The position numbers and the translations under genes were made by a program. Positions 1 through 64,000 of a stretch of 64,000 nucleotides of DNA are shown here, piece after piece. The stretch covers positions 1,082,501 through 1,146,500 of the forward strand of contig OY282361.1 of the NCBI GenBank assembly GCA_958295645.1, in the 5' to 3' direction. Each line of letters opens with the position of its first letter. Position 1 is the stretch's first letter. Source of the stretch: Longimicrobiales bacterium. Its GTDB lineage: Bacteria > Gemmatimonadota > Gemmatimonadetes > Longimicrobiales > Gaopeijiaceae. The notes below the pieces were generated by a model. It made no database searches and was not told the DNA's origin. It worked only from the letters and a program-made list of their open reading frames with translations.

Positions 1-8
1 CTGTCTCG

Positions 9-40
9 CGGGGGCAAGGCCTCCTAGCCTTCGTCCCCCG
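9..40. terminator. Hairpin downstream of ku, possible terminator
   Basis: An inverted repeat with an outer stem CGGGGG/CCCCCG (9-14 and 35-40) and an inner stem AAGGC/GCCTT (16-20 and 27-31) around a 6-nt loop. It lies 30 bases beyond the ku stop on the minus strand. There is no T-tract, so it may act only as an mRNA 3' hairpin. The remaining bases 1-69 show no gene. Confidence 0.3.
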
Positions 41-69
41 CCGTCCCCCGGCTCGCCAGCGCGGCCGCC

Positions 70-903
70 CTAGCCCGCGGCCGCCTTCTTCGCGGGTTCT
101 TCCTGTTCTTCCTGCGCCTCTCCGGCGGCTTCGCCGGCGCCCAGACTGGCCTTCAGCGCCTCCATCAGGTCGATGATCTTGGTCTCGGGGCGCTCCTGCG
201 GCGCGACGGTGATTTGCTCGCCTTCGATCTTGCGGTCGACGAGTTCCTGCACCCGCTCCTTCACCTCGTCCCGGTATTGGGCGGGGTCGAAGGCGGCCGC
301 GGTGGCGTTGGCGACCAACTGCTTGGCCAGGGCCAACTCCGCGGCGTCCACCGTTCCGTCTTCCTGCGGCACCTCGTCGAAGGAGCGGAGTTCGCCGGGA
401 TAGAGCAACTGCTCCAGGACGAGGCCCTCGCCCGCGGGCCGGATCATGGTCAAGTACTGCTTGCCGCGCGCCGAGTACCGCGCGATCGCCACCACCGCGG
501 CCTCCGCCAAGGCGGCCGACAGCAGGCGGTAGGCCCGCCCGCCGCCCCTCGCGGGCCCCAGGTAGTAGGCGCGATCCAAGCACATGCGATCGATCTCGTC
601 GGCGGGAACAAACTCGGCGATCTCGATGAGTTCGGTGGACTGCGCCTCGATGGCCTTGAGTTCGTCCGGCTCGAAGGTCACGTACTGGTTCTTGGCGAAC
701 TCGTAGCCCTTGATCATGTCCTCGCGCGGCACGATCTCGCCGCTCCCCGCGTCCACGTACTGCTGCTTGACCCGCGCTCCCGTCTTCCGGTTGATCCAGT
801 TGAAGCGGATCTTGGAGGCCGGCTCCGCGGTCGAGTACAGCTTCACGGGAAGCGAGACGAGACCGAAGGAAATGGTCGCCGTGGCGATGGGACGGGCGCT
901 CAT
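70..903 (-). CDS. ku: Ku protein, non-homologous end joining
   Basis: Bacterial Ku, the homodimeric ring that binds double-strand DNA ends and recruits LigD. The start is placed at the ATG giving a 277-residue protein beginning MSARPIATATISFG, the invariant N-terminus of bacterial Ku; the longer reading upstream would run into ligD. The core beta-barrel (about residues 1-230) carries typical stretches such as SLPVKLYSTAEPA and DMIKGYEFAKNQYV. The C-terminal tail is short and rich in Glu, Lys and Ala, as in minimal bacterial Ku proteins. It is transcribed divergently from ligD with only 26 bases between the two starts, so the promoters must overlap one or the other coding region. Family assignment is firm; regulation is not visible. 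Confidence 0.95.
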   Translation of the reverse strand: MSARPIATATISFGLVSLPVKLYSTAEPASKIRFNWINRKTGARVKQQYVDAGSGEIVPREDMIKGYEFAKNQYVTFEPDELKAIEAQSTELIEIAEFVPADEIDRMCLDRAYYLGPARGGGRAYRLLSAALAEAAVVAIARYSARGKQYLTMIRPAGEGLVLEQLLYPGELRSFDEVPQEDGTVDAAELALAKQLVANATAAAFDPAQYRDEVKERVQELVDRKIEGEQITVAPQERPETKIIDLMEALKASLGAGEAAGEAQEEQEEPAKKAAAG

Positions 904-929
904 GCCTGAGAATCTGTAGGTTCTGGGCC

Positions 930-3458
930 ATGAGATCAACGAGCGAGGCCGGCGAACGCAAGCGCCCGCTTGAAGACTATCGCGCAAAGCGGTCGGCCTC
1001 GGCCACCGGCGAGCCCTTCAGCGGGGGGGCGAGCGCGAGCGGACGCCTCTTCGTGGTTCAGAAGCACCGGGCGTCGTCGTTGCATTGGGATCTCCGGCTC
1101 GAGATGGACGGCGTGCTCGTCTCCTGGGCGGTGCCCAAGGGGCCTTCGCCCAACCAGTCCGACAAGCGGCTGGCCGTCCACGTCGAGGACCACCCGCTGG
1201 AGTACGCGGACTTCGAAGGCGTCGTCCCGCCCGGCAACTACGGCGCGGGGCCGTCCATCCTCTGGGACCGGGGCTCCTGGCAGCCCGTCGGGGACCCGGC
1301 CGAGGGCATGGCCGCGGGAAAGCTCCTCTTCGACCTGCACGGCTACAAGCTGCGCGGACGGTGGACGCTGGTTCGGACCAAGGGGGGCGCCGACAACCAC
1401 TGGCTGCTCATCAAGGAGCGCGACGCCTACGAGGACCCGTCGGGGGGCACCGAAGGCTATCCCGACGACTCGATCCTCTCCGGGCTGACGGTGGAGCAGT
1501 TGGGCGAAGGGGGCGACGTGGGCGCGGCGCTTCGGGCGCGGTGCCGATCCCTGGGCGCCGAGGCGGCGGAGGTGGACGGAGGCGGCCTGGCCCTGATGCT
1601 CGCGGAGTCGAGCGCCGAGCCGTTTTCCCGGGAGGGCTGGGTGTTCGAGATCAAGTACGACGGCTACCGGGCGCTGGCCGATGGCGGGCGGGCGGCGGCG
1701 CGGTTGTTCTCCAGGAACGGCAACGATTTGACGCGGACGTTCCCGGAGGTGGCGCGGGCGGTGCGCGGCCTGCCCTACCGCGGCTTCCTGCTGGACGGCG
1801 AGGTCGTGGTGACCGGGGAGTCGGGCGTTCCCAGCTTTCGGCTGATCCAGAAGCGGGGCCGCCTGCGGCGCGAGAGCGACGTGGCTCGGGCGGCGGCCGA
1901 GCGGCCCGCGACGTACTTCGCGTTCGACCTGCTCGCGTTCGAGGGATTCGATCTGCGTCCCCTGCCCCTCTTGGCCCGAAAGGAGATCCTGCGCGAGGCG
2001 CTGCCGTCGGTCGGGCCGGTGCGGTATTCGGAGCACATCGCCGGCGCCGGAGAGGCGGTGTTCGCGAACGTCGTGGCGATGGGTCTCGAGGGCGTCGTCG
2101 GGAAGCGGGCGGAGTCGCCGTACGTCGGGGGGCGCAGCCGCTCTTGGGTCAAGGTGCGAGCCCTGCGCACGGACGACTTCGTGGTGCACGGCTTCACCGA
2201 GCCGGAGGTCGGCGACGGATTCGGGGCGCTTCATCTGGCGCAGTACGACGACCGGGGCGAGGCGGTCTACAGGGGCCGGGTGGGCAGCGGGTTCTCGGCC
2301 CGGGCGCTGCGCGAGCTGAGCGCGGCGCTGCGAGGCCTGGAGCCCTCGCCGCCGCCGAAGCAGGCTGAGGCGGGTCCGGGGCGGCACCGGTGGGTGGCGC
2401 CGGCGCTGGTGGCGGAAGTGCGGTACCAGGAGGTGACCGAGGCGGGGCATCTGCGGCAGCCGATCTTCCTGCGCCTTCGCGACGACAAGCCTCCGCGCGA
2501 ATGCACTGTGCAGGAGGCCGGGCGCGCCTTGCCGGAGCCTGTGCGGGTCGAGCGGTCGGAATCCAAGAAGGTGGTGCACTTCTCGAACCTGGAGAAGATC
2601 CTCTGGCCCGAAGACGGATACGCGAAGCAGGACCTGGTGGACTACTACCGGTCGGCGGCCCCTTGGATTCTGCCGCACCTCTCCAGCCGGCCCGTCGTGC
2701 TGACGCGCTATCCCGACGGCATCCACGGCAAGTCCTTCTTCCAGAAGCACGCGCCCGAGTTCGCTCCCGCTTGGATGCGTCGGACGCGCATCTACAGCGA
2801 GGGCGCCGAGCGGGAGGTCGACTACTTCGTGGCGGAGGACGTCGAATCGCTGCTCTACATCGCCAACAGCGCGAGCATTCCGCTGCATGTGTGGCTCAGC
2901 CGCGTCCCGGACGTCGCCCATCCCGACTACTGCGTGCTGGACCTGGACCCGAAGGAGGCACCCTTTGCGCACGTCGTCGAGATCGCGGTCCTGCTCAAGC
3001 GGCTGGCCGACGAGATCGCACTGCCGGCGTTCGTCAAGACGAGCGGCTCGACGGGGCTTCACGTGGCCTTCCCGCTCGGCGGCCTCGCGACCTACCAGCA
3101 GTCGCGCGCGCTCGGGGAGCTGCTGGCGCTCGCGGTGGTTCGGGAGCTGGGGGAGGTCGCGACGGTGGCGCGCCGTCCCTCCCAGCGCGAAGGCAAGGTG
3201 TACGTGGATTTCGTCCAGAACGGGCACGGACGGCTCATCGCGGCCCCGTACTGCGTGCGGCCGCTGCCGGGCGCCCCGGTGTCCGCGCCCTTGGACTGGG
3301 CCGAAGTGAAGGCCGGGCTGTCGCTCCGGGACTACACGATCAAGACCGTGCCCGCGCGCATGGCGGCGCTGGGAAGGGATCCGTTCGCCGGGGCGCTGGA
3401 CATGGAGCCCGACTTGCGAGGGAGCCTCGGCCGGTTGCGGTCGGTACTGGGGATATGA
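930..3458 (+). CDS. ligD: Multifunctional NHEJ DNA ligase D
   Basis: 842-residue LigD with domain order 3'-phosphoesterase, ATP-dependent ligase, primase-polymerase, as in Pseudomonas LigD and unlike the mycobacterial order. The phosphoesterase domain (about 39-190) has H46, H52 and D54 in KHRASSLHWDLRLEMDG. Ligase motif I is EIKYDGYR with the adenylated Lys at residue 242. The polymerase domain starts near residue 560 (HFSNLEKILWPEDG) and includes the metal-binding aspartates in VLDLDPKEAP. It processes, fills and seals broken ends bound by the divergent Ku. Length is normal for three-domain LigD and the frame is intact throughout. The ATG start has a weak ribosome site. Confidence 0.97.
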   Translation: MRSTSEAGERKRPLEDYRAKRSASATGEPFSGGASASGRLFVVQKHRASSLHWDLRLEMDGVLVSWAVPKGPSPNQSDKRLAVHVEDHPLEYADFEGVVPPGNYGAGPSILWDRGSWQPVGDPAEGMAAGKLLFDLHGYKLRGRWTLVRTKGGADNHWLLIKERDAYEDPSGGTEGYPDDSILSGLTVEQLGEGGDVGAALRARCRSLGAEAAEVDGGGLALMLAESSAEPFSREGWVFEIKYDGYRALADGGRAAARLFSRNGNDLTRTFPEVARAVRGLPYRGFLLDGEVVVTGESGVPSFRLIQKRGRLRRESDVARAAAERPATYFAFDLLAFEGFDLRPLPLLARKEILREALPSVGPVRYSEHIAGAGEAVFANVVAMGLEGVVGKRAESPYVGGRSRSWVKVRALRTDDFVVHGFTEPEVGDGFGALHLAQYDDRGEAVYRGRVGSGFSARALRELSAALRGLEPSPPPKQAEAGPGRHRWVAPALVAEVRYQEVTEAGHLRQPIFLRLRDDKPPRECTVQEAGRALPEPVRVERSESKKVVHFSNLEKILWPEDGYAKQDLVDYYRSAAPWILPHLSSRPVVLTRYPDGIHGKSFFQKHAPEFAPAWMRRTRIYSEGAEREVDYFVAEDVESLLYIANSASIPLHVWLSRVPDVAHPDYCVLDLDPKEAPFAHVVEIAVLLKRLADEIALPAFVKTSGSTGLHVAFPLGGLATYQQSRALGELLALAVVRELGEVATVARRPSQREGKVYVDFVQNGHGRLIAAPYCVRPLPGAPVSAPLDWAEVKAGLSLRDYTIKTVPARMAALGRDPFAGALDMEPDLRGSLGRLRSVLGI

Positions 3459-3552
3459 GCGGGGCGGCCGACGTCCGTCGCCGGGCGCGGCTCGTTTAGG
3501 CGAAGGCCGCCGTGGGCTGGGGCTCGGGTTGCGGCGAGGGCGAGGGCGCGCG

Positions 3553-4872
3553 TCAGGCGCGATTGGGAGCGGGGATGCCGAACTCCCGCAAGGTGGTTTC
3601 CACCGTGGGGCGCCCGACTCGCATTCTGTCGTCGTTCAGCAGGTACGAGAACAGGTAGCCGGCGGCGAGCATGAGTATGCCGATGAGGAAGCAGTACATC
3701 ACCGCCCGGTCCGGATACTGGTCCTTGAGGAACCCGACGTACATCGGGCCGAAGATGCCGGCCATGGCCCAGGCCGTGAGGATCACACCGTAGAGGGTGG
3801 ACATCCTCTTGGTCCCGAACACGGCGAGGATGAAGGGCGGCATGGTCGCGAACCCGCCGCCGAAGCACAGCAGCACGTAGCACACCAGGATCGAGAACAC
3901 CCACGGGTTGGACTCGGTCATCAGCACCCCGAACACGACCATCTGGCTGGCCAGGAGGATGCGGAACACCTTGACGCGCCCGATTCGGTCGGACAGCGAG
4001 CCCCAGAACAGCCTTCCCCCGCCGTTGCACAGGGAACTCGCGGCGATCAGCGTCGCCCCGTATTCGGCGAGGACCGCGGGCTCGAGCGAGGGGTCGGCCA
4101 AGCCCCACACTTCCTGCAGCAGCTCGGACTGGAAGCTGATGACCGAAATGCCCGCGGCGATGTTGAAGAAGAACACCAGCCACATGAGGACGAACTGCAC
4201 GGAGAGCAGGTAGCCCCGGGTCTCCGGGGGCGCGGGAACGGGCGCAGCGACCGTCGCGGGCCGGGCCTCGGCCTCGGCGTCCGGCGGATTGCTCAGCGCC
4301 AAGCTGCACGGAACCATGACGCAGGCGAAGACGACGCCCATCCACATGAAGACGAGCGGCAGGTCGCCTTCCGCCCTCGCGATGAGAACCGGCGCGATTC
4401 CCTTGCTCATCAGCAACGCGCCCAGCCCGAAGCCCATGACCACGATGCCGCTGACCCGCCCCTTCTTGTCGGGAAACCACTTGACGGCCGTGGTCACCGG
4501 GGTTCCGTAGCCGAGGCCGATCCCCATGCCGCCGACGATGCCGAAGCCCAGATGGAACAGGGGCACCAACTCCATGCGGAGCGCCAGGCCTGCGATCAAG
4601 TAGCCGACGGCGAACAAGAGGCTGCCCGCCAGGGCCATGCGGCGGGGCCCCACCTTCGGCAGCACCTTGCCCGCCCAGGCAGCCGACATTCCGATCGAGA
4701 AGAACGCGGCGCTGATCGCGAGAGCGGTCTCCGTGTACGTCCATCCGTATTGCCGCACCAGGATCGTCTGAAAGAAGCTCCACGCGTAGACCGTGCCGAA
4801 GCAGACATGCAACGACGTGCAGCAGAACACCACCATCGCGCGCGGCGGCCGCGCCAGCCGTTGCCAGCTCAC
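3553..4872 (-). CDS. OFA-family MFS transporter (oxalate/formate antiporter-like)
   Basis: 439-residue inner-membrane carrier with about 12 hydrophobic helices. The N-terminus has the OFA-type signature FGTVYAWSFFQTILVRQYGW, followed by the family-typical GIGLGYGTPVTTAVKWFPDKKG around residues 120-140. The C-terminal half has SDRIGR, the conserved loop of the sixth-seventh helix repeat. OFA members exchange small mono- or dicarboxylates (oxalate/formate, lactate); the substrate here cannot be read. It lies 61 bases downstream of the outputless sensor gene and in the same direction, so it may be the transport end of the binding-protein/sensor operon. It converges with ligD across 94 bases that show no clear terminator. 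Confidence 0.88.
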   Translation of the reverse strand: MSWQRLARPPRAMVVFCCTSLHVCFGTVYAWSFFQTILVRQYGWTYTETALAISAAFFSIGMSAAWAGKVLPKVGPRRMALAGSLLFAVGYLIAGLALRMELVPLFHLGFGIVGGMGIGLGYGTPVTTAVKWFPDKKGRVSGIVVMGFGLGALLMSKGIAPVLIARAEGDLPLVFMWMGVVFACVMVPCSLALSNPPDAEAEARPATVAAPVPAPPETRGYLLSVQFVLMWLVFFFNIAAGISVISFQSELLQEVWGLADPSLEPAVLAEYGATLIAASSLCNGGGRLFWGSLSDRIGRVKVFRILLASQMVVFGVLMTESNPWVFSILVCYVLLCFGGGFATMPPFILAVFGTKRMSTLYGVILTAWAMAGIFGPMYVGFLKDQYPDRAVMYCFLIGILMLAAGYLFSYLLNDDRMRVGRPTVETTLREFGIPAPNRA

Positions 4873-4933
4873 CGAGCGCCGGCGCCTCCCCGCGCCTCCC
4901 GAGCCCGCGCACCGCCTCCCGCGACGCCCACGA

Positions 4934-5683
4934 CTACCCCGCGCTCTCGCCGGAGTCGGCGTCCGGACGGTTCTCCGAGGCCGTCGGCGAGCGAGCGACG
5001 TGCGCGAAGAGCCGCGCCAGGTGTCCGGCCTCGTCGTCGCGTTCCAGCAGCTTGCTGGCGGGCCCGTCCGCGCCGGCGTCCCCTCGGGCCAGGGCCACGG
5101 CGTACGCCAGCAGGTCCCCCAAAGGCTTCGCGGCCAAGTTGACGAACCAGATGGACGACAGGAACCCCACCACGACCAGAATGGAAATGAGGTAGTTCTG
5201 CTGGCCGATTGCGCGCTGGACCTTCAACGCCACGAGGTCCGTGTCCAAGCCCACGTGGACAGTGCCCGCCATGCCGGCCAGAATGGGCATGCCGACCTCG
5301 ACGAAGTTCCCCAGGCCCGGCAGTTGTCTCTGCACCGCTTCGGTGCTGTTCGGTTCGCTGTCCAGGATGTCCTGGGGGATGCCGGGCACGAAGGTGTGAG
5401 CCAGGAACTCGCCGGTTTCGCTGGTGATGTAGATGTAGCGGATGCTCTGAATCTCGGCGAACTGGTCGATCAGCGACTGCAGGGCGGACAGGTCGCGGTT
5501 GAGCAGGATGTCCACGCTCGAATCCGCGATGGTCTTCGCGATGCTGCGGCTGTTGGTCTCGTACTCCGCCGAGAGCTGCGTGTCGATGGTGCGGATCCAC
5601 AGCAGCGAAGTCGAGATGAGGATCAGGAAGAACAGGAACAGGACGCCGAACAGCGTCTTTCGGAAGAGCTTCTTGACTTTCAT
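4934..5683 (-). CDS. Membrane sensor protein with HAMP-like region and no output domain
   Basis: 249-residue protein with a first membrane helix near residues 12-31, an extracytoplasmic domain of about 135 residues, a second helix near 166-188 (ISILVVVGFLSSIWFVNLAA), then a short HAMP-like stretch (AAKPLGDLLAYAVALARGD) and a polar tail. The layout is that of the input half of a histidine kinase or chemoreceptor, but the frame stops with no kinase, cyclase or methyl-accepting domain, and the next gene begins 61 bases on. ATG is one base past the stop of the substrate-binding protein gene, so translation is probably coupled. I infer that it senses ligand together with that binding protein and signals through a partner encoded elsewhere; a remnant of a former kinase is the alternative. 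No named family was recognised. Confidence 0.75.
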   Translation of the reverse strand: MKVKKLFRKTLFGVLFLFFLILISTSLLWIRTIDTQLSAEYETNSRSIAKTIADSSVDILLNRDLSALQSLIDQFAEIQSIRYIYITSETGEFLAHTFVPGIPQDILDSEPNSTEAVQRQLPGLGNFVEVGMPILAGMAGTVHVGLDTDLVALKVQRAIGQQNYLISILVVVGFLSSIWFVNLAAKPLGDLLAYAVALARGDAGADGPASKLLERDDEAGHLARLFAHVARSPTASENRPDADSGESAG

Positions 5684-5684
5684 C

Positions 5685-7157
5685 TCAGCCCAGTTCCGCT
5701 TCCCAGTCGTCGAGAGTCACGAACCGGTCGTCGTCCACCACCGTGTAGTAGACGCTTTGCAGCCCCTGCCGCCGGTCTGGGCCAAAGGAGACCATCTCTC
5801 CGATTCCCAAGTCGAAGTTGCGGACGGAAAACACGGCCTGCTCAAGGTCGCTCCGCTTCGGATCGCTCCCCACGCGGCGCAGGATCTCCACCATCAGCTT
5901 GGCGTTGAGGAAGCCTTCGAGGCTGACGAAGCTGTGCGGAAACGGCGTATACGGTTCGGTGACGAGGTCTTGGGGCGGCTGCGGATCGTAGCGCTGCATC
6001 ATCTCGCGATACTCTTGAACCGCGGGAATGGAGGTGTCGTGGTAGCTGGGCACGACCTGCGAGTTGACGAGGAGTTCGGTGTACCGGCGGCTGTCCTCTT
6101 GGCCGTCGGTCAAGAGCTTGAGCAGGTTCTCGCTGCCCACGAACGACAGGTTGGCCATGGGCACGCCCGGGCCGCTTCCGCCCTCCAAGCCGAAATCGAC
6201 GGCGTCCCGGGCGAAGGCCGCGCAGGCGGCGTAGGAGCCCACGCAGATCACCGCGTCCGGGGAGCCCCTCTTCAGAATCTCCACCTGCTCGCGCATGCTG
6301 CTCGTGAACTGTTGGCCGCGCCGGTAGGTGGCCTCGCCGGCGAGATCGAGTCCATGCCGCTCCAGCGCCCGCTTCACGCCCTCCCAGCCGCTGCGTCCGT
6401 AGGCGTCGGCTTGGTAGAACACCGCAATGCGCCGCCTGCCGATGCGAACGAAGTTGTCCACCAGTCCACCCGTCTCCTGGCGATACGACGCGCGCAGGTT
6501 GAAGGCGAAGTCGCCGTACGGCGGCTCCCTCTGCGGTTGCGCGCCCGTGAAGGGAAAGAAGAGGTAGATGTTCTCGTCCTGGAACTTCTTGAGCAGGGGC
6601 AGGACGCGCGTGACCGTCGGCGTGCCCACGTAGCCGAACAGGAGGAAGACCCGGTCCTCGAGCATGAGCGTGCGCGTGTTCTGCACCGAGGGGTCGGGCT
6701 GGTAGCCGTCGTCGTACGTCTTGAGGACGATCCGCCGGCCTCCGACGCCGCCCGCCCGGTTGACGTGCTCGAAGTACGCGCTGGCGCCGCGGTAGAGTTC
6801 GATGCCGAGGCCCTGCGACGGTCCGGAGAACGCCGCGGAGACGCCCAGCACGATCTCGTCCTGGCGGCCTCTTGCCGAGGGACGAGAGAGGCTCTTTGCC
6901 GAGCGCGCCTCCGCCGGCCCCGCCCCGCCTTGCACCGCTCCGGCTGCCTTGGCGGCCGGGCTCAGGACGCAACCCGCCAGCGCGGTCTGCAACATGAGCC
7001 GCCGGCTGATGGGCGGAGCGGGTTCTTGGCACGCCTGCTCGGGACTGTCGGCGCCGACTGGGCTCGGGGCGGGCGGGGCTTGCACTGCGTCGCCCGAGCC
7101 GGGCTTCGGGCGCTTGCGCGATCGGTTGCTGCCGCAAAGACCGCTTGGACTATTCAC
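5685..7157 (-). CDS. ABC-type branched-chain amino acid/amide substrate-binding protein, Tat lipoprotein
   Basis: About 490 residues. Residues from about 85 match the type-I periplasmic binding family used for branched-chain amino acids, amides and urea (EIVLGVSAAFSGPSQGLG; GYVGTPTVTRVLPLLKKF; RIAVFYQADAYGRSGWEGV). The N-terminal export signal has a twin-arginine motif SRRLMLQ at residues 51-57 followed by a lipobox LAGC at 60-63, suggesting Tat export and lipidation. GTG at 7157 is chosen because it has GGAAGGG about nine bases upstream and leaves a Tat-length n-region; GTG at 7085 is the alternative. No ABC permease or ATPase lies nearby. It is followed after one base by the membrane sensor, so a sensory role is as likely as transport. 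Confidence 0.85.
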   Translation of the reverse strand: MNSPSGLCGSNRSRKRPKPGSGDAVQAPPAPSPVGADSPEQACQEPAPPISRRLMLQTALAGCVLSPAAKAAGAVQGGAGPAEARSAKSLSRPSARGRQDEIVLGVSAAFSGPSQGLGIELYRGASAYFEHVNRAGGVGGRRIVLKTYDDGYQPDPSVQNTRTLMLEDRVFLLFGYVGTPTVTRVLPLLKKFQDENIYLFFPFTGAQPQREPPYGDFAFNLRASYRQETGGLVDNFVRIGRRRIAVFYQADAYGRSGWEGVKRALERHGLDLAGEATYRRGQQFTSSMREQVEILKRGSPDAVICVGSYAACAAFARDAVDFGLEGGSGPGVPMANLSFVGSENLLKLLTDGQEDSRRYTELLVNSQVVPSYHDTSIPAVQEYREMMQRYDPQPPQDLVTEPYTPFPHSFVSLEGFLNAKLMVEILRRVGSDPKRSDLEQAVFSVRNFDLGIGEMVSFGPDRRQGLQSVYYTVVDDDRFVTLDDWEAELG

Positions 7158-7189
7158 GTTCCACGACCCTTCCGCCTTGGGGACGATCG

Positions 7190-9298
7190 TCAGCCTTTTG
7201 GACACGAGTCGATTGGCGAGGCTTCGTCCAAAGTAGTCCCCAAGTTCCTCCGAATCAATGCGCCCGGCTCCGGGTCGCGGCCCATGAAGGCGCGAAACAG
7301 CTCCTCCGGGTCGTGGCGGTCCCCCTGCGACAGGACGCAGTCGAGGAACGCCCTGCCCGTCGCCGGATTCATGGAGCCTTCGCTTCGAAAGCGGGAGAAG
7401 GCGTCGGCTTCGAGCGTCTCCGACCACAGGTACGAGTAGTACGCGGACGCGTAGCCGCCCCCGAAGACGTGCGAGAAGGAGGCCAGTCCGTGCAGCTCGA
7501 CGAAGCGCCGCGAGGGCACGAAGGGGCGAAGGGCTTCGGCGGCATACGCCATGAGCGGAGCGTCGCCGCTGTAGCTGCGGTGCAGCTCGAGGTCCAGGTT
7601 GGCGAGCGCGACCTGGCGCATCTGGCGCCAGCCGCCCATGAAGCGCCGCGCCGCCAAGAGCTGGTCCAACAGGTCCGGCGGCAACGGCTCGCCAGTCTCG
7701 TGATGGCGGGCGAAGACTGCGAGCGGCTCCGCCTCCCAGGTCCAGTTCTCCATGATTTGGGACGGGACCTCCACCCAGTCCCAGGCGACGTTGACGCCGC
7801 CCCGTCCCGGAATCTCGACCCGCGAGGCGACGTGGTGAAGCAGATGGCCGAACTCGTGGAACAGCGTCCGCACCTCGGCGTGCGTGAGCAAGGCGGGCCG
7901 TCCGCCGGAAGGCGGCGTGAAGTTGGCCCCGACGAAGCCCAGGTTCGGCTCGAATCCCCCGCTCCGGGGACCGCCGGAAATCAAGCTGTCCATCCAGGCC
8001 CCCTGCCGCTTGGTGTCCCGCGGGAACCAGTCCGTGTAGAAAGATCCCAAGTGAACGCCCGCCTCGTCGCGCACTTCGAAGAACGAGACGTCCTCGTGCC
8101 AGGCGGAGGCGTCCTCCTCCGTCACCGAGAGGCCGAACAGGTGCCTGGCGATCTCGAAGAGGCCGGCCTGCACCTCTTCCAGCGGAAACCACGACCTCAG
8201 CGCCTCGTCGTCCACGTCGAAGCGTTCCTTGCGCATCCTCTCCGTCAGGTAGGCCACGTCCCAGGGCTGGAGGGCGCCCATGCCCGCCTGTCGAGCGCGA
8301 GCCTCGAGTTGGCGGGCGTCTCGCTCGTAGAAAGGGCGGGTGCGGCCGGCCAAGTCGTCCAGGAAGCGCCTGACCGCCTCGCCGGTGCGCGCCATCGCGT
8401 CCTCCAGCCGGTAGTCCGGGAAGCCGTCGTAGCCCAGGAGGCCCGCCAGTTCGCGCCTCGCCGCCAGAATGCGTTCGGCCAGGGGGCCGTTGTCGTGTTC
8501 GCCGCCTGCACAGCGGCCCATGTACGCTTCGTAGATCTCTTGCCGGAGCCCCCGGTCGTCGGCGTGCTTGAGGACGGCCTGCACGCTAGGCATGTCCAGC
8601 GTCAGCGTCCAGCCGGGCAGGTCTCGCTCCTTCGCGCGCTGGGCCGCCAGGGCGAGAGCGTCCTCCGGGAGTCCCGCGAGAGAGTCGGGCTCCGAGAGGT
8701 GCTTGGCGAAGGCGGCCGTCTCGTCCAGCACGTTCTCCTCGAAACGGCGGCCGAGCTCCGCAAGTTCGACTCGCAGCCTCTCCAAGCGTTGCTTCCTTCC
8801 CGCTTCGAGGCCGGCGCCGGCGCGGCGAAACTCCCGGAGCGTCTTGCGAAGATGCCTTGCCCGGAGCGCCGAAAGGGCGCCCTCCTCGCGGGAGGCCGAG
8901 AACTCGCGCAGCCTCCGGTGGAGTCCGTCGTGGTGGAGCAGGCGGGTCCAGAACTTCGCCAGGTCGGGGAGGGCGGCGGCGTGCGCCTGGCGGAGTGTCG
9001 GCGTGGCGTGGACGTTGGCCAAGTGCGAGACGGGCGCCCACACGCGGGCGACCCGGTCGGCGAGGTCGTCGAGCGGCTTCAGGGGGTCGTCGGCTCCGGC
9101 GCTTCCGCTCGCCACCTCGTCGATGCGCCTGCGGGCCTCGGCCAACGCCGCCGAGAGGGCGGGTTCGACGTGTTCGGCGCGAATGCGGTCGAAGGGAATG
9201 CGGCCGCCCGGCTCCAGGCGCTCCAAGAGAGGATTGTTCAAGGGGACTTCGCTTTCGTTCAGTTCGTCGCGGACTCGGCCGGCAGGCCGCGGACCCAT
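7190..9298 (-). CDS. prlC: M3 family oligopeptidase (oligopeptidase A-like)
   Basis: Zinc metallopeptidase of family M3, cytoplasmic, cleaving short peptides. The catalytic motif HEFGHLLHH is near residue 481, with the downstream glutamate in the VEVPSQIMENW segment. Other family landmarks are GSFYTDWFPRD and FGGGYASAYYSY. ATG at 9298 gives 702 residues and overlaps the upstream hydrolase gene by 40 bases. A TTG at 9241 gives 683 residues starting MNNPLLERLE, which resembles the N-terminus of E. coli oligopeptidase A and is a serious alternative. It sits in a leftward run with the alpha/beta hydrolase upstream and the binding protein 32 bases downstream. Function is secure, start is not. Confidence 0.93.
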   Translation of the reverse strand: MGPRPAGRVRDELNESEVPLNNPLLERLEPGGRIPFDRIRAEHVEPALSAALAEARRRIDEVASGSAGADDPLKPLDDLADRVARVWAPVSHLANVHATPTLRQAHAAALPDLAKFWTRLLHHDGLHRRLREFSASREEGALSALRARHLRKTLREFRRAGAGLEAGRKQRLERLRVELAELGRRFEENVLDETAAFAKHLSEPDSLAGLPEDALALAAQRAKERDLPGWTLTLDMPSVQAVLKHADDRGLRQEIYEAYMGRCAGGEHDNGPLAERILAARRELAGLLGYDGFPDYRLEDAMARTGEAVRRFLDDLAGRTRPFYERDARQLEARARQAGMGALQPWDVAYLTERMRKERFDVDDEALRSWFPLEEVQAGLFEIARHLFGLSVTEEDASAWHEDVSFFEVRDEAGVHLGSFYTDWFPRDTKRQGAWMDSLISGGPRSGGFEPNLGFVGANFTPPSGGRPALLTHAEVRTLFHEFGHLLHHVASRVEIPGRGGVNVAWDWVEVPSQIMENWTWEAEPLAVFARHHETGEPLPPDLLDQLLAARRFMGGWRQMRQVALANLDLELHRSYSGDAPLMAYAAEALRPFVPSRRFVELHGLASFSHVFGGGYASAYYSYLWSETLEADAFSRFRSEGSMNPATGRAFLDCVLSQGDRHDPEELFRAFMGRDPEPGALIRRNLGTTLDEASPIDSCPKG

Positions 9299-9984
9299 TC
9301 GGCGGTCCTCGACGCCAGGGAGGCGAGCACGTCGGCGGCGGTTCGGCCGGAGCGCTTGGGCACGCCAAAGCCGTGGTCGGCCTCTTCGACCACGTGCAGG
9401 TCGGCGCGCGAACCCGCCTCCTCCACGACGCGCCGAATCAAGCCGAGGTTCGCGAGCTGGTCTCGCGTCCCTTGGTGAAACAGCATCGGGAGCCGCACGT
9501 CCGCCAGGTGGGCCGCGCGCGCCAAGCTGGGCCGGGCGGGCGCATGCAGCGGAAAGCCGAAGAAGACGAGGCCCGCCAAGCCGAACGGCGGCTCTTCGGC
9601 GGCGGCAGCCCAGTCGCCCTTCCGCTCCGCCACGAGCGTCGAGGTCATTCGTCCGCCCATCGACTTCCCTCCGGCGAACAACGGCGTCCCCGCGGCCCAC
9701 CGGCGGCCGTGCTCGAGGGCGCTGGCGGCGACCGCGAGAAGGCGGCGTCTCGGATCGGGCGCCCGCCGGCCGGCCTCGGCGTAGGCGAAGTTGTACCGCA
9801 GAACGGAGATGCCCTCGGCGACGAGCGCACCAGCCAAGCCGGCCATGAACGGATGGGTCGTCGGGGCGCCCGCGCCGTGGCCCAGCACGAGAAGGCAGGA
9901 CGCCTGCGGCGCCTCCGAGAGGATGCCCGAGACGGGGTCGTGCCCTTCCCCGCCGATCGTCACGCGGCGATTTCCGTCCGGCAT
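9259..9984 (-). CDS. Alpha/beta hydrolase, KANL3/Tex30-like
   Basis: 241-residue alpha/beta hydrolase. An oxyanion-hole segment LGHGAGAPTTHPFM occurs near residue 35, the nucleophile elbow is GGKSMGGR with Ser108, a probable acid lies in HQGTRD near 171, and the catalytic His is in EADHGFGVPK near 203. This spacing and the ADHGF motif match the family containing Tex30/KANL3 and bacterial dienelactone-hydrolase-like proteins. The substrate is unknown. It is probably first in a leftward transcription unit with the M3 oligopeptidase, whose ATG overlaps its 3' end. It begins 16 bases beyond the stop of the first gamma-glutamyltransferase gene, which has the same direction. Confidence 0.85.
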   Translation of the reverse strand: MPDGNRRVTIGGEGHDPVSGILSEAPQASCLLVLGHGAGAPTTHPFMAGLAGALVAEGISVLRYNFAYAEAGRRAPDPRRRLLAVAASALEHGRRWAAGTPLFAGGKSMGGRMTSTLVAERKGDWAAAAEEPPFGLAGLVFFGFPLHAPARPSLARAAHLADVRLPMLFHQGTRDQLANLGLIRRVVEEAGSRADLHVVEEADHGFGVPKRSGRTAADVLASLASRTAEWVRGLPAESATN

Positions 9985-10000
9985 CCGGCGCCTCGCCGAA

Positions 10001-11851
10001 CTACCAAGCGATTCCGTAGTCCTCGCCGTGGTTGCTGGAGCCGCCCCACATCGTCCCGGCCAGGACGTCGAAGTAGATGGCGTTGATCGGCCCCGAGGTC
10101 CGCGCCGAGAACACGAGATCGTAGCCCATCTCGCCCAGCTCCGAGCGCACCCATTCCGGCACGGCGTCGTTGAGGAGAAGACGGCCCGGGCGCGACTCGT
10201 GCGACCCGAAGGAATTGCGCAGCTGGTAGCTGTTGAAGTTGGCCGCCTCCGCGGCCTCCTGCACGTTCATGCCGAACTCGACCATGTTCAGAAAGAACTG
10301 GAGCAGGTTCTGGTCCTGCGCGTCCCCGCCCTGCACCGCGAACGACAGGAACGGGCGCCCGCCCTTCAGCGCGAGCGACGGCGTCAGCGTGGCGCGGGGG
10401 CGCTTGCCCGGCTCCACGACGTTGTACGGGCCGGCGCGCTCGTCGAGCACGAAGCTCTGCATGCGCTGGCTCATCCCGACGCCGGTTCGGCCCGCCACGA
10501 CCGCTGGAATCCAGGCGCCGGAAGGCGTGGCCGAGACGACCCAGCCGTCGGCGTCGGCCGCCTGAATCGAGGTCGTTCCCGCGTAGAACGACGCCTCGAA
10601 GTCGTCGCCGGAGGACTGCGGAGCCGTCGCGGCCTGCGCATGCCAACTCTCCAACAGGTGCAGAAACGGGTTGGGGCCCCCGTCCTGGAACGGATACGGA
10701 TCGCCCGGCAGGGCCAGCGAATCGTTCTCCTCCCAGTTGATCTGGGCCGTTCGCGACTTCGCGTACTCCTTGGACAACAGGCCCGCGATCGGCTCCTCGG
10801 GCGAGAAGTACGGATCGCCGTAATAGAAGTCGCGGTCGGCGAAGGCCAAGTTCATGACTTGGTAGAGCGCGTGCACGTAGCGAGCCGAGTTGTACCCCAT
10901 GGCCGCCACGTCCATCCCTTCGATCATGTTGAGCGCCTGAAGCAGCACGGGTCCCTGCACCCAGGAGGTGAGCTTGTACACGTCGATGCCCTTGTACGAG
11001 GTCATGACGGGCTCTTCCAGGTGCACCTGCCAGTTGGCCAGGTCGGCGAGCGTGTGCAGGCCGCCCTGCTCTTGGGAGCCGCGCACGAACTCCTGTGCGA
11101 TGTCGCCCTTGTAGAAGCGGTCGTAGGCGGCGTATATGGCCTCCTCGCGGGACGCGCCGGCCGCCAGCGCCTCCGCTTCGGCCTCCACGAGCTTCTCCAG
11201 GGTGAGCGCCAAGTCCGCCTGAACGAAGAGGTCGCCGGGCTCCGGGGCCGCACGGCCGGCGCCCGAGTTGGGCAGGAACACGTCCTTCGAGTACGGCCAG
11301 GAGGCGAGCCGCTCCTCTTCTCGCTTGATGGCGGAGACGGCCTGGGCCTCGATCGGATACCCCTGCGCCATGTCGATGGACGGCGCCAGCACGTCGGCGA
11401 GAGAGAGGCGCCCGAATTCGGCCAGCATCACGAGCAGGCCGCCCGGCGTGCCCGGGGTGACCGCGGCGAGAGGCCCATGGGCTGGGGGAACGTCCATCCC
11501 CTTCTCCCGGAAGAACTCGGGCGTGGCCCCCGTGGGCGCGGCGCCGAGCGCGTTGATCCCGACGACCTGGCCCGTCTCCGGGTTGAAGACGAGCGCCTGG
11601 GTCTCGCCTCCCCAGCCGAGCACGTCCCACATCGTGGCGGTCGCGCCCAGCATCGCCGCCGCCGCATCGACCGCGTTGCCGCCCTTCAGGAACATCATCG
11701 CTCCGGCCGTGGCGCCGAGCGGCTTGCCGGTGATGGCGATCCAGTCCTTGGCGTGGAGGACGGGCTTCTGGGTGCGCTGGGCCGCCGCTCCGGCAGGCAG
11801 CAGAACCAGGGCCAGAAGGCAGGCTACGGGCCGGCGGGCGCAACGAGTCAT
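10001..11851 (-). CDS. Gamma-glutamyltransferase family protein, exported, atypical active site
   Basis: 616 residues after choosing the ATG that begins the signal peptide MTRCARRPVACLLALVLLP, which has GAGGAG ten bases upstream. Family features are GGNAVDAAAAML (residues about 70-81), a TPGTPGGLL segment and the small-subunit start around residue 425. There the family norm T-T-H-Y/F-S is replaced by GTTSIQAADADG, so the N-terminal nucleophile Thr is kept but the following His-aromatic-Ser is not. GGT-fold enzymes cleave themselves before this Thr and hydrolyse or transfer gamma-glutamyl groups in the periplasm. The altered site suggests a different substrate within the family. It is divergent from glnS and pairs with the more canonical copy on the other side of glnS. 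Confidence 0.88.
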   Translation of the reverse strand: MTRCARRPVACLLALVLLPAGAAAQRTQKPVLHAKDWIAITGKPLGATAGAMMFLKGGNAVDAAAAMLGATATMWDVLGWGGETQALVFNPETGQVVGINALGAAPTGATPEFFREKGMDVPPAHGPLAAVTPGTPGGLLVMLAEFGRLSLADVLAPSIDMAQGYPIEAQAVSAIKREEERLASWPYSKDVFLPNSGAGRAAPEPGDLFVQADLALTLEKLVEAEAEALAAGASREEAIYAAYDRFYKGDIAQEFVRGSQEQGGLHTLADLANWQVHLEEPVMTSYKGIDVYKLTSWVQGPVLLQALNMIEGMDVAAMGYNSARYVHALYQVMNLAFADRDFYYGDPYFSPEEPIAGLLSKEYAKSRTAQINWEENDSLALPGDPYPFQDGGPNPFLHLLESWHAQAATAPQSSGDDFEASFYAGTTSIQAADADGWVVSATPSGAWIPAVVAGRTGVGMSQRMQSFVLDERAGPYNVVEPGKRPRATLTPSLALKGGRPFLSFAVQGGDAQDQNLLQFFLNMVEFGMNVQEAAEAANFNSYQLRNSFGSHESRPGRLLLNDAVPEWVRSELGEMGYDLVFSARTSGPINAIYFDVLAGTMWGGSSNHGEDYGIAW

Positions 11852-11927
11852 TTGGGCTTCTCCTCTTCGGGCCTTCCGGCCGTGCAGGGCCAATTCCCGC
11901 CGTGCGGGTCCGGGTTAGTTTACGATC

Positions 11928-14363
11928 ATGGACTTCATCAGGGCCAAGATCTCCCGAGACATGGAGACGGGCAAGTACCCCGGCCCCGTGGTCACGCGTT
12001 TCCCGCCGGAGCCCAACGGGTTCCCACACATCGGCCACGCCAAGGCCATTTGCCTCAACTTCGGGATTGCGGCGGAGCATCCGGGCGGGCGGTGCCACCT
12101 TCGGATGGACGACACCAATCCGGGGACCGAGAAGGCCGCATACGTCGAGGCCATGAAGCGGGACATCCGGTGGCTCGGTTTCGATTGGGGCGGGCATTTT
12201 CATCACGCGTCGGACTACTTCGAGGACCTGTACGCGTTTGCGCTCGTGCTGGTGGACAAGGGGCTGGCCTACGTGGACGACTCGACCGAGGCCGAGATCC
12301 GCGAGCAGCGCGGCGCCCTGACGCGGCCGGGCGTGAACAGCGCGTACCGCGAGCGAACGGCCTCCGAGAACCGCGATCTCTTCGAGCGGATGAGGGCCGG
12401 CGAGTTTCCGGACGGGAGCCGGGTGCTGCGGGCCAGGATCGACATGGCCCATCCCAACATGGTCATGCGCGACCCGGTGCTCTACCGGATTCGCCACGCC
12501 CGCCACTACCGGCGCGGCGACGACTGGCCGATCTACCCGCTGTACGACTTCGCGCACTGTCTGTCCGACTCCCTGGAGGGCGTCACGCACTCGCTCTGCA
12601 CTTTGGAGTTCGAGAACAACCGGGAGATCTACGACTGGCTTCTGGAGCACGTGGACGCATCCCGGCCCCGGCCGGAGCAGACCGAGTTCGCGCCGCTGGT
12701 GCTCGAGTACGTGGTGATCAGCAAGCGCAAGCTGCGTCCGCTGGTGGAACGAGGCGTGGTCAGGGGCTGGGACGACCCGCGCATGTTCACCTTGGCGGGC
12801 TTGCGCCGGCGGGGCGTGACGCCGGAAGCGATTCGCAAGCTGTGCGACATGGTGGGCGTCTCCAAGGCCCAGTCGGTCGTGGACTTGGGGAAGTTCGAGT
12901 TCGCGGTGCGGGACGACCTGGAGCGCAGGGCGCCGCGCGCGTTCTGCGTGCTGGAGCCTCTGAAGGTGGTGCTCGCCAACTACCCGGAGGGGCGCGAGGA
13001 CCGCTTTCCCGCCCCGCGCTTTCCAGGTGCGCCGAACCCCGATCCGGCGGACGCCCGCGAGTTGCCGCTGGGCCGCGTGCTGTACATCGACCGCGAGGAC
13101 TTCTGCGAGGATCCGCCGCCCGGGTTCCGGCGCCTCGCGCCGGGGGGCCGCGTGCGGCTCAAGTACGCAGGCGTGATCCAGTGCCAGGAAGTCGTGCGAG
13201 ACCCCGAGACCGGGCGCGTCGCGGAACTGCGTTGCCTGTGGGAGCCGGACGAGGACGAGGACGAGGAACGTGGGACAGCTCGGCCGCGCGTTCGCGCCGC
13301 CGTGCACTGGGTTTCGGCCGCGCAGGCCGTCGAGGCCGAGGTGCGCCTCTACGACCGCCTGTTCACCGTGCGCGACCCGTCCGCCGAGGAGGACTTGGAA
13401 GCCGTCGTGAATCCTCGCTCGGAACAGGTGGTCGCGGGAGCGTTGGTCGAACCGGGCCTTGCGGGCGCGGCGCCAGGGTCGCGCTACCAGTTCGAGCGCC
13501 ACGGCTACTTCGTGGTGGACAGCGGGGATTCGGGCGACGGCCGGCTCGTCTTCAACCGGACGGTGGCACTGAGGGATTCGTGGAAGACGCGCACGGGCGC
13601 CGCTAAGGACGGGCCGGGCGGCGCGGGCGGGCGAGCCGCGGTCGGCAAAGCGGACCGAAAGCGCGGCCAGGCCGACAGCGAGCCCGGGGCGCCCGACCGC
13701 TCCACAGCGACGCAGGGCGACCGAACCGGGAGACGCACGGGTTCGGCGGCCGGGCCGGACGTGGCCGACCCGCGCACAACGAGCGGCGAAGCTCTTCGGG
13801 ACGAAGGCGCCCGGCGCAACTTCCAGGAGCTGACGGCCCTGGGGGCCAACGAGGCCACCGCGCTGGTCGTCGCCAAGTCGCCCATGCTGGAGAAGGTCTT
13901 CCGGGCTGCCCACGCGTTCTATCCGGAGGGAGGCAGGTCGCTTGCGGCGTGGACGGCCAACGAAGTCGCGCGGCTGCTCTCGGGCCGAGGCGAGGGCGAC
14001 GACGGCCTGGACGCGGGCGAGCTGGCGGCGCTGGCGCGAGCCGTGGACGCGGGCGCTCTCTCGCATCGCCAGGGGCGTGCCGTCCTGCAGGCGCTCGTCG
14101 AGACCAACTGCACGTTCGAGGAGGCGCGCGGAAGCCTCCAGCTGACCGAGATCGGCGACCCCGAAGCGATTGAGCCGGTCGCGCGTGCGCTCGTGGCCGA
14201 GCACCCCGCCAAGGTCGCCGCCTACCGGGGGGGGCAACGAGGACTGCTGGGCTTCTTCGTGGGCCAAGTGCTCAAGCGAACCGGCGGCGCCACCGACCCG
14301 AGAGCCGTCAGTACTCTGCTCCGCAACATCCTCGCCGAAAGGGGCGGGTCCGAATCACCGTAG
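11928..14363 (+). CDS. glnS: Glutaminyl-tRNA synthetase with C-terminal YqeY/GatB domain
   Basis: 811 residues; charges tRNA-Gln with glutamine. The class I HIGH motif is HIGH at 34-37 in PEPNGFPHIGHAK; the KMSKS equivalent is VISKR near residues 263-268. The anticodon-binding beta-barrels extend to about residue 560. A variable linker rich in Gly, Arg, Thr and Asp (about 565-625) leads to a C-terminal helical domain (about 630-811) resembling YqeY and the GatB tail, as in Deinococcus GlnRS, where the tail helps bind tRNA-Gln. The ATG has no Shine-Dalgarno, and a TAGTTT sequence sits about seven bases upstream, so the mRNA may be leaderless. Presence of GlnRS implies direct glutaminylation of tRNA-Gln. 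Confidence 0.95.
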   Translation: MDFIRAKISRDMETGKYPGPVVTRFPPEPNGFPHIGHAKAICLNFGIAAEHPGGRCHLRMDDTNPGTEKAAYVEAMKRDIRWLGFDWGGHFHHASDYFEDLYAFALVLVDKGLAYVDDSTEAEIREQRGALTRPGVNSAYRERTASENRDLFERMRAGEFPDGSRVLRARIDMAHPNMVMRDPVLYRIRHARHYRRGDDWPIYPLYDFAHCLSDSLEGVTHSLCTLEFENNREIYDWLLEHVDASRPRPEQTEFAPLVLEYVVISKRKLRPLVERGVVRGWDDPRMFTLAGLRRRGVTPEAIRKLCDMVGVSKAQSVVDLGKFEFAVRDDLERRAPRAFCVLEPLKVVLANYPEGREDRFPAPRFPGAPNPDPADARELPLGRVLYIDREDFCEDPPPGFRRLAPGGRVRLKYAGVIQCQEVVRDPETGRVAELRCLWEPDEDEDEERGTARPRVRAAVHWVSAAQAVEAEVRLYDRLFTVRDPSAEEDLEAVVNPRSEQVVAGALVEPGLAGAAPGSRYQFERHGYFVVDSGDSGDGRLVFNRTVALRDSWKTRTGAAKDGPGGAGGRAAVGKADRKRGQADSEPGAPDRSTATQGDRTGRRTGSAAGPDVADPRTTSGEALRDEGARRNFQELTALGANEATALVVAKSPMLEKVFRAAHAFYPEGGRSLAAWTANEVARLLSGRGEGDDGLDAGELAALARAVDAGALSHRQGRAVLQALVETNCTFEEARGSLQLTEIGDPEAIEPVARALVAEHPAKVAAYRGGQRGLLGFFVGQVLKRTGGATDPRAVSTLLRNILAERGGSESP

Positions 14364-14482
14364 CGGGCCAAGCGCGCTTGTCGCATGCATTTCCAGGGTT
14401 GTCCGCTGGCCGAACGCCTGCACATGTCCACCGCGAGGCCATCAGTCAAAATCAGACGAAGGCGACTCCACCGCTTGACGAG

Positions 14483-16225
14483 CTAGCCACCCGCCTCCCG
14501 CCTGTCGAACCCTGCCGCGAACCCGTCGGAGTCGCGCGGGTCGGGCACGCCCACGAGTCCGCCCGTCTCTGCGTCCACGAAGACGCAGTGGGCGATTCCC
14601 TGGCGGCTCCGCCAAGCGACTTCGTGGCCCATGGCGGCCAATGCCGCGGCGTCCTCTTCCGTCATGAATCCCTCTTCGAGGACGGCCACGTCGGGCAACC
14701 ATTGGTGGTGCATCCGCCGCGACGCGACGGCTTCGGCGGGCGACTGCTCGAAGTCCACCGTGTTCAGCACGAGCTGCAACACCGTGTTGATGATGGTGCG
14801 GCCTCCCGGCGAGCCCAGCACCGCCACCAGCCGGCCGTCGCGCGCCAGGATCGTGGGCGTCATGGACGACAGCATGCGTTGCTCCGGCCGGGCCAAGTTC
14901 GCCTCCGTGCCGATCAGCCCGCGGTCGGTCGTGAGCCCTGGACGGGCGTTGAAGTCGCCCATCTCGTTGTTGAGGAGAAAGCCGCCGCCCGGCACAGTGA
15001 TGTAGGACCCGTAGCTGCCTTCCAAGGTGTACGTGACCGAAACCGCCATGCCGTCGGCGTCCACCACCGAATAGTGCGTCGTCTCGGAACTCTCCGGGGA
15101 CAGGGCGGCGGCCACGTCCTCCACGCTCGACGGCGTGGCGGCCGCTTCGTCGATCCCCGCCCGGACCTCTTCGGCGTATTCCTTGCTCGTCAGTCGTGCC
15201 ACGGGCACCTCGGCAAAGTCGGGATCCGCGAGGAACGCGGCCCGGTCCCGGAAGGCCCGGCGCATGGCCTCGGCCAAGTGGTGCGCGTAGGCGGGCGTGT
15301 TGTGTCCCAAAGCCGCGACGTCGTATCCCTCCAGCAGGTTCAGCATCTCCACGACCGCAACGCCGCCGGAGGACGGAGGCGCCATGCTCACGACGTCGTA
15401 CCCCCGGTAGGTTCCCTGCACGGGCTCCCGCTCCTTGGCTTCGTAGCGAGCCAAGTCCTCCTCGGTGATCCATCCGCCGCCGACCGTCATCTCGTCCGCA
15501 AGCAACTGCGCGGTCAAGCCGGCGTAGAAGCCGTCGCGCCCATCTTCTCGAATGCGCTCCAACGTGCGCCCCAAGTCGCCCTGCACGAGCGTGTCTCCGG
15601 CTTGGTACGGCTCGCCTCCGCGAGAGAACTGCGCCAAGGTCGCCGGATAGTCGGCGAACGCGGGCAACATGCGCTCCAGCGAGGCGGCCAGCCGTTCGCT
15701 GACCTCGAACCCGCGAGAGGCGAGGCCGGCGGCGGGATCGACGAGATCTCGCCACTGCGCGCTGCCGTGGCGCTCGTGGGCCAGGGCGAACCCCGCGACG
15801 GTTCCCGGCACGCCCACCGCCAAGTGGCTGCGGTGATGCAGCGTGCTCGAGTACTCGCCGGCTTCGTCCACGAACATCTCCGGGTGAGCCCGGAGCGGCG
15901 CCTTCTCCCGAAAGTCGAAGGCCGTCACGGCTCCGTCGGGAAAGCGGATCACCATGAAGCCGCCTCCGCCGATGTTGCCCGCGGCCGGGTGCGTGACGGC
16001 AAGCGCGAAGCCCACGGCCACAGCGGCGTCCACCGCGTTTCCGCCGCGCCGCAACACGTCGGCCCCGATTTCGCTCGCGTTCGGATACGCCGACACCACC
16101 ATCCCCGCGCTTCCGAGAACGGCGCCTTGGCCGGAGCGGACTTCGGGCAGATCCGCCTCTTGGGAGCCGGGAGCGCACGACAGAACGGAGACGGCGCCGA
16201 CCGCGACCGTACATAGGATTCCCAT
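14483..16225 (-). CDS. ggt: Gamma-glutamyltransferase, lipoprotein form
   Basis: 580 residues from the ATG that opens a lipoprotein signal: hydrophobic stretch MGILCTVAVGAVSVLSCA with lipobox LSC. A longer reading from ATG 16327 would add a basic 34-residue extension and has its purine-rich site too close to the start. The canonical GGT motif SSETTHYSVVD near residue 380 supplies the autoprocessing and nucleophile Thr, followed by YTLEGSYGS and the GGFLLNNEM loop. The large-subunit motif GGNAVDAAVAVGFALAVTHP is present. It probably acts in the periplasm on glutathione or gamma-glutamyl peptides. It converges with glnS (119 bases between, no clear terminator) and follows the RND pump gene by about 110 bases. 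Confidence 0.93.
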   Translation of the reverse strand: MGILCTVAVGAVSVLSCAPGSQEADLPEVRSGQGAVLGSAGMVVSAYPNASEIGADVLRRGGNAVDAAVAVGFALAVTHPAAGNIGGGGFMVIRFPDGAVTAFDFREKAPLRAHPEMFVDEAGEYSSTLHHRSHLAVGVPGTVAGFALAHERHGSAQWRDLVDPAAGLASRGFEVSERLAASLERMLPAFADYPATLAQFSRGGEPYQAGDTLVQGDLGRTLERIREDGRDGFYAGLTAQLLADEMTVGGGWITEEDLARYEAKEREPVQGTYRGYDVVSMAPPSSGGVAVVEMLNLLEGYDVAALGHNTPAYAHHLAEAMRRAFRDRAAFLADPDFAEVPVARLTSKEYAEEVRAGIDEAAATPSSVEDVAAALSPESSETTHYSVVDADGMAVSVTYTLEGSYGSYITVPGGGFLLNNEMGDFNARPGLTTDRGLIGTEANLARPEQRMLSSMTPTILARDGRLVAVLGSPGGRTIINTVLQLVLNTVDFEQSPAEAVASRRMHHQWLPDVAVLEEGFMTEEDAAALAAMGHEVAWRSRQGIAHCVFVDAETGGLVGVPDPRDSDGFAAGFDRREAGG

Positions 16226-16334
16226 GCGCGCGACAGTGCCACGTAGAGGGTTCCTACGCGCACGCTTCTTCCCACGCGCACGATTCCGGCAGGCGCGCCA
16301 ATGCTGAACTAGAGTCACGGGTCTCATTCTCCCT

Positions 16335-19300
16335 TTAGGAAGGCTCGGCCTCCAGCCGAGTTGCCGGCCGAAGCGACGGCGGCACGGGCAAGGCCACAGG
16401 ACTGACTTGCGGCGCGACCAAATCGCGTTCGTTGCGCCGGAACAGATTCACGAAGCCGTGAACCAAGCTGTACATGACCGGTACCAGGACCAAGGTCAAG
16501 AACGTGGCGAAGACAATCCCCACGATCACCGCGACGGCCATCGGCCCCCACCACGCGGCCTGATCCCCGCCCCAGTAGAGTTCCGGCGACAACCTCGAGA
16601 ACAGGCCGAGGAAGTCGATGTTGAGGCCGACGGCCAACGGCACCAGGCCGAGCGCCGTCGTGAGCGCGGTCAACAACACCGGGCGCAGGCGCGTCTTGCC
16701 TCCCTGCACGAGCGCCTCCCTCACGCCCAAGCCGTCACGGCGCCGCAGCACGTCGATGTAGTCGATCAGCACGATCGCGTTGTTCACGACGATTCCCGCG
16801 AGCGAGATGACCCCCACGCCGGTCATGATGATGACGAAGGGCATCTGGAACACCATGAGCCCGATCAGGACCCCCATGGTGGACAAGATCACCGACGAGA
16901 GAATGATGATCGGCTTGACGACCGAATTGAACTGAGAGACGAGGATCAACGCGATCAGCATGAGGGCCGTCACGAAGGCGGTCATGAGAAACGCCTGCGC
17001 CTCCGCCTGCTCCTGCTGTTCGCCCGTGAAGCGGAGGCTGTAGCCCGGCGGCAGCTCGGCGGTGAAGCCGGCCAGCAACGTCTCCACCTCGGCCCGCACG
17101 CTGTTGCTGTTCAATCCGGCGGCCACTTCGGCGCTGATCGTCGCGACTCGATCCATGTCCTTGCGCCGGATGGAGCCGTAGCCTTCCCCAACCACCCAAC
17201 GGGCGACCGAGGTGAGCGGAATCTGCTGGCCGTCCGAGAAGACGGACAAACCGGCCAGCGCGGTCAGCTCTCTTCGATCCTCCTCGCGCAACCGGACCAT
17301 GATGTCGTATTCGTCGTTGCCCGTGCGATACTTGGCCGCCTCGATTCCGTTGATCGCGGCTCTCACCGCGAACCCCACCGCGTTGGTCGAAAGCCCGTGC
17401 AGGCTGGCCGCCTCCCGGTCCACTTCCACCTGCAGCTCCGGACGGGCGTCGTTCATGTTGCTCTCGAGCCCAACAAGGTGCGGGTACGCGGGCGAGCCCT
17501 CGATGATGGCGATGGTCTCGTCGGCCAGCGCCTTGAGGGTCTCGGGATCCTCGCCGACGATCTCGATGTTGACGGGCGGACCGCTCGCCGGCCCTTCCTC
17601 GACTTTGTCCACGCGCACGTCGGCTCCGGCCAGGTCCACGCCGATGCGCGACTGCATTTCGCCGAGCGTGGCGAACGCGTCGAACGCGCGGTCCCGGTAG
17701 TCTGCCATGCTCAGCGTGATCCGGCCCGCCTCCGGCCCGCCCGGGCCGCCCCTCGACATCGGATTGAACCCGCCCCCCGAGCCCACCGTGGTCACGACGG
17801 ACTCCGCGTCCGCGACTCCGGCCACCCCCTCCAGTTCGGACTGCACCCGGGCGGCGTACTCGTTCGTCACGGCGGCCGACGTGCCGACCGGCGCCTCGAT
17901 GTCCACGATCAAAGCCCTCGGCGGAATGTCCTCCGGGAAGTACTCGACGGGAGGAGCGACGCTGGCGTAGACGACGATCGTCACCACAAGCGCCCCGGCC
18001 GACCCCAGCAACACGGTAATGCGGTGATTCAGCGACCACTGCAGGCGCCTCTCGTACCATTGAACGAAGCGGGGAAACCCGCGCGCCATGAAGGCCTTGC
18101 TGAGCTGCGCCAGCAGGCGGCCGTGCAGGAACCACAGCGCCGCCGCCGTGCCGAAGAGCATGGCCGCCATCAAGGGATTGGCCAACGCGACGAGCAACAC
18201 GGCGACGCCGGCGACCGCCCACGCGAACCACTTCGTCCGTCTTCCCGCGGCACGCGGACGGCTTCCCTCGGGACGGAGGAAGATCGAGCACAGGGTCGGC
18301 ACGATGACCAGCGCGACGAAAAGCGAACTGGTCAGCGTCACGATGAGGGTCAACGGCAGGAACTTCATGAACTCCCCGGACATGCCCGGCCAGAACATCA
18401 GGGGCGCAAAGGCCGCGAGCGTGGTCGCCGTAGCGGCGACGACCGGCCCCGCGACCTCTCCCGTGGCCTTCTTCGACGCCGTCTTTCGGTCCCAGCCTTC
18501 TTCCACGAACCGGTAGATGTTCTCGACGATCACGATCGCATTGTCCACCAGCATTCCCAGCGCCAAGATGAGCGAGAACAAGACGACCATGTTCATCGAC
18601 ACCCCGAGCAGGCGCAGCGCCACGAAGGACGCGAACATCGACGTGGGGATCGAGACGGCGACGAAGATGGACGTGCGCAACCCCAGCACGAAGAACAGCA
18701 CGCCGACGATCAGAATCAGGCCGGAAATGATGTTGTTCTGGAGGCTGACGACCATTTTGCCGATGTCTTCGGACGTGTCCGAAGTGATCTGAATCGACGT
18801 CGAGGCGGGCATGGCCGGCCTCGTCTCGTCGATCGCGGCTCTCACGGCCGTCGCCGTCTCGATGATGTTTTCCCCCGACCTCTTGATCACGTCGAGCGTG
18901 ACGACCGGCTCGTCTCCCAGGCGAGCGTAGGTGTTCTTCTCCGCGAACCCGAACTCCACTTCGGCCACGTCGCGGACGTAGACCGGACGGCCGCCGGGCG
19001 TGGCGATCACCAAGTCGCGAATGAGCGACGGATCCTCGAACTCGCCGTCCACCCGGACGAGGTACTTCACGCCGCCGACGTCGATCGATCCGCCGGGAAC
19101 GTTCACGTTCTCCAGGCGAATCGCGTCGAGCACGTCGTTGAACGAGACGTTGTAGTACTTGAGCTTGGCCAAGTCGATGTCCACCTGAACCTCTCGTTCG
19201 AGGCCTCCCCGCAGCTCGGCCCTCAACACCGCGGGGATCGACTCGATGCGCTCCTGAAGGTCCTCGCCGATCTCCTTGAGCTTCACGAGTCCGAAGGCGC

Positions 19301-19793
19301 CGGCCACGTTGACCTGCATGATCGGGACTTCGCTGAACGAGATCTCGAGGACCGACGGCTCTTCCGCGTCGGCAGGCAGTTCGGGCCGGGCCAGATCCAC
19401 CTTCTCGCGCACGTCCTGCAACGCCTCTTCGATGCTGACGGTCGACTCGAACTCCGCCGTCACCGAGGAGTAGCCCTCCACCGACGTGGACGTCAGCTCC
19501 TTGATGTCCGAGATGCCGTTGAGCTCCTCCTCGATCTTGCGCGTGACCAAGCTCTCGACGTCCCCGGGCGCCACCCCGGGATAGATCGTGTTGACGACGA
19601 TCATCGGGATTTCGATCTCCGGGAACGACTCCTTGGGGATGGCCCGGTACGACGCGAGGCCCGCGATCGTCACGAAGGCGAAGAGGACGATCACCGACGT
19701 GGAGTGATCCACCGCCAGCGAAGTCAGCTTGAATTCCTTGTAGGGCCTGCCCCCCGCCCCGCCGTCCTTGCCGCCCTCCGCCTTGCCGGTCAT
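16335..19793 (-). CDS. RND efflux permease subunit
   Basis: 1152-residue inner-membrane proton-driven pump of the HAE-1 type. Repeated halves each carry about six helices plus large periplasmic loops (IYPGVAPGDVESLVTRKIEEEL in the first). The proton-relay region reads GMLVDNAIVIVENI near residue 415, with the first Asp conserved and Asn at the second position, as in many non-enteric pumps. It is longer than AcrB because an extra segment with probable additional helices lies between the two halves (about residues 510-580). It is the last gene of a three-gene operon, four bases after the adaptor gene. Substrate cannot be inferred. Confidence 0.95.
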   Translation of the reverse strand: MTGKAEGGKDGGAGGRPYKEFKLTSLAVDHSTSVIVLFAFVTIAGLASYRAIPKESFPEIEIPMIVVNTIYPGVAPGDVESLVTRKIEEELNGISDIKELTSTSVEGYSSVTAEFESTVSIEEALQDVREKVDLARPELPADAEEPSVLEISFSEVPIMQVNVAGAFGLVKLKEIGEDLQERIESIPAVLRAELRGGLEREVQVDIDLAKLKYYNVSFNDVLDAIRLENVNVPGGSIDVGGVKYLVRVDGEFEDPSLIRDLVIATPGGRPVYVRDVAEVEFGFAEKNTYARLGDEPVVTLDVIKRSGENIIETATAVRAAIDETRPAMPASTSIQITSDTSEDIGKMVVSLQNNIISGLILIVGVLFFVLGLRTSIFVAVSIPTSMFASFVALRLLGVSMNMVVLFSLILALGMLVDNAIVIVENIYRFVEEGWDRKTASKKATGEVAGPVVAATATTLAAFAPLMFWPGMSGEFMKFLPLTLIVTLTSSLFVALVIVPTLCSIFLRPEGSRPRAAGRRTKWFAWAVAGVAVLLVALANPLMAAMLFGTAAALWFLHGRLLAQLSKAFMARGFPRFVQWYERRLQWSLNHRITVLLGSAGALVVTIVVYASVAPPVEYFPEDIPPRALIVDIEAPVGTSAAVTNEYAARVQSELEGVAGVADAESVVTTVGSGGGFNPMSRGGPGGPEAGRITLSMADYRDRAFDAFATLGEMQSRIGVDLAGADVRVDKVEEGPASGPPVNIEIVGEDPETLKALADETIAIIEGSPAYPHLVGLESNMNDARPELQVEVDREAASLHGLSTNAVGFAVRAAINGIEAAKYRTGNDEYDIMVRLREEDRRELTALAGLSVFSDGQQIPLTSVARWVVGEGYGSIRRKDMDRVATISAEVAAGLNSNSVRAEVETLLAGFTAELPPGYSLRFTGEQQEQAEAQAFLMTAFVTALMLIALILVSQFNSVVKPIIILSSVILSTMGVLIGLMVFQMPFVIIMTGVGVISLAGIVVNNAIVLIDYIDVLRRRDGLGVREALVQGGKTRLRPVLLTALTTALGLVPLAVGLNIDFLGLFSRLSPELYWGGDQAAWWGPMAVAVIVGIVFATFLTLVLVPVMYSLVHGFVNLFRRNERDLVAPQVSPVALPVPPSLRPATRLEAEPS

Positions 19794-19797
19794 CGCG

Positions 19798-20910
19798 CTA
19801 GTCCCGCGACGAAGGCTGGTTCGACGGGCTCACGACCCGCACGCGGTCCCCGGACGTAAGCCCGTTCTGCCCCACCACCACCACCCTGTCTCCGGCGTTC
19901 AAGCCCTCGCCGACGACCGCGTCGTTGCCCTGGCTGGTCACGATTTCGACTCGGCTGGCACGCGCTCTCGCCTCGTCGCCCTCTCCGTCCACGACGAAGG
20001 CGACGTAGCCGTAGTCCATCGAAACCAAGACGTCCTGCGACACCACGATGGCGTTCGGGAGGTGCTCCTGGACGACGGTGACCGCAGCCAGCATTTCCGG
20101 CTTGATCCGCCGGCCCGGATTGGGCATCGTCAGTTCCACCGGGAACGTGCGGCTGTCCGGGTCCACCGCCGCGCCCGCGTACCGGATCACCGCTTCGAAG
20201 CCCTCTCCTTCGAGCACGTCGAACGACACCAGAGCGGTCGCCCCCGGCACCACGTCGAGCGCGAACCGCTCCGGGACGCCCGCCACCACCTTCACCGAAT
20301 CGATCCGCACGATGCGGGCCACCGGGGTCCCCGGACCGACCATGGTCCCGACTTCGACCATGCGGTCGTCCAGCACGCCGCTGATGGGGGCCGCGATCGT
20401 GGTTCGGTCGAGGCGCCCCTGCAAAGCCTCCAGCGTGCCGCCCGTCCGTTCGACGGAAGCCTTGGCCTCCAAGTAGCTGGCCTCCGAGCCGATGCCGTCC
20501 TCTTCGTAGAGCCTCTTGCGCCGCTCCCACATCTCCCGGGCGAACTCGGCGTCCGCGGCGGCGGTGCGCACCTGGGCGCGCAGGATGTCGTCGTCCAGCT
20601 GGAAGATCGGCTGTCCCTCCTGCACGTTCGCGCCCTTGTCGCGCACGATGCTCCGCACCACGCCCGCCTCCTCCGCCGAGACGGTCACGTCCTGCATCGC
20701 CTGCACGACTCCCACCAAGCGGATCGTCCGGTCCAGGGCTCTCGGCTCCAGGCGAACCGTTTCGACGTTCACCACCCGCTCGAACGGTTCGTCGCCGACT
20801 TCCGGCGGCGTCTCCGCGCTGCCCGCGCATCCCGCAACGCCGGCGCAGGCCGCGGCCGCCAGCGCGATGCGGGCCGCGGAGCCCGCGATGTCCTTCCTCG
20901 CCATCGTCAT
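19798..20910 (-). CDS. Efflux RND periplasmic adaptor subunit (membrane fusion lipoprotein)
   Basis: 370-residue adaptor linking pump and outer-membrane channel. The signal ends in a lipobox GVAGC near residues 24-28. The order is barrel-sandwich and lipoyl half motif (VSAEEAGVVRSIVRDKGANVQEGQPIFQL split around a helical hairpin near residues 105-160), second half TTIAAPISGVLDDRMVEVG, then beta-barrel and membrane-proximal domains. The ATG overlaps the TGA of the channel gene (ATGA), and the pump gene follows after four bases, so the three are co-translated. Confidence 0.93.
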   Translation of the reverse strand: MTMARKDIAGSAARIALAAAACAGVAGCAGSAETPPEVGDEPFERVVNVETVRLEPRALDRTIRLVGVVQAMQDVTVSAEEAGVVRSIVRDKGANVQEGQPIFQLDDDILRAQVRTAAADAEFAREMWERRKRLYEEDGIGSEASYLEAKASVERTGGTLEALQGRLDRTTIAAPISGVLDDRMVEVGTMVGPGTPVARIVRIDSVKVVAGVPERFALDVVPGATALVSFDVLEGEGFEAVIRYAGAAVDPDSRTFPVELTMPNPGRRIKPEMLAAVTVVQEHLPNAIVVSQDVLVSMDYGYVAFVVDGEGDEARARASRVEIVTSQGNDAVVGEGLNAGDRVVVVGQNGLTSGDRVRVVSPSNQPSSRD

Positions 20911-22553
20911 TCCCTTTCTTCAGCCCCGGCGCGGCCCACGCCGACGAGGTCGACCATGGGCACCTGTCCCGTGGCCTCGTCGAGCCGCGCCCCGGCGGAC
21001 AGGTAGTCGTAGACCGCCTGGGCGTAGTTGAATTGGCTGCGCCTCAACGCCACCTCGGCATCGGTAAGCTCCAGCTGGCTGCTGATTCCTTCGCGGTACT
21101 GCAGTCGCGCGATCTCGTACCCCCGCCGCGCCTGCGAGACGGCCAAACCCTGGCCCGACGCCCGGGCCCGCGCCTCCATCGCCTCGTCCACCAAGTTGCG
21201 GAGCTGCGCTTCGGCCCGGTTGGCCATGAAGCCGGTTCGCGCCTCGGCCTGCCGAAGGACGGCGCGCTTCTGTCCGATGCGGGCCTCGCGGCCGAACCCC
21301 GAGAAGATGGGCAGGGTCACGCGGATGCCGACCTGCTTGGTCGTGCCGCGCTGGGAAGCGTCCGCGAAGAAGTCCGGCGGCCCGTTTTGCTGGGCGGCGA
21401 CGCTGTAGCTGCCGAAGGCGACGATCGTGGGCAGGTAGCCCACCTGCTCGATCCGAAGCTCCGTGCGCCGAAGATTTTCCGTGATCTCGAGCTGGCGGAT
21501 GTCCGACCGTCCGCCCGTGCCTTCGCGGACCAACGCCTCCAAGTCCGCTTCGCTGGCCAAGGTCGTCCCCGCAAGCGCCAGGATGTCTCGGTTGCCGGGG
21601 GAGTTGGCGGAGAAGTCGTCCAAGTTCAGCTCCGCAAGTTCGCCGACGACCGAGAGTTCCGTGTCCGGATCCGAGTTGATTTCGGTCGCGAGGCGGCGGG
21701 CCGCCGCCACCTGTCGGTTGCGCGCGCGCCGCAGGTCGGGCTCCAGATTCGCGAGTTCGACTTCGAGCCGGAGAACGTCGTAGGCGTCGGCGAGGCCGGC
21801 CTCGTTCATGGCCTTGGTTTCCTTGAGCGACAGCTGAACGCGACCGACCGACTCCTCCAGCAGCCGCGCCTCCTCCTGAGCAAGAAGCAAGTCGTAGAAA
21901 GCGATCCGGACGCGCGTCACCGTCTGCTGAACCCTTCCGCGCAGCACCTCGCGCTGGAGGCCGCGGTACTGGGAGGCGACGCCCAGCCCGACCATGATGG
22001 AGGGTTCGAGCAGATACTGTTCGGCGTTGAGGGACAGGCTCCAGATGTTGTCGGCGCCGAACTGGACCGGGATGAACTCGCCCATCTCCGCGCTGGGGTC
22101 GAAGATCTGCGCCGGCAGGAAGCTGACCTGCGGCGCGACGTTGCGTGTGTAGGAACTGGACAGGTCCAGGCTGGGATAGAAAGTGCTCCACGTTTCCGAG
22201 AGCTGCGTGTCCGCCAGCGCCACTTCCTGCTGGGCGTCGATGATGTCCAGGTTGCGATCCAGCGCGATGCGAACGGCGTCGCTCAGCAGCAACGGCTCGG
22301 CGGGCGGGATGGACGGCAAGAGAGCGCGCCGCGGTTCCTGCGCCGCGGAGGCCTCCGGCCCCACGGAGAGGGAGGCCGCCAGGACGGCGGCCAACGTCGC
22401 GAGCCTCGGCCTCCGCCCACCTCGCGGTGGAAGCGTCCGCCCGGCAGTCGGCAAGCCCCTGTGCAGGTCGAGTCCCTCTGGTTCTTCTATCGGCATTCTC
22501 TGACCGTAGGTTCGGGTGTCCCCCGGGCGCGTCGGTCCGGTTCGATCGGGCAT
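20907..22553 (-). CDS. TolC-family outer-membrane efflux channel
   Basis: 548 residues. An Arg/Pro-rich leader precedes a hydrophobic signal (LATLAAVLAASLSVGPEASA) that ends near residue 70. The mature part has two TolC repeats of long helices and beta strands, with LLLSDAVRIALDRNLDI at the start and family segments such as PSLDLSSSYTRNV and PIFSGFGREARIGQKRA. The ATG at 22553 has AGGGG four bases upstream; ATG at 22496 is possible. It is the first gene of the efflux operon, and the region upstream is shared with the divergent cold-shock gene. Confidence 0.9.
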   Translation of the reverse strand: MPDRTGPTRPGDTRTYGQRMPIEEPEGLDLHRGLPTAGRTLPPRGGRRPRLATLAAVLAASLSVGPEASAAQEPRRALLPSIPPAEPLLLSDAVRIALDRNLDIIDAQQEVALADTQLSETWSTFYPSLDLSSSYTRNVAPQVSFLPAQIFDPSAEMGEFIPVQFGADNIWSLSLNAEQYLLEPSIMVGLGVASQYRGLQREVLRGRVQQTVTRVRIAFYDLLLAQEEARLLEESVGRVQLSLKETKAMNEAGLADAYDVLRLEVELANLEPDLRRARNRQVAAARRLATEINSDPDTELSVVGELAELNLDDFSANSPGNRDILALAGTTLASEADLEALVREGTGGRSDIRQLEITENLRRTELRIEQVGYLPTIVAFGSYSVAAQQNGPPDFFADASQRGTTKQVGIRVTLPIFSGFGREARIGQKRAVLRQAEARTGFMANRAEAQLRNLVDEAMEARARASGQGLAVSQARRGYEIARLQYREGISSQLELTDAEVALRRSQFNYAQAVYDYLSAGARLDEATGQVPMVDLVGVGRAGAEERE

Positions 22554-22786
22554 CCAGCCCCTAAGTTGTTACGACGAGCGCCGGCGCCCGGATTCGCCGC
22601 AGGCCGTTTCCGCCCGTCTCGTCCAGCTCTTAAATGTACTTCCGCGCCGGGATTCTCGGTGATCGGGCTCGCCATGCGCCCAAGGCTCGCCGCCCCAGCG
22701 GCCCCGGCGGCCGGCTGCCGCTCTGTCCGGCTCGCCCGTCGAGCGAGAGGCGGGAGCCCCGCGGCGGACCAGTTTCGGAGCGCCGC
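22554..22786. other. Intergenic region between efflux operon and cold-shock gene
   Basis: About 230 bases with no open frame that looks coding and no recognised RNA. It must hold the promoter of the leftward efflux operon, but I see no convincing -35/-10 pair for it. Confidence 0.4.
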
Positions 22787-22815
22787 TTGACCTTCCCCTC
22801 TCGACGATATAGAAT
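22787..22815 (+). promoter_or_regulatory. Sigma-70-type promoter of the cold-shock gene
   Basis: TTGACC at 22787-22792, a 17-base spacer, then TAGAAT at 22810-22815 (within TATAGAAT). Expected start of transcription is near 22822, giving a leader of about 79 bases before the ATG, in keeping with the long leaders of cold-shock genes. Confidence 0.75.
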
Positions 22816-22854
22816 TCATGATCATCACCATTCGGCGGCGGCGGGCGAAGTGCG

Positions 22855-22870
22855 TCCGGCGGGCGCCGGA
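22855..22870 (+). promoter_or_regulatory. Leader hairpin of cold-shock mRNA
   Basis: A near-perfect palindrome TCCGGCG-GG-CGCCGGA inside the leader, ending 18 bases before the AAGGAG ribosome site at 22889-22894. Its place suggests a temperature-responsive or translational control element, but that is inference from position only. Confidence 0.35.
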
Positions 22871-22900
22871 ACAACGTCAGTTGACATGAAGGAGCAGCAG

Positions 22901-23119
22901 ATGCGGACGACGGGAACCGTGAAATGGTTCAACGATGCCAAGGGTTTCGGGTTCATCAGCCCCGAGGCCGGCGAACGTGACTGTTTCGTGCACTACTCGG
23001 CCATCGAAGGCGATGGCTTCAAGAGCCTCGCTAACGGCGAGCAGGTCGAGTTCGACATGGTCGATGGCCCCAAGGGGCCGTCGGCGGAGAACGTTACCCG
23101 CATCGGAGGGGCGAGCTAA
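22901..23119 (+). CDS. Cold-shock protein, CspA family
   Basis: 72-residue OB-fold nucleic-acid-binding protein. RNP1 is KGFGFIS and RNP2 is DCFVHYSAI, preceded by the family opening [15 protein letters not shown]. It ends with NVTRIGGAS, the normal length for CspA-type proteins. The ATG at 22901 has AAGGAG six bases upstream; an in-frame ATG five codons earlier lacks this spacing. It binds single-stranded RNA or DNA in the cytoplasm and probably melts mRNA structure. It is monocistronic, with its own promoter, leader and terminator. Confidence 0.96.
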
Positions 23120-23128
23120 AGCGTGGGA

Positions 23129-23206
23129 TTCCGCCCTCTTGCGGGGGGGCGGAACCGACAAAACGAGCGGGGCCGGCGTTCACGGGGCGCCGGCCCCGCT
23201 TTCTTT
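23129..23206. terminator. Tandem hairpins, rho-independent terminator (probably bidirectional)
   Basis: A first hairpin has stem TTCCGCCC (23129-23136) with GGGCGGAA (23147-23154). A second, very stable hairpin has a 13-bp stem AGCGGGGCCGGCG (23166-23178) with CGCCGGCCCCGCT (23188-23200), followed by TTCTTT. It ends the cold-shock transcript. On the other strand the second stem begins three bases after the stop of the leftward gene at 23209 and has an A-rich side (AAAACG), so it may also end that gene. Confidence 0.85.
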
Positions 23207-23208
23207 GC

Positions 23209-23721
23209 TCACGCGGTTCGCGCCGCTTGCGGGAGCAGGGCCGCGTGCCAGCGTTCGGAGGCGGGACCTTCCCACCGGCCCGTTCTCAAGTCGGACAGGC
23301 GAGCGACCGTGTTGTCGAACACGATGGAGTCGGCGGTGATGCGGCCGGAATTCGCCTCGGCCCGAAACGCGGGGCGGGTGGTGCGCTTTATCTGGCCTTG
23401 CGCATCCCGGTACCATACGGCCTCGGCGCCCAAGAAACGTGCCCCAGCCGCCGCCGCCAAGCTCTGGATGTCCCGAAACAGGGCGTCGATGGAGCAACCG
23501 GACGGCGGCGTCGCGGCTTCGTCCACGCCCACGACCAGGAATCGTTCGTAGAGCAACGCCCGCCCCGACCGCAAGGGCGCTCCGTGGGCGTTCCAGCCGT
23601 CCAGGAAGCCGTCCAAGGTCCGCAGGAGAGCCTCGGCGGCGCGCCCCTGCATCTCGCGATCGCTTGGAAATATCCAGATGCGGGCGTCGCCCGGCAGGCC
23701 GTCCAGCGACGAAGCGTCCAT
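23209..23721 (-). CDS. Conserved protein of unknown function, sometimes labelled ABC transporter ATPase
   Basis: 170 residues from the ATG at 23721 (AGGAG eleven bases upstream); an upstream GTG at 23787 would add 22 unconserved residues. Recognisable features are ARIWIFPSDREM, a WNAHGAPL segment near residue 43, RFLVVGVDE near 61 and SGCSIDALFRDIQ near 76. This pattern belongs to a small cytoplasmic family found in Bacteroidetes-like genomes that often carries the misleading name ABC transporter ATPase; there is no Walker A motif here. Function is unknown. It lies downstream of and in the same direction as the AI-2E permease. Confidence 0.8.
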   Translation of the reverse strand: MDASSLDGLPGDARIWIFPSDREMQGRAAEALLRTLDGFLDGWNAHGAPLRSGRALLYERFLVVGVDEAATPPSGCSIDALFRDIQSLAAAAGARFLGAEAVWYRDAQGQIKRTTRPAFRAEANSGRITADSIVFDNTVARLSDLRTGRWEGPASERWHAALLPQAARTA

Positions 23722-23838
23722 CGGCGCGGTCGCTCCTCGAGGACTTTTCGCGTGGCCCGAGTCCGGCGGCTGCGTCGTCACGCGCACGACTCTCCTGCCG
23801 CGGCCATCAGCGAGACCAAGGCCGGCACGGCTGCGTCG

Positions 23839-25038
23839 TCACTCACGCGGCCCTCCTCCGCGGAGGCCGTCGCCGTCGTCCGCGCCAGCCGGCGGCGGCG
23901 AACCCACCCCCTCGACAGCCGGCCCCTCGGGCGGAGGCGCCTTGTCCAGCAGGACGGCCACCCACTTCAGGTCTTGCGTGTTCTCGAGCATGATCTTCAC
24001 GATCATCGTGAGCGGCACCGAAAGCAACGCGCCGACAGGTCCCCACAGCCATCCCCAGAAGATCAAGGAAAAGACCACGAACATGGTCGAGAGGCCGAGG
24101 CTGCGCCCCATAAGGATGGGCTCCAGCCAGTTGCCGAGCACCACGTTGACCACGAGGTACCCCAAGCCCACGACCAGCGCCGCCTGCACATCGAATCCGG
24201 TGACGGCGGCGACTTCGAAGTCGAACTGCACCACGGCGAGCGCCAGCGCCGGCAGGGACGCGAGAATCGAGCCGATCGTCGGCACGTAGTTCAGCCCGAA
24301 GGCCACCAGACCCAGCAGAACCGGCGAATCGACCCCCATCATCCACGTCCAAGAGCCCAGCAGGACGCCCGTGGCGAGGCTCACCAGCGTCTTGATCACC
24401 AAGTACCGCTGGACCTCTCGGACGATCTTCTGCATCCGGGCGCCCGACGCGCCTCCCCCGCCGCCGATCACGCGGAGCTTCCGGGGCAGCACCGCGGCCT
24501 CGCCGAGCGCGAAGGCCAGAATCAGGAAGATCAGGAAGGTGGTGGACACGAAGGAAACCGCCCACCGGAACGCCACGCCGGCCCAGGACACGAAGACCCC
24601 GAAGTTGAGCAGCCCCATGACGTCGGCGCGCAGGTCGCCCAGGATCACCCAGCGGCCTTCCATCCGTCCGAGAAGCTCGCTGAGCTGCAACTGGAGCGCC
24701 TCGGCGTAGGCCGGTATTCGGGCTTGAAGCTCCGAGAACTGCTGGGCCGAGAGCAACGTCAGGAGGCCGAAGACGCCGGCCACCACCACGACCGTGGCCA
24801 AGATCGCGACGGGCAGCGGCACCCGCTTGCTCGTCAGCCAAGCGACGATCGGCATGCTGGTGACCGCCAAGAAGGCGCCCACCGCGAACGGAAGCAGCAC
24901 CGGTTGCGTCAGCCGCAGGCCGTAGATCAGGATGACGACGACCGCGAGCGTGAAGAGGAGCCGCAGGCCGGGCGTCTGGTCCAGCCGGTCGAAGACCAAG
25001 CCCCCGCCTCGCGAGGGTCGCTGTTCGGCCGGGCTCAT
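23839..25038 (-). CDS. AI-2E family transporter (permease)
   Basis: 399 residues with about eight hydrophobic segments, of the AI-2E/PerM family. Family segments include the paired N-terminal helices (LRLLFTLAVVVILIYGLRL), a soluble loop near residues 115-165, and the conserved C-terminal half with LLGLVAFGLNYVPTIGSIL and GNWLEPILMGRSLGLS. Members are proposed exporters of AI-2 or ion antiporters; the substrate here is unknown. The tail is Pro/Gly-rich. ATG lies 10 bases after the stop of the plug protein gene, so they may be co-transcribed. Confidence 0.9.
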   Translation of the reverse strand: MSPAEQRPSRGGGLVFDRLDQTPGLRLLFTLAVVVILIYGLRLTQPVLLPFAVGAFLAVTSMPIVAWLTSKRVPLPVAILATVVVVAGVFGLLTLLSAQQFSELQARIPAYAEALQLQLSELLGRMEGRWVILGDLRADVMGLLNFGVFVSWAGVAFRWAVSFVSTTFLIFLILAFALGEAAVLPRKLRVIGGGGGASGARMQKIVREVQRYLVIKTLVSLATGVLLGSWTWMMGVDSPVLLGLVAFGLNYVPTIGSILASLPALALAVVQFDFEVAAVTGFDVQAALVVGLGYLVVNVVLGNWLEPILMGRSLGLSTMFVVFSLIFWGWLWGPVGALLSVPLTMIVKIMLENTQDLKWVAVLLDKAPPPEGPAVEGVGSPPPAGADDGDGLRGGGPRE

Positions 25039-25048
25039 CTCGAGAACG

Positions 25049-25837
25049 TCAGCAGATGATGGGAACCAGCGCGCCCGGACGCGTGGCGGCGCCTTCCACA
25101 TAGGAGATGGTGTACACCCGTATCTGCGCGCACCCCCGGATCACTTCGATCCGATAGGTCTCCGTGGAAGGCAGAGTCGCCAGTTCGCGCACGCCGCCGA
25201 ACGCCGGAGCGTCGTCCACGTAGATGCGGGGCCGCTGCACGATCGCTCCCCGGGTGCGGATGCAGTCCCGCGGGCGGGTGAAGAGCCCCGTCTCCGGCCC
25301 CCTGTCGAAGCAAGAGACGAATTCGAAGCCGGGCTGGCTGTTCAGATAAGAGGCGACGTCGAGGTCCGGCGCGAGCTTGATCTCCGCCTCCGTGAACGTG
25401 CTGGCCATGTACGGCAGCACGGCGATGCGGTCCGCCAAGCGATCGACGTACACCTCGATTCCCTCGAGCAGGACGGGCTTGGGCACAACGGCGACCTCGA
25501 CGTCCTGCCCGGCCTGGATGTCGAGCACCTGCGTCAAGTCCACGTAGCCCAAGCGGGACACCCGGACATGGCTGGGGCCGGGCGGCACGTCGGAGATCGC
25601 AAACCGTCCCTCGTCGTCCGTGACGCCCATGATCGCGGAGCCGTCTCGCCGCCGCGTCTCGGTCAAGACGATCACGGCTCCAGGGACGGGCTCGCCCTGC
25701 CACGTGTCGATCACGCGGCCGCTGAACACGACCGGCGAGGCCGCGGCTTGGCCGGCCGTCTCGCCGGCCAGCGGCGCCAGGGCCGCGAGCGCGAGCGCCG
25801 AGGCCGCAAGAAGCCGAACCAGGGTCTTCGCCGTCAA
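25049..25837 (-). CDS. Exported carboxypeptidase-regulatory-like plus TonB-plug-like protein without barrel
   Basis: 262 residues read from a TTG that overlaps the TGA of the peroxiredoxin gene (TTGA), which immediately gives a clean signal peptide (TLVRLLAASALALAALAPLAG). Residues about 40-125 form a carboxypeptidase-regulatory-like beta-sandwich (FSGRVIDTWQGEPVPGAVI, then DDEGRFAISDVPPG). Residues about 125-262 resemble a TonB plug (LLEGIEVYVDR, IYVDDAPAFGG, YRIEVIRGCAQIRVYT), but the protein ends there with no beta-barrel. Such plug-only proteins are common in Gemmatimonadota-like genomes and have no established function. No ATG is available before the conserved part. Several cysteines (SCFDRG, RPRDC, RGCAQ, final C) suggest disulfides. 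Confidence 0.78.
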   Translation of the reverse strand: MTAKTLVRLLAASALALAALAPLAGETAGQAAASPVVFSGRVIDTWQGEPVPGAVIVLTETRRRDGSAIMGVTDDEGRFAISDVPPGPSHVRVSRLGYVDLTQVLDIQAGQDVEVAVVPKPVLLEGIEVYVDRLADRIAVLPYMASTFTEAEIKLAPDLDVASYLNSQPGFEFVSCFDRGPETGLFTRPRDCIRTRGAIVQRPRIYVDDAPAFGGVRELATLPSTETYRIEVIRGCAQIRVYTISYVEGAATRPGALVPIIC

Positions 25838-26304
25838 AGCGCGCGCACGGCGTCCGCGATCTCGCCGAAGGGCGGCAGCACGCCGGGGTCGTCGCTCGCC
25901 CAGGCGTAGGCGACGCGTCCGTCCCGGTCGATCACGAAGACGGAGCGCTTGGCCACGCCGCGCAGGCCGAAGAAGTCCTCCTGGAGCACCCCGTAGGCGC
26001 GGGCCGCCTCCTTGTTGAAGTCCGAAAGCACGGGAAACTCCACGCCCATCTCTTCGGCCCACTTCTGGTTCGCAAACGGCGAGTCGATGCTGATTCCGAA
26101 GATCGCCGCGCCCAATTCGCCCCACATGTCCCAGCGCTCGGCGACGTGACAGAGTTCCTCGGTGCAGGCGCTGGAGAAGGCCAAGGGCACGAAGAGCAGC
26201 ACGACGGGCAGGCCGCGCCGTTCCGAGAGCGTCACGGGCTTCTCTCCCATGGCCCGCATCAGCGAGAAGTCCGGGGCGGGCTCCCCCACGGCAATCGTGC
26301 TCAT
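25834..26304 (-). CDS. Peroxiredoxin (AhpC/TSA superfamily)
   Basis: 156-residue thiol peroxidase. The peroxidatic Cys47 lies in FVPLAFSSACTEELC, where the family norm is PxxxT/SxxC; a second Cys52 five positions on matches the resolving position of atypical two-Cys BCP/PrxQ enzymes. It opens MSTIAVGEPAPDFSL and ends with the usual SVFVIDRDGRVAYAW. It reduces hydroperoxides in the cytoplasm. The ATG has GGAGAAGGGG directly upstream. The gene is divergent from the DUF1592 cassette and its stop overlaps the next start, so it probably heads a transcript with the plug protein and the AI-2E permease. Confidence 0.93.
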   Translation of the reverse strand: MSTIAVGEPAPDFSLMRAMGEKPVTLSERRGLPVVLLFVPLAFSSACTEELCHVAERWDMWGELGAAIFGISIDSPFANQKWAEEMGVEFPVLSDFNKEAARAYGVLQEDFFGLRGVAKRSVFVIDRDGRVAYAWASDDPGVLPPFGEIADAVRAL

Positions 26305-26549
26305 TCCCCTTCTCCGTTCGTTTGCCTGCGGATTCGAATGCGCGTTCGCTCCTCAAAGCTAATGGCCCGGCGACTCTTCCCCGGCCCGGCGCAGCCCCGG
26401 ACATTTCTACTTTGGCTTGACACGGCCCCGGACGCCTCCGCTTGCCGCGACGCCGCCGTATTGCCTACATTTGGTGGATTGTCGGCCGGTGCGTCTCCGG
26501 CGGGATTGCTCGGAGCCGGGCTGGCTGTCCGTCTGCCTGGAAGGCGCGC
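26305..26549. other. Divergent promoter region, peroxiredoxin versus DUF1592 cassette
   Basis: About 245 bases without a supported gene. On the plus strand TTGCCG (26442-26447) and TACATT (26466-26471), 18 bases apart, could promote the rightward cassette; a lone TTGACA at 26417 has no good -10 partner. No operator is recognised. Confidence 0.35.
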
Positions 26550-29063
26550 ATGAACAGAACTCTCCTTGCCCTGGCGGCCGCGGGCGGCGTGCTGGGATTG
26601 GGCTTGGCGTTCGAGCAGTCGCCGAAAACGAGCAGGGGCGGCGTGGAGTTCCTCCGCGAGTCCGCGCTGGGCTTGGTTCGCGCGCACAGTTCCACGGCGG
26701 GCGACGCCCGGTTCGCCCCGATGGACGCCGCCGTGTCCGCGAACCCCAACGAAGTCGTGGAGCAGTTCTGCACCCGGTGCCACAACGAGCGGCGCAGGAC
26801 CGGCAATCTCGTGCTGGAGGGCTTCGACGTCGCGAACGCCGCGGAAATGCGTCCGACGATCGAGAAGATGATCCGCAAGCTGCGGGCACGGATGATGCCG
26901 CCCGCGGGCGTTCGACGCCCCGAAGCGGAAGTCGTCGCCGCCACGGCCGCCGTGCTCGAGGCCGAGATGGACCGGATCGCCGCCGAGAGTCCGGATCCGG
27001 GCCGCCGAACCTTCCAGCGGCTCAACCGGGCCGAGTACGCAAGCGCGGTCAAGGATCTGCTGGGCCTGGACGTGGACGTGAGCGCCTTCCTGCCGCTGGA
27101 CACGAAGAGCGCGAACTTCGACAACATCGCCGACGTGCAGATGCCTTCGGCGACGGTCATGGAGGGCTACCTGCGGGCAGCCGGCCAAATCAGCCGTCTC
27201 GCGCTGGGCGACCCCTCCGCCGAACCGGCCTCCCCCATCTACCGGATTCCCCGGGTGGCCTCGCAGAAGGATCGCGCCGAAGGGGCTCCTCCCGGCACGC
27301 GGGGCGGGCTCTCGGTGGTGCACACCTTCCCCGCCGACGGCAAGTACGTCTTCCACATCATGCCGTACGCGGCAGTGGAGGGCGAGGTCTTCGGCCGCAC
27401 GTTCGGCACCGAGCAGATCGAGGTCTCCATCGACGGAAGGCGGGCCGCGCTGCTCGAGATCGACCGGTGGATGTCGGAATCGGAGCCGACCGGGCTCAAC
27501 GTTCGCACCGACTCGATCTACGTGACGGCGGGGCCGAAGCGGGTGTCGGTCGCCTTCGTTCGCCAGTTCGAGGGCGAGGTGGACGACTTGATCCGGCCCA
27601 TCGACCACACGCTGGCGGACGGCCAGATCGGCATTGGCCTCGGCGTCACCACGCAGCAGCACTTGCAGCGGGTCACCATCCTTGGCCCGTTCGACGTGAC
27701 CGGCGTGTCGGCGACCCCGGCCCGCGAGAGGGTCTTCGCCTGCCGCCCGACGTCGCCGGGCGAGGCGCGCCCCTGCGCCCGCGAAATCGTTCACGGCCTC
27801 GCGGCCCAAGCGTACCGGCGGCCCGTGACGGAGGCCGATCTGGAAGGACTGCTGGCGTTCTACGACCAGGGCGCGAAGGCAGGCGGCTTCGAGAGGGGCG
27901 TGCGGACGGCCCTGCAGGCGATTCTGGCCAGCCCCCACTTCCTCTTCCGGCTGGAGCGGCGGCCGGAGGAGCCGGCGCAGGACGGCATCCATCCGGTGAA
28001 CGGGCCGGACTTGGCCTCCAGACTCTCGTTCTTCCTCTGGGGCTCGCCGCCGGACGAGCAGCTCGCCCGGGCGGCAGCGGACGGCGAGCTGGCCGACCCT
28101 GCCAAGCTCGAGGCGCAGGCGCGGCGCATGATCGCGGATCCCAGGTCGCGCGCGCTGGCCAGCCGGTTCGCGGCCCAATGGCTTCGCCTTCAGGACCTCG
28201 ATAAGATCCATCCGGACGCGCTCACCTATCCCTACTTCGACCAGACGCTCGCGAACGCCATGCACCGCGAGACCGAATCGTTCTTCGCGCACATGGTCGC
28301 CGAAGACCGTCCGGTTCACGAGCTGCTCACGGCCCCGTACACGTTCGTGAACGAGCGGCTGGCCCGGCACTACGGCATCAGCGGCGTGACCGGTCCCGCG
28401 CTGCGGAAGGTGTCCTACCCCGAAGGCGGTCGCCGGGGACTCCTGGGGCACGGCAGCATCCTGACGCTCACGTCGCACCCGGACCGCACGTCCCCCGTGT
28501 TGCGCGGAAAGTGGGTCCTCGAAGTTCTGCTGGGCGCTCCACCGCCCCCGCCGCCGCCCGACATCCCGGCCTTCGAAGAGACCGCTGCCGCCGAGGAGGG
28601 CCGGTTTCTCACGGTTCGGGAGCGCATGGAGGAGCACCGCGCAAACCCGCAGTGCACGTCCTGCCACAACGTCATCGACCCGCTCGGCCTCGCGCTCGAG
28701 AACTTCGACGTGACCGGAGCCTGGCGAACGCGCGACGGCGGGAATCGCGTGGACCCGGCGGGCGTGATGTACGACGGAACCGAGCTGGCCAGCGCCGAAG
28801 ACCTTCGCAACGCTCTCATGAGCCTCTCGGAGGTCTTCTACCAGACGTTCGCCGAGAACCTGATGGCCTACGCCTTGGGCCGCCGGGTGGAGTACTACGA
28901 CATGCCGACGATCCGCCGCATCACGCGCGAAGCGGAGACCAACGACTACCGAATGTCGTCCTTCCTCTTGGGGATCGTCGGGAGTCCGCCGTTCCGCACG
29001 ACGCGGGCGGGCTCGTTGGCCGAGGACGACGCGGAGTTCGGCGCGGAGACCGAACGCCACTAA
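26550..29063 (+). CDS. DUF1592-type exported protein with two c-type heme motifs
   Basis: 837 residues; signal anchor MNRTLLALAAAGGVLGLGLAF. An N-terminal heme motif CTRCH is at residues 74-78 and a C-terminal one, CTSCH, at 702-706. Between them lies the planctomycete-type series: DUF1587 (FQRLNRAEYASAVKDLLGL near 155), DUF1595 (HGLAAQAYRRPVTEADLEGL near 415), DUF1592 (DLASRLSFFLWGSPPDEQL) and DUF1588 with the second heme, then a DUF1585-like end. Proteins of this architecture are periplasmic and presumed redox-active, but their substrate is not established. The ATG has GGAAGG six bases upstream. It is the first gene of a rightward cassette of four. Confidence 0.93.
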   Translation: MNRTLLALAAAGGVLGLGLAFEQSPKTSRGGVEFLRESALGLVRAHSSTAGDARFAPMDAAVSANPNEVVEQFCTRCHNERRRTGNLVLEGFDVANAAEMRPTIEKMIRKLRARMMPPAGVRRPEAEVVAATAAVLEAEMDRIAAESPDPGRRTFQRLNRAEYASAVKDLLGLDVDVSAFLPLDTKSANFDNIADVQMPSATVMEGYLRAAGQISRLALGDPSAEPASPIYRIPRVASQKDRAEGAPPGTRGGLSVVHTFPADGKYVFHIMPYAAVEGEVFGRTFGTEQIEVSIDGRRAALLEIDRWMSESEPTGLNVRTDSIYVTAGPKRVSVAFVRQFEGEVDDLIRPIDHTLADGQIGIGLGVTTQQHLQRVTILGPFDVTGVSATPARERVFACRPTSPGEARPCAREIVHGLAAQAYRRPVTEADLEGLLAFYDQGAKAGGFERGVRTALQAILASPHFLFRLERRPEEPAQDGIHPVNGPDLASRLSFFLWGSPPDEQLARAAADGELADPAKLEAQARRMIADPRSRALASRFAAQWLRLQDLDKIHPDALTYPYFDQTLANAMHRETESFFAHMVAEDRPVHELLTAPYTFVNERLARHYGISGVTGPALRKVSYPEGGRRGLLGHGSILTLTSHPDRTSPVLRGKWVLEVLLGAPPPPPPPDIPAFEETAAAEEGRFLTVRERMEEHRANPQCTSCHNVIDPLGLALENFDVTGAWRTRDGGNRVDPAGVMYDGTELASAEDLRNALMSLSEVFYQTFAENLMAYALGRRVEYYDMPTIRRITREAETNDYRMSSFLLGIVGSPPFRTTRAGSLAEDDAEFGAETERH

Positions 29064-29096
29064 ACTGCGCACGAAGGAGCGCGAGGACGCGACTCG

Positions 29097-30485
29097 ATGA
29101 AGATCATCAGCGGAAAACACATCTCCCGGCGCGCCATGCTCAAGGGAACGGGAGCCGCGATCGGCCTTCCATTGCTGGACGCGATGGTGCCCGCGGGCCG
29201 GCTGTGGGCGGCCACGCCCAACGCGAAGGCGGCGGACCGTCCCCGCTTGGTGTGCATCGAGCAGGTGCACGGAGCGGCCGGCTGCAACGACTGGGGCGCA
29301 GGGCAGAACCTGTGGTCGCCGGCGGCCGTGGGCCGCGACTTCGACCTGTCGCCGACGAGCCTCAAGTCCCTGGAACCGTTTCGGGACTACCTCACCATCG
29401 TGAGCGACACCGACGCGCGCATGGCCGACGCGTACGCCCCCAGCGAGATCGGCGGCGACCACTTCCGCACCAGCGCGGTCTTCCTCACCCAGGCGCACCC
29501 GAAGCAGACCGAGGGGTCGGACGTGCGCGTGGGTACCTCGATGGACCAGCTGTACGTGCAGCGGTTCGGCCAGGACACGCCGATCCCGTCGCTCCAGCTC
29601 TCCATCGAGAACGTGGACCAGGCGGGCGGCTGCGCCTACGGATACGCCTGCGTGTACACCGACACCATCAGCTGGGCCTCGCCGAACGAGCCCTTGCCGA
29701 TGATTCGCGACCCCCGGGCGGTCTTCGAGCAGTTGTTCGGCGCCGGCGGGACGCCCGAGCAACGCGCCGAACGCCTCAGCACGGACCGGAGCATCCTGGA
29801 CTGGGTGATGGACGAGATGTCCGCAGTGAGGCGGCAGTTGGATCCGGCGGACGCGCGCAGGTTGGACCAGTACGCGCACAACATTCGCGAGCTGGAACAG
29901 CGAATCCAGAGAATCGAAGCCCAGAACTCGAGCGGCGAAGAGCGCCAGATTCCCGAAGCGCCGGTGGGGGTTCCGGACTCGTTCGAGGAGCACGTGAAGC
30001 TCATGTTCGACTTGCAGGTGCTGGCGTTCCAGTCGGACACCACGAGGGTGTTCTCGCTTAAGCTGGGGCGCGACGCCTCGCCCCGGGTCTATCCGGAGTC
30101 GGGCGTCGACGCGCCGTTCCACGCGGCCTCGCACCATGGCGGGCGCGAGGACCGAGTTCGCAAGTTTGCCAAGATCAACGAGTACCACGTGTCCATGGTC
30201 CCCTACTTGCTGAAGAAGTTGCAGGAGGTGGACGAGGGAGACGGAACTCTGCTCGACAAGACGATGATCGTGTACGGATCTGCCATGGCCGACAGCAACC
30301 TGCACAACCATATGCGTTGCCCGCTGTTCCTCGCCGGCGGCGCGAACGGCGCACTGGAGGGCGGCCACCACGTTCGCGCCCAGCCGGGCACGCCGATGGC
30401 GAACGTGATGCTGAGCCTGTTGCACAAGCTGGGCGCCGACGACATCGAGAAGTTCGGCAACAGCACGGGCCACTTCGCTCTCTAG
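29097..30485 (+). CDS. Tat-exported HXXSHH (DUF1552) protein
   Basis: 462 residues. The Tat signal is HISRRAMLKGTG at residues 8-19, followed by GAAIGLPLLDAMVPAG. The family motif H-A-A-S-H-H is seen at 342-347, followed by GGRED; the C-terminal part has YGSAMADSNLHNH near 395, another histidine cluster. The DUF1552 family is related in layout to DUF1501/sulfatase-like proteins and almost always sits next to DUF1592 genes; its activity is unknown. The Tat signal implies folding, perhaps with a metal, before export. It starts 33 bases after the heme protein gene, strongly suggesting one transcript and a joint periplasmic function. Confidence 0.93.
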   Translation: MKIISGKHISRRAMLKGTGAAIGLPLLDAMVPAGRLWAATPNAKAADRPRLVCIEQVHGAAGCNDWGAGQNLWSPAAVGRDFDLSPTSLKSLEPFRDYLTIVSDTDARMADAYAPSEIGGDHFRTSAVFLTQAHPKQTEGSDVRVGTSMDQLYVQRFGQDTPIPSLQLSIENVDQAGGCAYGYACVYTDTISWASPNEPLPMIRDPRAVFEQLFGAGGTPEQRAERLSTDRSILDWVMDEMSAVRRQLDPADARRLDQYAHNIRELEQRIQRIEAQNSSGEERQIPEAPVGVPDSFEEHVKLMFDLQVLAFQSDTTRVFSLKLGRDASPRVYPESGVDAPFHAASHHGGREDRVRKFAKINEYHVSMVPYLLKKLQEVDEGDGTLLDKTMIVYGSAMADSNLHNHMRCPLFLAGGANGALEGGHHVRAQPGTPMANVMLSLLHKLGADDIEKFGNSTGHFAL

Positions 30486-30539
30486 GCTTTGGACGGCTCG
30501 CCGGAGACCGCGGCCGGTCCTCGACTGGGAGGGGGCTGC

Positions 30540-32420
30540 ATGAGGAGAAGAGGAACGAGGCGCCTGCGCGCGCTTCTGGCGTTGTGTGTTGCCGCGCTGG
30601 CCGCCGGTGCGGCCGGACCGGCCGATTCTCCGGTGGCGGACGCCGCCGAACGCCGGAATCTCGAGGCCGTTCGGGCGTTGCTTCGCGGCGGCTCGGACCC
30701 CAACGCCGCGCAGGCCGACGGCATGACGGCGCTGCACTGGGCCGCGAGCCACGACGACGTCGAGATGGCGACGGCCCTCCTGTACGCGGGCGCGGCCGTG
30801 CACGCGACCACGCGCTTGGGCGGCTATGCGCCGTTGCACTTGGCCAGCCGGGCCGGGCACGCCAAGGTCGCCGCGCTGCTCCTGGACGCCGGAGCCGACC
30901 CCAATCTGTTCACCACGACGGGCGCCACCGCGATGCACTTCGCGGCGGAAGCGGACGCGGCCTCCGTGGTCGAGGCGCTGGCCGCCCGCGGAGGCGACGT
31001 TAACGCGCCCGACGAGTTCGCCGCGCGCACCCCGCTGATGTTCGCGGCCGTGCGAGGCGCCGACGCCGCCGTGCGCGCATTGCTGGCCGCCGGCGCAGAC
31101 CCGGAGCTCGCGACGCGGGTGAAGGACTACGCGGCGCTCGACCAAGCCATGCGGGCCGAGCAGAAGCGGCGCGCTCGCGTTCGGGCCGCCGCCGAAGAAC
31201 CGGAGGAAGAAGAGCAGTCCGGCGCCTCCGCCGCTCAGGCGCCGCCACCCGTCGCGCAACCCCAGCCGACCGCGCCGCAGCAACCAGGGAACGCGGCCAG
31301 GCCGGCGAGTGCGGCGACGCCCTCGACGCCGACCGACCCTGAAGCGGCCGCGCCGGACTCCGCCCAGGCGCCTGCCCCGCCCCCGGTCAAGGCCCTGACC
31401 TCCGCGCAGCAAATCGGCAAGCAGGGCGGGTTCGCGGCGCTCCATTTCGCGGCGCGCGAAGGGCGCCGAAGCACAGCTGCGGCCCTAGCCGACGCTGGAG
31501 CGAACATCGACCGGCCCACGGCCGGCGACCAGTCCACCCCCCTGCTCGTCGCCGTCGTCAACGGCAACTACGACTTGGCGCGCGATCTGCTGGCGCGAGG
31601 CGCGGATCCCAACTTGGTGAGCGACGACGGCGCGGCACCGCTCTTCGCCACCCTGAACATCGAATGGTCGCTCCGCACTTGGTATCCCCAGCCTCAGGCG
31701 TTCCGGCAGCAGGAGACCAGCTACTTGGAGCTCATGGAGTTGTTGTTGAACGCGGGCGCCGACCCCAACCAGCGGACGACGACGCACATCTGGTACGCCG
31801 CCTACAACGCGGGCCGCATGGGAGTGGACTTCACGGGCGCGACGCCGTTTTGGCGGGCCGCCTACGCCGTGGACGTCGAGGCCATGCGGCTGCTGGTGGA
31901 ACACGGGGCCGACCCCGGCATCTGGACGGTCAAATTGCCCAGCCGGCGGCGGTACGTGGATCCGAACTTCCCCGACACGCGGCCGGACGAGTCGCCCGCG
32001 GATCCGTCGGGTCTGCTCCCGGTTCCGGTCGGGGGCCCTGCGGTGCACGCGCTGCACGCGGCCTCGGGCGTGGGATTTGGAACGTCGCGGGTGGCCCAGC
32101 AGCACCGCGCCGTGCCCGACGGCTGGTTGCCGGCCGTGCGCTACTTGATCGACGAACTGGGGGTGGATCCCAACCTGCGAGACAAGGACGGCTACAACGC
32201 CATTCACCACGCGGCGGCCCGGGGCGACAACGCGACCATCTTGTACTTGGTGTCCAGAGGCGCCGACGTGCACGCCGTGAGCCGCCGGGGCCAGACCACG
32301 GCCGACTTGGCCAACAGCCCCGAGCAAAGGGCCCAGCCGCACCCGGCCACCGTGGCCTTGTTGGAGAAGCTGGGCTCGCGGAACAACCACCAGTGCAGGT
32401 CGTGCGGGGGAAGCCGGTAG
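30540..32420 (+). CDS. Exported ankyrin-repeat protein
   Basis: 626 residues from the ATG with GGGAGGGGG upstream. A basic signal (MRRRGTRRLRALLALCVAALA) precedes about five ankyrin repeats at 35-190 (for example NAAQADGMTALHWAASHDD, GYAPLHLASRAGHAKVAALL). A low-complexity Ala/Pro/Gln/Glu linker follows (about 200-280), then a second ankyrin block at 285-600 (GGFAALHFAAREGR; NATILYLVSRGADVHAVSRR). The C-terminus has CRSCGG. Ankyrin arrays bind proteins; with its export signal this one probably scaffolds the adjacent heme and HXXSHH proteins in the periplasm. The same three-gene grouping recurs in acidobacterial and gammaproteobacterial genomes, which supports a shared role. There are 54 bases between it and the DUF1552 gene. 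Confidence 0.9.
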   Translation: MRRRGTRRLRALLALCVAALAAGAAGPADSPVADAAERRNLEAVRALLRGGSDPNAAQADGMTALHWAASHDDVEMATALLYAGAAVHATTRLGGYAPLHLASRAGHAKVAALLLDAGADPNLFTTTGATAMHFAAEADAASVVEALAARGGDVNAPDEFAARTPLMFAAVRGADAAVRALLAAGADPELATRVKDYAALDQAMRAEQKRRARVRAAAEEPEEEEQSGASAAQAPPPVAQPQPTAPQQPGNAARPASAATPSTPTDPEAAAPDSAQAPAPPPVKALTSAQQIGKQGGFAALHFAAREGRRSTAAALADAGANIDRPTAGDQSTPLLVAVVNGNYDLARDLLARGADPNLVSDDGAAPLFATLNIEWSLRTWYPQPQAFRQQETSYLELMELLLNAGADPNQRTTTHIWYAAYNAGRMGVDFTGATPFWRAAYAVDVEAMRLLVEHGADPGIWTVKLPSRRRYVDPNFPDTRPDESPADPSGLLPVPVGGPAVHALHAASGVGFGTSRVAQQHRAVPDGWLPAVRYLIDELGVDPNLRDKDGYNAIHHAAARGDNATILYLVSRGADVHAVSRRGQTTADLANSPEQRAQPHPATVALLEKLGSRNNHQCRSCGGSR

Positions 32421-32422
32421 CG

Positions 32423-32998
32423 GTGCGGCCCGGCCCGGCGGTGGCGGTGCGACTCCTGCGCCCAACTGCGGTTGCGGCCCAACTCGCCGTCTTGGGCGTC
32501 GCGCTGGGGGTCTTCTCCGCCCCGGCGGCCGCGCACGCGCAGGACACCGAGTGGAACCGCTACACCTTGGACGGACTCGCGGGCGTGCACATCCGCGCCG
32601 AGACGAACGACGGATGCCAAGGCGCCGGCCTGTCCGCCGAGTCCGTGCGGGCGGAAGCCGAGGCGATCCTGGCCGCGGCGGCCGTCCCGCTGCTCGCGGA
32701 CGACGAGATGCTGGCCAGCCCCGGTCTGCCCGAGTTGCGCGTCACCTTCGAGTGCGGCGGAGGAGTCTCGGGAGTCGTCGGCTACGCGGTCTCGGTTCGC
32801 GTTCAGCAGGCCACGCAGATGATCCGCGACACGCAGATCACGCTGTCCGAGGCGGTGACCTGGTACGCGACGGCCGTGGGCGTGGCCGAAGCGGCGGCAA
32901 CCGCGGAGGCGATGAACGCCGCGCTCCGGGCCAAGCTGGCCGAGTTCGCGGAAGCCTTTGAGGCGGCGAACGCGGAGGAGGAAGGCGAAGGCGGCTAG
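32423..32998 (+). CDS. Small exported protein of unknown function
   Basis: About 191 residues, begun at GTG 32423, two bases after the ankyrin stop and nine bases after a GGGGGAAG site; GTG at 32441 or 32447 would also leave the signal peptide intact. The signal (QLAVLGVALGVFSAPAAAHA) is followed by about 150 residues with two cysteines (DGCQGAG near 68, FECGGG near 108), beta-rich in the middle and ending in a long Ala/Glu helix (TWYATAVGVAEAAATAEAM onward). I recognise no family. It probably belongs to the heme/HXXSHH/ankyrin transcript. Its TAG overlaps the TAG of the DUF5916 gene on the other strand within CTAG. Confidence 0.65.
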   Translation: MRPGPAVAVRLLRPTAVAAQLAVLGVALGVFSAPAAAHAQDTEWNRYTLDGLAGVHIRAETNDGCQGAGLSAESVRAEAEAILAAAAVPLLADDEMLASPGLPELRVTFECGGGVSGVVGYAVSVRVQQATQMIRDTQITLSEAVTWYATAVGVAEAAATAEAMNAALRAKLAEFAEAFEAANAEEEGEGG

Positions 32999-35271
32999 AA
33001 GAGAGCGATCTGCCGCGTGAACTTGACGAAGACCGACCTTCCCACGGGGCCGGACATGTCGCCGATCCCCTGAACGTCGTTGTAGACCACGAAGAGCCCG
33101 GTGCCCGCGGTGGTCAGCCATCCGAAGCGAACGTTGGCCGACCACTGGTCGACTTGGTCGGAGTACTGCACAAGCGACTGCAGGTAGATGCGCGGCGTGA
33201 AGAAGTAGCCGAGGTTCACGCCTGCCAGCGTCGCCGTGAAGTCGCCCTGCGGAAGCCGCACGTCGTTGTAGGCCACTCGGAACGTGGCGCTGGACCGCTC
33301 GCCCCGCCGAATGGTCACGTCCGCGCTGGTGGACTTGCGGTTCCCCGACAGGAATCTCCCCCAGTTGAAGCGCGAGTTGAAGGACAGCGTCCGAGACCGG
33401 TCGGTGAAGAACACGACCTGCGATTCCCATCCCGCGTACGTGTCCGCCGGGACCACGACGCCAGTGCCCGGAATCTCGAACGGCTCGTACAAGCCCTCGG
33501 TCACGTAGTTGGCGCCGCTGTGCAGTTCCATTCCCGAGTGCCATTCCCAGTGGCTGTCGATGTGCCACCGCGACGACTCGTTGAACCCCCGGGCGACGCC
33601 GTTTCGCTCCGTGCGGTAGGTGAAGTAGGAGACGTGCGGCCGGATCTCGCGGAAGAACCGCTTCGGGCGGCTGTACCACATCCCGAACAGCTGGTAGTAG
33701 CGGTGCCCTCTGCGCGGCAGGAAGCCGACTTCCGGGTTGAAGTTCTCGCCGATCCCCCGCACCGTCGCGTTGGCCCGCCAGTTCCTGCTCACCCATCCGG
33801 CGGTCGCGTCCCAGGCCAAGTCGGCGCCGTCCAACCCCGGCGTGTCGGTGCGGGCCACGAACGACGTCAGCGTGAACTGGTCGCCGATCCCCAGGCGTCC
33901 GTCCACCGCGTAGGTCCGGTTGTAGTCCCCGTCCACGTCGCTGCCCCGGTCGACGAAGATGCCCCCGACACGGGATCGGTTCGGCAGTTCCTTGGCCAAG
34001 CGCGCAACCGAGTAATGGCTCTCCGGCCCGCCGCCCGAGGGCGCGCCGGTTCGGATGTGGAGCAGACCCAAGTTGAGGCCCGCCGCACGCCCCGACAGCC
34101 GCCCGCCAGCCTTGATCGGCACGGGTTCTCCGTCCGATATGCCGATGCGCCGGCTGAAGAACAGGTCCGCGCCGCCCGCCCCGACGGTGAAGAAGCCGGC
34201 GTTCTCCAGGAAGAACGGGCGCTTCTCCGGGAACAACAGCGAGAATCGCGTCAGATTGACCTGCTGGTCGTCGACTTCGACCTGCGCGAAGTCGGTGTTG
34301 GCCGTCACGTCCAAGGTCAGTCCCTGCGTGACCTGCAGCTTCGCCTCGCCCCCGAACTCGGCGTCCCGCTCGAAGGAGGTCTGCGCGTCGTTCTGATAGT
34401 CGCGAACCGTGGAGCCGAGGACGTACGGCGTAATCGTCGCCGCCCGGCGGAACGGCGGCGTCACCCCTGCCAACTGGCCCGCGAAGTCCAGGCGGTAGAG
34501 CCCGAACTCGCGCGGCACGGCGGACCAGAAGTCCTCTTCGTTGAGACGCCGGATGCGGCGCGAGACGTTGAAGCCCCAGGCGTCCGTCTCGGAGCCGTAC
34601 CGCAACGTGCTGAATGGTATGCGGAACTCGGCGTACCAGCCCTGGTCGTCCTGGGAGGCGGCCACCGTCCAGCTGCCGTCCCAGTTCTTGTTGAAGCCGC
34701 CGCCCGCGCCCGCCTGAAAGCGCCGTCGCGTGTTGCCCCCGCCACCGAGGAAGAAGCCGCCGCCGCTTCCCTGCGCCGCCACCTGCCCGTCGTATTCGAT
34801 GCCCGCAGGCGTGGTGCCGAACACGAATCCGTTCTGCTGGTCGTTGAAGGTGTCGAAGACCATGAGGACGGCGTCGGCGTCGGTGACTTCGAAGTCCCGG
34901 ATCGACTCCCCGGATACGATGGCGCCGGGTTGCGAGTCGTAGGCCCAGACCGCCACGTAGACGGCGTCCTGGTCGAAGAGGATGCGCAGCTCGGTCGGCT
35001 CCGAAGCGGGCTGGCCGTCGTCGGGCTCGCGCTGGACGAAGTCCGACAGCGGTGGAGCCTCCTGCCAAGCCGCTTCGCCGGGCACGCCGTCGATGACGGG
35101 AGGCGTGCTTGTCCAGACGGCGACGGCCGTGCCGGGTTCGGGCTCGGCGGGCGGGCCGGCGCCGTTGGACGGCGGCGCGTCCTGGGCCTGGATCGAGGTG
35201 GCGGACGCCGACAGGGCGACGGCCGCGAGGAGCGGGACACGAAAGAGTGCGGGAGAAGGCTCCCGGTTCAT
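32995..35271 (-). CDS. DUF5916 outer-membrane protein with N-terminal CBM9-like domain
   Basis: 758 residues. The signal peptide is RVPLLAAVALSASATSIQAQ. Residues about 45-235 form a carbohydrate-binding-module-9-like domain (PPVIDGVPGEAAWQEAPPL; RILFDQDAVYVAVWAYD), and the rest is the DUF5916 region, predicted to be an outer-membrane beta-barrel (RRIGISDGEPVPIKAGGRL; VNLTRFSLLFPEKRPFFLEN). Proteins of this kind are numerous in Gemmatimonadota and Bacteroidota; their ligands are unknown. The ATG was chosen because it opens the signal peptide and has AAAGG upstream; the longer frame has no signal. It meets the preceding rightward gene tail to tail. Confidence 0.9.
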   Translation of the reverse strand: MNREPSPALFRVPLLAAVALSASATSIQAQDAPPSNGAGPPAEPEPGTAVAVWTSTPPVIDGVPGEAAWQEAPPLSDFVQREPDDGQPASEPTELRILFDQDAVYVAVWAYDSQPGAIVSGESIRDFEVTDADAVLMVFDTFNDQQNGFVFGTTPAGIEYDGQVAAQGSGGGFFLGGGGNTRRRFQAGAGGGFNKNWDGSWTVAASQDDQGWYAEFRIPFSTLRYGSETDAWGFNVSRRIRRLNEEDFWSAVPREFGLYRLDFAGQLAGVTPPFRRAATITPYVLGSTVRDYQNDAQTSFERDAEFGGEAKLQVTQGLTLDVTANTDFAQVEVDDQQVNLTRFSLLFPEKRPFFLENAGFFTVGAGGADLFFSRRIGISDGEPVPIKAGGRLSGRAAGLNLGLLHIRTGAPSGGGPESHYSVARLAKELPNRSRVGGIFVDRGSDVDGDYNRTYAVDGRLGIGDQFTLTSFVARTDTPGLDGADLAWDATAGWVSRNWRANATVRGIGENFNPEVGFLPRRGHRYYQLFGMWYSRPKRFFREIRPHVSYFTYRTERNGVARGFNESSRWHIDSHWEWHSGMELHSGANYVTEGLYEPFEIPGTGVVVPADTYAGWESQVVFFTDRSRTLSFNSRFNWGRFLSGNRKSTSADVTIRRGERSSATFRVAYNDVRLPQGDFTATLAGVNLGYFFTPRIYLQSLVQYSDQVDQWSANVRFGWLTTAGTGLFVVYNDVQGIGDMSGPVGRSVFVKFTRQIALF

Positions 35272-35323
35272 GGACGTTTCGCCTTTGGGGGTTCTGGCCG
35301 TTCGCGAGGCATCCCTCAAATGT

Positions 35324-36001
35324 TCACTCTCGGCGACCTGTGCGCGAGTCGCTCGGAGGAGGGGAGCCGTCCGTGGACGGGTCGCGAGCGTGGTCGTGGT
35401 CGCGCCTGCCCTGGTGGAACACGACGTGCAGGAGCGTGCCGGCCACGAATGCCTGGTAGAGGTGCACGCCCGGGCCCTCGCCAGCAACGCCGAACAACTC
35501 CGGGCCGGCCGCATACCCCGCCACGGTCGCGACGCAGATCGCCGCGGTCCCGAGACCGACGGCGACGGCGCCGTGGCGGGGTTGCAGCAGCCACCAGATC
35601 ACCGAGCCCACGAGGATGCGATGCATCGTCGTCGCCCAGACAAAGGCCGCGCCGGGTCCGGCGCCCGCCGAGGGCGCGAAGGCCGCCCCTTCGAGCAAGG
35701 CGTGAAGGACCATACCGGACATGCCCGCCAAGATGGCCACGTCGTCGGCGCGAGCGGCCCGCGCACGAAAGACGCGCTCGACCGCCGTGACCACGAGCAG
35801 TCCCAGGACGACGGCCACCACGGGCAACAGGCGGCCTTCCCGCCAGGCGTCGGGCAGCACCAGCCACGCCACCAAGACGGGAACGGCGATGTACGTGAAG
35901 CCGTCCACGGGACGCGTCAGCCGAGGGCGTCCGTGCAACCACGCGTACAGCAGGACGCCGGCCACCGGCGCGGCCGTCGCCGCCGCCAAGCTCCATGGCA
36001 C
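35324..36001 (-). CDS. ZIP-like membrane protein, possible metal permease
   Basis: 225 residues with about seven hydrophobic helices from a GTG start. MVLHALLEGAAF near residue 100 resembles the ZIP helix-4 motif (H-x3-E-G), and TTMHRILVGSVIWW near 125 lines up with ZIP helix 5, where the second metal-site His sits; the helix-5 Glu is not seen. A His/Asp-rich tail (HQGRRDHDHARDPS) is consistent with metal binding. I infer a divalent-metal permease distantly related to ZIP, or a family derived from it. The context fits: a TonB receptor cluster with metal-like features lies upstream in the same direction. The ribosome site is weak and TTG starts a few codons later are possible. Confidence 0.6.
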   Translation of the reverse strand: MPWSLAAATAAPVAGVLLYAWLHGRPRLTRPVDGFTYIAVPVLVAWLVLPDAWREGRLLPVVAVVLGLLVVTAVERVFRARAARADDVAILAGMSGMVLHALLEGAAFAPSAGAGPGAAFVWATTMHRILVGSVIWWLLQPRHGAVAVGLGTAAICVATVAGYAAGPELFGVAGEGPGVHLYQAFVAGTLLHVVFHQGRRDHDHARDPSTDGSPPPSDSRTGRRE

Positions 36002-36221
36002 GAGAAGCGCTTAAGTCCGTCGCGGACGGGGCGTCAAGCGCACGGGGCGGCGGAGTGGACGCGACGGCGGCCGCCTTCCGCGTTCAGCGGCTCTCGCAAG
36101 GCCGGCAGCGCGGAGGTCGTGTCGAGGAAGCGCATGGGCTCAAGGTCGCGCCAGCGGAGGAGCGTAGCAACACCAGGGCGACCGCCGCAAATGGCCGCCG
36201 TGTCGTCGGCGCCCGCATCGC
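36002..36221. other. Non-coding stretch upstream of the ZIP-like gene
   Basis: About 220 bases with no gene I can support. A short minus-strand frame (36084-36272) has some hydrophobic residues but lies across the gene fragment and has no ribosome site. The promoter of the ZIP-like gene should be here, though none is clear. Confidence 0.4.
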
Positions 36222-36602
36222 GAGCCCGGCGAGCGAGCCCACCAGAAGGTACTGGAGCGGCTGGACCGCCATTCCCGGGACTTCATCGCTCTGTCCCCGT
36301 TCTGCATCGTGAGTTCCGTCGGCGCGGACGGCCGAGGCGACGCCTCGCCGAGGGGAGATCCGCCCGGCTTCGTGGCGGTGCCCGACGACCGCACGCTGCT
36401 GATCCCCGACCGCCCGGGAAACTATCAGCTCGACTCCTACCAGAACGTGATCGCGAATTCGCAGGTGGGCCTGTTGTTCATGACGCCCGGCTTGAACGAG
36501 ACGCTACGGGTCAGCGGGGCGGCGGAAATCGTCACCGACGCGGAACTTCTGGCGCCCTTGTCCGTAGGCGGCAAGCCGCCCGTCTCGGGATTGAGCCAAC
36601 CC
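36222..36602 (+). pseudogene. Fragment of a PPOX-class FMN-binding protein (DR2398-type)
   Basis: An open stretch of about 127 codons closely resembles the core of the pyridoxamine-phosphate-oxidase-like family: EPGERAHQKVLERLDRH, DFIALSPFC, ADGRGDASPRGDPPGF, TLLIPDRPGN, VGLLFMTPGLNETLR, VGGKPPVSGL. No start codon with a ribosome site precedes the homology; the family's usual N-terminal helix is missing, and just after KPPVSGL the similarity stops, so the C-terminal segment with the family's HCAKAL motif is absent. GTG at 36309 could start a shorter product but would lose part of the fold. I read it as a remnant truncated at both ends, possibly by a past rearrangement. Confidence 0.65.
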
Positions 36603-36641
36603 GGCAGCGGTTGTACTAGCCGGCCCCCCGGGCGCCCGGGC

Positions 36642-37121
36642 TCACATGCGTCCGGTAACGCGGACTGGCACCGGCGTGGTTTCGAAGTCGGGGTGCCCCG
36701 AGCCCACGGCACCGTGCATTAGGCGGAAGGCGGCGCTGGTTTGGCCCTCGGTGATGCCATCGAGGTGGCCCGTGAAGCCGCCCGGATCGTCGGCGTGGAA
36801 ATCGGCGATCTGCTCGTCGGAGACCACGACGTCCAGATACAGATCGTCGTCGATGGGAACGGGGTCCCCGTCTTCGTCTACGAAGCGCACGGTGATGGCG
36901 GGCGATTCTTCGCCCACGCCGACCTCCAGCTGGCCCGTCCATGTGCGTGCGTCGCCGTCGTAGGACGCGACCGTGCGGCTGTCGATCACGAGCACGGCGC
37001 CTTCGGGCTCGGCGTGCATGTCTTCGACCTTGACGGGATCGTCTCCGCAGGCCGCGAAGACCGCCACTGCGACGGCGAGTCCGAGGGAAAGGAACTGGGG
37101 GTTCCGGAAGCGGTACGTCAT
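36642..37121 (-). CDS. Lipoprotein of unknown function next to TonB receptor
   Basis: 159 residues with a lipoprotein signal: LGLAVAVAVFAACGDD, lipobox FAAC with Cys25. The mature part is strongly acidic (many Asp/Glu) and beta-rich, with a central VRFVDEDGDPVPIDDD and a conserved-looking ITEGQTSAAFRLMH followed by GHPDFETTPV. The acidic and His residues could bind metal; this is only inference. AGGAGG lies ten bases before the ATG, an excellent ribosome site. It starts 56 bases after the stop of the TonB receptor and is almost certainly its operon partner. Confidence 0.78.
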   Translation of the reverse strand: MTYRFRNPQFLSLGLAVAVAVFAACGDDPVKVEDMHAEPEGAVLVIDSRTVASYDGDARTWTGQLEVGVGEESPAITVRFVDEDGDPVPIDDDLYLDVVVSDEQIADFHADDPGGFTGHLDGITEGQTSAAFRLMHGAVGSGHPDFETTPVPVRVTGRM

Positions 37122-37177
37122 CGTTGAAATTCCTCCTGTGGGGAATTGAGTTGGCCGGCAACGCGGCCGTTGGCAGG

Positions 37178-39418
37178 TCAAAAGACGACCCGATAGGCGA
37201 GGGACAGCCCCCTCCCGGCTTCGGGCATGATCTCCTTGACCCGGGAGAGGTGATTTCGGTAGTTGGCGTTGGTTGCGTTCTCGAGGTTGGCCGTGAGGAC
37301 GTTGAGGCGCCCGGCCAGGGTAAGGCGCAGGCCCACGGCGGCGTTGAGCAGGGCGTACCCGTCCGTGGGCGATTCGAATTCGCCGACCCGGTCCTGCTCC
37401 GCGGCGACTTCGGCCTCGGCGCGCACGAACCAAGCGGGGCGCTCGTACTCCAAAGCCATCCGGGCTCGAAGAGGAGGGATGAGCGGAAGGGGCCGTCCAG
37501 TCTTCCGCAACGACCCCTGGACATGCGATGCGGTTCCGTGGAGCACCCAACTTCTGCCGGCGTGCCACTCTGCGGCGGCTTCGAATCCCGACAGCGCGGC
37601 GTCGGCGCCCCGGTACTGGTAGACGGGCAGGAGCACTCTGCTGATCTCGCCCGTCGGCTGTCCGTAGACGTAGCCGGAAATCCTGTTGTGGAACCCGGTG
37701 AGTTCGGCCCGGAACCGGTCCCTGACGAAGCGAAGGAACACGTCCACGCCCGTGCCAGTCTCGGCGCCGAGCGAGGGATTGCCGACTTCGAAGGAGTAGG
37801 CCGCCAAGTGCGGGCCCTCCGAATAGAGTTCGTTGACGTCCGGCGTCCGAAAAGCCCGCGCCGCGCTAGCGCCCAGGATCAAACCCGACTCCGTGGCGTA
37901 GAGGATGCCGAGCGAGCCCGAGACGGCCTGGAAGGTGCGGTCGCCGACGGGCCCGATGTCCGCATCGGGATCGTCGCGCAGAGGGTCGATCCGGATCCAG
38001 TCGTAACGAAGCCCGCCTTCGATGCGGATCGGATCAAAGTCCACGTCCTGAACGAAGTAGGCCGCCAGCGTCGTCCGGCGGGAGTTCGGCGTGGAAAGCT
38101 CTCCGGCGAACGAAAACGCCTCGCGCGAGGCGCGAACGCCCGTCGCGCCACGAGTCGGGCGTCCGGAGAGGATGCCGGTTCCGTCGTGGCGGGCGACAAT
38201 CTCGGCGCTTGTCGTCTGTCGCTTGAAGAATGTGCCCAGGATGCCGGGCGGTTCGATCTCGCTGTGGCGATACCAAGTGTGCGTTGCGCGGAGCTCGATG
38301 CGATCGAAGCGACCGGGCGCCGGGTCCACGACGGTGCGGAACTTGGTGGACATCCGCTCCATCTCGATGCGAACGCCTTCCTCGTGTCCGCCCTCGAACC
38401 CGCCCGGGATGCCGTAGTCGTTGCGATAGGACCGGAAGGACGCGCCGGCGTGCCCCCAGTCCGCCACGTACGAGGCGCCTGCTCCGGCGCTCCAGGTGTC
38501 GCCGCCGGTGTTGGCCAGAACGCCGGCGGGCGTGTTCAGGTCGCCTGCGCGGCGCCCCGAAGCCTCCACCCGCAGGGGGACTCGGTTCGCGAGGCCGAAG
38601 GTTGCGGCCGCGCTCGCCGCGAGCGAGCCGCTCGCCGTCCCGCCCCGGAGAGAGGCCGATCCGGTGGTTTGGCCGAGGGCCGACGAAGGGATTTCGTCGC
38701 GGATGACGTTGACGACGCCGCCGAGCGCGTTGCTGCCGTACATGAACGCGACCGGTCCCCGCACCACCTCGACCCGGCGGGCGGAGGAGGCGTCGAGCGC
38801 CGTGGCGTGGTCGACGCCGCCGCTCGACACGTCGCCGACCCTCGCCCCGTCTTCCAACAGGAGAACCCGGTCGCCCCCGAGCCCGCGGATGACGGGGCGC
38901 GCCGAGGCGGGCCCCATGCTCGCTGCGGCCAGTCCCGGCTCCGCGGCCAGGGCGCTGGCGACCGTGCCGTCAAGACGGCTCTGGAGCTCCTCTCCCGCCA
39001 CGACGTTGCTCGGTCGGAGAGTCCTCTCGGCAGCCCGCGCCGTGAGCGCCCCGGTCACCACCACCGGGTCCAGCCCTATGGGCGATGCTTCGAGCGTCAC
39101 GGAGAGGGCGGCGCCCGGCACGGCCGCTTCGATCGTGCGGCCTCGGTATCCTGGCCGGTCGACGCGAACCGCGTGCGCTCCCGCGGCCACTCTCGTCAAG
39201 CGAAAGGCGCCGTCGTCGCTCGTGACCGCTGTCTGCCCCGTGCTCACGAGCGAGACGGTCGCTCCAGCCAGCGGCTCCTCCGTCTTGGCGTCGCGCACCA
39301 CTCCGCCAATCCGGCCCTGCGGCTCCTGGGCCGGGGCATCGGCAACCGCGGCAACGAGCGCGAGCAGAGTCGCCGAGAAGGGGACGAACGCGAAACAGGT
39401 GTTGTGAACGGCAGACAC
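37178..39418 (-). CDS. TonB-dependent outer-membrane receptor
   Basis: 746 residues from GTG 39418, chosen because GGAGG lies five to six bases upstream and the signal peptide follows at once; a TTG at 39538 would add 40 residues with no signal character. A carboxypeptidase-regulatory-like domain (GRIGGVVRDAKTEEPLAGATV) occupies residues about 30-110. A plug follows (PVIRGLGGDRVLLLEDG, VEVVRGPVAFMYGSNALGG), then a 22-strand type barrel ending in F. The extracellular segment YGIPGGFEGGHEEGVRIEM matches the region that, in ZnuD-like zinc receptors, carries the His-rich loop, so metal uptake is a reasonable guess. The gene lies between a small exported His/Cys protein and a lipoprotein. Confidence 0.93.
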   Translation of the reverse strand: MSAVHNTCFAFVPFSATLLALVAAVADAPAQEPQGRIGGVVRDAKTEEPLAGATVSLVSTGQTAVTSDDGAFRLTRVAAGAHAVRVDRPGYRGRTIEAAVPGAALSVTLEASPIGLDPVVVTGALTARAAERTLRPSNVVAGEELQSRLDGTVASALAAEPGLAAASMGPASARPVIRGLGGDRVLLLEDGARVGDVSSGGVDHATALDASSARRVEVVRGPVAFMYGSNALGGVVNVIRDEIPSSALGQTTGSASLRGGTASGSLAASAAATFGLANRVPLRVEASGRRAGDLNTPAGVLANTGGDTWSAGAGASYVADWGHAGASFRSYRNDYGIPGGFEGGHEEGVRIEMERMSTKFRTVVDPAPGRFDRIELRATHTWYRHSEIEPPGILGTFFKRQTTSAEIVARHDGTGILSGRPTRGATGVRASREAFSFAGELSTPNSRRTTLAAYFVQDVDFDPIRIEGGLRYDWIRIDPLRDDPDADIGPVGDRTFQAVSGSLGILYATESGLILGASAARAFRTPDVNELYSEGPHLAAYSFEVGNPSLGAETGTGVDVFLRFVRDRFRAELTGFHNRISGYVYGQPTGEISRVLLPVYQYRGADAALSGFEAAAEWHAGRSWVLHGTASHVQGSLRKTGRPLPLIPPLRARMALEYERPAWFVRAEAEVAAEQDRVGEFESPTDGYALLNAAVGLRLTLAGRLNVLTANLENATNANYRNHLSRVKEIMPEAGRGLSLAYRVVF

Positions 39419-39568
39419 GAAATCCTCCAAGGTCTCCTTCGCGGCCTGGGACGGCTCTGGCGAGCGGGTCGCAGGCGAGGACAAGCTTTGCGCCGACCGG
39501 ACCTGACCGCACCAGGGCGGACGAACATTCGACTGCAATGGGAACCAGAGCGATTTGCTCCGGGAAGA

Positions 39569-39931
39569 TCAGACCTGCGGCGGACCCCTCGGGATCACCG
39601 ACCCAACCAGGAACTCGAGCCCGGCGTAGGCGACGCCGCCCGTGTCCGTCCAGGAAACAACGACGGAGGGGCCCGGTTCGGTGGCGGTTCCGACGAGCGG
39701 CGCGGCAACCGGCGTGGCGAGCGACCGCACCGCCTGGCAGACGAGATGGTTGTGCGCCGCGGGACAGTCCGCGTCTCCCGGCGGTTCGAGATGAACGGGC
39801 AGTCCGGTCTCGTCCTGGTCCGCAAGGACGCTCAGCGGCGCCATCGCACCCGACGCGACGACCTGCAACAGGGCGACGGCAAGCAGGGCCAGCCGGCGGA
39901 CATCCCATTGTGCGGAGCATCGGTAGAACAA
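39569..39931 (-). CDS. Small exported His/Cys-containing protein
   Basis: 120 residues read from TTG 39931; a signal peptide (RRLALLAVALLQVVASGAMA) is followed by a short mature chain with PPGDADCPAAHNHLVCQ, two Cys and two His in 14 residues, reminiscent of the DUF2946-type proteins found before TonB metal receptors. No homology beyond that is claimed. It has a plausible promoter just upstream and precedes the TonB receptor gene by 150 bases in the same direction. The start codon is uncertain. Confidence 0.55.
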   Translation of the reverse strand: MFYRCSAQWDVRRLALLAVALLQVVASGAMAPLSVLADQDETGLPVHLEPPGDADCPAAHNHLVCQAVRSLATPVAAPLVGTATEPGPSVVVSWTDTGGVAYAGLEFLVGSVIPRGPPQV

Positions 39932-39977
39932 GTCGCGGTTCCCGTCGGCGCAAAGCGGGTCGGGTCGGGGATGCCGA

Positions 39978-40007
39978 ACGATAACCCGGCCGACCGTCTT
40001 CCGTCAA
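39978..40007 (-). promoter_or_regulatory. Promoter of the TonB receptor cluster
   Basis: On the minus strand TTGACG (40007-40002), an 18-base spacer, then TATCGT (39983-39978). It lies about 45 bases before the TTG of the small exported protein and would drive that gene and the receptor cluster. No Zur- or Fur-like box was found. Confidence 0.5.
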
Positions 40008-40069
40008 ACGGGCAACGCGAGAAAGCGCCTGTCGCAACGCCGCGGACGGTCGCGTTTCCCGACACGGAG

Positions 40070-40143
40070 TGGGCCCAGAGGGACTTGAACCCCCGACCGT
40101 CGGATTATGAGTCCGCTGCTCTAACCACCTGAGCTATGGGCCC
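40070..40143 (-). tRNA. tRNA with CAU anticodon, probably tRNA-Ile2
   Basis: A 74-nt cloverleaf: acceptor GGGCCCA/TGGGCCC with discriminator A, D-arm AGCTCAGGTGGTTAGAGC, anticodon loop CTCATAA, T-arm GGGGGTTCAAGTCCCTC. CCA is not encoded. The anticodon could be Met or the lysidine-modified Ile2; C4-G69 and C5-G68 in the acceptor match the TilS recognition pairs of tRNA-Ile2 and differ from elongator tRNA-Met, so Ile2 is preferred. Confidence 0.9.
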
Positions 40144-40157
40144 GACGAAATCTAGCT

Positions 40158-40802
40158 TCACAGCCGGGCGAAGAGCGTCCCGAACATGCGGTCGCCGGCG
40201 TCGCCCAGTCCGGGCAGGATGAAGCCGGCGCTGCTGAGCCGGCGGTCCACGGCGCCGGCGTAGACCTGCACGCCGGGGTGGTCCTGGGCTAGGCGGTCCA
40301 ATCCTTCCGGCGCGGCCAGCACGCACAGGAACCGAACGTCGCGAACGCCCCGCTCCCTGAGCCAAGCCAGCGCGGCCGAGGCGGATCCGCCCGTTCCCAG
40401 CATGGGGTCCACGAGGAGGTGGCGCGCGTGTTCGGCCCCCGACGGCAACTTGGCGTAGTAGCGCCTGGGCGCCAGGGTGTGCTCGTCCCGCTCGAACCCC
40501 ACGTGCCCCACCCTGGCGCCGGGGACGACGCGGAGCACGCCCTCCAGCATCCCCAGCCCGGCCCTCAGGACGGGGACGACGACGAGGTCGTCTTCGCGCA
40601 CGTGCGTGCCCTGCGTCGTCTCCAGCGGCGTCTCGACGGCCACCGCCTCTTCGTCGAGGTCCAGAGTGACGTGGAAGGTCATGAGCATGGCGATTTCGTT
40701 GACCAGCTCGCGGAAGCGCTTCGCGGGCGTTCGCCGGTCGCGGAGGCGAGACAGCTTGTCGCGGACAAGGGGATGGTCGACGACGACGTGGTATGGGTTC
40801 AT
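40158..40802 (-). CDS. upp: Uracil phosphoribosyltransferase
   Basis: 214 residues; converts uracil and PRPP to UMP (pyrimidine salvage). It opens MNPYHVVVDHPLVRDKLSRLRD, has the family segments VPVLRAGLGMLEGVL (near 80) and the PRPP loop LLVDPMLGTGGSA (near 130), and ends with the uracil-binding GDAGDRMFGT. ATG overlaps the rluB stop (ATGA). It is the last gene of the five-gene overlapped operon and stops 14 bases before the tRNA. Confidence 0.97.
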   Translation of the reverse strand: MNPYHVVVDHPLVRDKLSRLRDRRTPAKRFRELVNEIAMLMTFHVTLDLDEEAVAVETPLETTQGTHVREDDLVVVPVLRAGLGMLEGVLRVVPGARVGHVGFERDEHTLAPRRYYAKLPSGAEHARHLLVDPMLGTGGSASAALAWLRERGVRDVRFLCVLAAPEGLDRLAQDHPGVQVYAGAVDRRLSSAGFILPGLGDAGDRMFGTLFARL

Positions 40803-41587
40803 CGCGATTTCCGGTGGGATGGCCGGGCGGGCCGGCGGCCTCTGCGAGCGCGGAGTCCGAACTGGGCCGCCTTCAGTTCGGACGGACGGGCGGGCCGCCA
40901 GTCTCCGGAGCCGAGCGCGCCCAACCGAAAGGGGCCGAAGCGAACGCGGCAAAGCGAGGCCGCAGGCCGTCCGGCCGCGGTCAGCAAGCGGCGCACTTCG
41001 CGTTTTCGCCCTTCGGTCAAGACGATGCTGACGCCCCAATCGCCGCTCGGCAGGCGCGTCTTGCGAACCCGTTTGGGACGGGCGAATCCGTCCTCCAGCT
41101 CGGCCCCGGCCTTGAGCGCGCGGATTCCTTGAGCGGTGATGCCGCCGCCCCGCACGGCGGCGAGGTACTCTCTCTCGACGCCTCCAGAGGGATGGGCGAG
41201 CGCGGCGGCCAAGTCTCCGTCGTTCGTGAGCAGGAGCAGGCCCGAGGTGTCCCGGTCGAGGCGTCCGACGTAGCGTAGGCCGGCGGCCCAATCGGGGAGG
41301 ACGTCGTACACGGTCTCGCCTCCGTGGGGGTCCGCGCGCGTGCAGAGGACGCCGACGGGCTTGTGGAAGACGACCCAGCGACGGGGGGCCGGAGGAACGA
41401 CTTGGCCGTCCAGGGACACCACGTCCGTCCCGGGCACGACGCGGACGCCCAGTTCCGCGACGACTTCGCCGTTGATCGCGATCCGGCCGTCCCCGAGCAT
41501 GGTCTCGGCTTGGCGCCGGGAGGCCGCGCCCGCCTGCGAAAGGTACTTCTGGATGCGCACTGGGGCGGCGGAGTCGTTCGGGGTCAT
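40799..41587 (-). CDS. rluB: rRNA pseudouridine synthase, RluB/RsuA type
   Basis: 262 residues. An N-terminal S4 RNA-binding domain (VRIQKYLSQAGAASRRQAE, about 10-60) is followed by the RsuA-type catalytic domain with GRLDRDTSGLLLLTNDG, catalytic Asp near residue 111, and TEGRKREVRRLL near 195. It isomerises a specific uridine in 23S (RluB) or 16S (RsuA) rRNA; the exact site cannot be told from sequence alone. Its start overlaps the scpB stop, an arrangement (scpA-scpB-rluB) common in bacteria. Confidence 0.93.
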   Translation of the reverse strand: MTPNDSAAPVRIQKYLSQAGAASRRQAETMLGDGRIAINGEVVAELGVRVVPGTDVVSLDGQVVPPAPRRWVVFHKPVGVLCTRADPHGGETVYDVLPDWAAGLRYVGRLDRDTSGLLLLTNDGDLAAALAHPSGGVEREYLAAVRGGGITAQGIRALKAGAELEDGFARPKRVRKTRLPSGDWGVSIVLTEGRKREVRRLLTAAGRPAASLCRVRFGPFRLGALGSGDWRPARPSELKAAQFGLRARRGRRPARPSHRKSR

Positions 41588-42333
41588 TGTCCGGGCTCGG
41601 CGGGGCCGGTTTCGGCTTCGGCGGGAGGCGCGGGCGCGGCGGAGGGGCTGGCTTCGGGCTCGGCGGGGCCGGTTGCGGGTTCGGCGGCGGGGCCGTCGTC
41701 CGCGTGGGCCAAGACGGCGTCGACGGCTTCGTCGGGGGCCAGTTCAGGGGTGGAGACGGTGGTCTCGCCGCTGGTCTCGTCGTCCGGGAAGGACTCTTGG
41801 GCCATGGCCGGGCCGGACAGCACCACCGGCAGTTCCTCGGGCTTGGGAAGGTCGTCCAGGGAGGCCAGCCCGAAGTGCTCCATGAAGCGCGGGGAGGTGC
41901 CGTAGAGGACGGGGCGCCCGATGCCGTCTCCGCGTCCCGCTACGTGGATCAGTTCGCGCGCGAGGAGGGTCCGTATCACGCCCGACGAGTTCACGCCGCG
42001 GATGCCTTCGATCTCGACGCGGCTGATGGGCTGTCTGTAGGCGACGATGGCCAGCGCCTCCAGCGCGGGTCCCGAAAGGCGCGAGGACTGCGCCACCGTG
42101 TCCAGGCGCTCGAGATACGGCGCGAACTCCGGCCGGGTCATGAGCTGCACGCCGTCCGCCACCTGCCGAAGCTCGAACGCGCGGCCGGACTCGTCGTACT
42201 GCGCCTTGAGATGCGCGAGAGCGGCTTCGACCCGATCCTCGTCCAGCGCCTCGTCGGCGCGGGCGATCTCCGCGGGCGACAGCGGCGCGTCGCTGGCGAA
42301 GAGGACGGCCTCGACGACGCTGGCGTCGTTCAC
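41584..42333 (-). CDS. scpB: Segregation and condensation protein B
   Basis: 249 residues from GTG, overlapping the scpA stop (GTGA). Winged-helix domains of ScpB are seen in VVEAVLFASDAPLSPAEIA, SGPALEALAIVAYRQPISRVEIE and IRGVNSSGVIRTLLARELI, up to about residue 165. It then has a long disordered tail rich in Pro, Glu and Ala (about 175-249), which is not part of the fold. It works with ScpA and SMC in chromosome condensation and segregation. Confidence 0.95.
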   Translation of the reverse strand: MNDASVVEAVLFASDAPLSPAEIARADEALDEDRVEAALAHLKAQYDESGRAFELRQVADGVQLMTRPEFAPYLERLDTVAQSSRLSGPALEALAIVAYRQPISRVEIEGIRGVNSSGVIRTLLARELIHVAGRGDGIGRPVLYGTSPRFMEHFGLASLDDLPKPEELPVVLSGPAMAQESFPDDETSGETTVSTPELAPDEAVDAVLAHADDGPAAEPATGPAEPEASPSAAPAPPAEAETGPAEPGQ

Positions 42334-43265
42334 TCTGCGCCGCCTGTCAGGAAGGCGGGCTCCCCTGCTCCGCCGGCGGTCCCGGAGCGCGTTTCCCCGC
42401 TGCCCGAGGCTGATGCGGACGACGACGGCGCCACGCTCGACTCGCCGTATTCCGCTCCGATGTCCGCGAGACGCTCGGCCTGCAGGCCTTCCTTCAGCTC
42501 GCGACCCGGGTACATCCAGAGCGGCGAGAACGGCTTCCTTTGCCGGAGCGAAACGACCTGTCTCCTGCCCAGCTCCAGTCCCGCCAGCAAGGTGACGACG
42601 CCGTGCATCCGCTGCTTCCAGGGCGCCACCAAGCTCCCAAACTCGATGCGGCGCACGCGCCTCAGCGTCTGCAGGATCAAGTCCACCTTGCCGCGCATGG
42701 TCACAGGCCGGGCGCCCACCCGATGCTCCGTGCCGCGCTCTTCCGGAGGCTCCACGCCGAGCGCGGCGGCGTACAGGTCGTCCCAGTCGACGGCGAGCGG
42801 CACGCCGGACAGGGCGGGCTTGGGCCGCAAGGGCACGTATCCCTTGGCGAAGCGGCGGCGACGGTCGTTCTCGGCGGTGCGGAAGCGCTGGGCGATTTCG
42901 CGCACCTGCTCGTATTCGAGAAGCCGTCGCACCAGTTCCGCTCTGGGATCCTCCTCCTCGCCTTCTCCGGCTGGCACAGGCAGCAGCAACCGGGCCTTGA
43001 TGCGCACCAAGGTGGCCGCCATCTCCAGGAACTCCCCCGCTTCGTCGATCCCCCGCGCCGCCACGCCTTCGATGGCTGCCAGGAACTGGTGCGTGATGGG
43101 AGCGATGGGGATGTCGAAGATGTCGATGTCCTGCCTGCGGATGAGGTGGAGCAGCAGGTCGAGCGGCCCCTGGAAGTGGTCGGTGTCGACGACGAGAAGG
43201 CCGTCGGCGACCACGTCGGAACCGGCGGCGCCGGGGTTGCCGACCTCGAGGCTGGCGCCGGTCAT
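42330..43265 (-). CDS. scpA: Segregation and condensation protein A (kleisin)
   Basis: 311 residues. The kleisin opening FQGPLDLLLHLIRRQDIDIFDIPIAPI starts near residue 31, followed by the helical bundle with EFLEMAATLVRIKARLLLP. The C-terminal winged helix is around 185-245 (LVAPWKQRMHGVVTLLAGLEL). It bridges the SMC heads with ScpB. The last 50 residues are Ser/Gly/Ala-rich. ATG overlaps the stop of the M50 protease gene. Confidence 0.95.
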   Translation of the reverse strand: MTGASLEVGNPGAAGSDVVADGLLVVDTDHFQGPLDLLLHLIRRQDIDIFDIPIAPITHQFLAAIEGVAARGIDEAGEFLEMAATLVRIKARLLLPVPAGEGEEEDPRAELVRRLLEYEQVREIAQRFRTAENDRRRRFAKGYVPLRPKPALSGVPLAVDWDDLYAAALGVEPPEERGTEHRVGARPVTMRGKVDLILQTLRRVRRIEFGSLVAPWKQRMHGVVTLLAGLELGRRQVVSLRQRKPFSPLWMYPGRELKEGLQAERLADIGAEYGESSVAPSSSASASGSGETRSGTAGGAGEPAFLTGGAE

Positions 43266-43918
43266 CCGATCGCGATTCCCATGATCCATGCGAAGACGAT
43301 CCAGACGGGCGCGAACACCTTGGACAGGGCGCCTGGAACCAATACCAGTGCAAGCAAGAATCCCATGGAGCCGAACTTGCCGAACGTCTGGTAGGGACCT
43401 TGGAGTGCAGGCGGAAGAAGCTGGTGCAGAACCCGCGATCCGTCGAGCGGGGGCAAGGGCATCAAGTTGAACCAAGCCAGGATCAAGTTGATCAATATCC
43501 CGTAGCTCAAGAACACGAGGATGTGCTCGGCGGCGAAGTTGAACACGCCCGGGACGCCGACAAGCCGAAACGCAATCAGGTACGCCGCCGAAAACGTCGC
43601 CGCCAATGCGAGGTTGGCAATGATGCCCGCGAGCGAGACCCGCAGGTCGCCGGCCCGGTAGTCGCGAAAGTTGGCGGGATTCACGGGGACCGGCTTGGCC
43701 CAACCGAAGATCAGGTTGCCGGGCAGCAGAAAGAGGACCACCGGGACCAGGAGCGATCCCACCAAGTCCAGGTGCGGCAACGGGTTGAGCGTGATGCGGC
43801 CCAGGTCCCGCGCCGTGGAGTCGCCTTCGCGCAACGCCTGCCACGCGTGAGCCACTTCGTGGACCACGACCGAGAAGACGAGAACGGGTACGACGAACAG
43901 GAAATCGGATACGCCCAT
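43262..43918 (-). CDS. Site-2 protease family membrane metallopeptidase (M50)
   Basis: 218 residues, six or so helices. The zinc motif is H20-E21-V-A-H24 in SVVVHEVAHAW, and the third ligand lies in NLMPLPPLDGSRV near residue 160. It is a short S2P of the YwhC/FlmB-like kind, without PDZ domain. These enzymes cut proteins within the membrane; the substrate is unknown. It heads the M50-scpA-scpB-rluB-upp operon, where each stop overlaps the next start. The ATG has a poor ribosome site. Confidence 0.92.
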   Translation of the reverse strand: MGVSDFLFVVPVLVFSVVVHEVAHAWQALREGDSTARDLGRITLNPLPHLDLVGSLLVPVVLFLLPGNLIFGWAKPVPVNPANFRDYRAGDLRVSLAGIIANLALAATFSAAYLIAFRLVGVPGVFNFAAEHILVFLSYGILINLILAWFNLMPLPPLDGSRVLHQLLPPALQGPYQTFGKFGSMGFLLALVLVPGALSKVFAPVWIVFAWIMGIAIG

Positions 43919-44050
43919 GATCCATGGAATATAAGGTTCGAGAGGCGCTGGGAGCTTCGGGGCGGCCTCTCGCGACGGACGGGTGGCGGCTCGCGGCAGG
44001 CCCGCTGGGGCCGGGCGCCCTCTCGCGGCGGACGGGGCGGCGCGGCTTGC

Positions 44051-44079
44051 TTGACCGCGGGGGGCGCCGGTTCTATTCT
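44051..44079 (+). promoter_or_regulatory. Promoter of rpsT
   Basis: TTGACC at 44051-44056, 17 bases, then TATTCT at 44074-44079. It has the same -35 hexamer and spacing as the promoter of the cold-shock gene, which supports both. The leader would be about 60 bases, a length at which S20 autoregulation at the translation start is possible. Confidence 0.65.
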
Positions 44080-44147
44080 TGGTCTTCGTCGGCGTCGGGC
44101 CGGCTGGAGCGGAGCAAGCGGAACGCGGAACACGGGAATGCATAGAG

Positions 44148-44402
44148 ATGCCCAACATCAAGAGCGCCAAGAAGCGCATGGAGCTGAGTCGGCGGGCGCG
44201 TAGCCGCAACCGGGGGACGCGTTCGCGCATCCGCACTGCGTTGCGCCGCGTGCGCGAAGCGGAGTCGAGCGAGCAGGCCGAGGAGCTTCGCCGCCAGGCC
44301 GTCGCGCTGGTGGACCGCGCCGCGGTGCGCCGTGTGCTGCATCCCAACAAGGCCGGGCGGATCAAGTCCCAACTCGACCGCTTGGTGCGCCTGCGGTCGT
44401 AG
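44148..44402 (+). CDS. rpsT: 30S ribosomal protein S20
   Basis: 84 residues, very basic, opening MPNIKSAKKRMELSRRAR and containing LHPNKAGRIKSQL near the end, both diagnostic of S20. It binds 16S rRNA in the 30S subunit. The start follows from the conserved MPNIKSA; the ribosome site is weak (GGGAATGCATAGAG), as is common for S20 genes. It is monocistronic and convergent with pyrC, 25 bases apart. Confidence 0.97.
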   Translation: MPNIKSAKKRMELSRRARSRNRGTRSRIRTALRRVREAESSEQAEELRRQAVALVDRAAVRRVLHPNKAGRIKSQLDRLVRLRS

Positions 44403-44427
44403 CCGCGGCTCCCGGTTCAGGCCGCTC

Positions 44428-45747
44428 CTAGTCCTCTAGGCTCCAGACGGTCTCGCCCGCCACGAGGGTGCGAACCGCCCTGCCGACTGCCCTGAAGCCG
44501 GCGAACGGCGTGTTGCGGCTTTTGGACAGGAAGGCGCTGGGGTCGATGGTCCAGCGATGCGCCGGATCGAGCAGCACGACATCCGCCGGCCGGCCAGGCT
44601 CCAAGCTTCCCCCCGGGAGTCCTAGCGCCCCGGCGGGGCCGGGCGACATTCGCTCGATCAGCGTAGGCAGACCCAGCACGCCGCCCAGCACGAGTTCCGT
44701 GTGGAGAACGGCGAAGGCGGTCTCGAGGCCGACGACTCCGAAGGGCGCGTCGTCGAAGGCCTGCTCCTTCTCGTCGTAGTGGCGGGGCGAGTGGTCGGTG
44801 GCGATGCAGTCGATCACGCCGTTCGCCAGCGCTTGGCGGAGGGCCTTTGCGTCGGCGGCGGGGCGAAGCGGAGGATCGACCTTGTGCTCCGTGCCGTAGC
44901 CCTCCAGGGCTTCGTGGTTCAGAAGCAGGTGATGCGGGGTGGCCTCGGCCGTCACTCGAACGCCTTGATTCTTGGCGCGGCGAAGCAGGCGGCAGGCGGC
45001 CGCCGTGGAGACGCGCTGCACGTGCAGGCGCCCTCCCGTCGCCCGGGCCAGCGCCACGTCGCGCGCGACGCCCGTCTCCTCGGCCACCGCCGGCTTCCCG
45101 CGGAGCCCCAGCCGCGTCGAGACGACGCCCTCGTGCATGACGCCCCCTTCCGCCAGCCACGGGTCTTCGCAGTGACCCAGCACGGGGACGCCGAAGGACT
45201 GCGCGTAGTCCAAGGCCCGGCGCATGAGCAACGTGGACCGCACGGCCTTCCCCTCGGCCAGCGCGACCGCCCCGGCGGCCACGACTTCGCCGAACTCCGT
45301 CAGCTGCTCGCCGCGGCAACCCACGGAGAGCGCCGCCGCCGGAAAGACCCGCGCCCCGCCCGCCCTGCGTCCGGCAGCCACCGCGAATCCCACCGCCGCG
45401 GGATCGTCGACGACGGGATCGGCGCTGGGCATCGCGCAGAGGGCCGTGTAGCCGCCCGCAGCAGCCGCGCGCGCCCCGGACGCGATCGTCTCCCGGTGCT
45501 CGCCGCCCGGCTCGCAAAGGTGCGCGTGCGGGTCCACGAAGCCCGGCGCCATCACCAAACCGGTCGCGTCGAGCACTCGTCCGCCCTCCCCCGCCCCTCC
45601 CGAATCCCCCTGCGGAGCCAATCCCTCTCCGACCGCCGCGATTCGTCCATCCTCCACCAGCACGTCGGCCCGCATGTCCAGGCCCTGGGCCGGATCCACC
45701 ACCCTGCCGCCCCGTATCCAGAGCCGCGCGCCCCCGGCGTCAGGCAC
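44428..45747 (-). CDS. pyrC: Dihydroorotase (class I)
   Basis: 439 residues from GTG; catalyses cyclisation of carbamoyl aspartate to dihydroorotate, third step of UMP synthesis. Metal ligands are seen in [13 protein letters not shown] (D-x-H-x-H near residues 72-76), GHCEDP near 196, ATPHHLLL near 255 and the catalytic Asp in [10 protein letters not shown] near 315. Class I type by length and motifs. Its start overlaps the 3' end of pyrB by eight bases, so the two are translationally linked. Confidence 0.96.
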
Positions 45748-46720
45748 GCGCAGCCTCCGATTCGGCCGCCGACGGAGCGCCCCCGGCGAGCAGGTACAGC
45801 ACGGCCATCCTGACCGCGATGCCGTTCGTCACTTGGCGCAGAATCACCGAATGAGGCCCGTCCGCAACGGCCGAATCGATCTCGACTCCCCGGTTCATGG
45901 GACCCGGGTGCAGGATCAGCAGCGGCTTGGGCGCTCTCGCCAGACGTTCCTGCGTCACGCCGAAGACGCGGTTGTATTCGCGCAGGGACGGCACGAAGCC
46001 GCCCCGCATCCGCTCCAGCTGGAGCCGCAGCACGTTGAGCGCATCCGCCCATTCGACCGCCTCCCCGACCCGCCGGAACACGCGGGCGCCCATGTCTTCG
46101 ACCCCGGCGGGCAGGAGCGTGCGCGGTGCGCAGACCGCGACTTCGGCGCCCATCTTGGCCAGCCCGTAGATGTTCGAGCGAGCGACGCGCGAATGGAGGA
46201 TGTCGCCCAGGATGCAAACCTTGAGGCCCTCGATGGCGCCGAAGTGGTCGCGCAGGGTGAAGAGGTCCAGCAGCGCTTGCGTGGGATGTTCGTGGGCGCC
46301 GTCGCCGGCGTTGATCACGTTGGAGGGAATGCGCTCCGCCAGGAAGGCCGCCGCTCCCGCGCTCCAGTGCCGCAGCACGACCATGTCGATCTGCATCGCT
46401 TCCAGGTTGCGGGCCGTGTCCACCAGTGTCTCGCCCTTGGTCACCGAGGAGTCCGAGGAGGCGACATGGACGGTGTCCGCCGAAAGCCTCTTCTCGGCGA
46501 AGTCGAACGAAAGGCGCGTGCGGGTCGACGGTTCGAAAAAGAGATTGACGACGGTCTTGCCGCGCAGCACGGGCACCTTCTTGATCCGACGCGTCGAGAC
46601 TTCCTTGAACGGCGTCGCGGTGTCGAGGATCAGAGCGATTTGAGAGGCCGACAGCGGCTCCAGGCCCACGAGGTCCTTCCCCAACGGCGGCGGCGGGCTC
46701 GTCTTGGGCGAGGCGCTCAT
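45740..46720 (-). CDS. pyrB: Aspartate carbamoyltransferase catalytic subunit
   Basis: 326 residues; makes carbamoyl aspartate. The carbamoyl-phosphate loop is [15 protein letters not shown] near residue 61, and other family motifs are [18 protein letters not shown] near 134 and [13 protein letters not shown] near 270. No pyrI regulatory-subunit gene is in the window, consistent with control by PyrR. It follows pyrR by 30 bases. Confidence 0.97.
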
Positions 46721-46750
46721 GTGAGGCCGGCGCTCATTCGGGGCGGGCGC

Positions 46751-47332
46751 TCATCGCGGCGGACGACTCGCGACGGGCTCATTAGGCGCGCCGGCGGAGA
46801 GCACGACCCCGAGGTCGCCGTCCACCTCCGGCACCAGCACGTCGATACGTTGGGCGGGCGAAATCTCGCAGGAATGGCCCACCACGTCGGCCTGAACCGG
46901 GAGTTCGCGGCCGCCACGGTCCACCAGCACGCAGAGGAGAATCCGCGACGGGCGGCCCAGGTCGGTGAGATCCTTCATGGCGGCGCAGACCGTGCGGCCG
47001 GTGTAGAGGACGTCGTCGACGAGGATTACGGTGCGGTCGTCGACGCCGGTCGGCGGCACGCGCGTCTCCCGGACTTCGGGACGCGGGCCGATCTTCATGA
47101 GGTCGTCGCGGTAGAAGGTGATGTCGAGGGTGCCCGTGGGGACGAAGCCGTGGCCGGAAGCAGCCAGGGCGCGGCCGATCAGGTCGCTCAAGTGGACTCC
47201 GCGCCGCTGAATGCCCATGAGCACCAAGTCTTCGACGCCCTTCACGTGCTGCGCGATCTCTTCGGCCATGCGGGCCACGGCGCGTTCGACGGCGTCGCCG
47301 TCCATGAGCACGGCGGAACTGACGGCGGTCAC
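46751..47332 (-). CDS. pyrR: PyrR bifunctional regulator / uracil phosphoribosyltransferase
   Basis: 193 residues from GTG 47332; this start is preferred to ATG 47305 because the extra residues (SSAVLMDGDAVERAV) align with the conserved KAVILDEQAIRRAL opening of PyrR. The PRPP-binding motif is VILVDDVLYTGRT near residue 105, and a basic/regulatory segment LVDRGGRELPVQAD follows. PyrR binds pyr mRNA leaders in response to UMP and also has weak UPRTase activity. It is first in pyrR-pyrB-pyrC. The leader upstream has a small hairpin CCCC-ACGAA-GGGG (around 47372-47384) but not the classic PyrR binding loop. Confidence 0.93.
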   Translation of the reverse strand: MTAVSSAVLMDGDAVERAVARMAEEIAQHVKGVEDLVLMGIQRRGVHLSDLIGRALAASGHGFVPTGTLDITFYRDDLMKIGPRPEVRETRVPPTGVDDRTVILVDDVLYTGRTVCAAMKDLTDLGRPSRILLCVLVDRGGRELPVQADVVGHSCEISPAQRIDVLVPEVDGDLGVVLSAGAPNEPVASRPPR

Positions 47333-47483
47333 TTTCGGGCGACAGTCACTTGCGTAGGTATGTCCCCTTCGTGGGGAGGCCGGCGGGAACGGAGTGGAAA
47401 GTAATTGCGTGCCGGGCGGCCAACCAGCATCATCACTGCGTCGGCTGTTCGCTCGTCGTGAGAAACCCAATCGAGGAAATCGC

Positions 47484-49481
47484 ATGGATCGTCGGTTCAA
47501 ATGGGGAGTGGCGGCAGTTCTTCTCGCCTTGCCCGGAAGCGCCAGCGCGCAGATGGACAGCGCGGGGACGCAGGTGGACGCCAGCGCGCAGGTGGACGGC
47601 GCGCGGACGCAAGAGGCCGGTGTCCAAGTGGAGGTCGAAGGCCCCAAGGTGATTCTGGGCGGCGTACCGTTCTCGCTGACGGTACGCGCGGAGGCGGCGG
47701 TCGCCGTGGAAGTCCTGGACGCGCAGGGAACGCTGCTCGCGACGGCGGTCGCCGGGGCTGGCGAGGAGCGGCAGATGCGGGGGATTTCGGTCGAGTCGCG
47801 GGCCGCGCTTCCGCTCGTCGTGCGCGCGGGCGGGGCGGCTACGGAGTTTGGGCCGCCGTTCGCTCCCGGATGGTTCTCGCTCCTTCCGCCCCTCCTGGCC
47901 ATTGTTCTGGCCTTGGTCTTCAAGGAAGTGATCAGCGCGCTCCTCGCGGGCATCTGGCTGGGGGCGCTGGCGGTCACGGGCTACAACCCGGTGCTCGCGA
48001 CGTGGGCGCTGGTGGACCAATACGTCGTGAACGCGCTCGCCGACGCGGACGGTCACGTGCAGATCGTGGTCTTCAGCCTGCTCCTGGGAGGGATGGTGGG
48101 GATCATGGGGAAGAACGGCGGCACCGACGGCATCGTGCGCGCCGTGGCGCCGCTGGCCCGCAACCGGCGGCGGGGCAAGCTGGCCACGGCCCTGGCCGGA
48201 CTGGCGATCTTCTTCGACGACTACGCGAACACGCTCGTCGTGGGCAACACCATGCGCCCCATCACCGACAAGCTTCGCGTGTCGCGCGAGAAGCTGGCCT
48301 ACCTCGTCGACTCGACGGCAGCGCCGGTTGCGGCGCTGGTGCCGGTCTCCACCTGGGTCGGGTACGAGATCTCGCTGATCGAGGGAGGGCTGACCTCGGC
48401 GGCGGCGACCACCACCGGGGCCGACGCTGCGTTCCTGGACGGATTGAGCCCCTTTGCCGTCTTCCTCGACACCATTCCCTATCTCTTCTATCCCATCCTG
48501 GCGATGGCGTTCGTCTTCCTCACCTCTTGGATGAACCGGGACTTCGGTCCCATGGCCCGGGCAGAGAGGCGGTCCGCCGCCGGGGACGGCCTGTCGCGTC
48601 CGGGGGCCACCCCCGCCACCGACGCCTCCGGCAGCTTCTTGGCGCCGAAGGAGGGCGTGCCCCGCCGCTGGTGGAACGCCGGCCTCCCGGTTCTGGCCGT
48701 AGTGACGGTCGTCCTGGGCGGACTGTACGTGACGGGGAGCGCCGCCGCGGGGCCGGGGGCGTCGCTTCGCGAGGTGTTCGGCGCGGCGGATCCCTTCGAC
48801 CCGTTGCTCTGGGGGTCGCTGTCCGGGTGCGCCGTGGCCGCCGTGCTCTCGCTGGCCCAGCGTTCGCTCACGCTCTCGGAGTGCGTCGAAGCCTGGACCG
48901 GCGGAGTGAAGGCGATGATGGTGGCCATGATCATCCTCACCTTGGCCTGGTCGCTGGGATCGGTGGCACAGGACGTGGGCACCGCCGCCTATCTGGCGCA
49001 GATCATCCAGGGCAACCTGCCGTTGTTCCTGCTGCCTGCCTTGGTCTTCGTGACGTCGGGGGCGATGGCCTTCGCCACGGGGACGTCGTGGACCACCATG
49101 TCCATCATGATCCCGCTGGTGGTGCCGCTGTCCGTGGTCTTGGCCGGGGGCACCGGCTTCGCCGACGGATCGCAGTACGGACTGCTGCTGGGAACGGTGA
49201 GCGCGGTGCTGGCCGGAGCGATCTGGGGCGACCACTGCTCGCCCATCTCCGACACGACCGTGCTGTCGTCCACCGCCGCGGCCTGCGATCACATGGACCA
49301 CGTGCGCACGCAGATGCCCTACGCGATGCTAGTCGGCACTGTGGCCTTGGTGTTGGGCAGCCTCGGGACGGCGCTCTGGCTGCCGCCGTGGGTGGCGCTG
49401 GTTGCGGGGGTGGCGCTGTTGGTCCTGTTCCTGCGTCTCTTTGGCGCGAAAACGCCTGAATTATCAGAAGCGGAGGGGTGA
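47484..49481 (+). CDS. NhaC-family Na+/H+ antiporter with exported N-terminal domain
   Basis: 665 residues. It begins with a cleavable-looking signal (WGVAAVLLALPGSASAQ) and a periplasmic domain of about 100 residues rich in Val/Glu/Ala with a beta-sandwich look (GGVPFSLTVRAEAAVAVEVLD). The transporter part has about eleven helices, and NhaC/NhaD-type motifs are seen in GLAIFFDDYANTLVVGNTM, TGTSWTTMSIMIPLVVPL and WGDHCSPISDTTVLSS. It exchanges sodium (or another cation or organic ion) for protons across the inner membrane. The ATG has GAGGAAAT upstream. It is divergent from pyrR and convergent with tadA. The N-terminal extension is the unusual part. Confidence 0.88.
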   Translation: MDRRFKWGVAAVLLALPGSASAQMDSAGTQVDASAQVDGARTQEAGVQVEVEGPKVILGGVPFSLTVRAEAAVAVEVLDAQGTLLATAVAGAGEERQMRGISVESRAALPLVVRAGGAATEFGPPFAPGWFSLLPPLLAIVLALVFKEVISALLAGIWLGALAVTGYNPVLATWALVDQYVVNALADADGHVQIVVFSLLLGGMVGIMGKNGGTDGIVRAVAPLARNRRRGKLATALAGLAIFFDDYANTLVVGNTMRPITDKLRVSREKLAYLVDSTAAPVAALVPVSTWVGYEISLIEGGLTSAAATTTGADAAFLDGLSPFAVFLDTIPYLFYPILAMAFVFLTSWMNRDFGPMARAERRSAAGDGLSRPGATPATDASGSFLAPKEGVPRRWWNAGLPVLAVVTVVLGGLYVTGSAAAGPGASLREVFGAADPFDPLLWGSLSGCAVAAVLSLAQRSLTLSECVEAWTGGVKAMMVAMIILTLAWSLGSVAQDVGTAAYLAQIIQGNLPLFLLPALVFVTSGAMAFATGTSWTTMSIMIPLVVPLSVVLAGGTGFADGSQYGLLLGTVSAVLAGAIWGDHCSPISDTTVLSSTAAACDHMDHVRTQMPYAMLVGTVALVLGSLGTALWLPPWVALVAGVALLVLFLRLFGAKTPELSEAEG

Positions 49482-49524
49482 TCCGGGCTCCGGGGCGGAG
49501 CCGTCCAAGGGGCGGGAGAGGCGT

Positions 49525-50016
49525 TCAGTCGCGGCCCCTCCGCGCTCGAAAGAATGTGCGCAACAACGTTGCTGATTCGTCGGCGAGCACGCCGCCCTGC
49601 ACGCGGGCGCGGTGGTTGAGGCGGTCGTCGCGGACCAAGTTGCCCAGGCTGCCCGCCATTCCGGCTTTTGGATCGGCGGCTCCGAAGACCAAGCGCTCCA
49701 CCCGAGCGAGCACGACGGCGCCTGCGCACTGGGCGCAGGGCTCCAGCGTCGTGTAGAGCGTGCAACCGTCGAGGCGCCAGTCGCCCCGTCGCCGCGCCGC
49801 CAGCCGGATGGCCACGAGTTCGGCGTGGGCCGTGGGGTCGGACCATGCCACGGTGCGGTTGTGAGACTCGGCCAGCAACTCGTCGCCCAGCACGACTACG
49901 GCGCCCACCGGCACTTCGCCGCGGACTTCGCCCGCCCGTGCCGTTTCAAGTGCTCGGGCCATCCACACTTCGTCTCGGGACCCCGGCTCGGTGGCGTCCA
50001 GCCCTGCACGGCTCAC
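49525..50016 (-). CDS. tadA: tRNA adenosine(34) deaminase
   Basis: About 163 residues from GTG 50016; GTG 49968 and ATG 49962 are alternatives that keep the conserved WMARALETA start. The zinc and catalytic motifs are PTAHAELVAI (H-A-E near residue 74) and EPCAQCAGAVV (P-C-x2-C near 104). It deaminates A34 to inosine in tRNA-Arg(ACG). The next gene upstream is the LexA-like repressor, 19 bases away in the same direction, so they may share a transcript. Confidence 0.93.
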   Translation of the reverse strand: MSRAGLDATEPGSRDEVWMARALETARAGEVRGEVPVGAVVVLGDELLAESHNRTVAWSDPTAHAELVAIRLAARRRGDWRLDGCTLYTTLEPCAQCAGAVVLARVERLVFGAADPKAGMAGSLGNLVRDDRLNHRARVQGGVLADESATLLRTFFRARRGRD

Positions 50017-50035
50017 GTCGTCGAGCGCAGGGACG

Positions 50036-50731
50036 CTAATGCGCGGCCGCCGCGCCTCCGGCCGGAATCGGTCCGATGCGCCGGACCAGCGCCGACACGC
50101 GTCCGACGAGCACGAGGGAGGCGGGCTCCTCGGCCAAGCCGGAGGAGTCGCGCCCGGCAACGCGGTGCAACGACACTCGGGCGCCGCGCCTTTCCAGGCG
50201 ATAGTAGTCCGGCACGCCGCCGACGCTGGCAACGACGAGCTGACCGTCGGCCAGCTTCTCCCTCACCACCGGCTCGACGATCAACTGATCCCCTTCTTCG
50301 ATTCCCAGGGCGCCCAAATGCGCGTTGGCGCGCACCACGAAGCATCCCGCTCCCTCGGCAAGCCGGCGATCGAGCGTCATGCGGATCGAAGCCGCCTTCC
50401 GTCCGGATCCCGTGGCCTCGGCCAAGTTGCCGAAGCAGGGCACGGAGGCCGTCTCGGCGTGCAGGTCGACGCCGAGTATGCGAATCCCCCGCGACCGGGA
50501 GGGGTCCCTTTCCAGGAAGCCCTTGTCGGCCAGCGCCTGAAGGTGTTCCGAGACCGTCTTGGTGCTCTTGATGCCGAACTCGCGCCCGATTTCGCGAATG
50601 GAGGGCTGGTAGGTGTTGGCCCGCAAGTAGCGGACCATGTAGTCGAGGATGTTCCGCTCGGCGTCCGTCAGAACCGACGTGACCTTGGGGCCGACAGCCA
50701 CGGGCGGGGACGCGCTTGGTCCGTTTCTCAT
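50036..50731 (-). CDS. LexA-like repressor lacking the catalytic Ser-Lys dyad
   Basis: 231 residues from ATG 50731 (weak ribosome site). Residues about 17-85 are a standard LexA winged helix: LTDAERNILDYMVRYL, PSIREIGREFGIKSTKTVSEHL, ALADKGFLERD. The C-terminal half aligns with the S24 peptidase fold (ASVPCFGNLAEATGS; CFVVRANAHLGALGIEEGDQL; GQLVVASVGGVPDYYRLE), but where LexA has S-M in G-D-S-M this protein has A-H-L, one residue is missing, and the Lys region has Tyr-Tyr-Arg with no Lys. The Ala-Gly cleavage bond is also not evident. I infer a repressor that cannot self-cleave, so either it is not the SOS switch or it is relieved in another way. It is followed by tadA and preceded by its own promoter with an inverted repeat. 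Confidence 0.9.
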   Translation of the reverse strand: MRNGPSASPPVAVGPKVTSVLTDAERNILDYMVRYLRANTYQPSIREIGREFGIKSTKTVSEHLQALADKGFLERDPSRSRGIRILGVDLHAETASVPCFGNLAEATGSGRKAASIRMTLDRRLAEGAGCFVVRANAHLGALGIEEGDQLIVEPVVREKLADGQLVVASVGGVPDYYRLERRGARVSLHRVAGRDSSGLAEEPASLVLVGRVSALVRRIGPIPAGGAAAAH

Positions 50732-50804
50732 GCAGTGGCGTCGGGCGGGTGGGCGGTGGGGGGAGAAGCCGGCGGAGCGCCGCCCGGGCGGCGAGCGCGC
50801 GGGA

Positions 50805-50833
50805 AGGATACGCATTCGCCCGGCGATGCGCAA
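50805..50833 (-). promoter_or_regulatory. Promoter of the LexA-like gene with embedded inverted repeat
   Basis: On the minus strand TTGCGC (50833-50828), 17 bases, then TATCCT (50810-50805). Inside it, TGCGCAT (50832-50826) and ATGCGTA (50815-50809) form an inverted repeat with a 10-base spacer, six of seven positions matching. The repeat covers the -35 and the start of the -10, the usual place for autorepression. That the LexA-like protein binds it is inference. Confidence 0.5.
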
Positions 50834-50920
50834 ACCGGGCTCGGCGGCCTCGCTCGCTCGGGGCGGTCGGCGGCTCGAGCGCCCCTGCGAACCGCCGAGC
50901 GGGAGGACGGCGCGGGAACG

Positions 50921-52594
50921 CTACTCGGGCGGCGCCGAGAGTTGCGCGCCCGCCCTGATCGCCGAGATCGCGTACTCGATTCGCTCCAGGGAGAACCTCC
51001 GCCCGACGATCATCAAGACGTCGAAGATCCCCGGAGTCGCGCCCGTTCCCGTCAACGCGAGGCGCAGGGGCTGGAACACCCTCCCCGCCGCGACGCCCAA
51101 GTCCTCCGCGAGCGCCCGCAAGGACGCCTCCAGCGCGGCGGCCTCCCAGTCCGTGTCGGCCAAGGCGCCGTGCACCGCCCGCAGGAGCGCCATGGCCTGC
51201 TCCGTGTCCCGCCCCCACGCCTTGCGCGCCGCCTTCGCGTCGAAGGCCGCGACGGGGCCGACGTAAGGGCGGGCGAGCGCCGCCATCTCCCGAAAGGAGC
51301 TGCTCCTGGGGGCGAGGAGGTGCGCCAGCCGGCTCAACGGCGCCGAACCCGTGCCCGGGCCCAGAACCTGCGATTCCGGCGTCGGGGATCCTCTGGGGGG
51401 CAGTCCCGAATCCGTCGTCCAGCCCGTCGGGGCGCCGGTTGCCGGACGGCCGCCGGCCGTCGCGTTCTGTGGGCCGGCCGTTGCGTCTTGCGGGCCGGCC
51501 GTCGCGTCTTGCGGGCTGGCCGTCGCGTCTTGCGGGCTGGCCGTCGCCGCTTCTTGGCGCGCTGCGGGCCGGCGCTCGCGATCGAATTCCCGATCGAGGG
51601 CCGTCAGCAGTTCCGCCGCGAGTTCCCGGGGCGGCATGCGGGCCATGTACTGCCGGTTGAGCCAGCGGAGCTTGGCGGCGTCGAACACGGCGCCCTTCTT
51701 GAGCACGCGATCCAGCGAAAAGCGGTCGACGAGGTCTTCGGCCGCCAGCGTCTCTTCGTCGGTGCCCGGCGACCAGCCGAGCAACGCCAGGAAGTTGAGG
51801 AGCGCGGCGGGCAGGATCCCCTCGCGACGGTACGCCTGCATCGATTCGGCGCCGTGCCGCTTGGAGAGGCGGCTGCCGTCGGCGCCCAGGATCAGCGGCA
51901 GGTGTCCGAACTGCGGGACCGGCTCGTGCGCCGCGCGGTACAAGAGGATCTGCTTGGGCGTGTTGGAGATGTGGTCGCTGCCGCGCACCACGTGCGTGAC
52001 GCCCATCGCGTCGTCGTCGGAAACCACGGCCAAGTTGTAGGTCGGCGTTCCGTCGCTCCGCAGGATCACGAAGTCCTCGATCTCTTCGTTGTCGAAGCGC
52101 GTCGGGCCGTGGACCAAGTCGTCCCAGTCCGTCTCGCCGTCCGGGACGCGGAAACGGACGGCGAAGGGACGGCCCGCCGCAGCCAGGCGCTCGCGTTCGG
52201 CGGCCGGCCACCGGGCAGCCAGCATTCTCGGCAGGCGGGTGACCGCGCCCGTGCCGGCGCTCACGGCGGCCTCCCGCGCCTGGGCGTACTCGGCGGGCGG
52301 CGTGAAGTCGCGGTACGCGCGCCCCTCGTCCAAGAGCCCCTGCGCGAAGTCGCGGTGGCGTTCCACGGCCGCCGCCTGGAAGACGGGCTCCTCGTCCCAA
52401 TCCAGACCGAGCCACCTCAGGCCGTCCAGGATGGCGTCCACATGCTCGGGAAGGCTTCTCTCCCGGTCGGTGTCCTCAATCCGGAGCAGGAACGCGCCGC
52501 CGTGGCGCCGTGCCAGCAGCCAGTTGAAGAGCGCGGTTCGGGCGCCGCCGACATGCAGGGCGCCGGTCGGCGACGGCGCGAAGCGAACCCTCAC
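50921..52594 (-). CDS. gltX: Glutamyl-tRNA synthetase
   Basis: 557 residues from GTG 52594, which overlaps the TGA of the RND pump gene (GTGA). It opens MRVRFAPSPTGALHVGGART, with the HIGH equivalent at 14-17, and has the KMSKS equivalent in GSRLSKRHGAES near residue 242. The C-terminal anticodon-binding part continues to the end (TATPGIFDVL-like segment and FSLERIEYAISAI). Residues about 347-410 are an unusual insert made of heptapeptide repeats and Gly/Pro/Thr-rich sequence. No adjacent gatCAB. Its position as the last gene of an efflux operon is odd for an essential synthetase; an internal promoter is possible. Confidence 0.96.
   Translation of the reverse strand: MRVRFAPSPTGALHVGGARTALFNWLLARRHGGAFLLRIEDTDRERSLPEHVDAILDGLRWLGLDWDEEPVFQAAAVERHRDFAQGLLDEGRAYRDFTPPAEYAQAREAAVSAGTGAVTRLPRMLAARWPAAERERLAAAGRPFAVRFRVPDGETDWDDLVHGPTRFDNEEIEDFVILRSDGTPTYNLAVVSDDDAMGVTHVVRGSDHISNTPKQILLYRAAHEPVPQFGHLPLILGADGSRLSKRHGAESMQAYRREGILPAALLNFLALLGWSPGTDEETLAAEDLVDRFSLDRVLKKGAVFDAAKLRWLNRQYMARMPPRELAAELLTALDREFDRERRPAARQEAATASPQDATASPQDATAGPQDATAGPQNATAGGRPATGAPTGWTTDSGLPPRGSPTPESQVLGPGTGSAPLSRLAHLLAPRSSSFREMAALARPYVGPVAAFDAKAARKAWGRDTEQAMALLRAVHGALADTDWEAAALEASLRALAEDLGVAAGRVFQPLRLALTGTGATPGIFDVLMIVGRRFSLERIEYAISAIRAGAQLSAPPE
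51451..51555. repeat. 21-bp tandem repeat inside gltX
   Basis: Five head-to-tail copies of a 21-base unit of the form GGCCGGCCGTCGCGTCTTGCG. The copies at 51472, 51493 and 51514 are nearly identical, the first is diverged, and the last keeps only its first half. They encode the heptapeptide Q-D-A-T-A-S/G-P on the gltX strand. As the period is a multiple of three, changes in copy number keep the frame. Confidence 0.9.
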
Positions 52595-55500
52595 CCAGCG
52601 GCCGGGCGGGCCCGGCGGCGCTCGAACAGGTAGTAGAGTCCCGGAGTCGCCGTGAGCACCAAGAAGGTGGAGGACAGGAGGCCGCCGATCAGCGTGTAGG
52701 CCAGCGCGTTCCAGATCTTCGAGTTGGCCGTTTCGCTGAAGAGGACGAGCGGCAGCATGCCCAGGATGGTGGTCGTGGCGGTCATGAGAATGGGCCGCAC
52801 GCGCTCCACGGTGCCCCTGACGAGCGCGTCGCGAAGCTCCAGCCCCTCTTCGGCCCTGAGGTGGTTCACGTGATGCACCAGAAGGATTGCGTTGTTGACC
52901 ACGATGCCGCCCATCATGATCACGCCGATGTATGCTTCGCGCGTGAAGGGCGTGTCCAGCGCCAGGAATATGGCGAAGACCCCGATCAAGGCCATCGGCA
53001 CGGTGAGCAACACGCAGAGCGGCAACAGGAAGGATTCGAACAGCGCCGCCGTCACCATGTACACGAGCACGATCGAGACGATCAGAACCAACCGCATCTG
53101 GCTCTCTTCTTGACGGCTCCAGAAGAACGACTCCGATTTCTGAACCGTATACCCGGGCGGAACGTCCGTGAAGTCGATGACCGCGTTGTTCGTGACCTCG
53201 CCGAACTTGTACGAGCCGCGAAACTCGTAGCCCACCGTGCGCTCGTACTGCTGATCCTCGCGACGAATCGACGCCAGCACGTCCCGCGACTCGACGTCCA
53301 CCAAGTCGCCGAGGCGCACCGCATTGCCGTCGGCGTTGAGCACCAGCCTCTCGGGAAGGTCTTGCACGTCGATGTCGCGATTGCCTTCCATCTTGACCTC
53401 GTAGCGCACTTCGTCGCCGCCCATCTTGATCGTCGAGCGTCCGGCGGTACCCCGCACCGCGGAAAACACTTGGCGAGACAAGTCGTCGACCGGAAGGTTG
53501 TGAAACGCGGCCACGTCCCTGCGAACGTCCACGGCGAACTCCGAAGTCCGCTCCCTCTGGCTCCAGCCGGCCTCCGCATTGGTGTTGACGTCCCGAACCC
53601 GGGGCAGGCGCTCGAGCCGCGCGCCGATGTCCTGGGCGATGTCGCGCACCTTCTCGTAGTTGTAGCCGAGGATCTTTATTTTGAACTGGGGTGCGGATCC
53701 GCCGCCGCCATAGAAGGAGGGGCCGAACCCGTACACATGCACCTCGGCGCCCGTGAAGCCCAGCGAGAACGCGTACAACTGTTCCTTGATCTGGACAGGG
53801 ATGTTGGTGTGTTCGAGGTGTTCGGGAAACGTCACCCTCGTGTAGCTGCTCGTGCCTTGCACGTTCGAGACGAATTGCTTGACCTCGGGCATCAACCGCA
53901 ACCGGTCTTCGAAGTACCGGGTCAACTCGTCCACGCGCTCCAAGTCGGATCCGCGAGGCAGCTTGATCTGGATCGAGATGTAGGTGCTCCCGCCCCACAC
54001 GCCACCCCATGTCACGCCCTTGGCAACGTTCTTGTCGAAGTAGAATCCCGACACGCCGAGCAAGGCCGCGCCAATGAACACGACCGCCCAGGGCCTGCGC
54101 AGGCTGCGCACGACGAGCGCCCGGTAGAAGCGCTCGTAGAAGGGCGCCGAGGCAACGCTCCGAACCGAGCGGCGAGCGGGAAGCAGCCTCCGGGCCAATG
54201 CGGGAATCAGGCTGAAGGCCACGACCAGCGAGGCCATCAAGGTCATGGCCACGACGAGCGCCATCGGCAGGTAGAAGATGCGCAGTTCGTCCTGCATGTA
54301 GACGAAGGGGACGAACACGATCAGCGTGGTGACCGTGGCGGCGAGGACGGGCAACGCCACGCGGGACGAACCTTCGTGGATGGCCTCCTCGGCCAACCGG
54401 CCCTGCTGCCATCGCCTGTAGACGTTCTCGAGCACCACGATGGAGTTGTCCACGACCAGTCCGAATCCCATCGCCAAGCCCATCAGCGTGAAGATGTTCA
54501 GGGACAGGCCCGACCAGTATATGAGATTGATCGCGATGAGGACCGAGAAGGCGATCGTGCCGAAGACCACGACGGCCGAGCGAAACGAACGCAGGAACAG
54601 GAGAAGCACGCCGAAGATCACGGCCACGGACACCAAGGCGCGGTTTCGCAGACTGGAAATCTGCCTGCGGATCTGCGCGCTCTCGTCTGCGTCCAGGATC
54701 AGGCCCGTGTTGGCCGGCAACTGCAACTCGATCGATGCGATCCGCTCCTTGACCCGGTCGGCGACCCGCACCGAATTGGCGCCGATCTCCTTGGTGAGAA
54801 CCAGGCGGACGGCGGGACGGCCGTTGACCCGGTAGTGGCTGCGAAGGTCTTCGTGCGTGTCGCGAACGATGCCGACGTCGGAGACCCGCACCGTGCGCCC
54901 TCCGTTGCTCGCGAGTATGGCGTTGCGGATGTCCTGGGCCGAAGCGGCGCGGTTCTGAATGGTGACCGTCCACTCGTTGTCGCCCGCCCGCACCGCCCCC
55001 GCCTCGCGCACCAAGTCGAGGTCGCGAAGTTTGCTGGACACGGCGAAGGCCGTCACGTTGAAGGCCGACATCAAGTCTTCGTCCAGCTCCACCTCGAGGA
55101 GCCGTTCGCGCCCGCCGTAGACCCTTGTCACGGCCACGCCTTCGATGCGTCTCAGCTCCGGGACGACGTGATCGAGCAGGTATTGCCTCAGGAACTCGAG
55201 GGTGCGTGCGCCGGTGAAGGTGTACGTCAGAAACGGCTGGCGCTGCTCCTGGAGATTCGGCGGAGTGTACGGTTGCACCGTGACGCGGTCGATGCTGGGC
55301 GGGAGATCGTTTTCCTCGAGAGCGGCCAGCCGTTCGGACAAGTCGAGCCGGGCGAAGTCCATGTCGGTGTCGCGGGCGAACTGAACGTCGATCGTGGCCC
55401 GCCCTTCTTCCGAGACGGACGTGACCTTCTCGGTGCCGCGCACGAGCTGGATCGCCGCTTCCAGAGGAGAGGTCAGGAACGCTTCGACGGCCTCGGGCGA

Positions 55501-55656
55501 GGTGCCCGCCCAGCTCGCCTCCACGGTAAGGCGCGGCAGGCGCGTGTCGGGAACCAGCTCGAGCGGCAGGTTGCGAAACGCGGCCAAGCCGACCAGGGCG
55601 ACGGCCAAGTAGCCCATGGCGACGGCCACGGGGCGGCGCATGCTGGCGCGGATCAC
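52591..55656 (-). CDS. RND efflux permease, second pump of the operon
   Basis: 1021 residues from GTG 55656 overlapping the stop of the other pump gene. Typical RND architecture: first helix MRRPVAVAMGYLAVALVGLAAF, periplasmic loop, helix-4 region GFGLVVDNSIVVLENVYRR near residue 390, and second-half GGIVVNNAILLVHHVNHL. It is of standard length with no insert, unlike the paired 1129-residue pump. Two different RND proteins in one operon recall MdtB/MdtC, which form a mixed trimer; sequence divergence here is large, so a heterotrimer is only a possibility. Confidence 0.94.
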   Translation of the reverse strand: MIRASMRRPVAVAMGYLAVALVGLAAFRNLPLELVPDTRLPRLTVEASWAGTSPEAVEAFLTSPLEAAIQLVRGTEKVTSVSEEGRATIDVQFARDTDMDFARLDLSERLAALEENDLPPSIDRVTVQPYTPPNLQEQRQPFLTYTFTGARTLEFLRQYLLDHVVPELRRIEGVAVTRVYGGRERLLEVELDEDLMSAFNVTAFAVSSKLRDLDLVREAGAVRAGDNEWTVTIQNRAASAQDIRNAILASNGGRTVRVSDVGIVRDTHEDLRSHYRVNGRPAVRLVLTKEIGANSVRVADRVKERIASIELQLPANTGLILDADESAQIRRQISSLRNRALVSVAVIFGVLLLFLRSFRSAVVVFGTIAFSVLIAINLIYWSGLSLNIFTLMGLAMGFGLVVDNSIVVLENVYRRWQQGRLAEEAIHEGSSRVALPVLAATVTTLIVFVPFVYMQDELRIFYLPMALVVAMTLMASLVVAFSLIPALARRLLPARRSVRSVASAPFYERFYRALVVRSLRRPWAVVFIGAALLGVSGFYFDKNVAKGVTWGGVWGGSTYISIQIKLPRGSDLERVDELTRYFEDRLRLMPEVKQFVSNVQGTSSYTRVTFPEHLEHTNIPVQIKEQLYAFSLGFTGAEVHVYGFGPSFYGGGGSAPQFKIKILGYNYEKVRDIAQDIGARLERLPRVRDVNTNAEAGWSQRERTSEFAVDVRRDVAAFHNLPVDDLSRQVFSAVRGTAGRSTIKMGGDEVRYEVKMEGNRDIDVQDLPERLVLNADGNAVRLGDLVDVESRDVLASIRREDQQYERTVGYEFRGSYKFGEVTNNAVIDFTDVPPGYTVQKSESFFWSRQEESQMRLVLIVSIVLVYMVTAALFESFLLPLCVLLTVPMALIGVFAIFLALDTPFTREAYIGVIMMGGIVVNNAILLVHHVNHLRAEEGLELRDALVRGTVERVRPILMTATTTILGMLPLVLFSETANSKIWNALAYTLIGGLLSSTFLVLTATPGLYYLFERRRARPAAG

Positions 55657-58600
55657 GAGACGGCCCCTTCCGTCGAGGCGAAGCCGGCGGGGACGGGTTG
55701 CTTGCGCCGGCCCGGCAGCAGGTTGCGAAGATCCTCCAAGACGGCGTAGGTGACGGGCACCACGACGAGCGTGAGCGCCGTGGCAACGACCAGTCCTCCA
55801 ATGACCGCCACCGCCATCGGCGCCCTCAGGTCGGCGCCGCGGCCGATGCCCAGCGCCATCGGCGCCAGTCCCAGCACCGTCGTGACGGTCGTCATCACGA
55901 TGGGCCTGAGCCGAACTTCGCCCGCTTCGAGAATCGCGTCTCGCATGGTGGCGCCCCGGCCGCGCGCTTGGTTGATGAAGTCCACTTTGACGATCGCGTC
56001 GTTGACGACGATGCCCACGAGGATCACCACGCCGATCAGGCTCATCGTGTTCATCCCTTCGCCGGCCAGGGCGAGAGCCAGAATCGCGCCGACCAGAGCC
56101 AACGGGACGGCCGTCAAGATCGTGAACGGATGGACGAAGGATTCGAACTGCGCCGCCAGGATCATGTAGACCAGCAGCAACGCGAGCGCGAAGGCGAAGG
56201 TCAGGTCTCTGAAGGACTTCCGCATTTCCTCGTTCTCGCCGCCGACTTCGGTGCGCACCCCGGCCGGAGGTTGGAGACCGGCGAGCGCCCCGTCCACCGC
56301 GACGATGGCGGCTCCCAGTCCGCCAGAAGCCACGTCGGCGTACACCGTGACCACTCTTCCCTGCTCCTCGCGCCGGATCTCGGCCGGCCCAACCGTCTCG
56401 CGCACGTCCACCAGCTCGTTCAACGGCACCCGGTTGACGCGGAGGAGCTCGAGCGTGGCGGGATCGTAGCGAAGCGAATCCGGGAGCCGCACCATCACCG
56501 CGATCTTGCGGTCGAAGTCCACGAAGCTGGTGGCGAGGTCGCCGCGCATGGAGGTCGCGATGACTTCGGCGACCAAGCGGGGTTCGATCTGGTAGCGGGC
56601 GGCCGCCTCCCGGTCGATGCTGATCTGGTATTGGGGTTGCCCGCGTTCCGAACCGATGCGGACGTTCCTGATCTCGGGAAGGCCGCTGGCGAGTCGGCGC
56701 TCGACGTCCTCGGCAAAGCCGTAGGCGCTCTCCAGGTCCTCGGACAGGAGACGAACCGCGATGTCGGCCTCGGTGCCGCCGAGCATCTGTCCGAGGGCCG
56801 TGGCCTGGCCCGTCTCGAACGAAAGGGAGCCCTCGGGGAAGCCGGAGGCCTCGGTGCGCGCTCTCTCCAGCACGCTCTCGGTGTCCGCGCGTTCGTCCAG
56901 CCGCACCTGGAGAACGGCGGTGTTGACGCCGGCGGCTTCTTCCTGTCCTCCGCCCGCCTGCACGTCGCGGCCGATGCGGCTGAAGACGGCGTCCACGCTT
57001 GGATCGTCGAGCAACGCTCGTTCCAGGCCGGCCACCGCGTTCCCCGTCGCTTCGAGCGACGTGCCCTCGGGCAGGTCGACTCGAATGGAGAAACTGCCCT
57101 GATCTACGTCCGGAAGCAGGTCGGTCTCCAAAGCCGAAGCCAGCAGGAGCGCGCCCGCCAAGGCGCCGCCGGCAACCCCCAAGACCCTGCCGCGGTGGTC
57201 GAGTGCGCGCGCGAGCAGGCCGTGATACCAAGTCGCGAAGGCTCCGAAGAGGCGATCGAACACCTGGAACACGGGCGAGAACACCCTGCGGAGCGCGTCG
57301 CTCGCCAAGGCGACCCAAAACGCGAGCAGCTGGCGCAGAACCGATCCCAGGAAGCCGACCAGCCGGAACGGCGCCTTCAGCGCCCAGGCGAGGGCGAACC
57401 CGGCCCTCCGCCAGAGCCCCTTGGGCGCCTCGGGAGCAGGCGGCGCCACCGCCGGACTCGTGCGGGCGCCGCCGAGGTTGCCCGCCATCGTCGGCAGCAG
57501 CGTGAGGGCCACCAGCAAGCTGGCCAGCAGCGAGAACGCCACCGCCAAGGACAGAGAGCTGAACAACTCGCCCGCCACTCCCTCGACGTAGATGATCGGG
57601 CCGAAGACCGAGATCGTGGTGAGCGTGGAGGCCGTGATCGCCCCCTGCACCTCTTCGGCGCCCTTGGCCGCGGCCTCCAGCCGACCGGCCCCCGCCTGCC
57701 TGTGCCGGAAGATGTTTTCAAGCACGATGATGGAGTTGTCCACGAGCATGCCGACGCCGAGCGCGAGTCCGCCCAGGCTCATGATGTTCAGCGAGACGCC
57801 GAACGCGTCCATGAGCGCGAAAGTGCCGATGACCGACACCGGAATGGCCAGCGACACGGCGACGGGATAGCGCGGGTCGCGCAGGAAGAAGAACAGCACC
57901 ACGAAGGCCAGGAGTCCCCCTAGCACGAGCGCCTGAACCACGTTGCTGATGGAGTCCGAGATGAACTGCGCCTGGTTGGACGCGATCTCCACCGAGAACT
58001 CCGGGTATTGCTCGGCCAGCAAGTCCAGCGTGCTCTGGACGTCCTCGGAGACGGCCACGGTGTTGGCGCCCGGTTCCTTGTACACGAGCACGCCCACCGA
58101 CTCCAGCCCGTCGTAGCGGGCCAGCGCCTCCCGCTCGGCGAACCCGTCCACCACCTCGGCCACGTCGGACAGGCGAACCAAGTGGTACGGCGTCACCTCC
58201 TGTTCCGCGCCGGGCGCCGGGTCCGCGGCGGGCTGCTGGCCGCCGGGGGCGCCTTGGCCCGCCCCGCCCTTGCGCGCCACCACGACGTGGCGGATCTCCT
58301 CCACGGTCTGGAACTCGCCGAGCGTGCGCAGCGGATAGCGGTAGCGGCCCTGCAGAACCGTGCCCCCCGGCGAAGAGTAGTTGGCCCGCTCGAGCGCGGT
58401 GGACAACTCTGCCAGAGTGACGCCGTAGGTGTCCAGCAGAACCGGATCGACGTCGACGTGGATCTCGCGATCCAGGCCGCCGGTCACGGTCGCCTGGGCG
58501 ACGCCGTCGAGCTGCTCCAGCCGGCGCCGGAAGATGGTCTCGGCGATCTCCTTGTTGCGAAGGAGGTCGTCCTCCTGCGTCTGGGAGGAGGCGCCTCCGC

Positions 58601-59042
58601 CGTCCGCCCGCGCCACGGAGATGGTAAGGATCGGCTCGGACTGCGGGTCGACGCGCAGGATGTTGGGCCGCTCCGAGGTCTCGGGCAGCACGTCGCGGAT
58701 GTTGTCCAGACGCTCGCGGACGTTCAGCGTGGCGAAGTCCATGTCCGTGCCCCAGGCGAAGCGCAGCGTCACGAGACTCACGCCTTCCTGGGAAACCGAC
58801 GTCACCTTCTCCACCCCGGGGACCGCCGCCGCTTGAGCTTCGACGGGTTCTGTGACCAGCCGCTCGACCTCGGCAGGCGCCACGTCGGGATACGCCGTAT
58901 GCACGACGAGGCGGGGGAAGCTCACGTCGGGCAACAGGTTGATCGGCAGACGCGTGTACGAAATGACGCCGAGGAGCGCCACGGCCAGTACGAGCATGGC
59001 GACAGCTACGGGCCGCCGCACGCACGTCCGGGAGATGGACAC
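55653..59042 (-). CDS. RND efflux permease, first pump of the operon
   Basis: 1129 residues from GTG 59042, three bases after the channel gene stop. First helix VRRPVAVAMLVLAVALLGVI; proton-relay region LGVGMLVDNSIIVLENIF near residue 440; second-half GIVVNDAIVKVDFINQARGRGA. Two inserts relative to AcrB: a Gly/Pro/Gln-rich stretch near residue 260 (GAGQGAPGGQQPAADPA) and about 80 residues between the halves with two or three amphipathic or membrane segments (GLWRRAGFALAWALKAPF onward). Substrate unknown. Confidence 0.94.
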   Translation of the reverse strand: MSISRTCVRRPVAVAMLVLAVALLGVISYTRLPINLLPDVSFPRLVVHTAYPDVAPAEVERLVTEPVEAQAAAVPGVEKVTSVSQEGVSLVTLRFAWGTDMDFATLNVRERLDNIRDVLPETSERPNILRVDPQSEPILTISVARADGGGASSQTQEDDLLRNKEIAETIFRRRLEQLDGVAQATVTGGLDREIHVDVDPVLLDTYGVTLAELSTALERANYSSPGGTVLQGRYRYPLRTLGEFQTVEEIRHVVVARKGGAGQGAPGGQQPAADPAPGAEQEVTPYHLVRLSDVAEVVDGFAEREALARYDGLESVGVLVYKEPGANTVAVSEDVQSTLDLLAEQYPEFSVEIASNQAQFISDSISNVVQALVLGGLLAFVVLFFFLRDPRYPVAVSLAIPVSVIGTFALMDAFGVSLNIMSLGGLALGVGMLVDNSIIVLENIFRHRQAGAGRLEAAAKGAEEVQGAITASTLTTISVFGPIIYVEGVAGELFSSLSLAVAFSLLASLLVALTLLPTMAGNLGGARTSPAVAPPAPEAPKGLWRRAGFALAWALKAPFRLVGFLGSVLRQLLAFWVALASDALRRVFSPVFQVFDRLFGAFATWYHGLLARALDHRGRVLGVAGGALAGALLLASALETDLLPDVDQGSFSIRVDLPEGTSLEATGNAVAGLERALLDDPSVDAVFSRIGRDVQAGGGQEEAAGVNTAVLQVRLDERADTESVLERARTEASGFPEGSLSFETGQATALGQMLGGTEADIAVRLLSEDLESAYGFAEDVERRLASGLPEIRNVRIGSERGQPQYQISIDREAAARYQIEPRLVAEVIATSMRGDLATSFVDFDRKIAVMVRLPDSLRYDPATLELLRVNRVPLNELVDVRETVGPAEIRREEQGRVVTVYADVASGGLGAAIVAVDGALAGLQPPAGVRTEVGGENEEMRKSFRDLTFAFALALLLVYMILAAQFESFVHPFTILTAVPLALVGAILALALAGEGMNTMSLIGVVILVGIVVNDAIVKVDFINQARGRGATMRDAILEAGEVRLRPIVMTTVTTVLGLAPMALGIGRGADLRAPMAVAVIGGLVVATALTLVVVPVTYAVLEDLRNLLPGRRKQPVPAGFASTEGAVS

Positions 59043-59045
59043 AGG

Positions 59046-60557
59046 TCAGTTCCGCAGGCCGCCGGGAGACGGGTCGTCGGGAGACGGGTCGCCGCCGAGC
59101 AACCCCGCGGCCTCGTAGAGGGCCACCAGAACGGTCGCGAACTCGTAGCTTTGGTCCACCGAATCGCGAAGCGCCGAGGCTCGCTCGCGAATGGCGGCCC
59201 TGAGCTCCTCGACGCTCTTCACCGCCAACTCGTATTCCTCGCGCACGATGTCGAGCCGCTGGCCGGCAATCTCCAGCCGCCTCGCGCGTTCCGTCGCCCC
59301 CTGCCAAGCAGCTTCCAAGTCCACGAAGAATCCGCGGATCTCGCGCTCCGTCTCCAACTCCGTTTGACGGATCGTCTCCGTCGCGTTCCTCACTTCGACT
59401 TCGGCCTGCGCGATGGCGAAAGAAGTCTCGAATCGCTGGAAGACCGGGATGGACACGTTCAGCGAACCGCCGCCGGCCATGTCTTTCGGATTCAGATTGA
59501 ATAGGGCTCCGTTGTTCGACGCAAAAATGCTCCGGCGAACGGAGCCGCTCAGCGAGATCGTCGGCCAGCGTCCCGCCCTGCTGCTCTTCAGAGAAGCCCG
59601 CTGCACCGCCAGCGTGGCCCGCGCCTCGACGACCCGCGGGTTCGCTTCCAACGCGTGCGCCACGATGTCGCCGACATTCAGTTCGGCCGGGTCGAACACC
59701 TCGGGAGCGGTGCCGTCCACGTCGATCTCGGCAAGCGCCGGGTCCCCGATGTTGCTTCGGAGCGCGAGGAGGCTCTTGTCGAAGGTCGTCCGGGCCTGGT
59801 TCACCGCCGTGCGTTGCGTCTCCAGATCCAGTTCGGCGGCCAACACGTCGGAGCGGCCGATGGCGGCGAGGTCGAATCGTCGCCGGGTGAGTTCCGCGTC
59901 GCCCTCGCGCTCGGCCAGCAACTGTTCCTCGACGACCAGTCTGGCCTTCTGGCGTTGGGCGGCAAGGAAGTTGCGCCTGACTTCGGCCATGACTCGGTTG
60001 AGTTCGCGTTCGCCGCCGCGGCGCGACACGTCGGCCTGGGCTCGGGCCTGTCCGATCGCGTGAAACCGCCGTCCTCCCCGGAAGAGATCGATCGACAGCG
60101 AAATGCCTTGGCTCGCGTCGGAGGAGGTCACGGTCTTCGTCACCTCGCGCTCAATCGGATTGCCGAAGTTGTCGAATGCGCTGGAACGCCTGCTGAAGCT
60201 GTGGCCGGTGCCGTAGCTCAGGTTGAGGTTCGGGAGAAAGGCGCCCCAGGCCTGACGCGCCTGGGGGCCCGCCAAACCAATGCGGTTCAGGGCTTGCCGG
60301 TACTGCGGATTGTGTTCGGCGGCCCGCTTCAGCGCCTCGTCGAGGGTCAGCACGACCGTCTCCCGAGCGGAGGCGCCGACCTCTTGTGCTGCCGCCCCGG
60401 TCTCTTGAGCAGGGGTGCCGCTTGCCGCAACGGGGAGGACGGGCAGGCAGGCCGCAATCGCAAGCAACGGCAACCAGCCGTTCGGCGGCCTGCGCCGGGA
60501 GCGCCGTCTCGTCCGGACGACGGTGTTGCGCCGGTTGCCGGGGGCGGGTGCGTTCAC
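59046..60557 (-). CDS. TolC-family outer-membrane channel
   Basis: 503 residues from GTG 60557, overlapping the adaptor stop (GTGA). A basic Arg-rich n-region precedes the signal (GWLPLLAIAACLPVLPVAASG). Two TolC repeats follow, starting at VLTLDEALKRAAEHNPQYRQAL near residue 68 and the second at VGDIVAHALEANPRVVEARA near 285. Typical turn segments are PNLNLSYGTGHSF and IPVFQRFETSFAI. It provides the outer-membrane duct for the two pumps downstream. Confidence 0.93.
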   Translation of the reverse strand: MNAPAPGNRRNTVVRTRRRSRRRPPNGWLPLLAIAACLPVLPVAASGTPAQETGAAAQEVGASARETVVLTLDEALKRAAEHNPQYRQALNRIGLAGPQARQAWGAFLPNLNLSYGTGHSFSRRSSAFDNFGNPIEREVTKTVTSSDASQGISLSIDLFRGGRRFHAIGQARAQADVSRRGGERELNRVMAEVRRNFLAAQRQKARLVVEEQLLAEREGDAELTRRRFDLAAIGRSDVLAAELDLETQRTAVNQARTTFDKSLLALRSNIGDPALAEIDVDGTAPEVFDPAELNVGDIVAHALEANPRVVEARATLAVQRASLKSSRAGRWPTISLSGSVRRSIFASNNGALFNLNPKDMAGGGSLNVSIPVFQRFETSFAIAQAEVEVRNATETIRQTELETEREIRGFFVDLEAAWQGATERARRLEIAGQRLDIVREEYELAVKSVEELRAAIRERASALRDSVDQSYEFATVLVALYEAAGLLGGDPSPDDPSPGGLRN

Positions 60558-61732
60558 CGGGTCGGCCTCCCGCCCTCGGCCGCGACATCGTCGACCAGCG
60601 TGACCGCCGCGTCGTGAATCAAGTAGAAGTGGCCGTCCACCAGCACGATCTCCCCCGGCTCGACCCAACCGTCCTCGGGCCCCTCTTCGAGAAGTTCGAC
60701 GAACTCCTTGTTCTGGAGCCCCGGGTTGACGTACCGCCACTTGGCCCGCCCATCCTCCAGGACGAACAGCATGTTGCGGCGGCGCTTCTCCAGGAGAGCC
60801 TGCCTCGGGACAAGGATCCGGTTCGGGTAATGCTGCGCTTGGAGCGTGCAGTCGGCGTACATCCCCGGCTTGATCCTGCCGTTCGGATTCGGCAAGTAGA
60901 CCGTGACGCGCGCCGTCCCCGTCTCCGGATTGACGATCGGGTTGATGCTTGCGATCACTCCCTCGAACGTCGTGTCCGGGAGGGCGGCGAACACCAGCGA
61001 GGCGGCCCGTCCCTCGGCGAGGTGCGGGACTTGGGTGCCCAGCACCTGCACCTGAACCTTGATCGGGTTCAGATCCACGACGGTCAGCACTTCCTCTCCC
61101 TCCGAGACGTACTGGCCGGGCACGACCTTGAGATCGGCGACCCGCCCGTCGAAGGGAGCGCGGACGGTCGTCTGCTCCAGCTTCAGCACGGCGCGCCGGT
61201 GGTCGGCCCGGGCTTGGTCGAGCCCCGTCACGGATCGAGCCAGGCGGGCCCGCTCCGCGCGCGCCTCCTCGTCCAGCTCGTCGTCCGTCAAGGTTCTGGC
61301 CCGAAAGTCCACCTCCGCCTTGCGAAGGGCCGCGGCCTTCGCATCGACGTCCAAAGCGTACTCGGTCGTGTCGATCTGGACCATCGCCGCGCCTTCGCGC
61401 ACACGATCGTTCTCCACGACGTCCACCGAGGTCACGACGCCTGCGGCGCGCGCCTTCAGCTTCGACTGCGCCCTCGCCTCCGACACGCCGCGGGCGTCGA
61501 AGGATATCCAGAGCGTGTCGAGCACGGCCGCGGCTCCCGAAACGGGCAGGGGCACCTCGGTCGAGAACTGGGCCTGGACGGACTCGACGGCCGCGGCGTG
61601 CTCGCCCGGCTCGTCGCCTTGGCCCTCCTCGCCCGCGTCCGCCGGCATGTTCCGCCAGTAGAATCCGGCCGCGACGGCGGCCAGGACCAGCACGACAGTC
61701 AGACCGCCGAGAGCCTTTCGTGAGAGCGCCAT
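60554..61732 (-). CDS. Efflux RND periplasmic adaptor subunit
   Basis: 392 residues; N-terminal membrane anchor or signal ALGGLTVVLVLAAVAAGFYW. Lipoyl half motifs are seen in LKARAAGVVTSVDVVENDRV near 92 and TTVRAPFDGRVADLKVVPGQ near 187, with a helical hairpin between. A barrel domain follows (NPIVNPETGTARVTVYLPNP) with GMYADCTLQA near 290. The ATG has GGGGAG nine bases upstream. It is the first gene of the adaptor-channel-pump-pump-gltX operon. Confidence 0.94.
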   Translation of the reverse strand: MALSRKALGGLTVVLVLAAVAAGFYWRNMPADAGEEGQGDEPGEHAAAVESVQAQFSTEVPLPVSGAAAVLDTLWISFDARGVSEARAQSKLKARAAGVVTSVDVVENDRVREGAAMVQIDTTEYALDVDAKAAALRKAEVDFRARTLTDDELDEEARAERARLARSVTGLDQARADHRRAVLKLEQTTVRAPFDGRVADLKVVPGQYVSEGEEVLTVVDLNPIKVQVQVLGTQVPHLAEGRAASLVFAALPDTTFEGVIASINPIVNPETGTARVTVYLPNPNGRIKPGMYADCTLQAQHYPNRILVPRQALLEKRRRNMLFVLEDGRAKWRYVNPGLQNKEFVELLEEGPEDGWVEPGEIVLVDGHFYLIHDAAVTLVDDVAAEGGRPTR

Positions 61733-61990
61733 GGGTCGAACTCCCCTTCCGATGATGGACTTGGAGACTGCCTGCCAGCCTAGTGGGATTCGGCCTACCG
61801 GCGGCGCCGTCCGCGGAGGGCGGATCGCGACGGGCCAAACGTCAGGCTATTTAGCATAGCATGCTTCCGAGTGTTTTGTTACGGCCTGGGCCGTTCGCAT
61901 GTCGCTTTGGGACGGCGCATCCGGGCTTTCCGGCAAACCCTGGACGGCCTGGGCGCGACTTTGTCGGTGGCCCGAGCGTCTCGCGGTCTG
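61733..61990. other. Intergenic region upstream of the second efflux operon
   Basis: About 260 bases without a supported gene. On the minus strand an extended -10, TGCTATGCT (61861-61853, hexamer TATGCT at 61858-61853), is a plausible promoter for the efflux operon, though no good -35 is seen. The 11-base sequence ACGGCCTGGGC occurs twice (near 61885 and 61950). No T-rich terminator for ispG was found. Confidence 0.4.
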
Positions 61991-63262
61991 CTACGCGGCA
62001 GATCCGCCGAACTTCCGGGCCACGTAGTCGTCCAGAATGCGCTTGAAGTCCTCCACGATGCCGTCGCCCTTGAGCGTGCGAAAATGCGCGCCGTCCACGT
62101 ACACGGGGGCCTTGGGATCTTCGAAGGCGCCCGGCAGCGAGATGCCTAGGTCGGCGTGCCGGGACTCGCCGGGTCCGTTGACCACGCACCCCATCACGGC
62201 AACCTTCAGGTCTTCCACGCCCGGGGCGCTGCGCTTCCAGGCCGGCATCCGTTCGCGGACGTACGACTGGATGTCTTCGGTCATCTCTTGAAAGAACGTG
62301 CTCGTCGTCCGGCCGCAGCCCGGACAGGCCGTGACCTGCGGCTCGAAGCTGCGCATCTCCAGCGACTGGAGGATCTGCTGCGCCACCCGCACTTCTTCGG
62401 TGCGGTCTCCGCCGGGGCGGGGCGTGAGCGAGACCCGGATGGTGTCGCCGATGCCGTCCAGGAGCAACGGAGCGAGGGCGGCGGCCGTGGCCACGATCCC
62501 CTTGGCGCCCATTCCCGCTTCCGTCAGTCCGAGGTGCAGGGGGTGGCTGGTGAGCGGAGCGAGCTGCCGGTACACGGCGACGAGGTCCCGTACGCCGGAG
62601 ACCTTGGCGCTCAGCAGTATGCGGTTCGGAGGCAGTCCGGCGTTCACTGCGAAGGCCGCCGACCGCACGGCGCTCTCGATCATCGCGTCGCGCAGCACTT
62701 CGCTCGCGTCCTTCGGGTCGGCACGCTTGGCGTTCTGATCCATGAGCTCGGTCAGCAGCCTCTGGTCCAGCGAGCCCCAGTTCACGCCGATGCGCACGGC
62801 CTTGCCGTTGTCGGCGGCGATTCGGACGATGGTCTGGAAGTTTTCGTCGCGTCGGCTCGTGCCGACGTTGCCGGGGTTGATGCGGTACTTGGCAAGCAGC
62901 TGGGCCGCTTCGGGGAATTCCCGCAACAGGACGTGGCCGTTGTAGTGGAAGTCGCCGACGATCGGGACCGAGCAACCCAGGTCGCCCAAGCGGCTGAAGA
63001 GTTCCGGCACGGCTGCGGCGGCCTGCTTGTTGTTCACCGTGATCCGCACGATCTCGCTGCCCGCGTCGGCAAGCGCCTTGACCTGCCCGGCGGTCGCGGC
63101 GGGATCGGCCGTGTCGGTGTTGGTCATCGACTGCACCACGACGGGGTTGCAGCCGCCGACCTTGACGCCGCCGACGTCCGCCTCGAGTGTGCGGGTGGTG
63201 GTTGTCAAGACCTGTGCCCTTGCGTCGCAGTCTTCAGTGGGATGGCTTGGGCCGTCGGCCAC
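61991..63262 (-). CDS. ispG: 4-hydroxy-3-methylbut-2-enyl diphosphate synthase (flavodoxin/ferredoxin)
   Basis: 423 residues as read from GTG 63262; a TTG at 63208 with AAGGG upstream gives 405 residues and starts nearer the conserved [22 protein letters not shown]. The cluster cysteines are in [14 protein letters not shown] near 318 and [11 protein letters not shown] near 360; family segments YRINPGNVG and [10 protein letters not shown] are present. It converts MEcPP to HMBPP in the MEP isoprenoid pathway using a 4Fe-4S cluster. The longer start would leave only seven bases to the upstream tRNA-Ser. Confidence 0.96.
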
Positions 63263-63269
63263 GTGGCCA

Positions 63270-63353
63270 CGGAGGGGGTGGGATTCGAACCCACGAGCCC
63301 GTGAAGGCGCCGGTTTTCAAGACCGGTGCATTGAACCGCTCTGCCACCCCTCC
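63270..63353 (-). tRNA. tRNA-Ser (UGA)
   Basis: An 84-nt class II tRNA: acceptor GGAGGGG/CCCCTCC with discriminator G, anticodon loop CTTGAAA, long variable arm GCGCCTTCACGGGCTC, T-arm GTGGGTTCGAATCCCAC. CCA is not encoded. It lies directly upstream of ispG on the same strand, and the two may be co-transcribed. Confidence 0.96.
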
Positions 63354-63399
63354 CTGCCCCGGAAGATGGTCGGACCGGCGACGGGATACAACCGCCCGG

Positions 63400-64000
63400 C
63401 TAGTGCCGGAAGAGACGCTGGCCGGTGAACGCCATCGCGATGCCGTGCTCGTCGGCGGCGTCCACCACTTCCTGATCCCGAATCGAGCCGCCCGGTTGCA
63501 CGACGGCGCATACGCCCGCCCGCGCGGCCTCGTCCACGGCGTCGCGGAACGGGAAGAAGGCGTCCGAGGCCATGCTTGCTCCCTTCAACTGCTCCGCCAG
63601 GCCGGCCTCCGCGACTTTGCGGACGGCCAGGCGCGAGGCGTCCAGGCGGCTGGTCTGGCCGCCCCCGATTCCGAGCGTGGCGCCGTCCTTGGCCAGCACG
63701 ATCGCATTCGACTTGACCGCGGCCACCACCGCCCAGGCGAACGCCAAGTCGTCCATTTCGGTCTCGGTGGGCCGACGGCGCGTGACTACCCGCCAGCCCG
63801 CGCCGTCCTTTGCGTCCGGGGGAGCATCCGCGCCGCCCGGGAAGTCCTCTTCGCCCCGCGGCAAAGCGTCCTCGCGGCCCGAGCAGCCGTCCTTCGCGCC
63901 GTAGAAAGGGAGCGCAGGAGGCGACTGCGCGAGCAGGCCCCCGTAGACCGATCGCCGCTCCTCGCCGCCGGGATGCTCGGCCGCGCGCGCCAGGAACCGG
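63400..64000 (-). CDS. purH: Bifunctional purine biosynthesis protein PurH, C-terminal part
   Basis: The last 199 residues or so of PurH; the frame is open to the end of the window, so the gene begins outside. The AICAR transformylase domain is seen in [66 protein letters not shown] and the terminal [11 protein letters not shown]. Between GGLLAQ and WRVVT there is a 43-residue polar insert (with [11 protein letters not shown] and [11 protein letters not shown]) longer than the usual connector. It makes FAICAR and, with the N-terminal cyclohydrolase, IMP. It precedes tRNA-Ser by 46 bases. Confidence 0.95.

Follow-up and report, generated by a model that had tools for sequence, protein, structure and literature searches.

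P191, an exported protein of 191 residues, as a probable lineage-specific fourth part of a DUF1592-DUF1552-ankyrin gene cassette in Gemmatimonadota

No function has been assigned to the DUF1552 proteins, which many environmental bacteria encode. In the 64,000-nucleotide stretch of a Longimicrobiales genome analysed here (the window), the gene for such a protein, named HXXSHH after its motif, is preceded by a gene for a DUF1592-type protein and followed by genes for an exported ankyrin-repeat protein and for a protein of 191 residues (P191). The locus thus raises the question of whether P191 belongs to the unit formed by its three upstream neighbours. Gene context and descent indicate that P191 is probably a true new fourth part of one DUF1592-DUF1552-ankyrin subtype of Gemmatimonadota.

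The host genome of the window is a single contig of 2.886 Mb and is 95.7% complete. As shown in Table 1, both genes that flank the cassette lie on the opposite strand, so that the run of codirectional genes is complete with these four. An earlier note on this DNA had described four rightward genes with short gaps; open reading frames and Pfam domains confirm this layout, except that the ankyrin start is moved from the TTG at 30489 to the ATG at 30540. The ATG is the more likely start on sequence grounds; it is preceded by the purine-rich GGGAGGGGGC, and the N-terminus read from it is signal-peptide-like. For P191, the in-frame start candidates are GTG 32423, 32402, 32441 or 32447, and the mature protein probably begins in the conserved AQ/DT region, at about 32540. 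The export signals that the note had ascribed to the cassette proteins are borne out by a hydrophobic N-terminus in the DUF1592 protein, an SRRxMLK Tat motif in HXXSHH, the N-terminus of the ankyrin protein and the AQ/DT cleavage region of P191. No promoter-like sites were found across the four-gene run, and the two terminator-like sites in it are fewer than in shuffled sequences (mean 3.6). A chance arrangement of the four genes is excluded because the gene order is conserved in other genomes.

Table 1. Position and character of the cassette genes and of the genes on either side, in window coordinates.
Feature	Position	Strand	Character	Basis
AhpC/TSA gene	25834-26304	-	divergent, upstream of the DUF1592 gene	
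DUF1592-type protein	26550-29063	+	PSD3-PSD5-PSD4-PSCyt3-PSD2, two CxxCH, hydrophobic N-terminus	Pfam, motifs
HXXSHH/DUF1552 protein	29097-30485	+	Tat-type N-terminus; predicted alkaline-phosphatase/sulfatase superfamily fold	Pfam, motifs, model, alignments
Exported ankyrin-repeat protein	30540-32420	+	N[NS]HxCx[ST]C tail	Pfam, start comparison, tail alignment
P191, 191-residue exported protein	32423-32998	+	two conserved Cys, no Pfam family, PelC/CsgG/LptE/TolB-N-like predicted fold	
DUF5916 gene	32995-35514	-	convergent, downstream; 4-base overlap with P191	

One scan of named genomes gave 49 further P191 loci, from metagenome-assembled genomes labelled Gemmatimonadetes, Gemmatimonadota, Longimicrobiales, Gemmatimonadales or BD2-11; loci L110-L113 carry the label Gammaproteobacteria, which may be the depositor's. 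The ankyrin gene lies directly upstream of P191 in all 49 loci, and the HXXSHH and DUF1592 genes lie further upstream in 46, the remaining three (L084, L086, L123) being contig ends. The condition that the earlier note had named as refuting a new component, absence of P191 from all other DUF1592/DUF1552 loci, does not hold for these loci. A sequence search with P191 in 395 genomes of the phylum gave matches in 57, of which 51 were strong and fell in the family of the window and 6 were weak and fell elsewhere; a profile search gave 53 of 395, that is, the same 51 and two distant ones.

The HXXSHH proteins of the 121 genomes of the family are separated by an identity gap: 56 genomes have a closely related copy, at least 74% identical, and the next copies are at most 71% identical. 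P191 is present in all 56 of the former genomes. In 47 of them it follows HXXSHH at a distance of 1797-2097 nt, on the same strand of the same contig; in 3 it lies on a separate contig; the last 6, which were outside the first sample, all proved P191-positive on follow-up, 5 of them with both genes on one contig. Among the other 14 follow-up genomes, 13 have no P191 and one (G418, 64% complete) has it. Genome G109 has a complete P191 cassette, and its HXXSHH protein, which is rich in unknown residues, reads as 62% identical. In a tree of 68 HXXSHH proteins, made by a quick method and with long outgroup branches, the 25 P191-linked rows form one clade (SH-aLRT 100). The sister rows L164 and L176 have no P191, and an exported creatininase-family protein is encoded nearby instead; its gene shares the strand of the ankyrin gene in L164 but lies opposite to it in L176. 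Since P191 is confined to one clade while paralogues and sister cassettes are without it, P191 is a lineage-specific component of one subtype. The suggestion of the earlier note that the fourth gene may be a new component is thus upheld by the 56 of 56 genomes, for this subtype and not in general, as P191 is absent from the other HXXSHH subtypes examined.

The same restriction to one clade would fit a P191 that is merely inherited beside the trio without working with it, because a single gain followed by vertical descent would also yield strong co-occurrence. However, all 47 same-contig cases retain order, strand and spacing, even where P191 is only about 40% identical, and the flanking genes change: AhpC lies upstream in 14 of the 49 P191 loci, and the others vary too. 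In addition, no P191 relatives of comparable strength were found away from the cassette in the 395 genomes of the phylum. We therefore regard a mere passenger as unlikely. No trio is present in the stretches that were read around the weak P191 relatives of other families (L048-L051); these relatives suggest a wider, unplaced family of exported proteins. Two candidates for further parts of the unit were rejected: the flanking genes, since AhpC accompanies only 14 of 49 loci and the others are inconstant, and a creatininase as a fifth member, since in the searched set 19 loci have one, but on either side, and the window has none. The three creatininase genes of the host genome lie away from the cassette.

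DUF1552 genes are present in 146 of the 395 sampled genomes of the phylum, and most HXXSHH cassettes are without P191. The statement of the note that the first three genes recur together is confirmed by these cassettes: the DUF1592-HXXSHH-ankyrin trio was found in 19 of the 19 P191-negative loci sampled first, and an ankyrin gene in the same direction accompanies 36 of the 41 P191-negative HXXSHH copies read. The five exceptions are two contig ends; L170, in which the ankyrin gene lies upstream on the other strand; and L162 and L163, for which the stretch read contains no ankyrin gene and no DUF1592 gene. The second cassette of the host genome (L033) stops at the ankyrin gene without P191, and is followed by a gene that we take to be LepA-like.

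Beyond the phylum, a search of a plasmid collection gave 15 records with DUF1552. A plasmid of Novosphingobium sp. KACC 22771 (L152) carries the trio in the same order and direction; in Sphingobium herbicidovorans and Sphingobium sp. TomTYG46 the order is DUF1592-DUF1552-cytochrome c'-cytochrome b561, with no ankyrin gene. Cytochrome b561 is close to DUF1552 in 12 of 12 Sphingobium plasmid records, the full order having been read in 2 of the 12, and a b561 relative is also found in Novosphingobium RL4. The Sphingobium records are near copies and so represent few independent events, and their DUF1552 proteins are only about 25% identical. The pairing with cytochrome c' and b561 in these distant alphaproteobacterial relatives suggests electron exchange with the respiratory chain.

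A further feature of the cassette, absent from the earlier note, is a conserved CxxC tail of the ankyrin protein. The motif N[NS]HxCx[ST]C stands a few residues before the ankyrin stop in 50 of 50 P191 cassettes, namely the window and the 49 loci, 4 of them with NSH. In P191-negative cassettes whose HXXSHH is at least 60% identical, N[NS]..C..C is found in 26 of 26 readable tails, the His not always being retained; where HXXSHH is at most 44% identical, the motif is found in 0 of 8 readable tails. The tail thus marks a subtype that is wider than P191. In NCBIfam the ankyrin protein matched Dot/Icm effector models, but far under their cut-offs and through its ankyrin repeats only.

The DUF1592 protein carries the domains PSD3, PSD5, PSD4, PSCyt3 and PSD2 (domains DUF1587, 1595, 1592, 1588 and 1585) above the Pfam cut-offs, with E values from 4.7e-19 to 3.8e-48. 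CxxCH occurs at residues 74 and 702, and both motifs are kept in 39 of 39 orthologues from P191 cassettes with upstream room; it is a probable two-heme protein. A PDB profile search gave one chance-level match, to a designed filament (E 0.064). HXXSHH matches PF07586 (E 7.9e-88), with HAASHH at 342; no relative at E <= 1 was found among PDB sequences. The HXXSHH model is weak (mean pLDDT 58.8), and Foldseek gave no match at E <= 1e-3; among the VIA matches, all 50 listed belong to one superfamily (Z 12.4-10.9, a sulfatase at the top), and comprise sulfatases, phosphodiesterases/pyrophosphatases, phosphonate/phosphoethanolamine enzymes and related transferases. This low-confidence model tentatively places HXXSHH in an alkaline-phosphatase/sulfatase-type fold. 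As candidates for the two-metal site and nucleophile of that superfamily, D150, H342 and H403 show no variation across 20 divergent sequences, H122 and H346 show almost none, and position 148 is Ser or Thr.

P191 has no Pfam family (32 members scanned; best E 0.014, to unrelated families), weak unrelated matches only in NCBIfam, and one match, to an unrelated enzyme, in a PDB profile search (E 0.012). Its two Cys, C26 and C72 as numbered in the mature alignment, are invariant in 32 of 32 rows, so that the note's description of a protein with two Cys and no known family holds. The AlphaFold model of the mature part, built with 32 sequences (mean pLDDT 82.9, pTM 0.79), shows an alpha/beta sheet, a long hairpin and a helix at the C-terminus; a conserved hairpin of P191 reads MIRDTQITL.EAVTW. 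Its structural neighbours in VIA are CsgG (Z 10.2, 119 residues aligned, rmsd 3.8) and PelC (Z 10.1, 127, 3.7), followed by TraT, the TolB N-domain, LptE and PqiC, within a Z range of 10.2-7.2; the match is only modestly above the 7-8 that is typical for the tool. Foldseek gave a probability of 1.00 with PelC but an E value of 3.7e-3, with no match at E <= 1e-3. P191 is accordingly predicted to resemble the envelope proteins PelC, CsgG, LptE and TolB-N in fold.

With CsgG, PelC and TraT as its top fold matches, P191 could be a ring or pore part like PelC or CsgG, in which case the cassette would serve the transport of a substrate or a polymer through the outer envelope. Yet the conserved cleavage region of P191 has no lipobox cysteine, and no beta-barrel or secretin partner was found in the cassette by Pfam. 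The fold by itself is not decisive either, since LptE, TolB and PqiC have it and are not known to form PelC/CsgG-like rings. A transport role is, in our view, improbable.

The four genes are linked and coinherited, and their products carry export signals, two c-type heme motifs and an ankyrin CxxC end. Roles in heme electron transfer, as a metal site and as a scaffold would be consistent with the motifs and the predicted folds. At somewhat less than an even chance, we tentatively favour a periplasmic redox complex of which P191 is, in this lineage, the fourth subunit or an accessory protein dedicated to it. HXXSHH, being Tat-exported, would be folded and possibly loaded with a cofactor in the cytoplasm, and would bind or convert some small substrate in the periplasm; electrons would pass between the HXXSHH site and the respiratory chain by way of the two-heme DUF1592 protein. 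The paired CxxCH motifs of the 39 orthologues and the Sphingobium arrangement suggest such an exchange. The ankyrin protein would hold the parts together and present its tail as a flexible dithiol or metal-binding element, and P191 may be a small partner-binding adaptor, like its fold relatives, by which the complex is anchored either to the ankyrin protein or to some partner in the envelope. A further reading, which we consider improbable, is a new kind of periplasmic dithiol-heme relay in which the ankyrin CxxC acts as a swinging redox arm passing electrons or metal between the DUF1592 protein and HXXSHH, with P191 and its two conserved Cys as the docking or disulfide partner reserved for this arm in the lineage.

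The cassette may also serve maturation rather than catalysis. Full activity of the KatB catalase of Pseudomonas aeruginosa has been reported to depend on AnkB, a periplasmic ankyrin protein (from a title cited in PMC3534063), and the cassette ankyrin protein and P191 could likewise be assembly or heme-handling helpers for the DUF1592 protein and HXXSHH. The exported ankyrin protein adjoins a heme protein, its CxxC tail could handle apocytochrome thiols or metal, and an AhpC/TSA gene stands upstream in 14 of 49 P191 loci. However, Pfam finds no catalase among the seven proteins scanned (cassette and nearest flanks), and the Sphingobium pairs have no ankyrin gene, so that an ankyrin protein is not needed for maturation of the pair generally. 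Maturation is therefore judged to be somewhat unlikely. As far as that title goes, AnkB and the cassette ankyrin protein are alike in being exported and tied to a heme protein, but here this protein is a DUF1592 cytochrome and not a catalase.

Within the available text of PMC8981238, Cbp2D of Cellvibrio japonicus combines a DUF1587 domain and c-type cytochrome domains with CBM2, FN3 and a YceI-like domain, and CjX183, one cytochrome domain of Cbp2D, reduces bacterial lytic polysaccharide monooxygenases (LPMOs). A supply of electrons to LPMOs, as proposed for Cbp2D, is hardly probable for the present cassette, as the DUF1592 protein has no carbohydrate-binding or YceI domain in a Pfam scan and AA10 (PF03067) has 0 matches in the 95.7% complete host genome, by which an LPMO electron donor is largely refuted for AA10 in this organism. 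What the cassette shares with Cbp2D, as described there, is DUF1587 and c-type heme; CBM2, FN3 and the YceI-like domain are on the Cbp2D side.

The strictly linked P191, the CxxC tail, the folds predicted for two members and the distant relatives that have cytochrome c' and b561 beside the pair provide concrete handles on DUF1552: a defined four-protein complex to reconstitute and residues to mutate. No description of the ankyrin association or of P191 was found in the open-licence literature, as far as its accessible text extends. In the part of PMC5615132 that is available, PSCyt genes are reported to have conserved neighbours and may act on periplasmic sugars, their function being obscure, and a PSCyt3/DUF1592 gene lies beside a conserved unknown gene family in Planctomycetes and Verrucomicrobia. 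The present loci resemble these in that a DUF1592-type cytochrome gene has a constant neighbour, but differ in that an ankyrin gene and P191 round off the unit here, whereas carbohydrate-binding domains and sulfatase neighbours are described there and no ankyrin gene is named in that part. P191 is predicted to have the alpha/beta fold of PelC, CsgG, LptE, the TolB N-domain and PqiC, and differs from these in having no lipobox cysteine, no sequence family match, another gene context and two conserved Cys. The closest known systems also include the trios of other Gemmatimonadota and of Novosphingobium L152, which match the cassette in its first three genes, their order and their direction but are without P191, and the Novosphingobium ankyrin protein, unlike those of the P191 cassettes, has no CxxC tail. 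P191 is thus a newly recognised part, specific to one lineage, of a gene grouping that is known but uncharacterised.

The HXXSHH family is strongly expanded in some relatives of the window's genome, which holds two copies, whereas genomes of the genus g5, such as G224, hold up to 13 per genome (E <= 1e-150). A further DUF1592-HXXSHH-ankyrin cassette of the window's own genome (L033, about 866-873 kb) lacks P191, the 191-residue exported protein encoded last in the window's cassette; at two other loci (L162 and L163), the HXXSHH copy has about 70% identity, and neither a DUF1592 nor an ankyrin gene is present in the stretch read. The C-terminal CxxC tail of the exported ankyrin protein, compared across the window, L033, the 49 P191 loci (L083-L131) and L133-L176, is kept in the subtype whose HXXSHH identity is at least 60% and is missing in distant subtypes.

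Features of the window in and upstream of the P191 cassette
Feature	Window position	Strand	Remark
AI-2E-type transporter gene	23839-25101	-	upstream of cassette
AhpC/TSA gene	25834-26304	-	upstream of cassette
Exported ankyrin protein	30540-32420		C-terminal CxxC tail

Both of these upstream genes, AhpC/TSA and the AI-2E-type transporter, occur at some of the P191 loci; for AhpC the number is 14 of 49. Four remote P191 relatives (L048, L049, L050 and L051) have no DUF1592-HXXSHH-ankyrin trio nearby, which suggests that P191 was recruited from a wider family of exported proteins. On contigs labelled Gammaproteobacteria (L110-L113), the P191 cassettes are almost identical to those of Gemmatimonadota, which may reflect either mislabelled MAGs or transfer.

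Three kinds of protein recur near HXXSHH cassettes: exported members of the creatininase family, at 19 loci that include L104, L105, L134, L136, L146, L164 and L176; proteins with a metallo-beta-lactamase fold, at 13; and HpcH/HpaI-aldolase-like proteins, at 11. Their presence could be a clue to the class of substrate. A protein with a cytochrome c-like N-terminal stretch also recurs near cassettes (L136:3936-5468 and six other loci), and may be a copper type II monooxygenase relative.

Follow-up and report, generated by a model that had tools for sequence, protein, structure and literature searches.

The open reading frame at 50036-50731 on the minus strand encodes the second LexA of Gemmatimonadota, here named LexA2, which is vertically inherited and syntenic (gltX-lexA2-tadA). 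The best explanation of the data, to which we assign a probability of roughly 0.78, is that this second LexA has lost self-cleavage and acts as a dimeric DNA-binding repressor whose targets are not SOS genes. We infer the non-SOS role because the DNA-binding domain has been kept and SOS boxes are absent before the gene. Such a repressor would bind an operator of its own, distinct from the SOS box; activated RecA would be unable to switch it off, and its derepression would follow a non-proteolytic or an externally proteolytic route. The gene lies in the window, that is, the whole stretch of 64,000 nucleotides analysed here, which corresponds to positions 1082501-1146500 of a genome of 2,885,659 bases (2.89 Mb) in one contig encoding two LexA-type proteins. 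The relevant features, in window coordinates except for the last, are as follows.

50036..50731, minus strand: lexA2, encoding a LexA paralogue of 231 aa without the Ser-Lys dyad and without the Ala-Gly bond (ORF, PF01726, alignment)
50486..50674, minus strand: LexA-type winged-helix DNA-binding domain, residues 20-82 (PF01726; 1lea match)
50546..50566, minus strand: recognition helix S56-T-K-T-V-S-E62 (alignment)
50435..50437, minus strand: Cys99, aligned with E. coli Leu78 (alignment and conservation)
50414..50419, minus strand: Glu105-Ala106, at the place of the LexA scissile Ala84-Gly85 (alignment)
50318..50320, minus strand: His138, at the place of the nucleophile Ser119 (alignment)
50201..50203, minus strand: Tyr177, at the place of the catalytic Lys156 (alignment)
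50039..50041, minus strand: His231, the C-terminal residue (conservation in family f1)
50805..50833, minus strand: putative sigma-70-like promoter TTGCGC-N17-TATCCT upstream of lexA2 (read from the sequence)
49525..50022, minus strand: tadA-like tRNA adenosine deaminase, downstream neighbour of lexA2 (synteny; product named from sequence)
50921..52594, minus strand: gltX-like glutamyl-tRNA synthetase, upstream neighbour of lexA2 (synteny; product named from sequence)
G000:C1:673176-673835, same genome: canonical LexA, with AAG, GESM and TVKRL all present

Domain organisation and cleavage residues of LexA2

The first-pass annotation had recognised a LexA winged helix in the DNA-binding half of the protein, and this assignment was borne out by a PF01726 match of 72.4 bits (E 2.6e-20) against a cut-off of 23.7; in addition, the NMR structure of the LexA DNA-binding domain, 1lea, matches the winged helix of LexA2 with a Z of 11.5. 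The C-terminal half matches PF00717 (Peptidase S24) with 16.5 bits, under the gathering cut-off of 23.3, and the whole protein scores 99.5 bits with TIGR00498, the lexA equivalog, under the curated cut-off of 110.95, whereas intact orthologues reach 162-185 bits. The same annotation had noted the absence of the nucleophile serine together with a deletion of one residue, a Tyr-Tyr-Arg sequence without lysine in the strand of the catalytic Lys, and the lack of a clear Ala-Gly bond. All three details were recovered in an alignment anchored on E. coli LexA and relatives. Specifically, His138 aligns with Ser119 next to a one-residue gap opposite Met118, Tyr177 aligns with Lys156 inside Y176-Y177-R178, and Glu105-Ala106 occupies the position of Ala84-Gly85, where neither a scissile Ala-Gly nor a Cys-Gly bond is found.

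Lysine is present at the catalytic Lys column in none of the 80 relatives fetched from named genomes, and a sequencing accident is therefore excluded as the cause of the dyad loss. Serine occurs at the nucleophile column in only two of these relatives (L212 and L249), both without the lysine; the serine of L212 sits in a RESL motif, and the sequence of L249 matches family f2. The possibility that another serine and lysine occupy the active site was also followed up. Conservation across relatives reveals no conserved Ser or Lys in the C-terminal domain of LexA2, as, apart from Ser96 (85%) on the border between the domains, all the conserved ones belong to the DNA-binding domain, and therefore no substitute dyad is visible. 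Some LexA proteins do carry Cys-Gly in place of Ala-Gly (PMC3789691), a precedent for cleavage with other residues, but that LexA2 still cleaves itself in such a way is scarcely credible, since no nucleophile-base pair, Ser-Lys or other, is conserved in its C-terminal domain, and since D/E/R mostly occupy the old Ser position and Y/H/F the old Lys position. In other words, with dyad and scissile bond both gone, the sequence comparison strongly supports the prediction, already made in the first reading, that LexA2 is unable to self-cleave, RecA-stimulated cleavage included.

The canonical LexA, the SOS box and the lexA2 promoter

Two situations had initially been envisaged for the window's genome: either LexA2 is its only LexA and the SOS response is relieved by other means, or a second LexA exists and LexA2 is a constitutive or ligand-controlled paralogue. 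The whole-genome search for a second lexA refuted the former, as it found the canonical copy, which reads ...LLGTVAAGEP...RVSGESMID...ATVKRLY... and has every catalytic feature in place. The latter holds in part: LexA2 is indeed a paralogue beside a second LexA, and it may be either constitutive or gated by a ligand, a thiol, a partner protein or proteolysis. The two proteins have the same domain order and 32% identity across their full length; the canonical one differs in its intact AAG, GESM and TVKRL and in a direct-repeat box of its own.

This direct repeat, TTCGG-N6-TTCGG, precedes canonical lexA in every one of 19 relatives, usually in two copies. A wider form, TTCG-N7-TTCGG, accompanies recA in 21 of 24 genomes, the window's own included (TTCGTGTTATATTCGG), and occurs there both in genomes that carry lexA2 and in genomes that do not. 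Most of the sampled members of the window's family (f1) also have it upstream of imuB or close by; the imuB-region match of the window's genome falls within the gene. Upstream of the lexA2 paralogue genes the wider box is absent (0 of 86), and control of LexA2 by the SOS response was accordingly rejected. Because the box is present at the canonical lexA gene itself and at recA, and at none of the 86 paralogue genes, the canonical LexA, and not LexA2, most likely controls the damage response (SOS). The lexA/recA box, TTCG(G)-N6/7-TTCGG (L001, G000:C1:672087-675272; L053-L070; L102), which lies in the promoters of these two genes, is a direct repeat and not a palindrome, with a layout similar to that of the alphaproteobacterial SOS box, GTTC-N7-GTTC. 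A published description of a direct-repeat LexA box in Gemmatimonadota was not found. Annotators of Gemmatimonadota genomes should be aware that, with two such proteins, the name 'LexA' may fall on the wrong one.

A different way of connecting LexA2 to the damage response would be that of a non-inducible partner or competitor of the canonical LexA, which, by forming heterodimers or occupying SOS boxes, would set a floor or a ceiling on the response. The LexA fold and the dimerisation domain are common to both proteins. Moreover, at the five DNA-contact positions, taken from those listed for E. coli LexA (PMC3091678), LexA2 has S, K, T, S and E and the canonical protein S, A, T, H and E, with equal residues at three of the five (S, T and E at E. 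coli 39, 42 and 45). However, positions 41 and 44 differ (K and S in LexA2, A and H in the canonical protein), the SOS boxes at recA look alike in genomes with and without LexA2, and the C-terminal domain of LexA2 is evolving away from the canonical one, which together make this alternative quite unlikely.

Regarding the regulation of lexA2 itself, most f1 members have CTTGACA...TTAGGAT upstream of the gene, a strong, constitutive-looking promoter, and the f1 upstream regions have this promoter only, with no common palindrome that could serve as operator. A palindrome with LexA-like geometry, GTACG-N4-CGTAC, lies in or adjoining the lexA2 promoter in family f5 and in one f3 genome. It was first noticed in one set of sequences; in a held-out test on 17 other upstream regions, four had it with at most one mismatch against 0.11 expected, and none of 300 shuffles reached three. 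GTACG-N4-CGTAC is likely to be the autoregulatory site of the self-cleaving forms of LexA2, and its position before lexA2 in f5 supports a predicted autoregulation there; in f1 no such palindrome precedes lexA2. Genome-wide, its counts are near control, with no exact match in the window's genome and most matches inside genes, and two good intergenic-like matches precede unrelated regulators (Crp/FNR-like and MarR-like); no LexA2 regulon was therefore derived from it. In the window's genome, three identical TTCGGATCATGTTCGG sites (L073, L084 and L086) lie far apart and probably belong to a repeated element. That no target gene or operator has been identified for LexA2 in the window's family counts against the reading of LexA2 as a non-SOS repressor.

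Distribution and repeated loss of the catalytic features

An orthologue of lexA2 (E < 1e-29) occurs in 47 of 58 relatives; it is kept in 28 of 34 sampled f1 genomes, the window's own counted, and in 19 of 24 genomes of the sister families f2 and f3. In the order, each of the 47 loci has tadA directly 3′ of lexA2 and in the same orientation, and 39 have gltX 5′ of it, the remainder including contig ends. A scan of the phylum found lexA2 beside gltX also in the sister-order family f5 (30 of 30 loci examined) and no clear orthologue in f4, f7 and f9. The named relatives all belong to Gemmatimonadota, many of them labelled Longimicrobiales, bar one contig labelled Gammaproteobacteria. A viral or prophage origin was rejected, given the housekeeping synteny and the absence of any relative in the viral collection, searched with single-sequence patterns. 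About 6 of the 34 f1 genomes are without lexA2, one of them only 60% complete; the genomes are mostly metagenome-assembled, and single-genome absences may be assembly gaps. Since some f1 genomes do without the gene, lexA2 is dispensable on an evolutionary time scale.

A few genomes depart from this general picture. The complete genomes G073 and G120 (genus g63, f5) have the canonical LexA only, and lexA2 was probably lost there. One f2 genome has, in addition to a degenerate copy, an intact one (L071, G046:C143:1-1700) that closely resembles the copies of genus g57 of f5 and lies at a contig edge, owing either to assembly contamination or to horizontal transfer. Another locus (L072, G047:C35:62000-63300) encodes a third protein of LexA type, whose LexA DNA-binding domain is fused to a short, unrelated C-terminus, about 14 kb from a second recA on the same contig (G047:C35:76097-77059); the two are possibly part of a mobile element carrying its own SOS pair.

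The state of the catalytic features varies among families. In f3, Ala-Gly, Ser and Lys are all present in 11 of 11 orthologues, whereas in f1 the dyad is gone in 37 of 37, with mostly E, D, R or A at the Ser position and mostly Y, H or F at the Lys position. Family f2 is a mosaic, in which some members keep the Ser and some the Lys. Family f5 ranges from intact to fully degenerate, with the Ser-Lys dyad and the scissile bond both still present in many members. In particular, in the f5 genus g79, the dyad is complete in G225 with Ala-Ala at the bond, G137 has kept Ser with Arg for Lys and no bond, and G097 and G153 have Ala at the Ser position, Arg at the Lys position and no bond; in genus g68, also of f5, G146 is intact, G080 has Ala-Thr at the bond, and G149 has Thr and Arg in place of the dyad. 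At least seven changes in the cleavage traits are needed on a tree inferred with the trait columns left out, with exact loss counts hinging on weakly supported forks; within f5 alone, grouping all losers in one clade is rejected (AU p 6e-44). Since both the outgroup, canonical LexA, and f3 are intact, we interpret these changes as losses. Judged from these predicted competences, the ability of the lexA2 orthologue to self-cleave has been lost repeatedly, and in two families the loss is partial and stepwise. A divergent lexA2 branch of f5 (L144-L149), beside gltX and without catalytic residues, has the recognition helix IASTKSV in place of IKSTKTV, and its DNA target has probably changed too.

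Constraint, fold and candidate routes of derepression

Repeated loss of catalytic residues and absence from some genomes are also what would be expected of a duplicate decaying under relaxed constraint. This is a very improbable account of lexA2, in view of its retention in most of the sampled family genomes, of an almost invariant DNA-binding domain, whose recognition helix KSTKTVSE is nearly unchanged in f1, f2, f3 and f5, and of the purifying selection acting on the C-terminal domain. Specifically, NG86 dN/dS is 0.05-0.37 for the C-terminal domain and, once divergence is measurable, mostly under 0.11 for the DNA-binding half, values taken from close f1 pairs only, as the all-pairs comparison was saturated and hence unused. 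The domain has, according to the model, still the S24 fold: an AlphaFold2 prediction of LexA2 (mean pLDDT 79) matches Thermotoga LexA in Foldseek with E 1e-12, and its residues 91-222 match the C-terminal domains of LexA and lambda CI with a Z of about 12. Moreover, two new residues have become fixed across f1, Cys99, where the former cleavage region begins, and His231, each 98% conserved.

These features offer candidates for the derepression of a LexA2 that represses genes outside the SOS regulon. Gating by a thiol, a metal or a ligand could involve Cys99, His231 and the refilled cleft, that is, the old active site, which is now filled by acidic, basic or aromatic residues and may itself contribute to derepression, as may the flexible tail with its near-invariant terminal histidine. 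Relief could otherwise come from regulated proteolysis through the tail, or from a partner protein. A stronger form of the first idea, which we hold as a tentative possibility, is that the C-terminal domain has been rebuilt in f1 as a sensor, either a thiol or metal switch made of Cys99 and His231 or a ligand pocket in the old cleft. If true, a repressor of the DNA-damage response would thereby have come under chemical gating. That self-cleavage has instead been replaced by regulated proteolysis, with a Clp-type protease or an adaptor reading the conserved C-terminal tail, appears unlikely: HdiR does require Clp following its self-cleavage (PMC8565304), and residues 224-231 are disordered in the model (pLDDT below 50) yet end in a histidine found in 98% of relatives, but the tail matches no known degron.

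Known systems illustrate several of these properties separately. Synechocystis sp. PCC 6803 has a single LexA in its genome, whereas the window's genome has two. The Synechocystis protein (sll1626) is non-cleavable, with Ser replaced by Asp and a Gly-Gly bond (PMC3091678, PMC7567884); it works outside the SOS response, of which it is probably no longer a regulator, and is presumed to be tuned otherwise, possibly by phosphorylation (PMC7567884, PMC3091678). It is the closest precedent, as both proteins have lost the Ser and the Ala-Gly bond and kept the DNA-binding domain; LexA2 differs in being without the Lys as well, in coexisting with a canonical LexA and in having intact orthologues in sister families. 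With regard to phage 186 CI, its switch is relieved by an SOS-induced antirepressor. Its C-terminal domain (2fjr, 2fkd) has the S24 fold, serves for oligomerisation and matches LexA2 with a Z of about 10, whereas the DNA-binding domains differ. The LexA2 of Leptospira interrogans is likewise the product of a second lexA; both dyad residues are retained in it, its bond is Cys-Gly, UV depletes it, and its gene sits within a prophage-like region (PMC3789691), while that of Gemmatimonadota is chromosomal, syntenic and without Ser, Lys or Cys-Gly. IrvR of Streptococcus mutans is a LexA-like protein that has escaped RecA control and still autocleaves, by a RecA-independent route (PMC7101444), unlike what is predicted for LexA2. 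Finally, the SOS repressors of Bacteroidetes retain the dyad (PMC8565304).

In text searches of the open-access literature, no description of LexA in the phylum Gemmatimonadota was found. Single non-cleavable LexA proteins were known already, but here one orthologous gene occurs at every stage of loss, namely intact, with the cleavage site lost, with Lys replaced by Arg, with Ser replaced by Ala or Asp, and with all of these features gone. Sometimes a single genus (g79, g68) contains several of these stages. The lexA2 genes of Gemmatimonadota would thus form a natural series in which to follow how a self-destructing repressor becomes a switch of another kind, and which signal takes the place of RecA.
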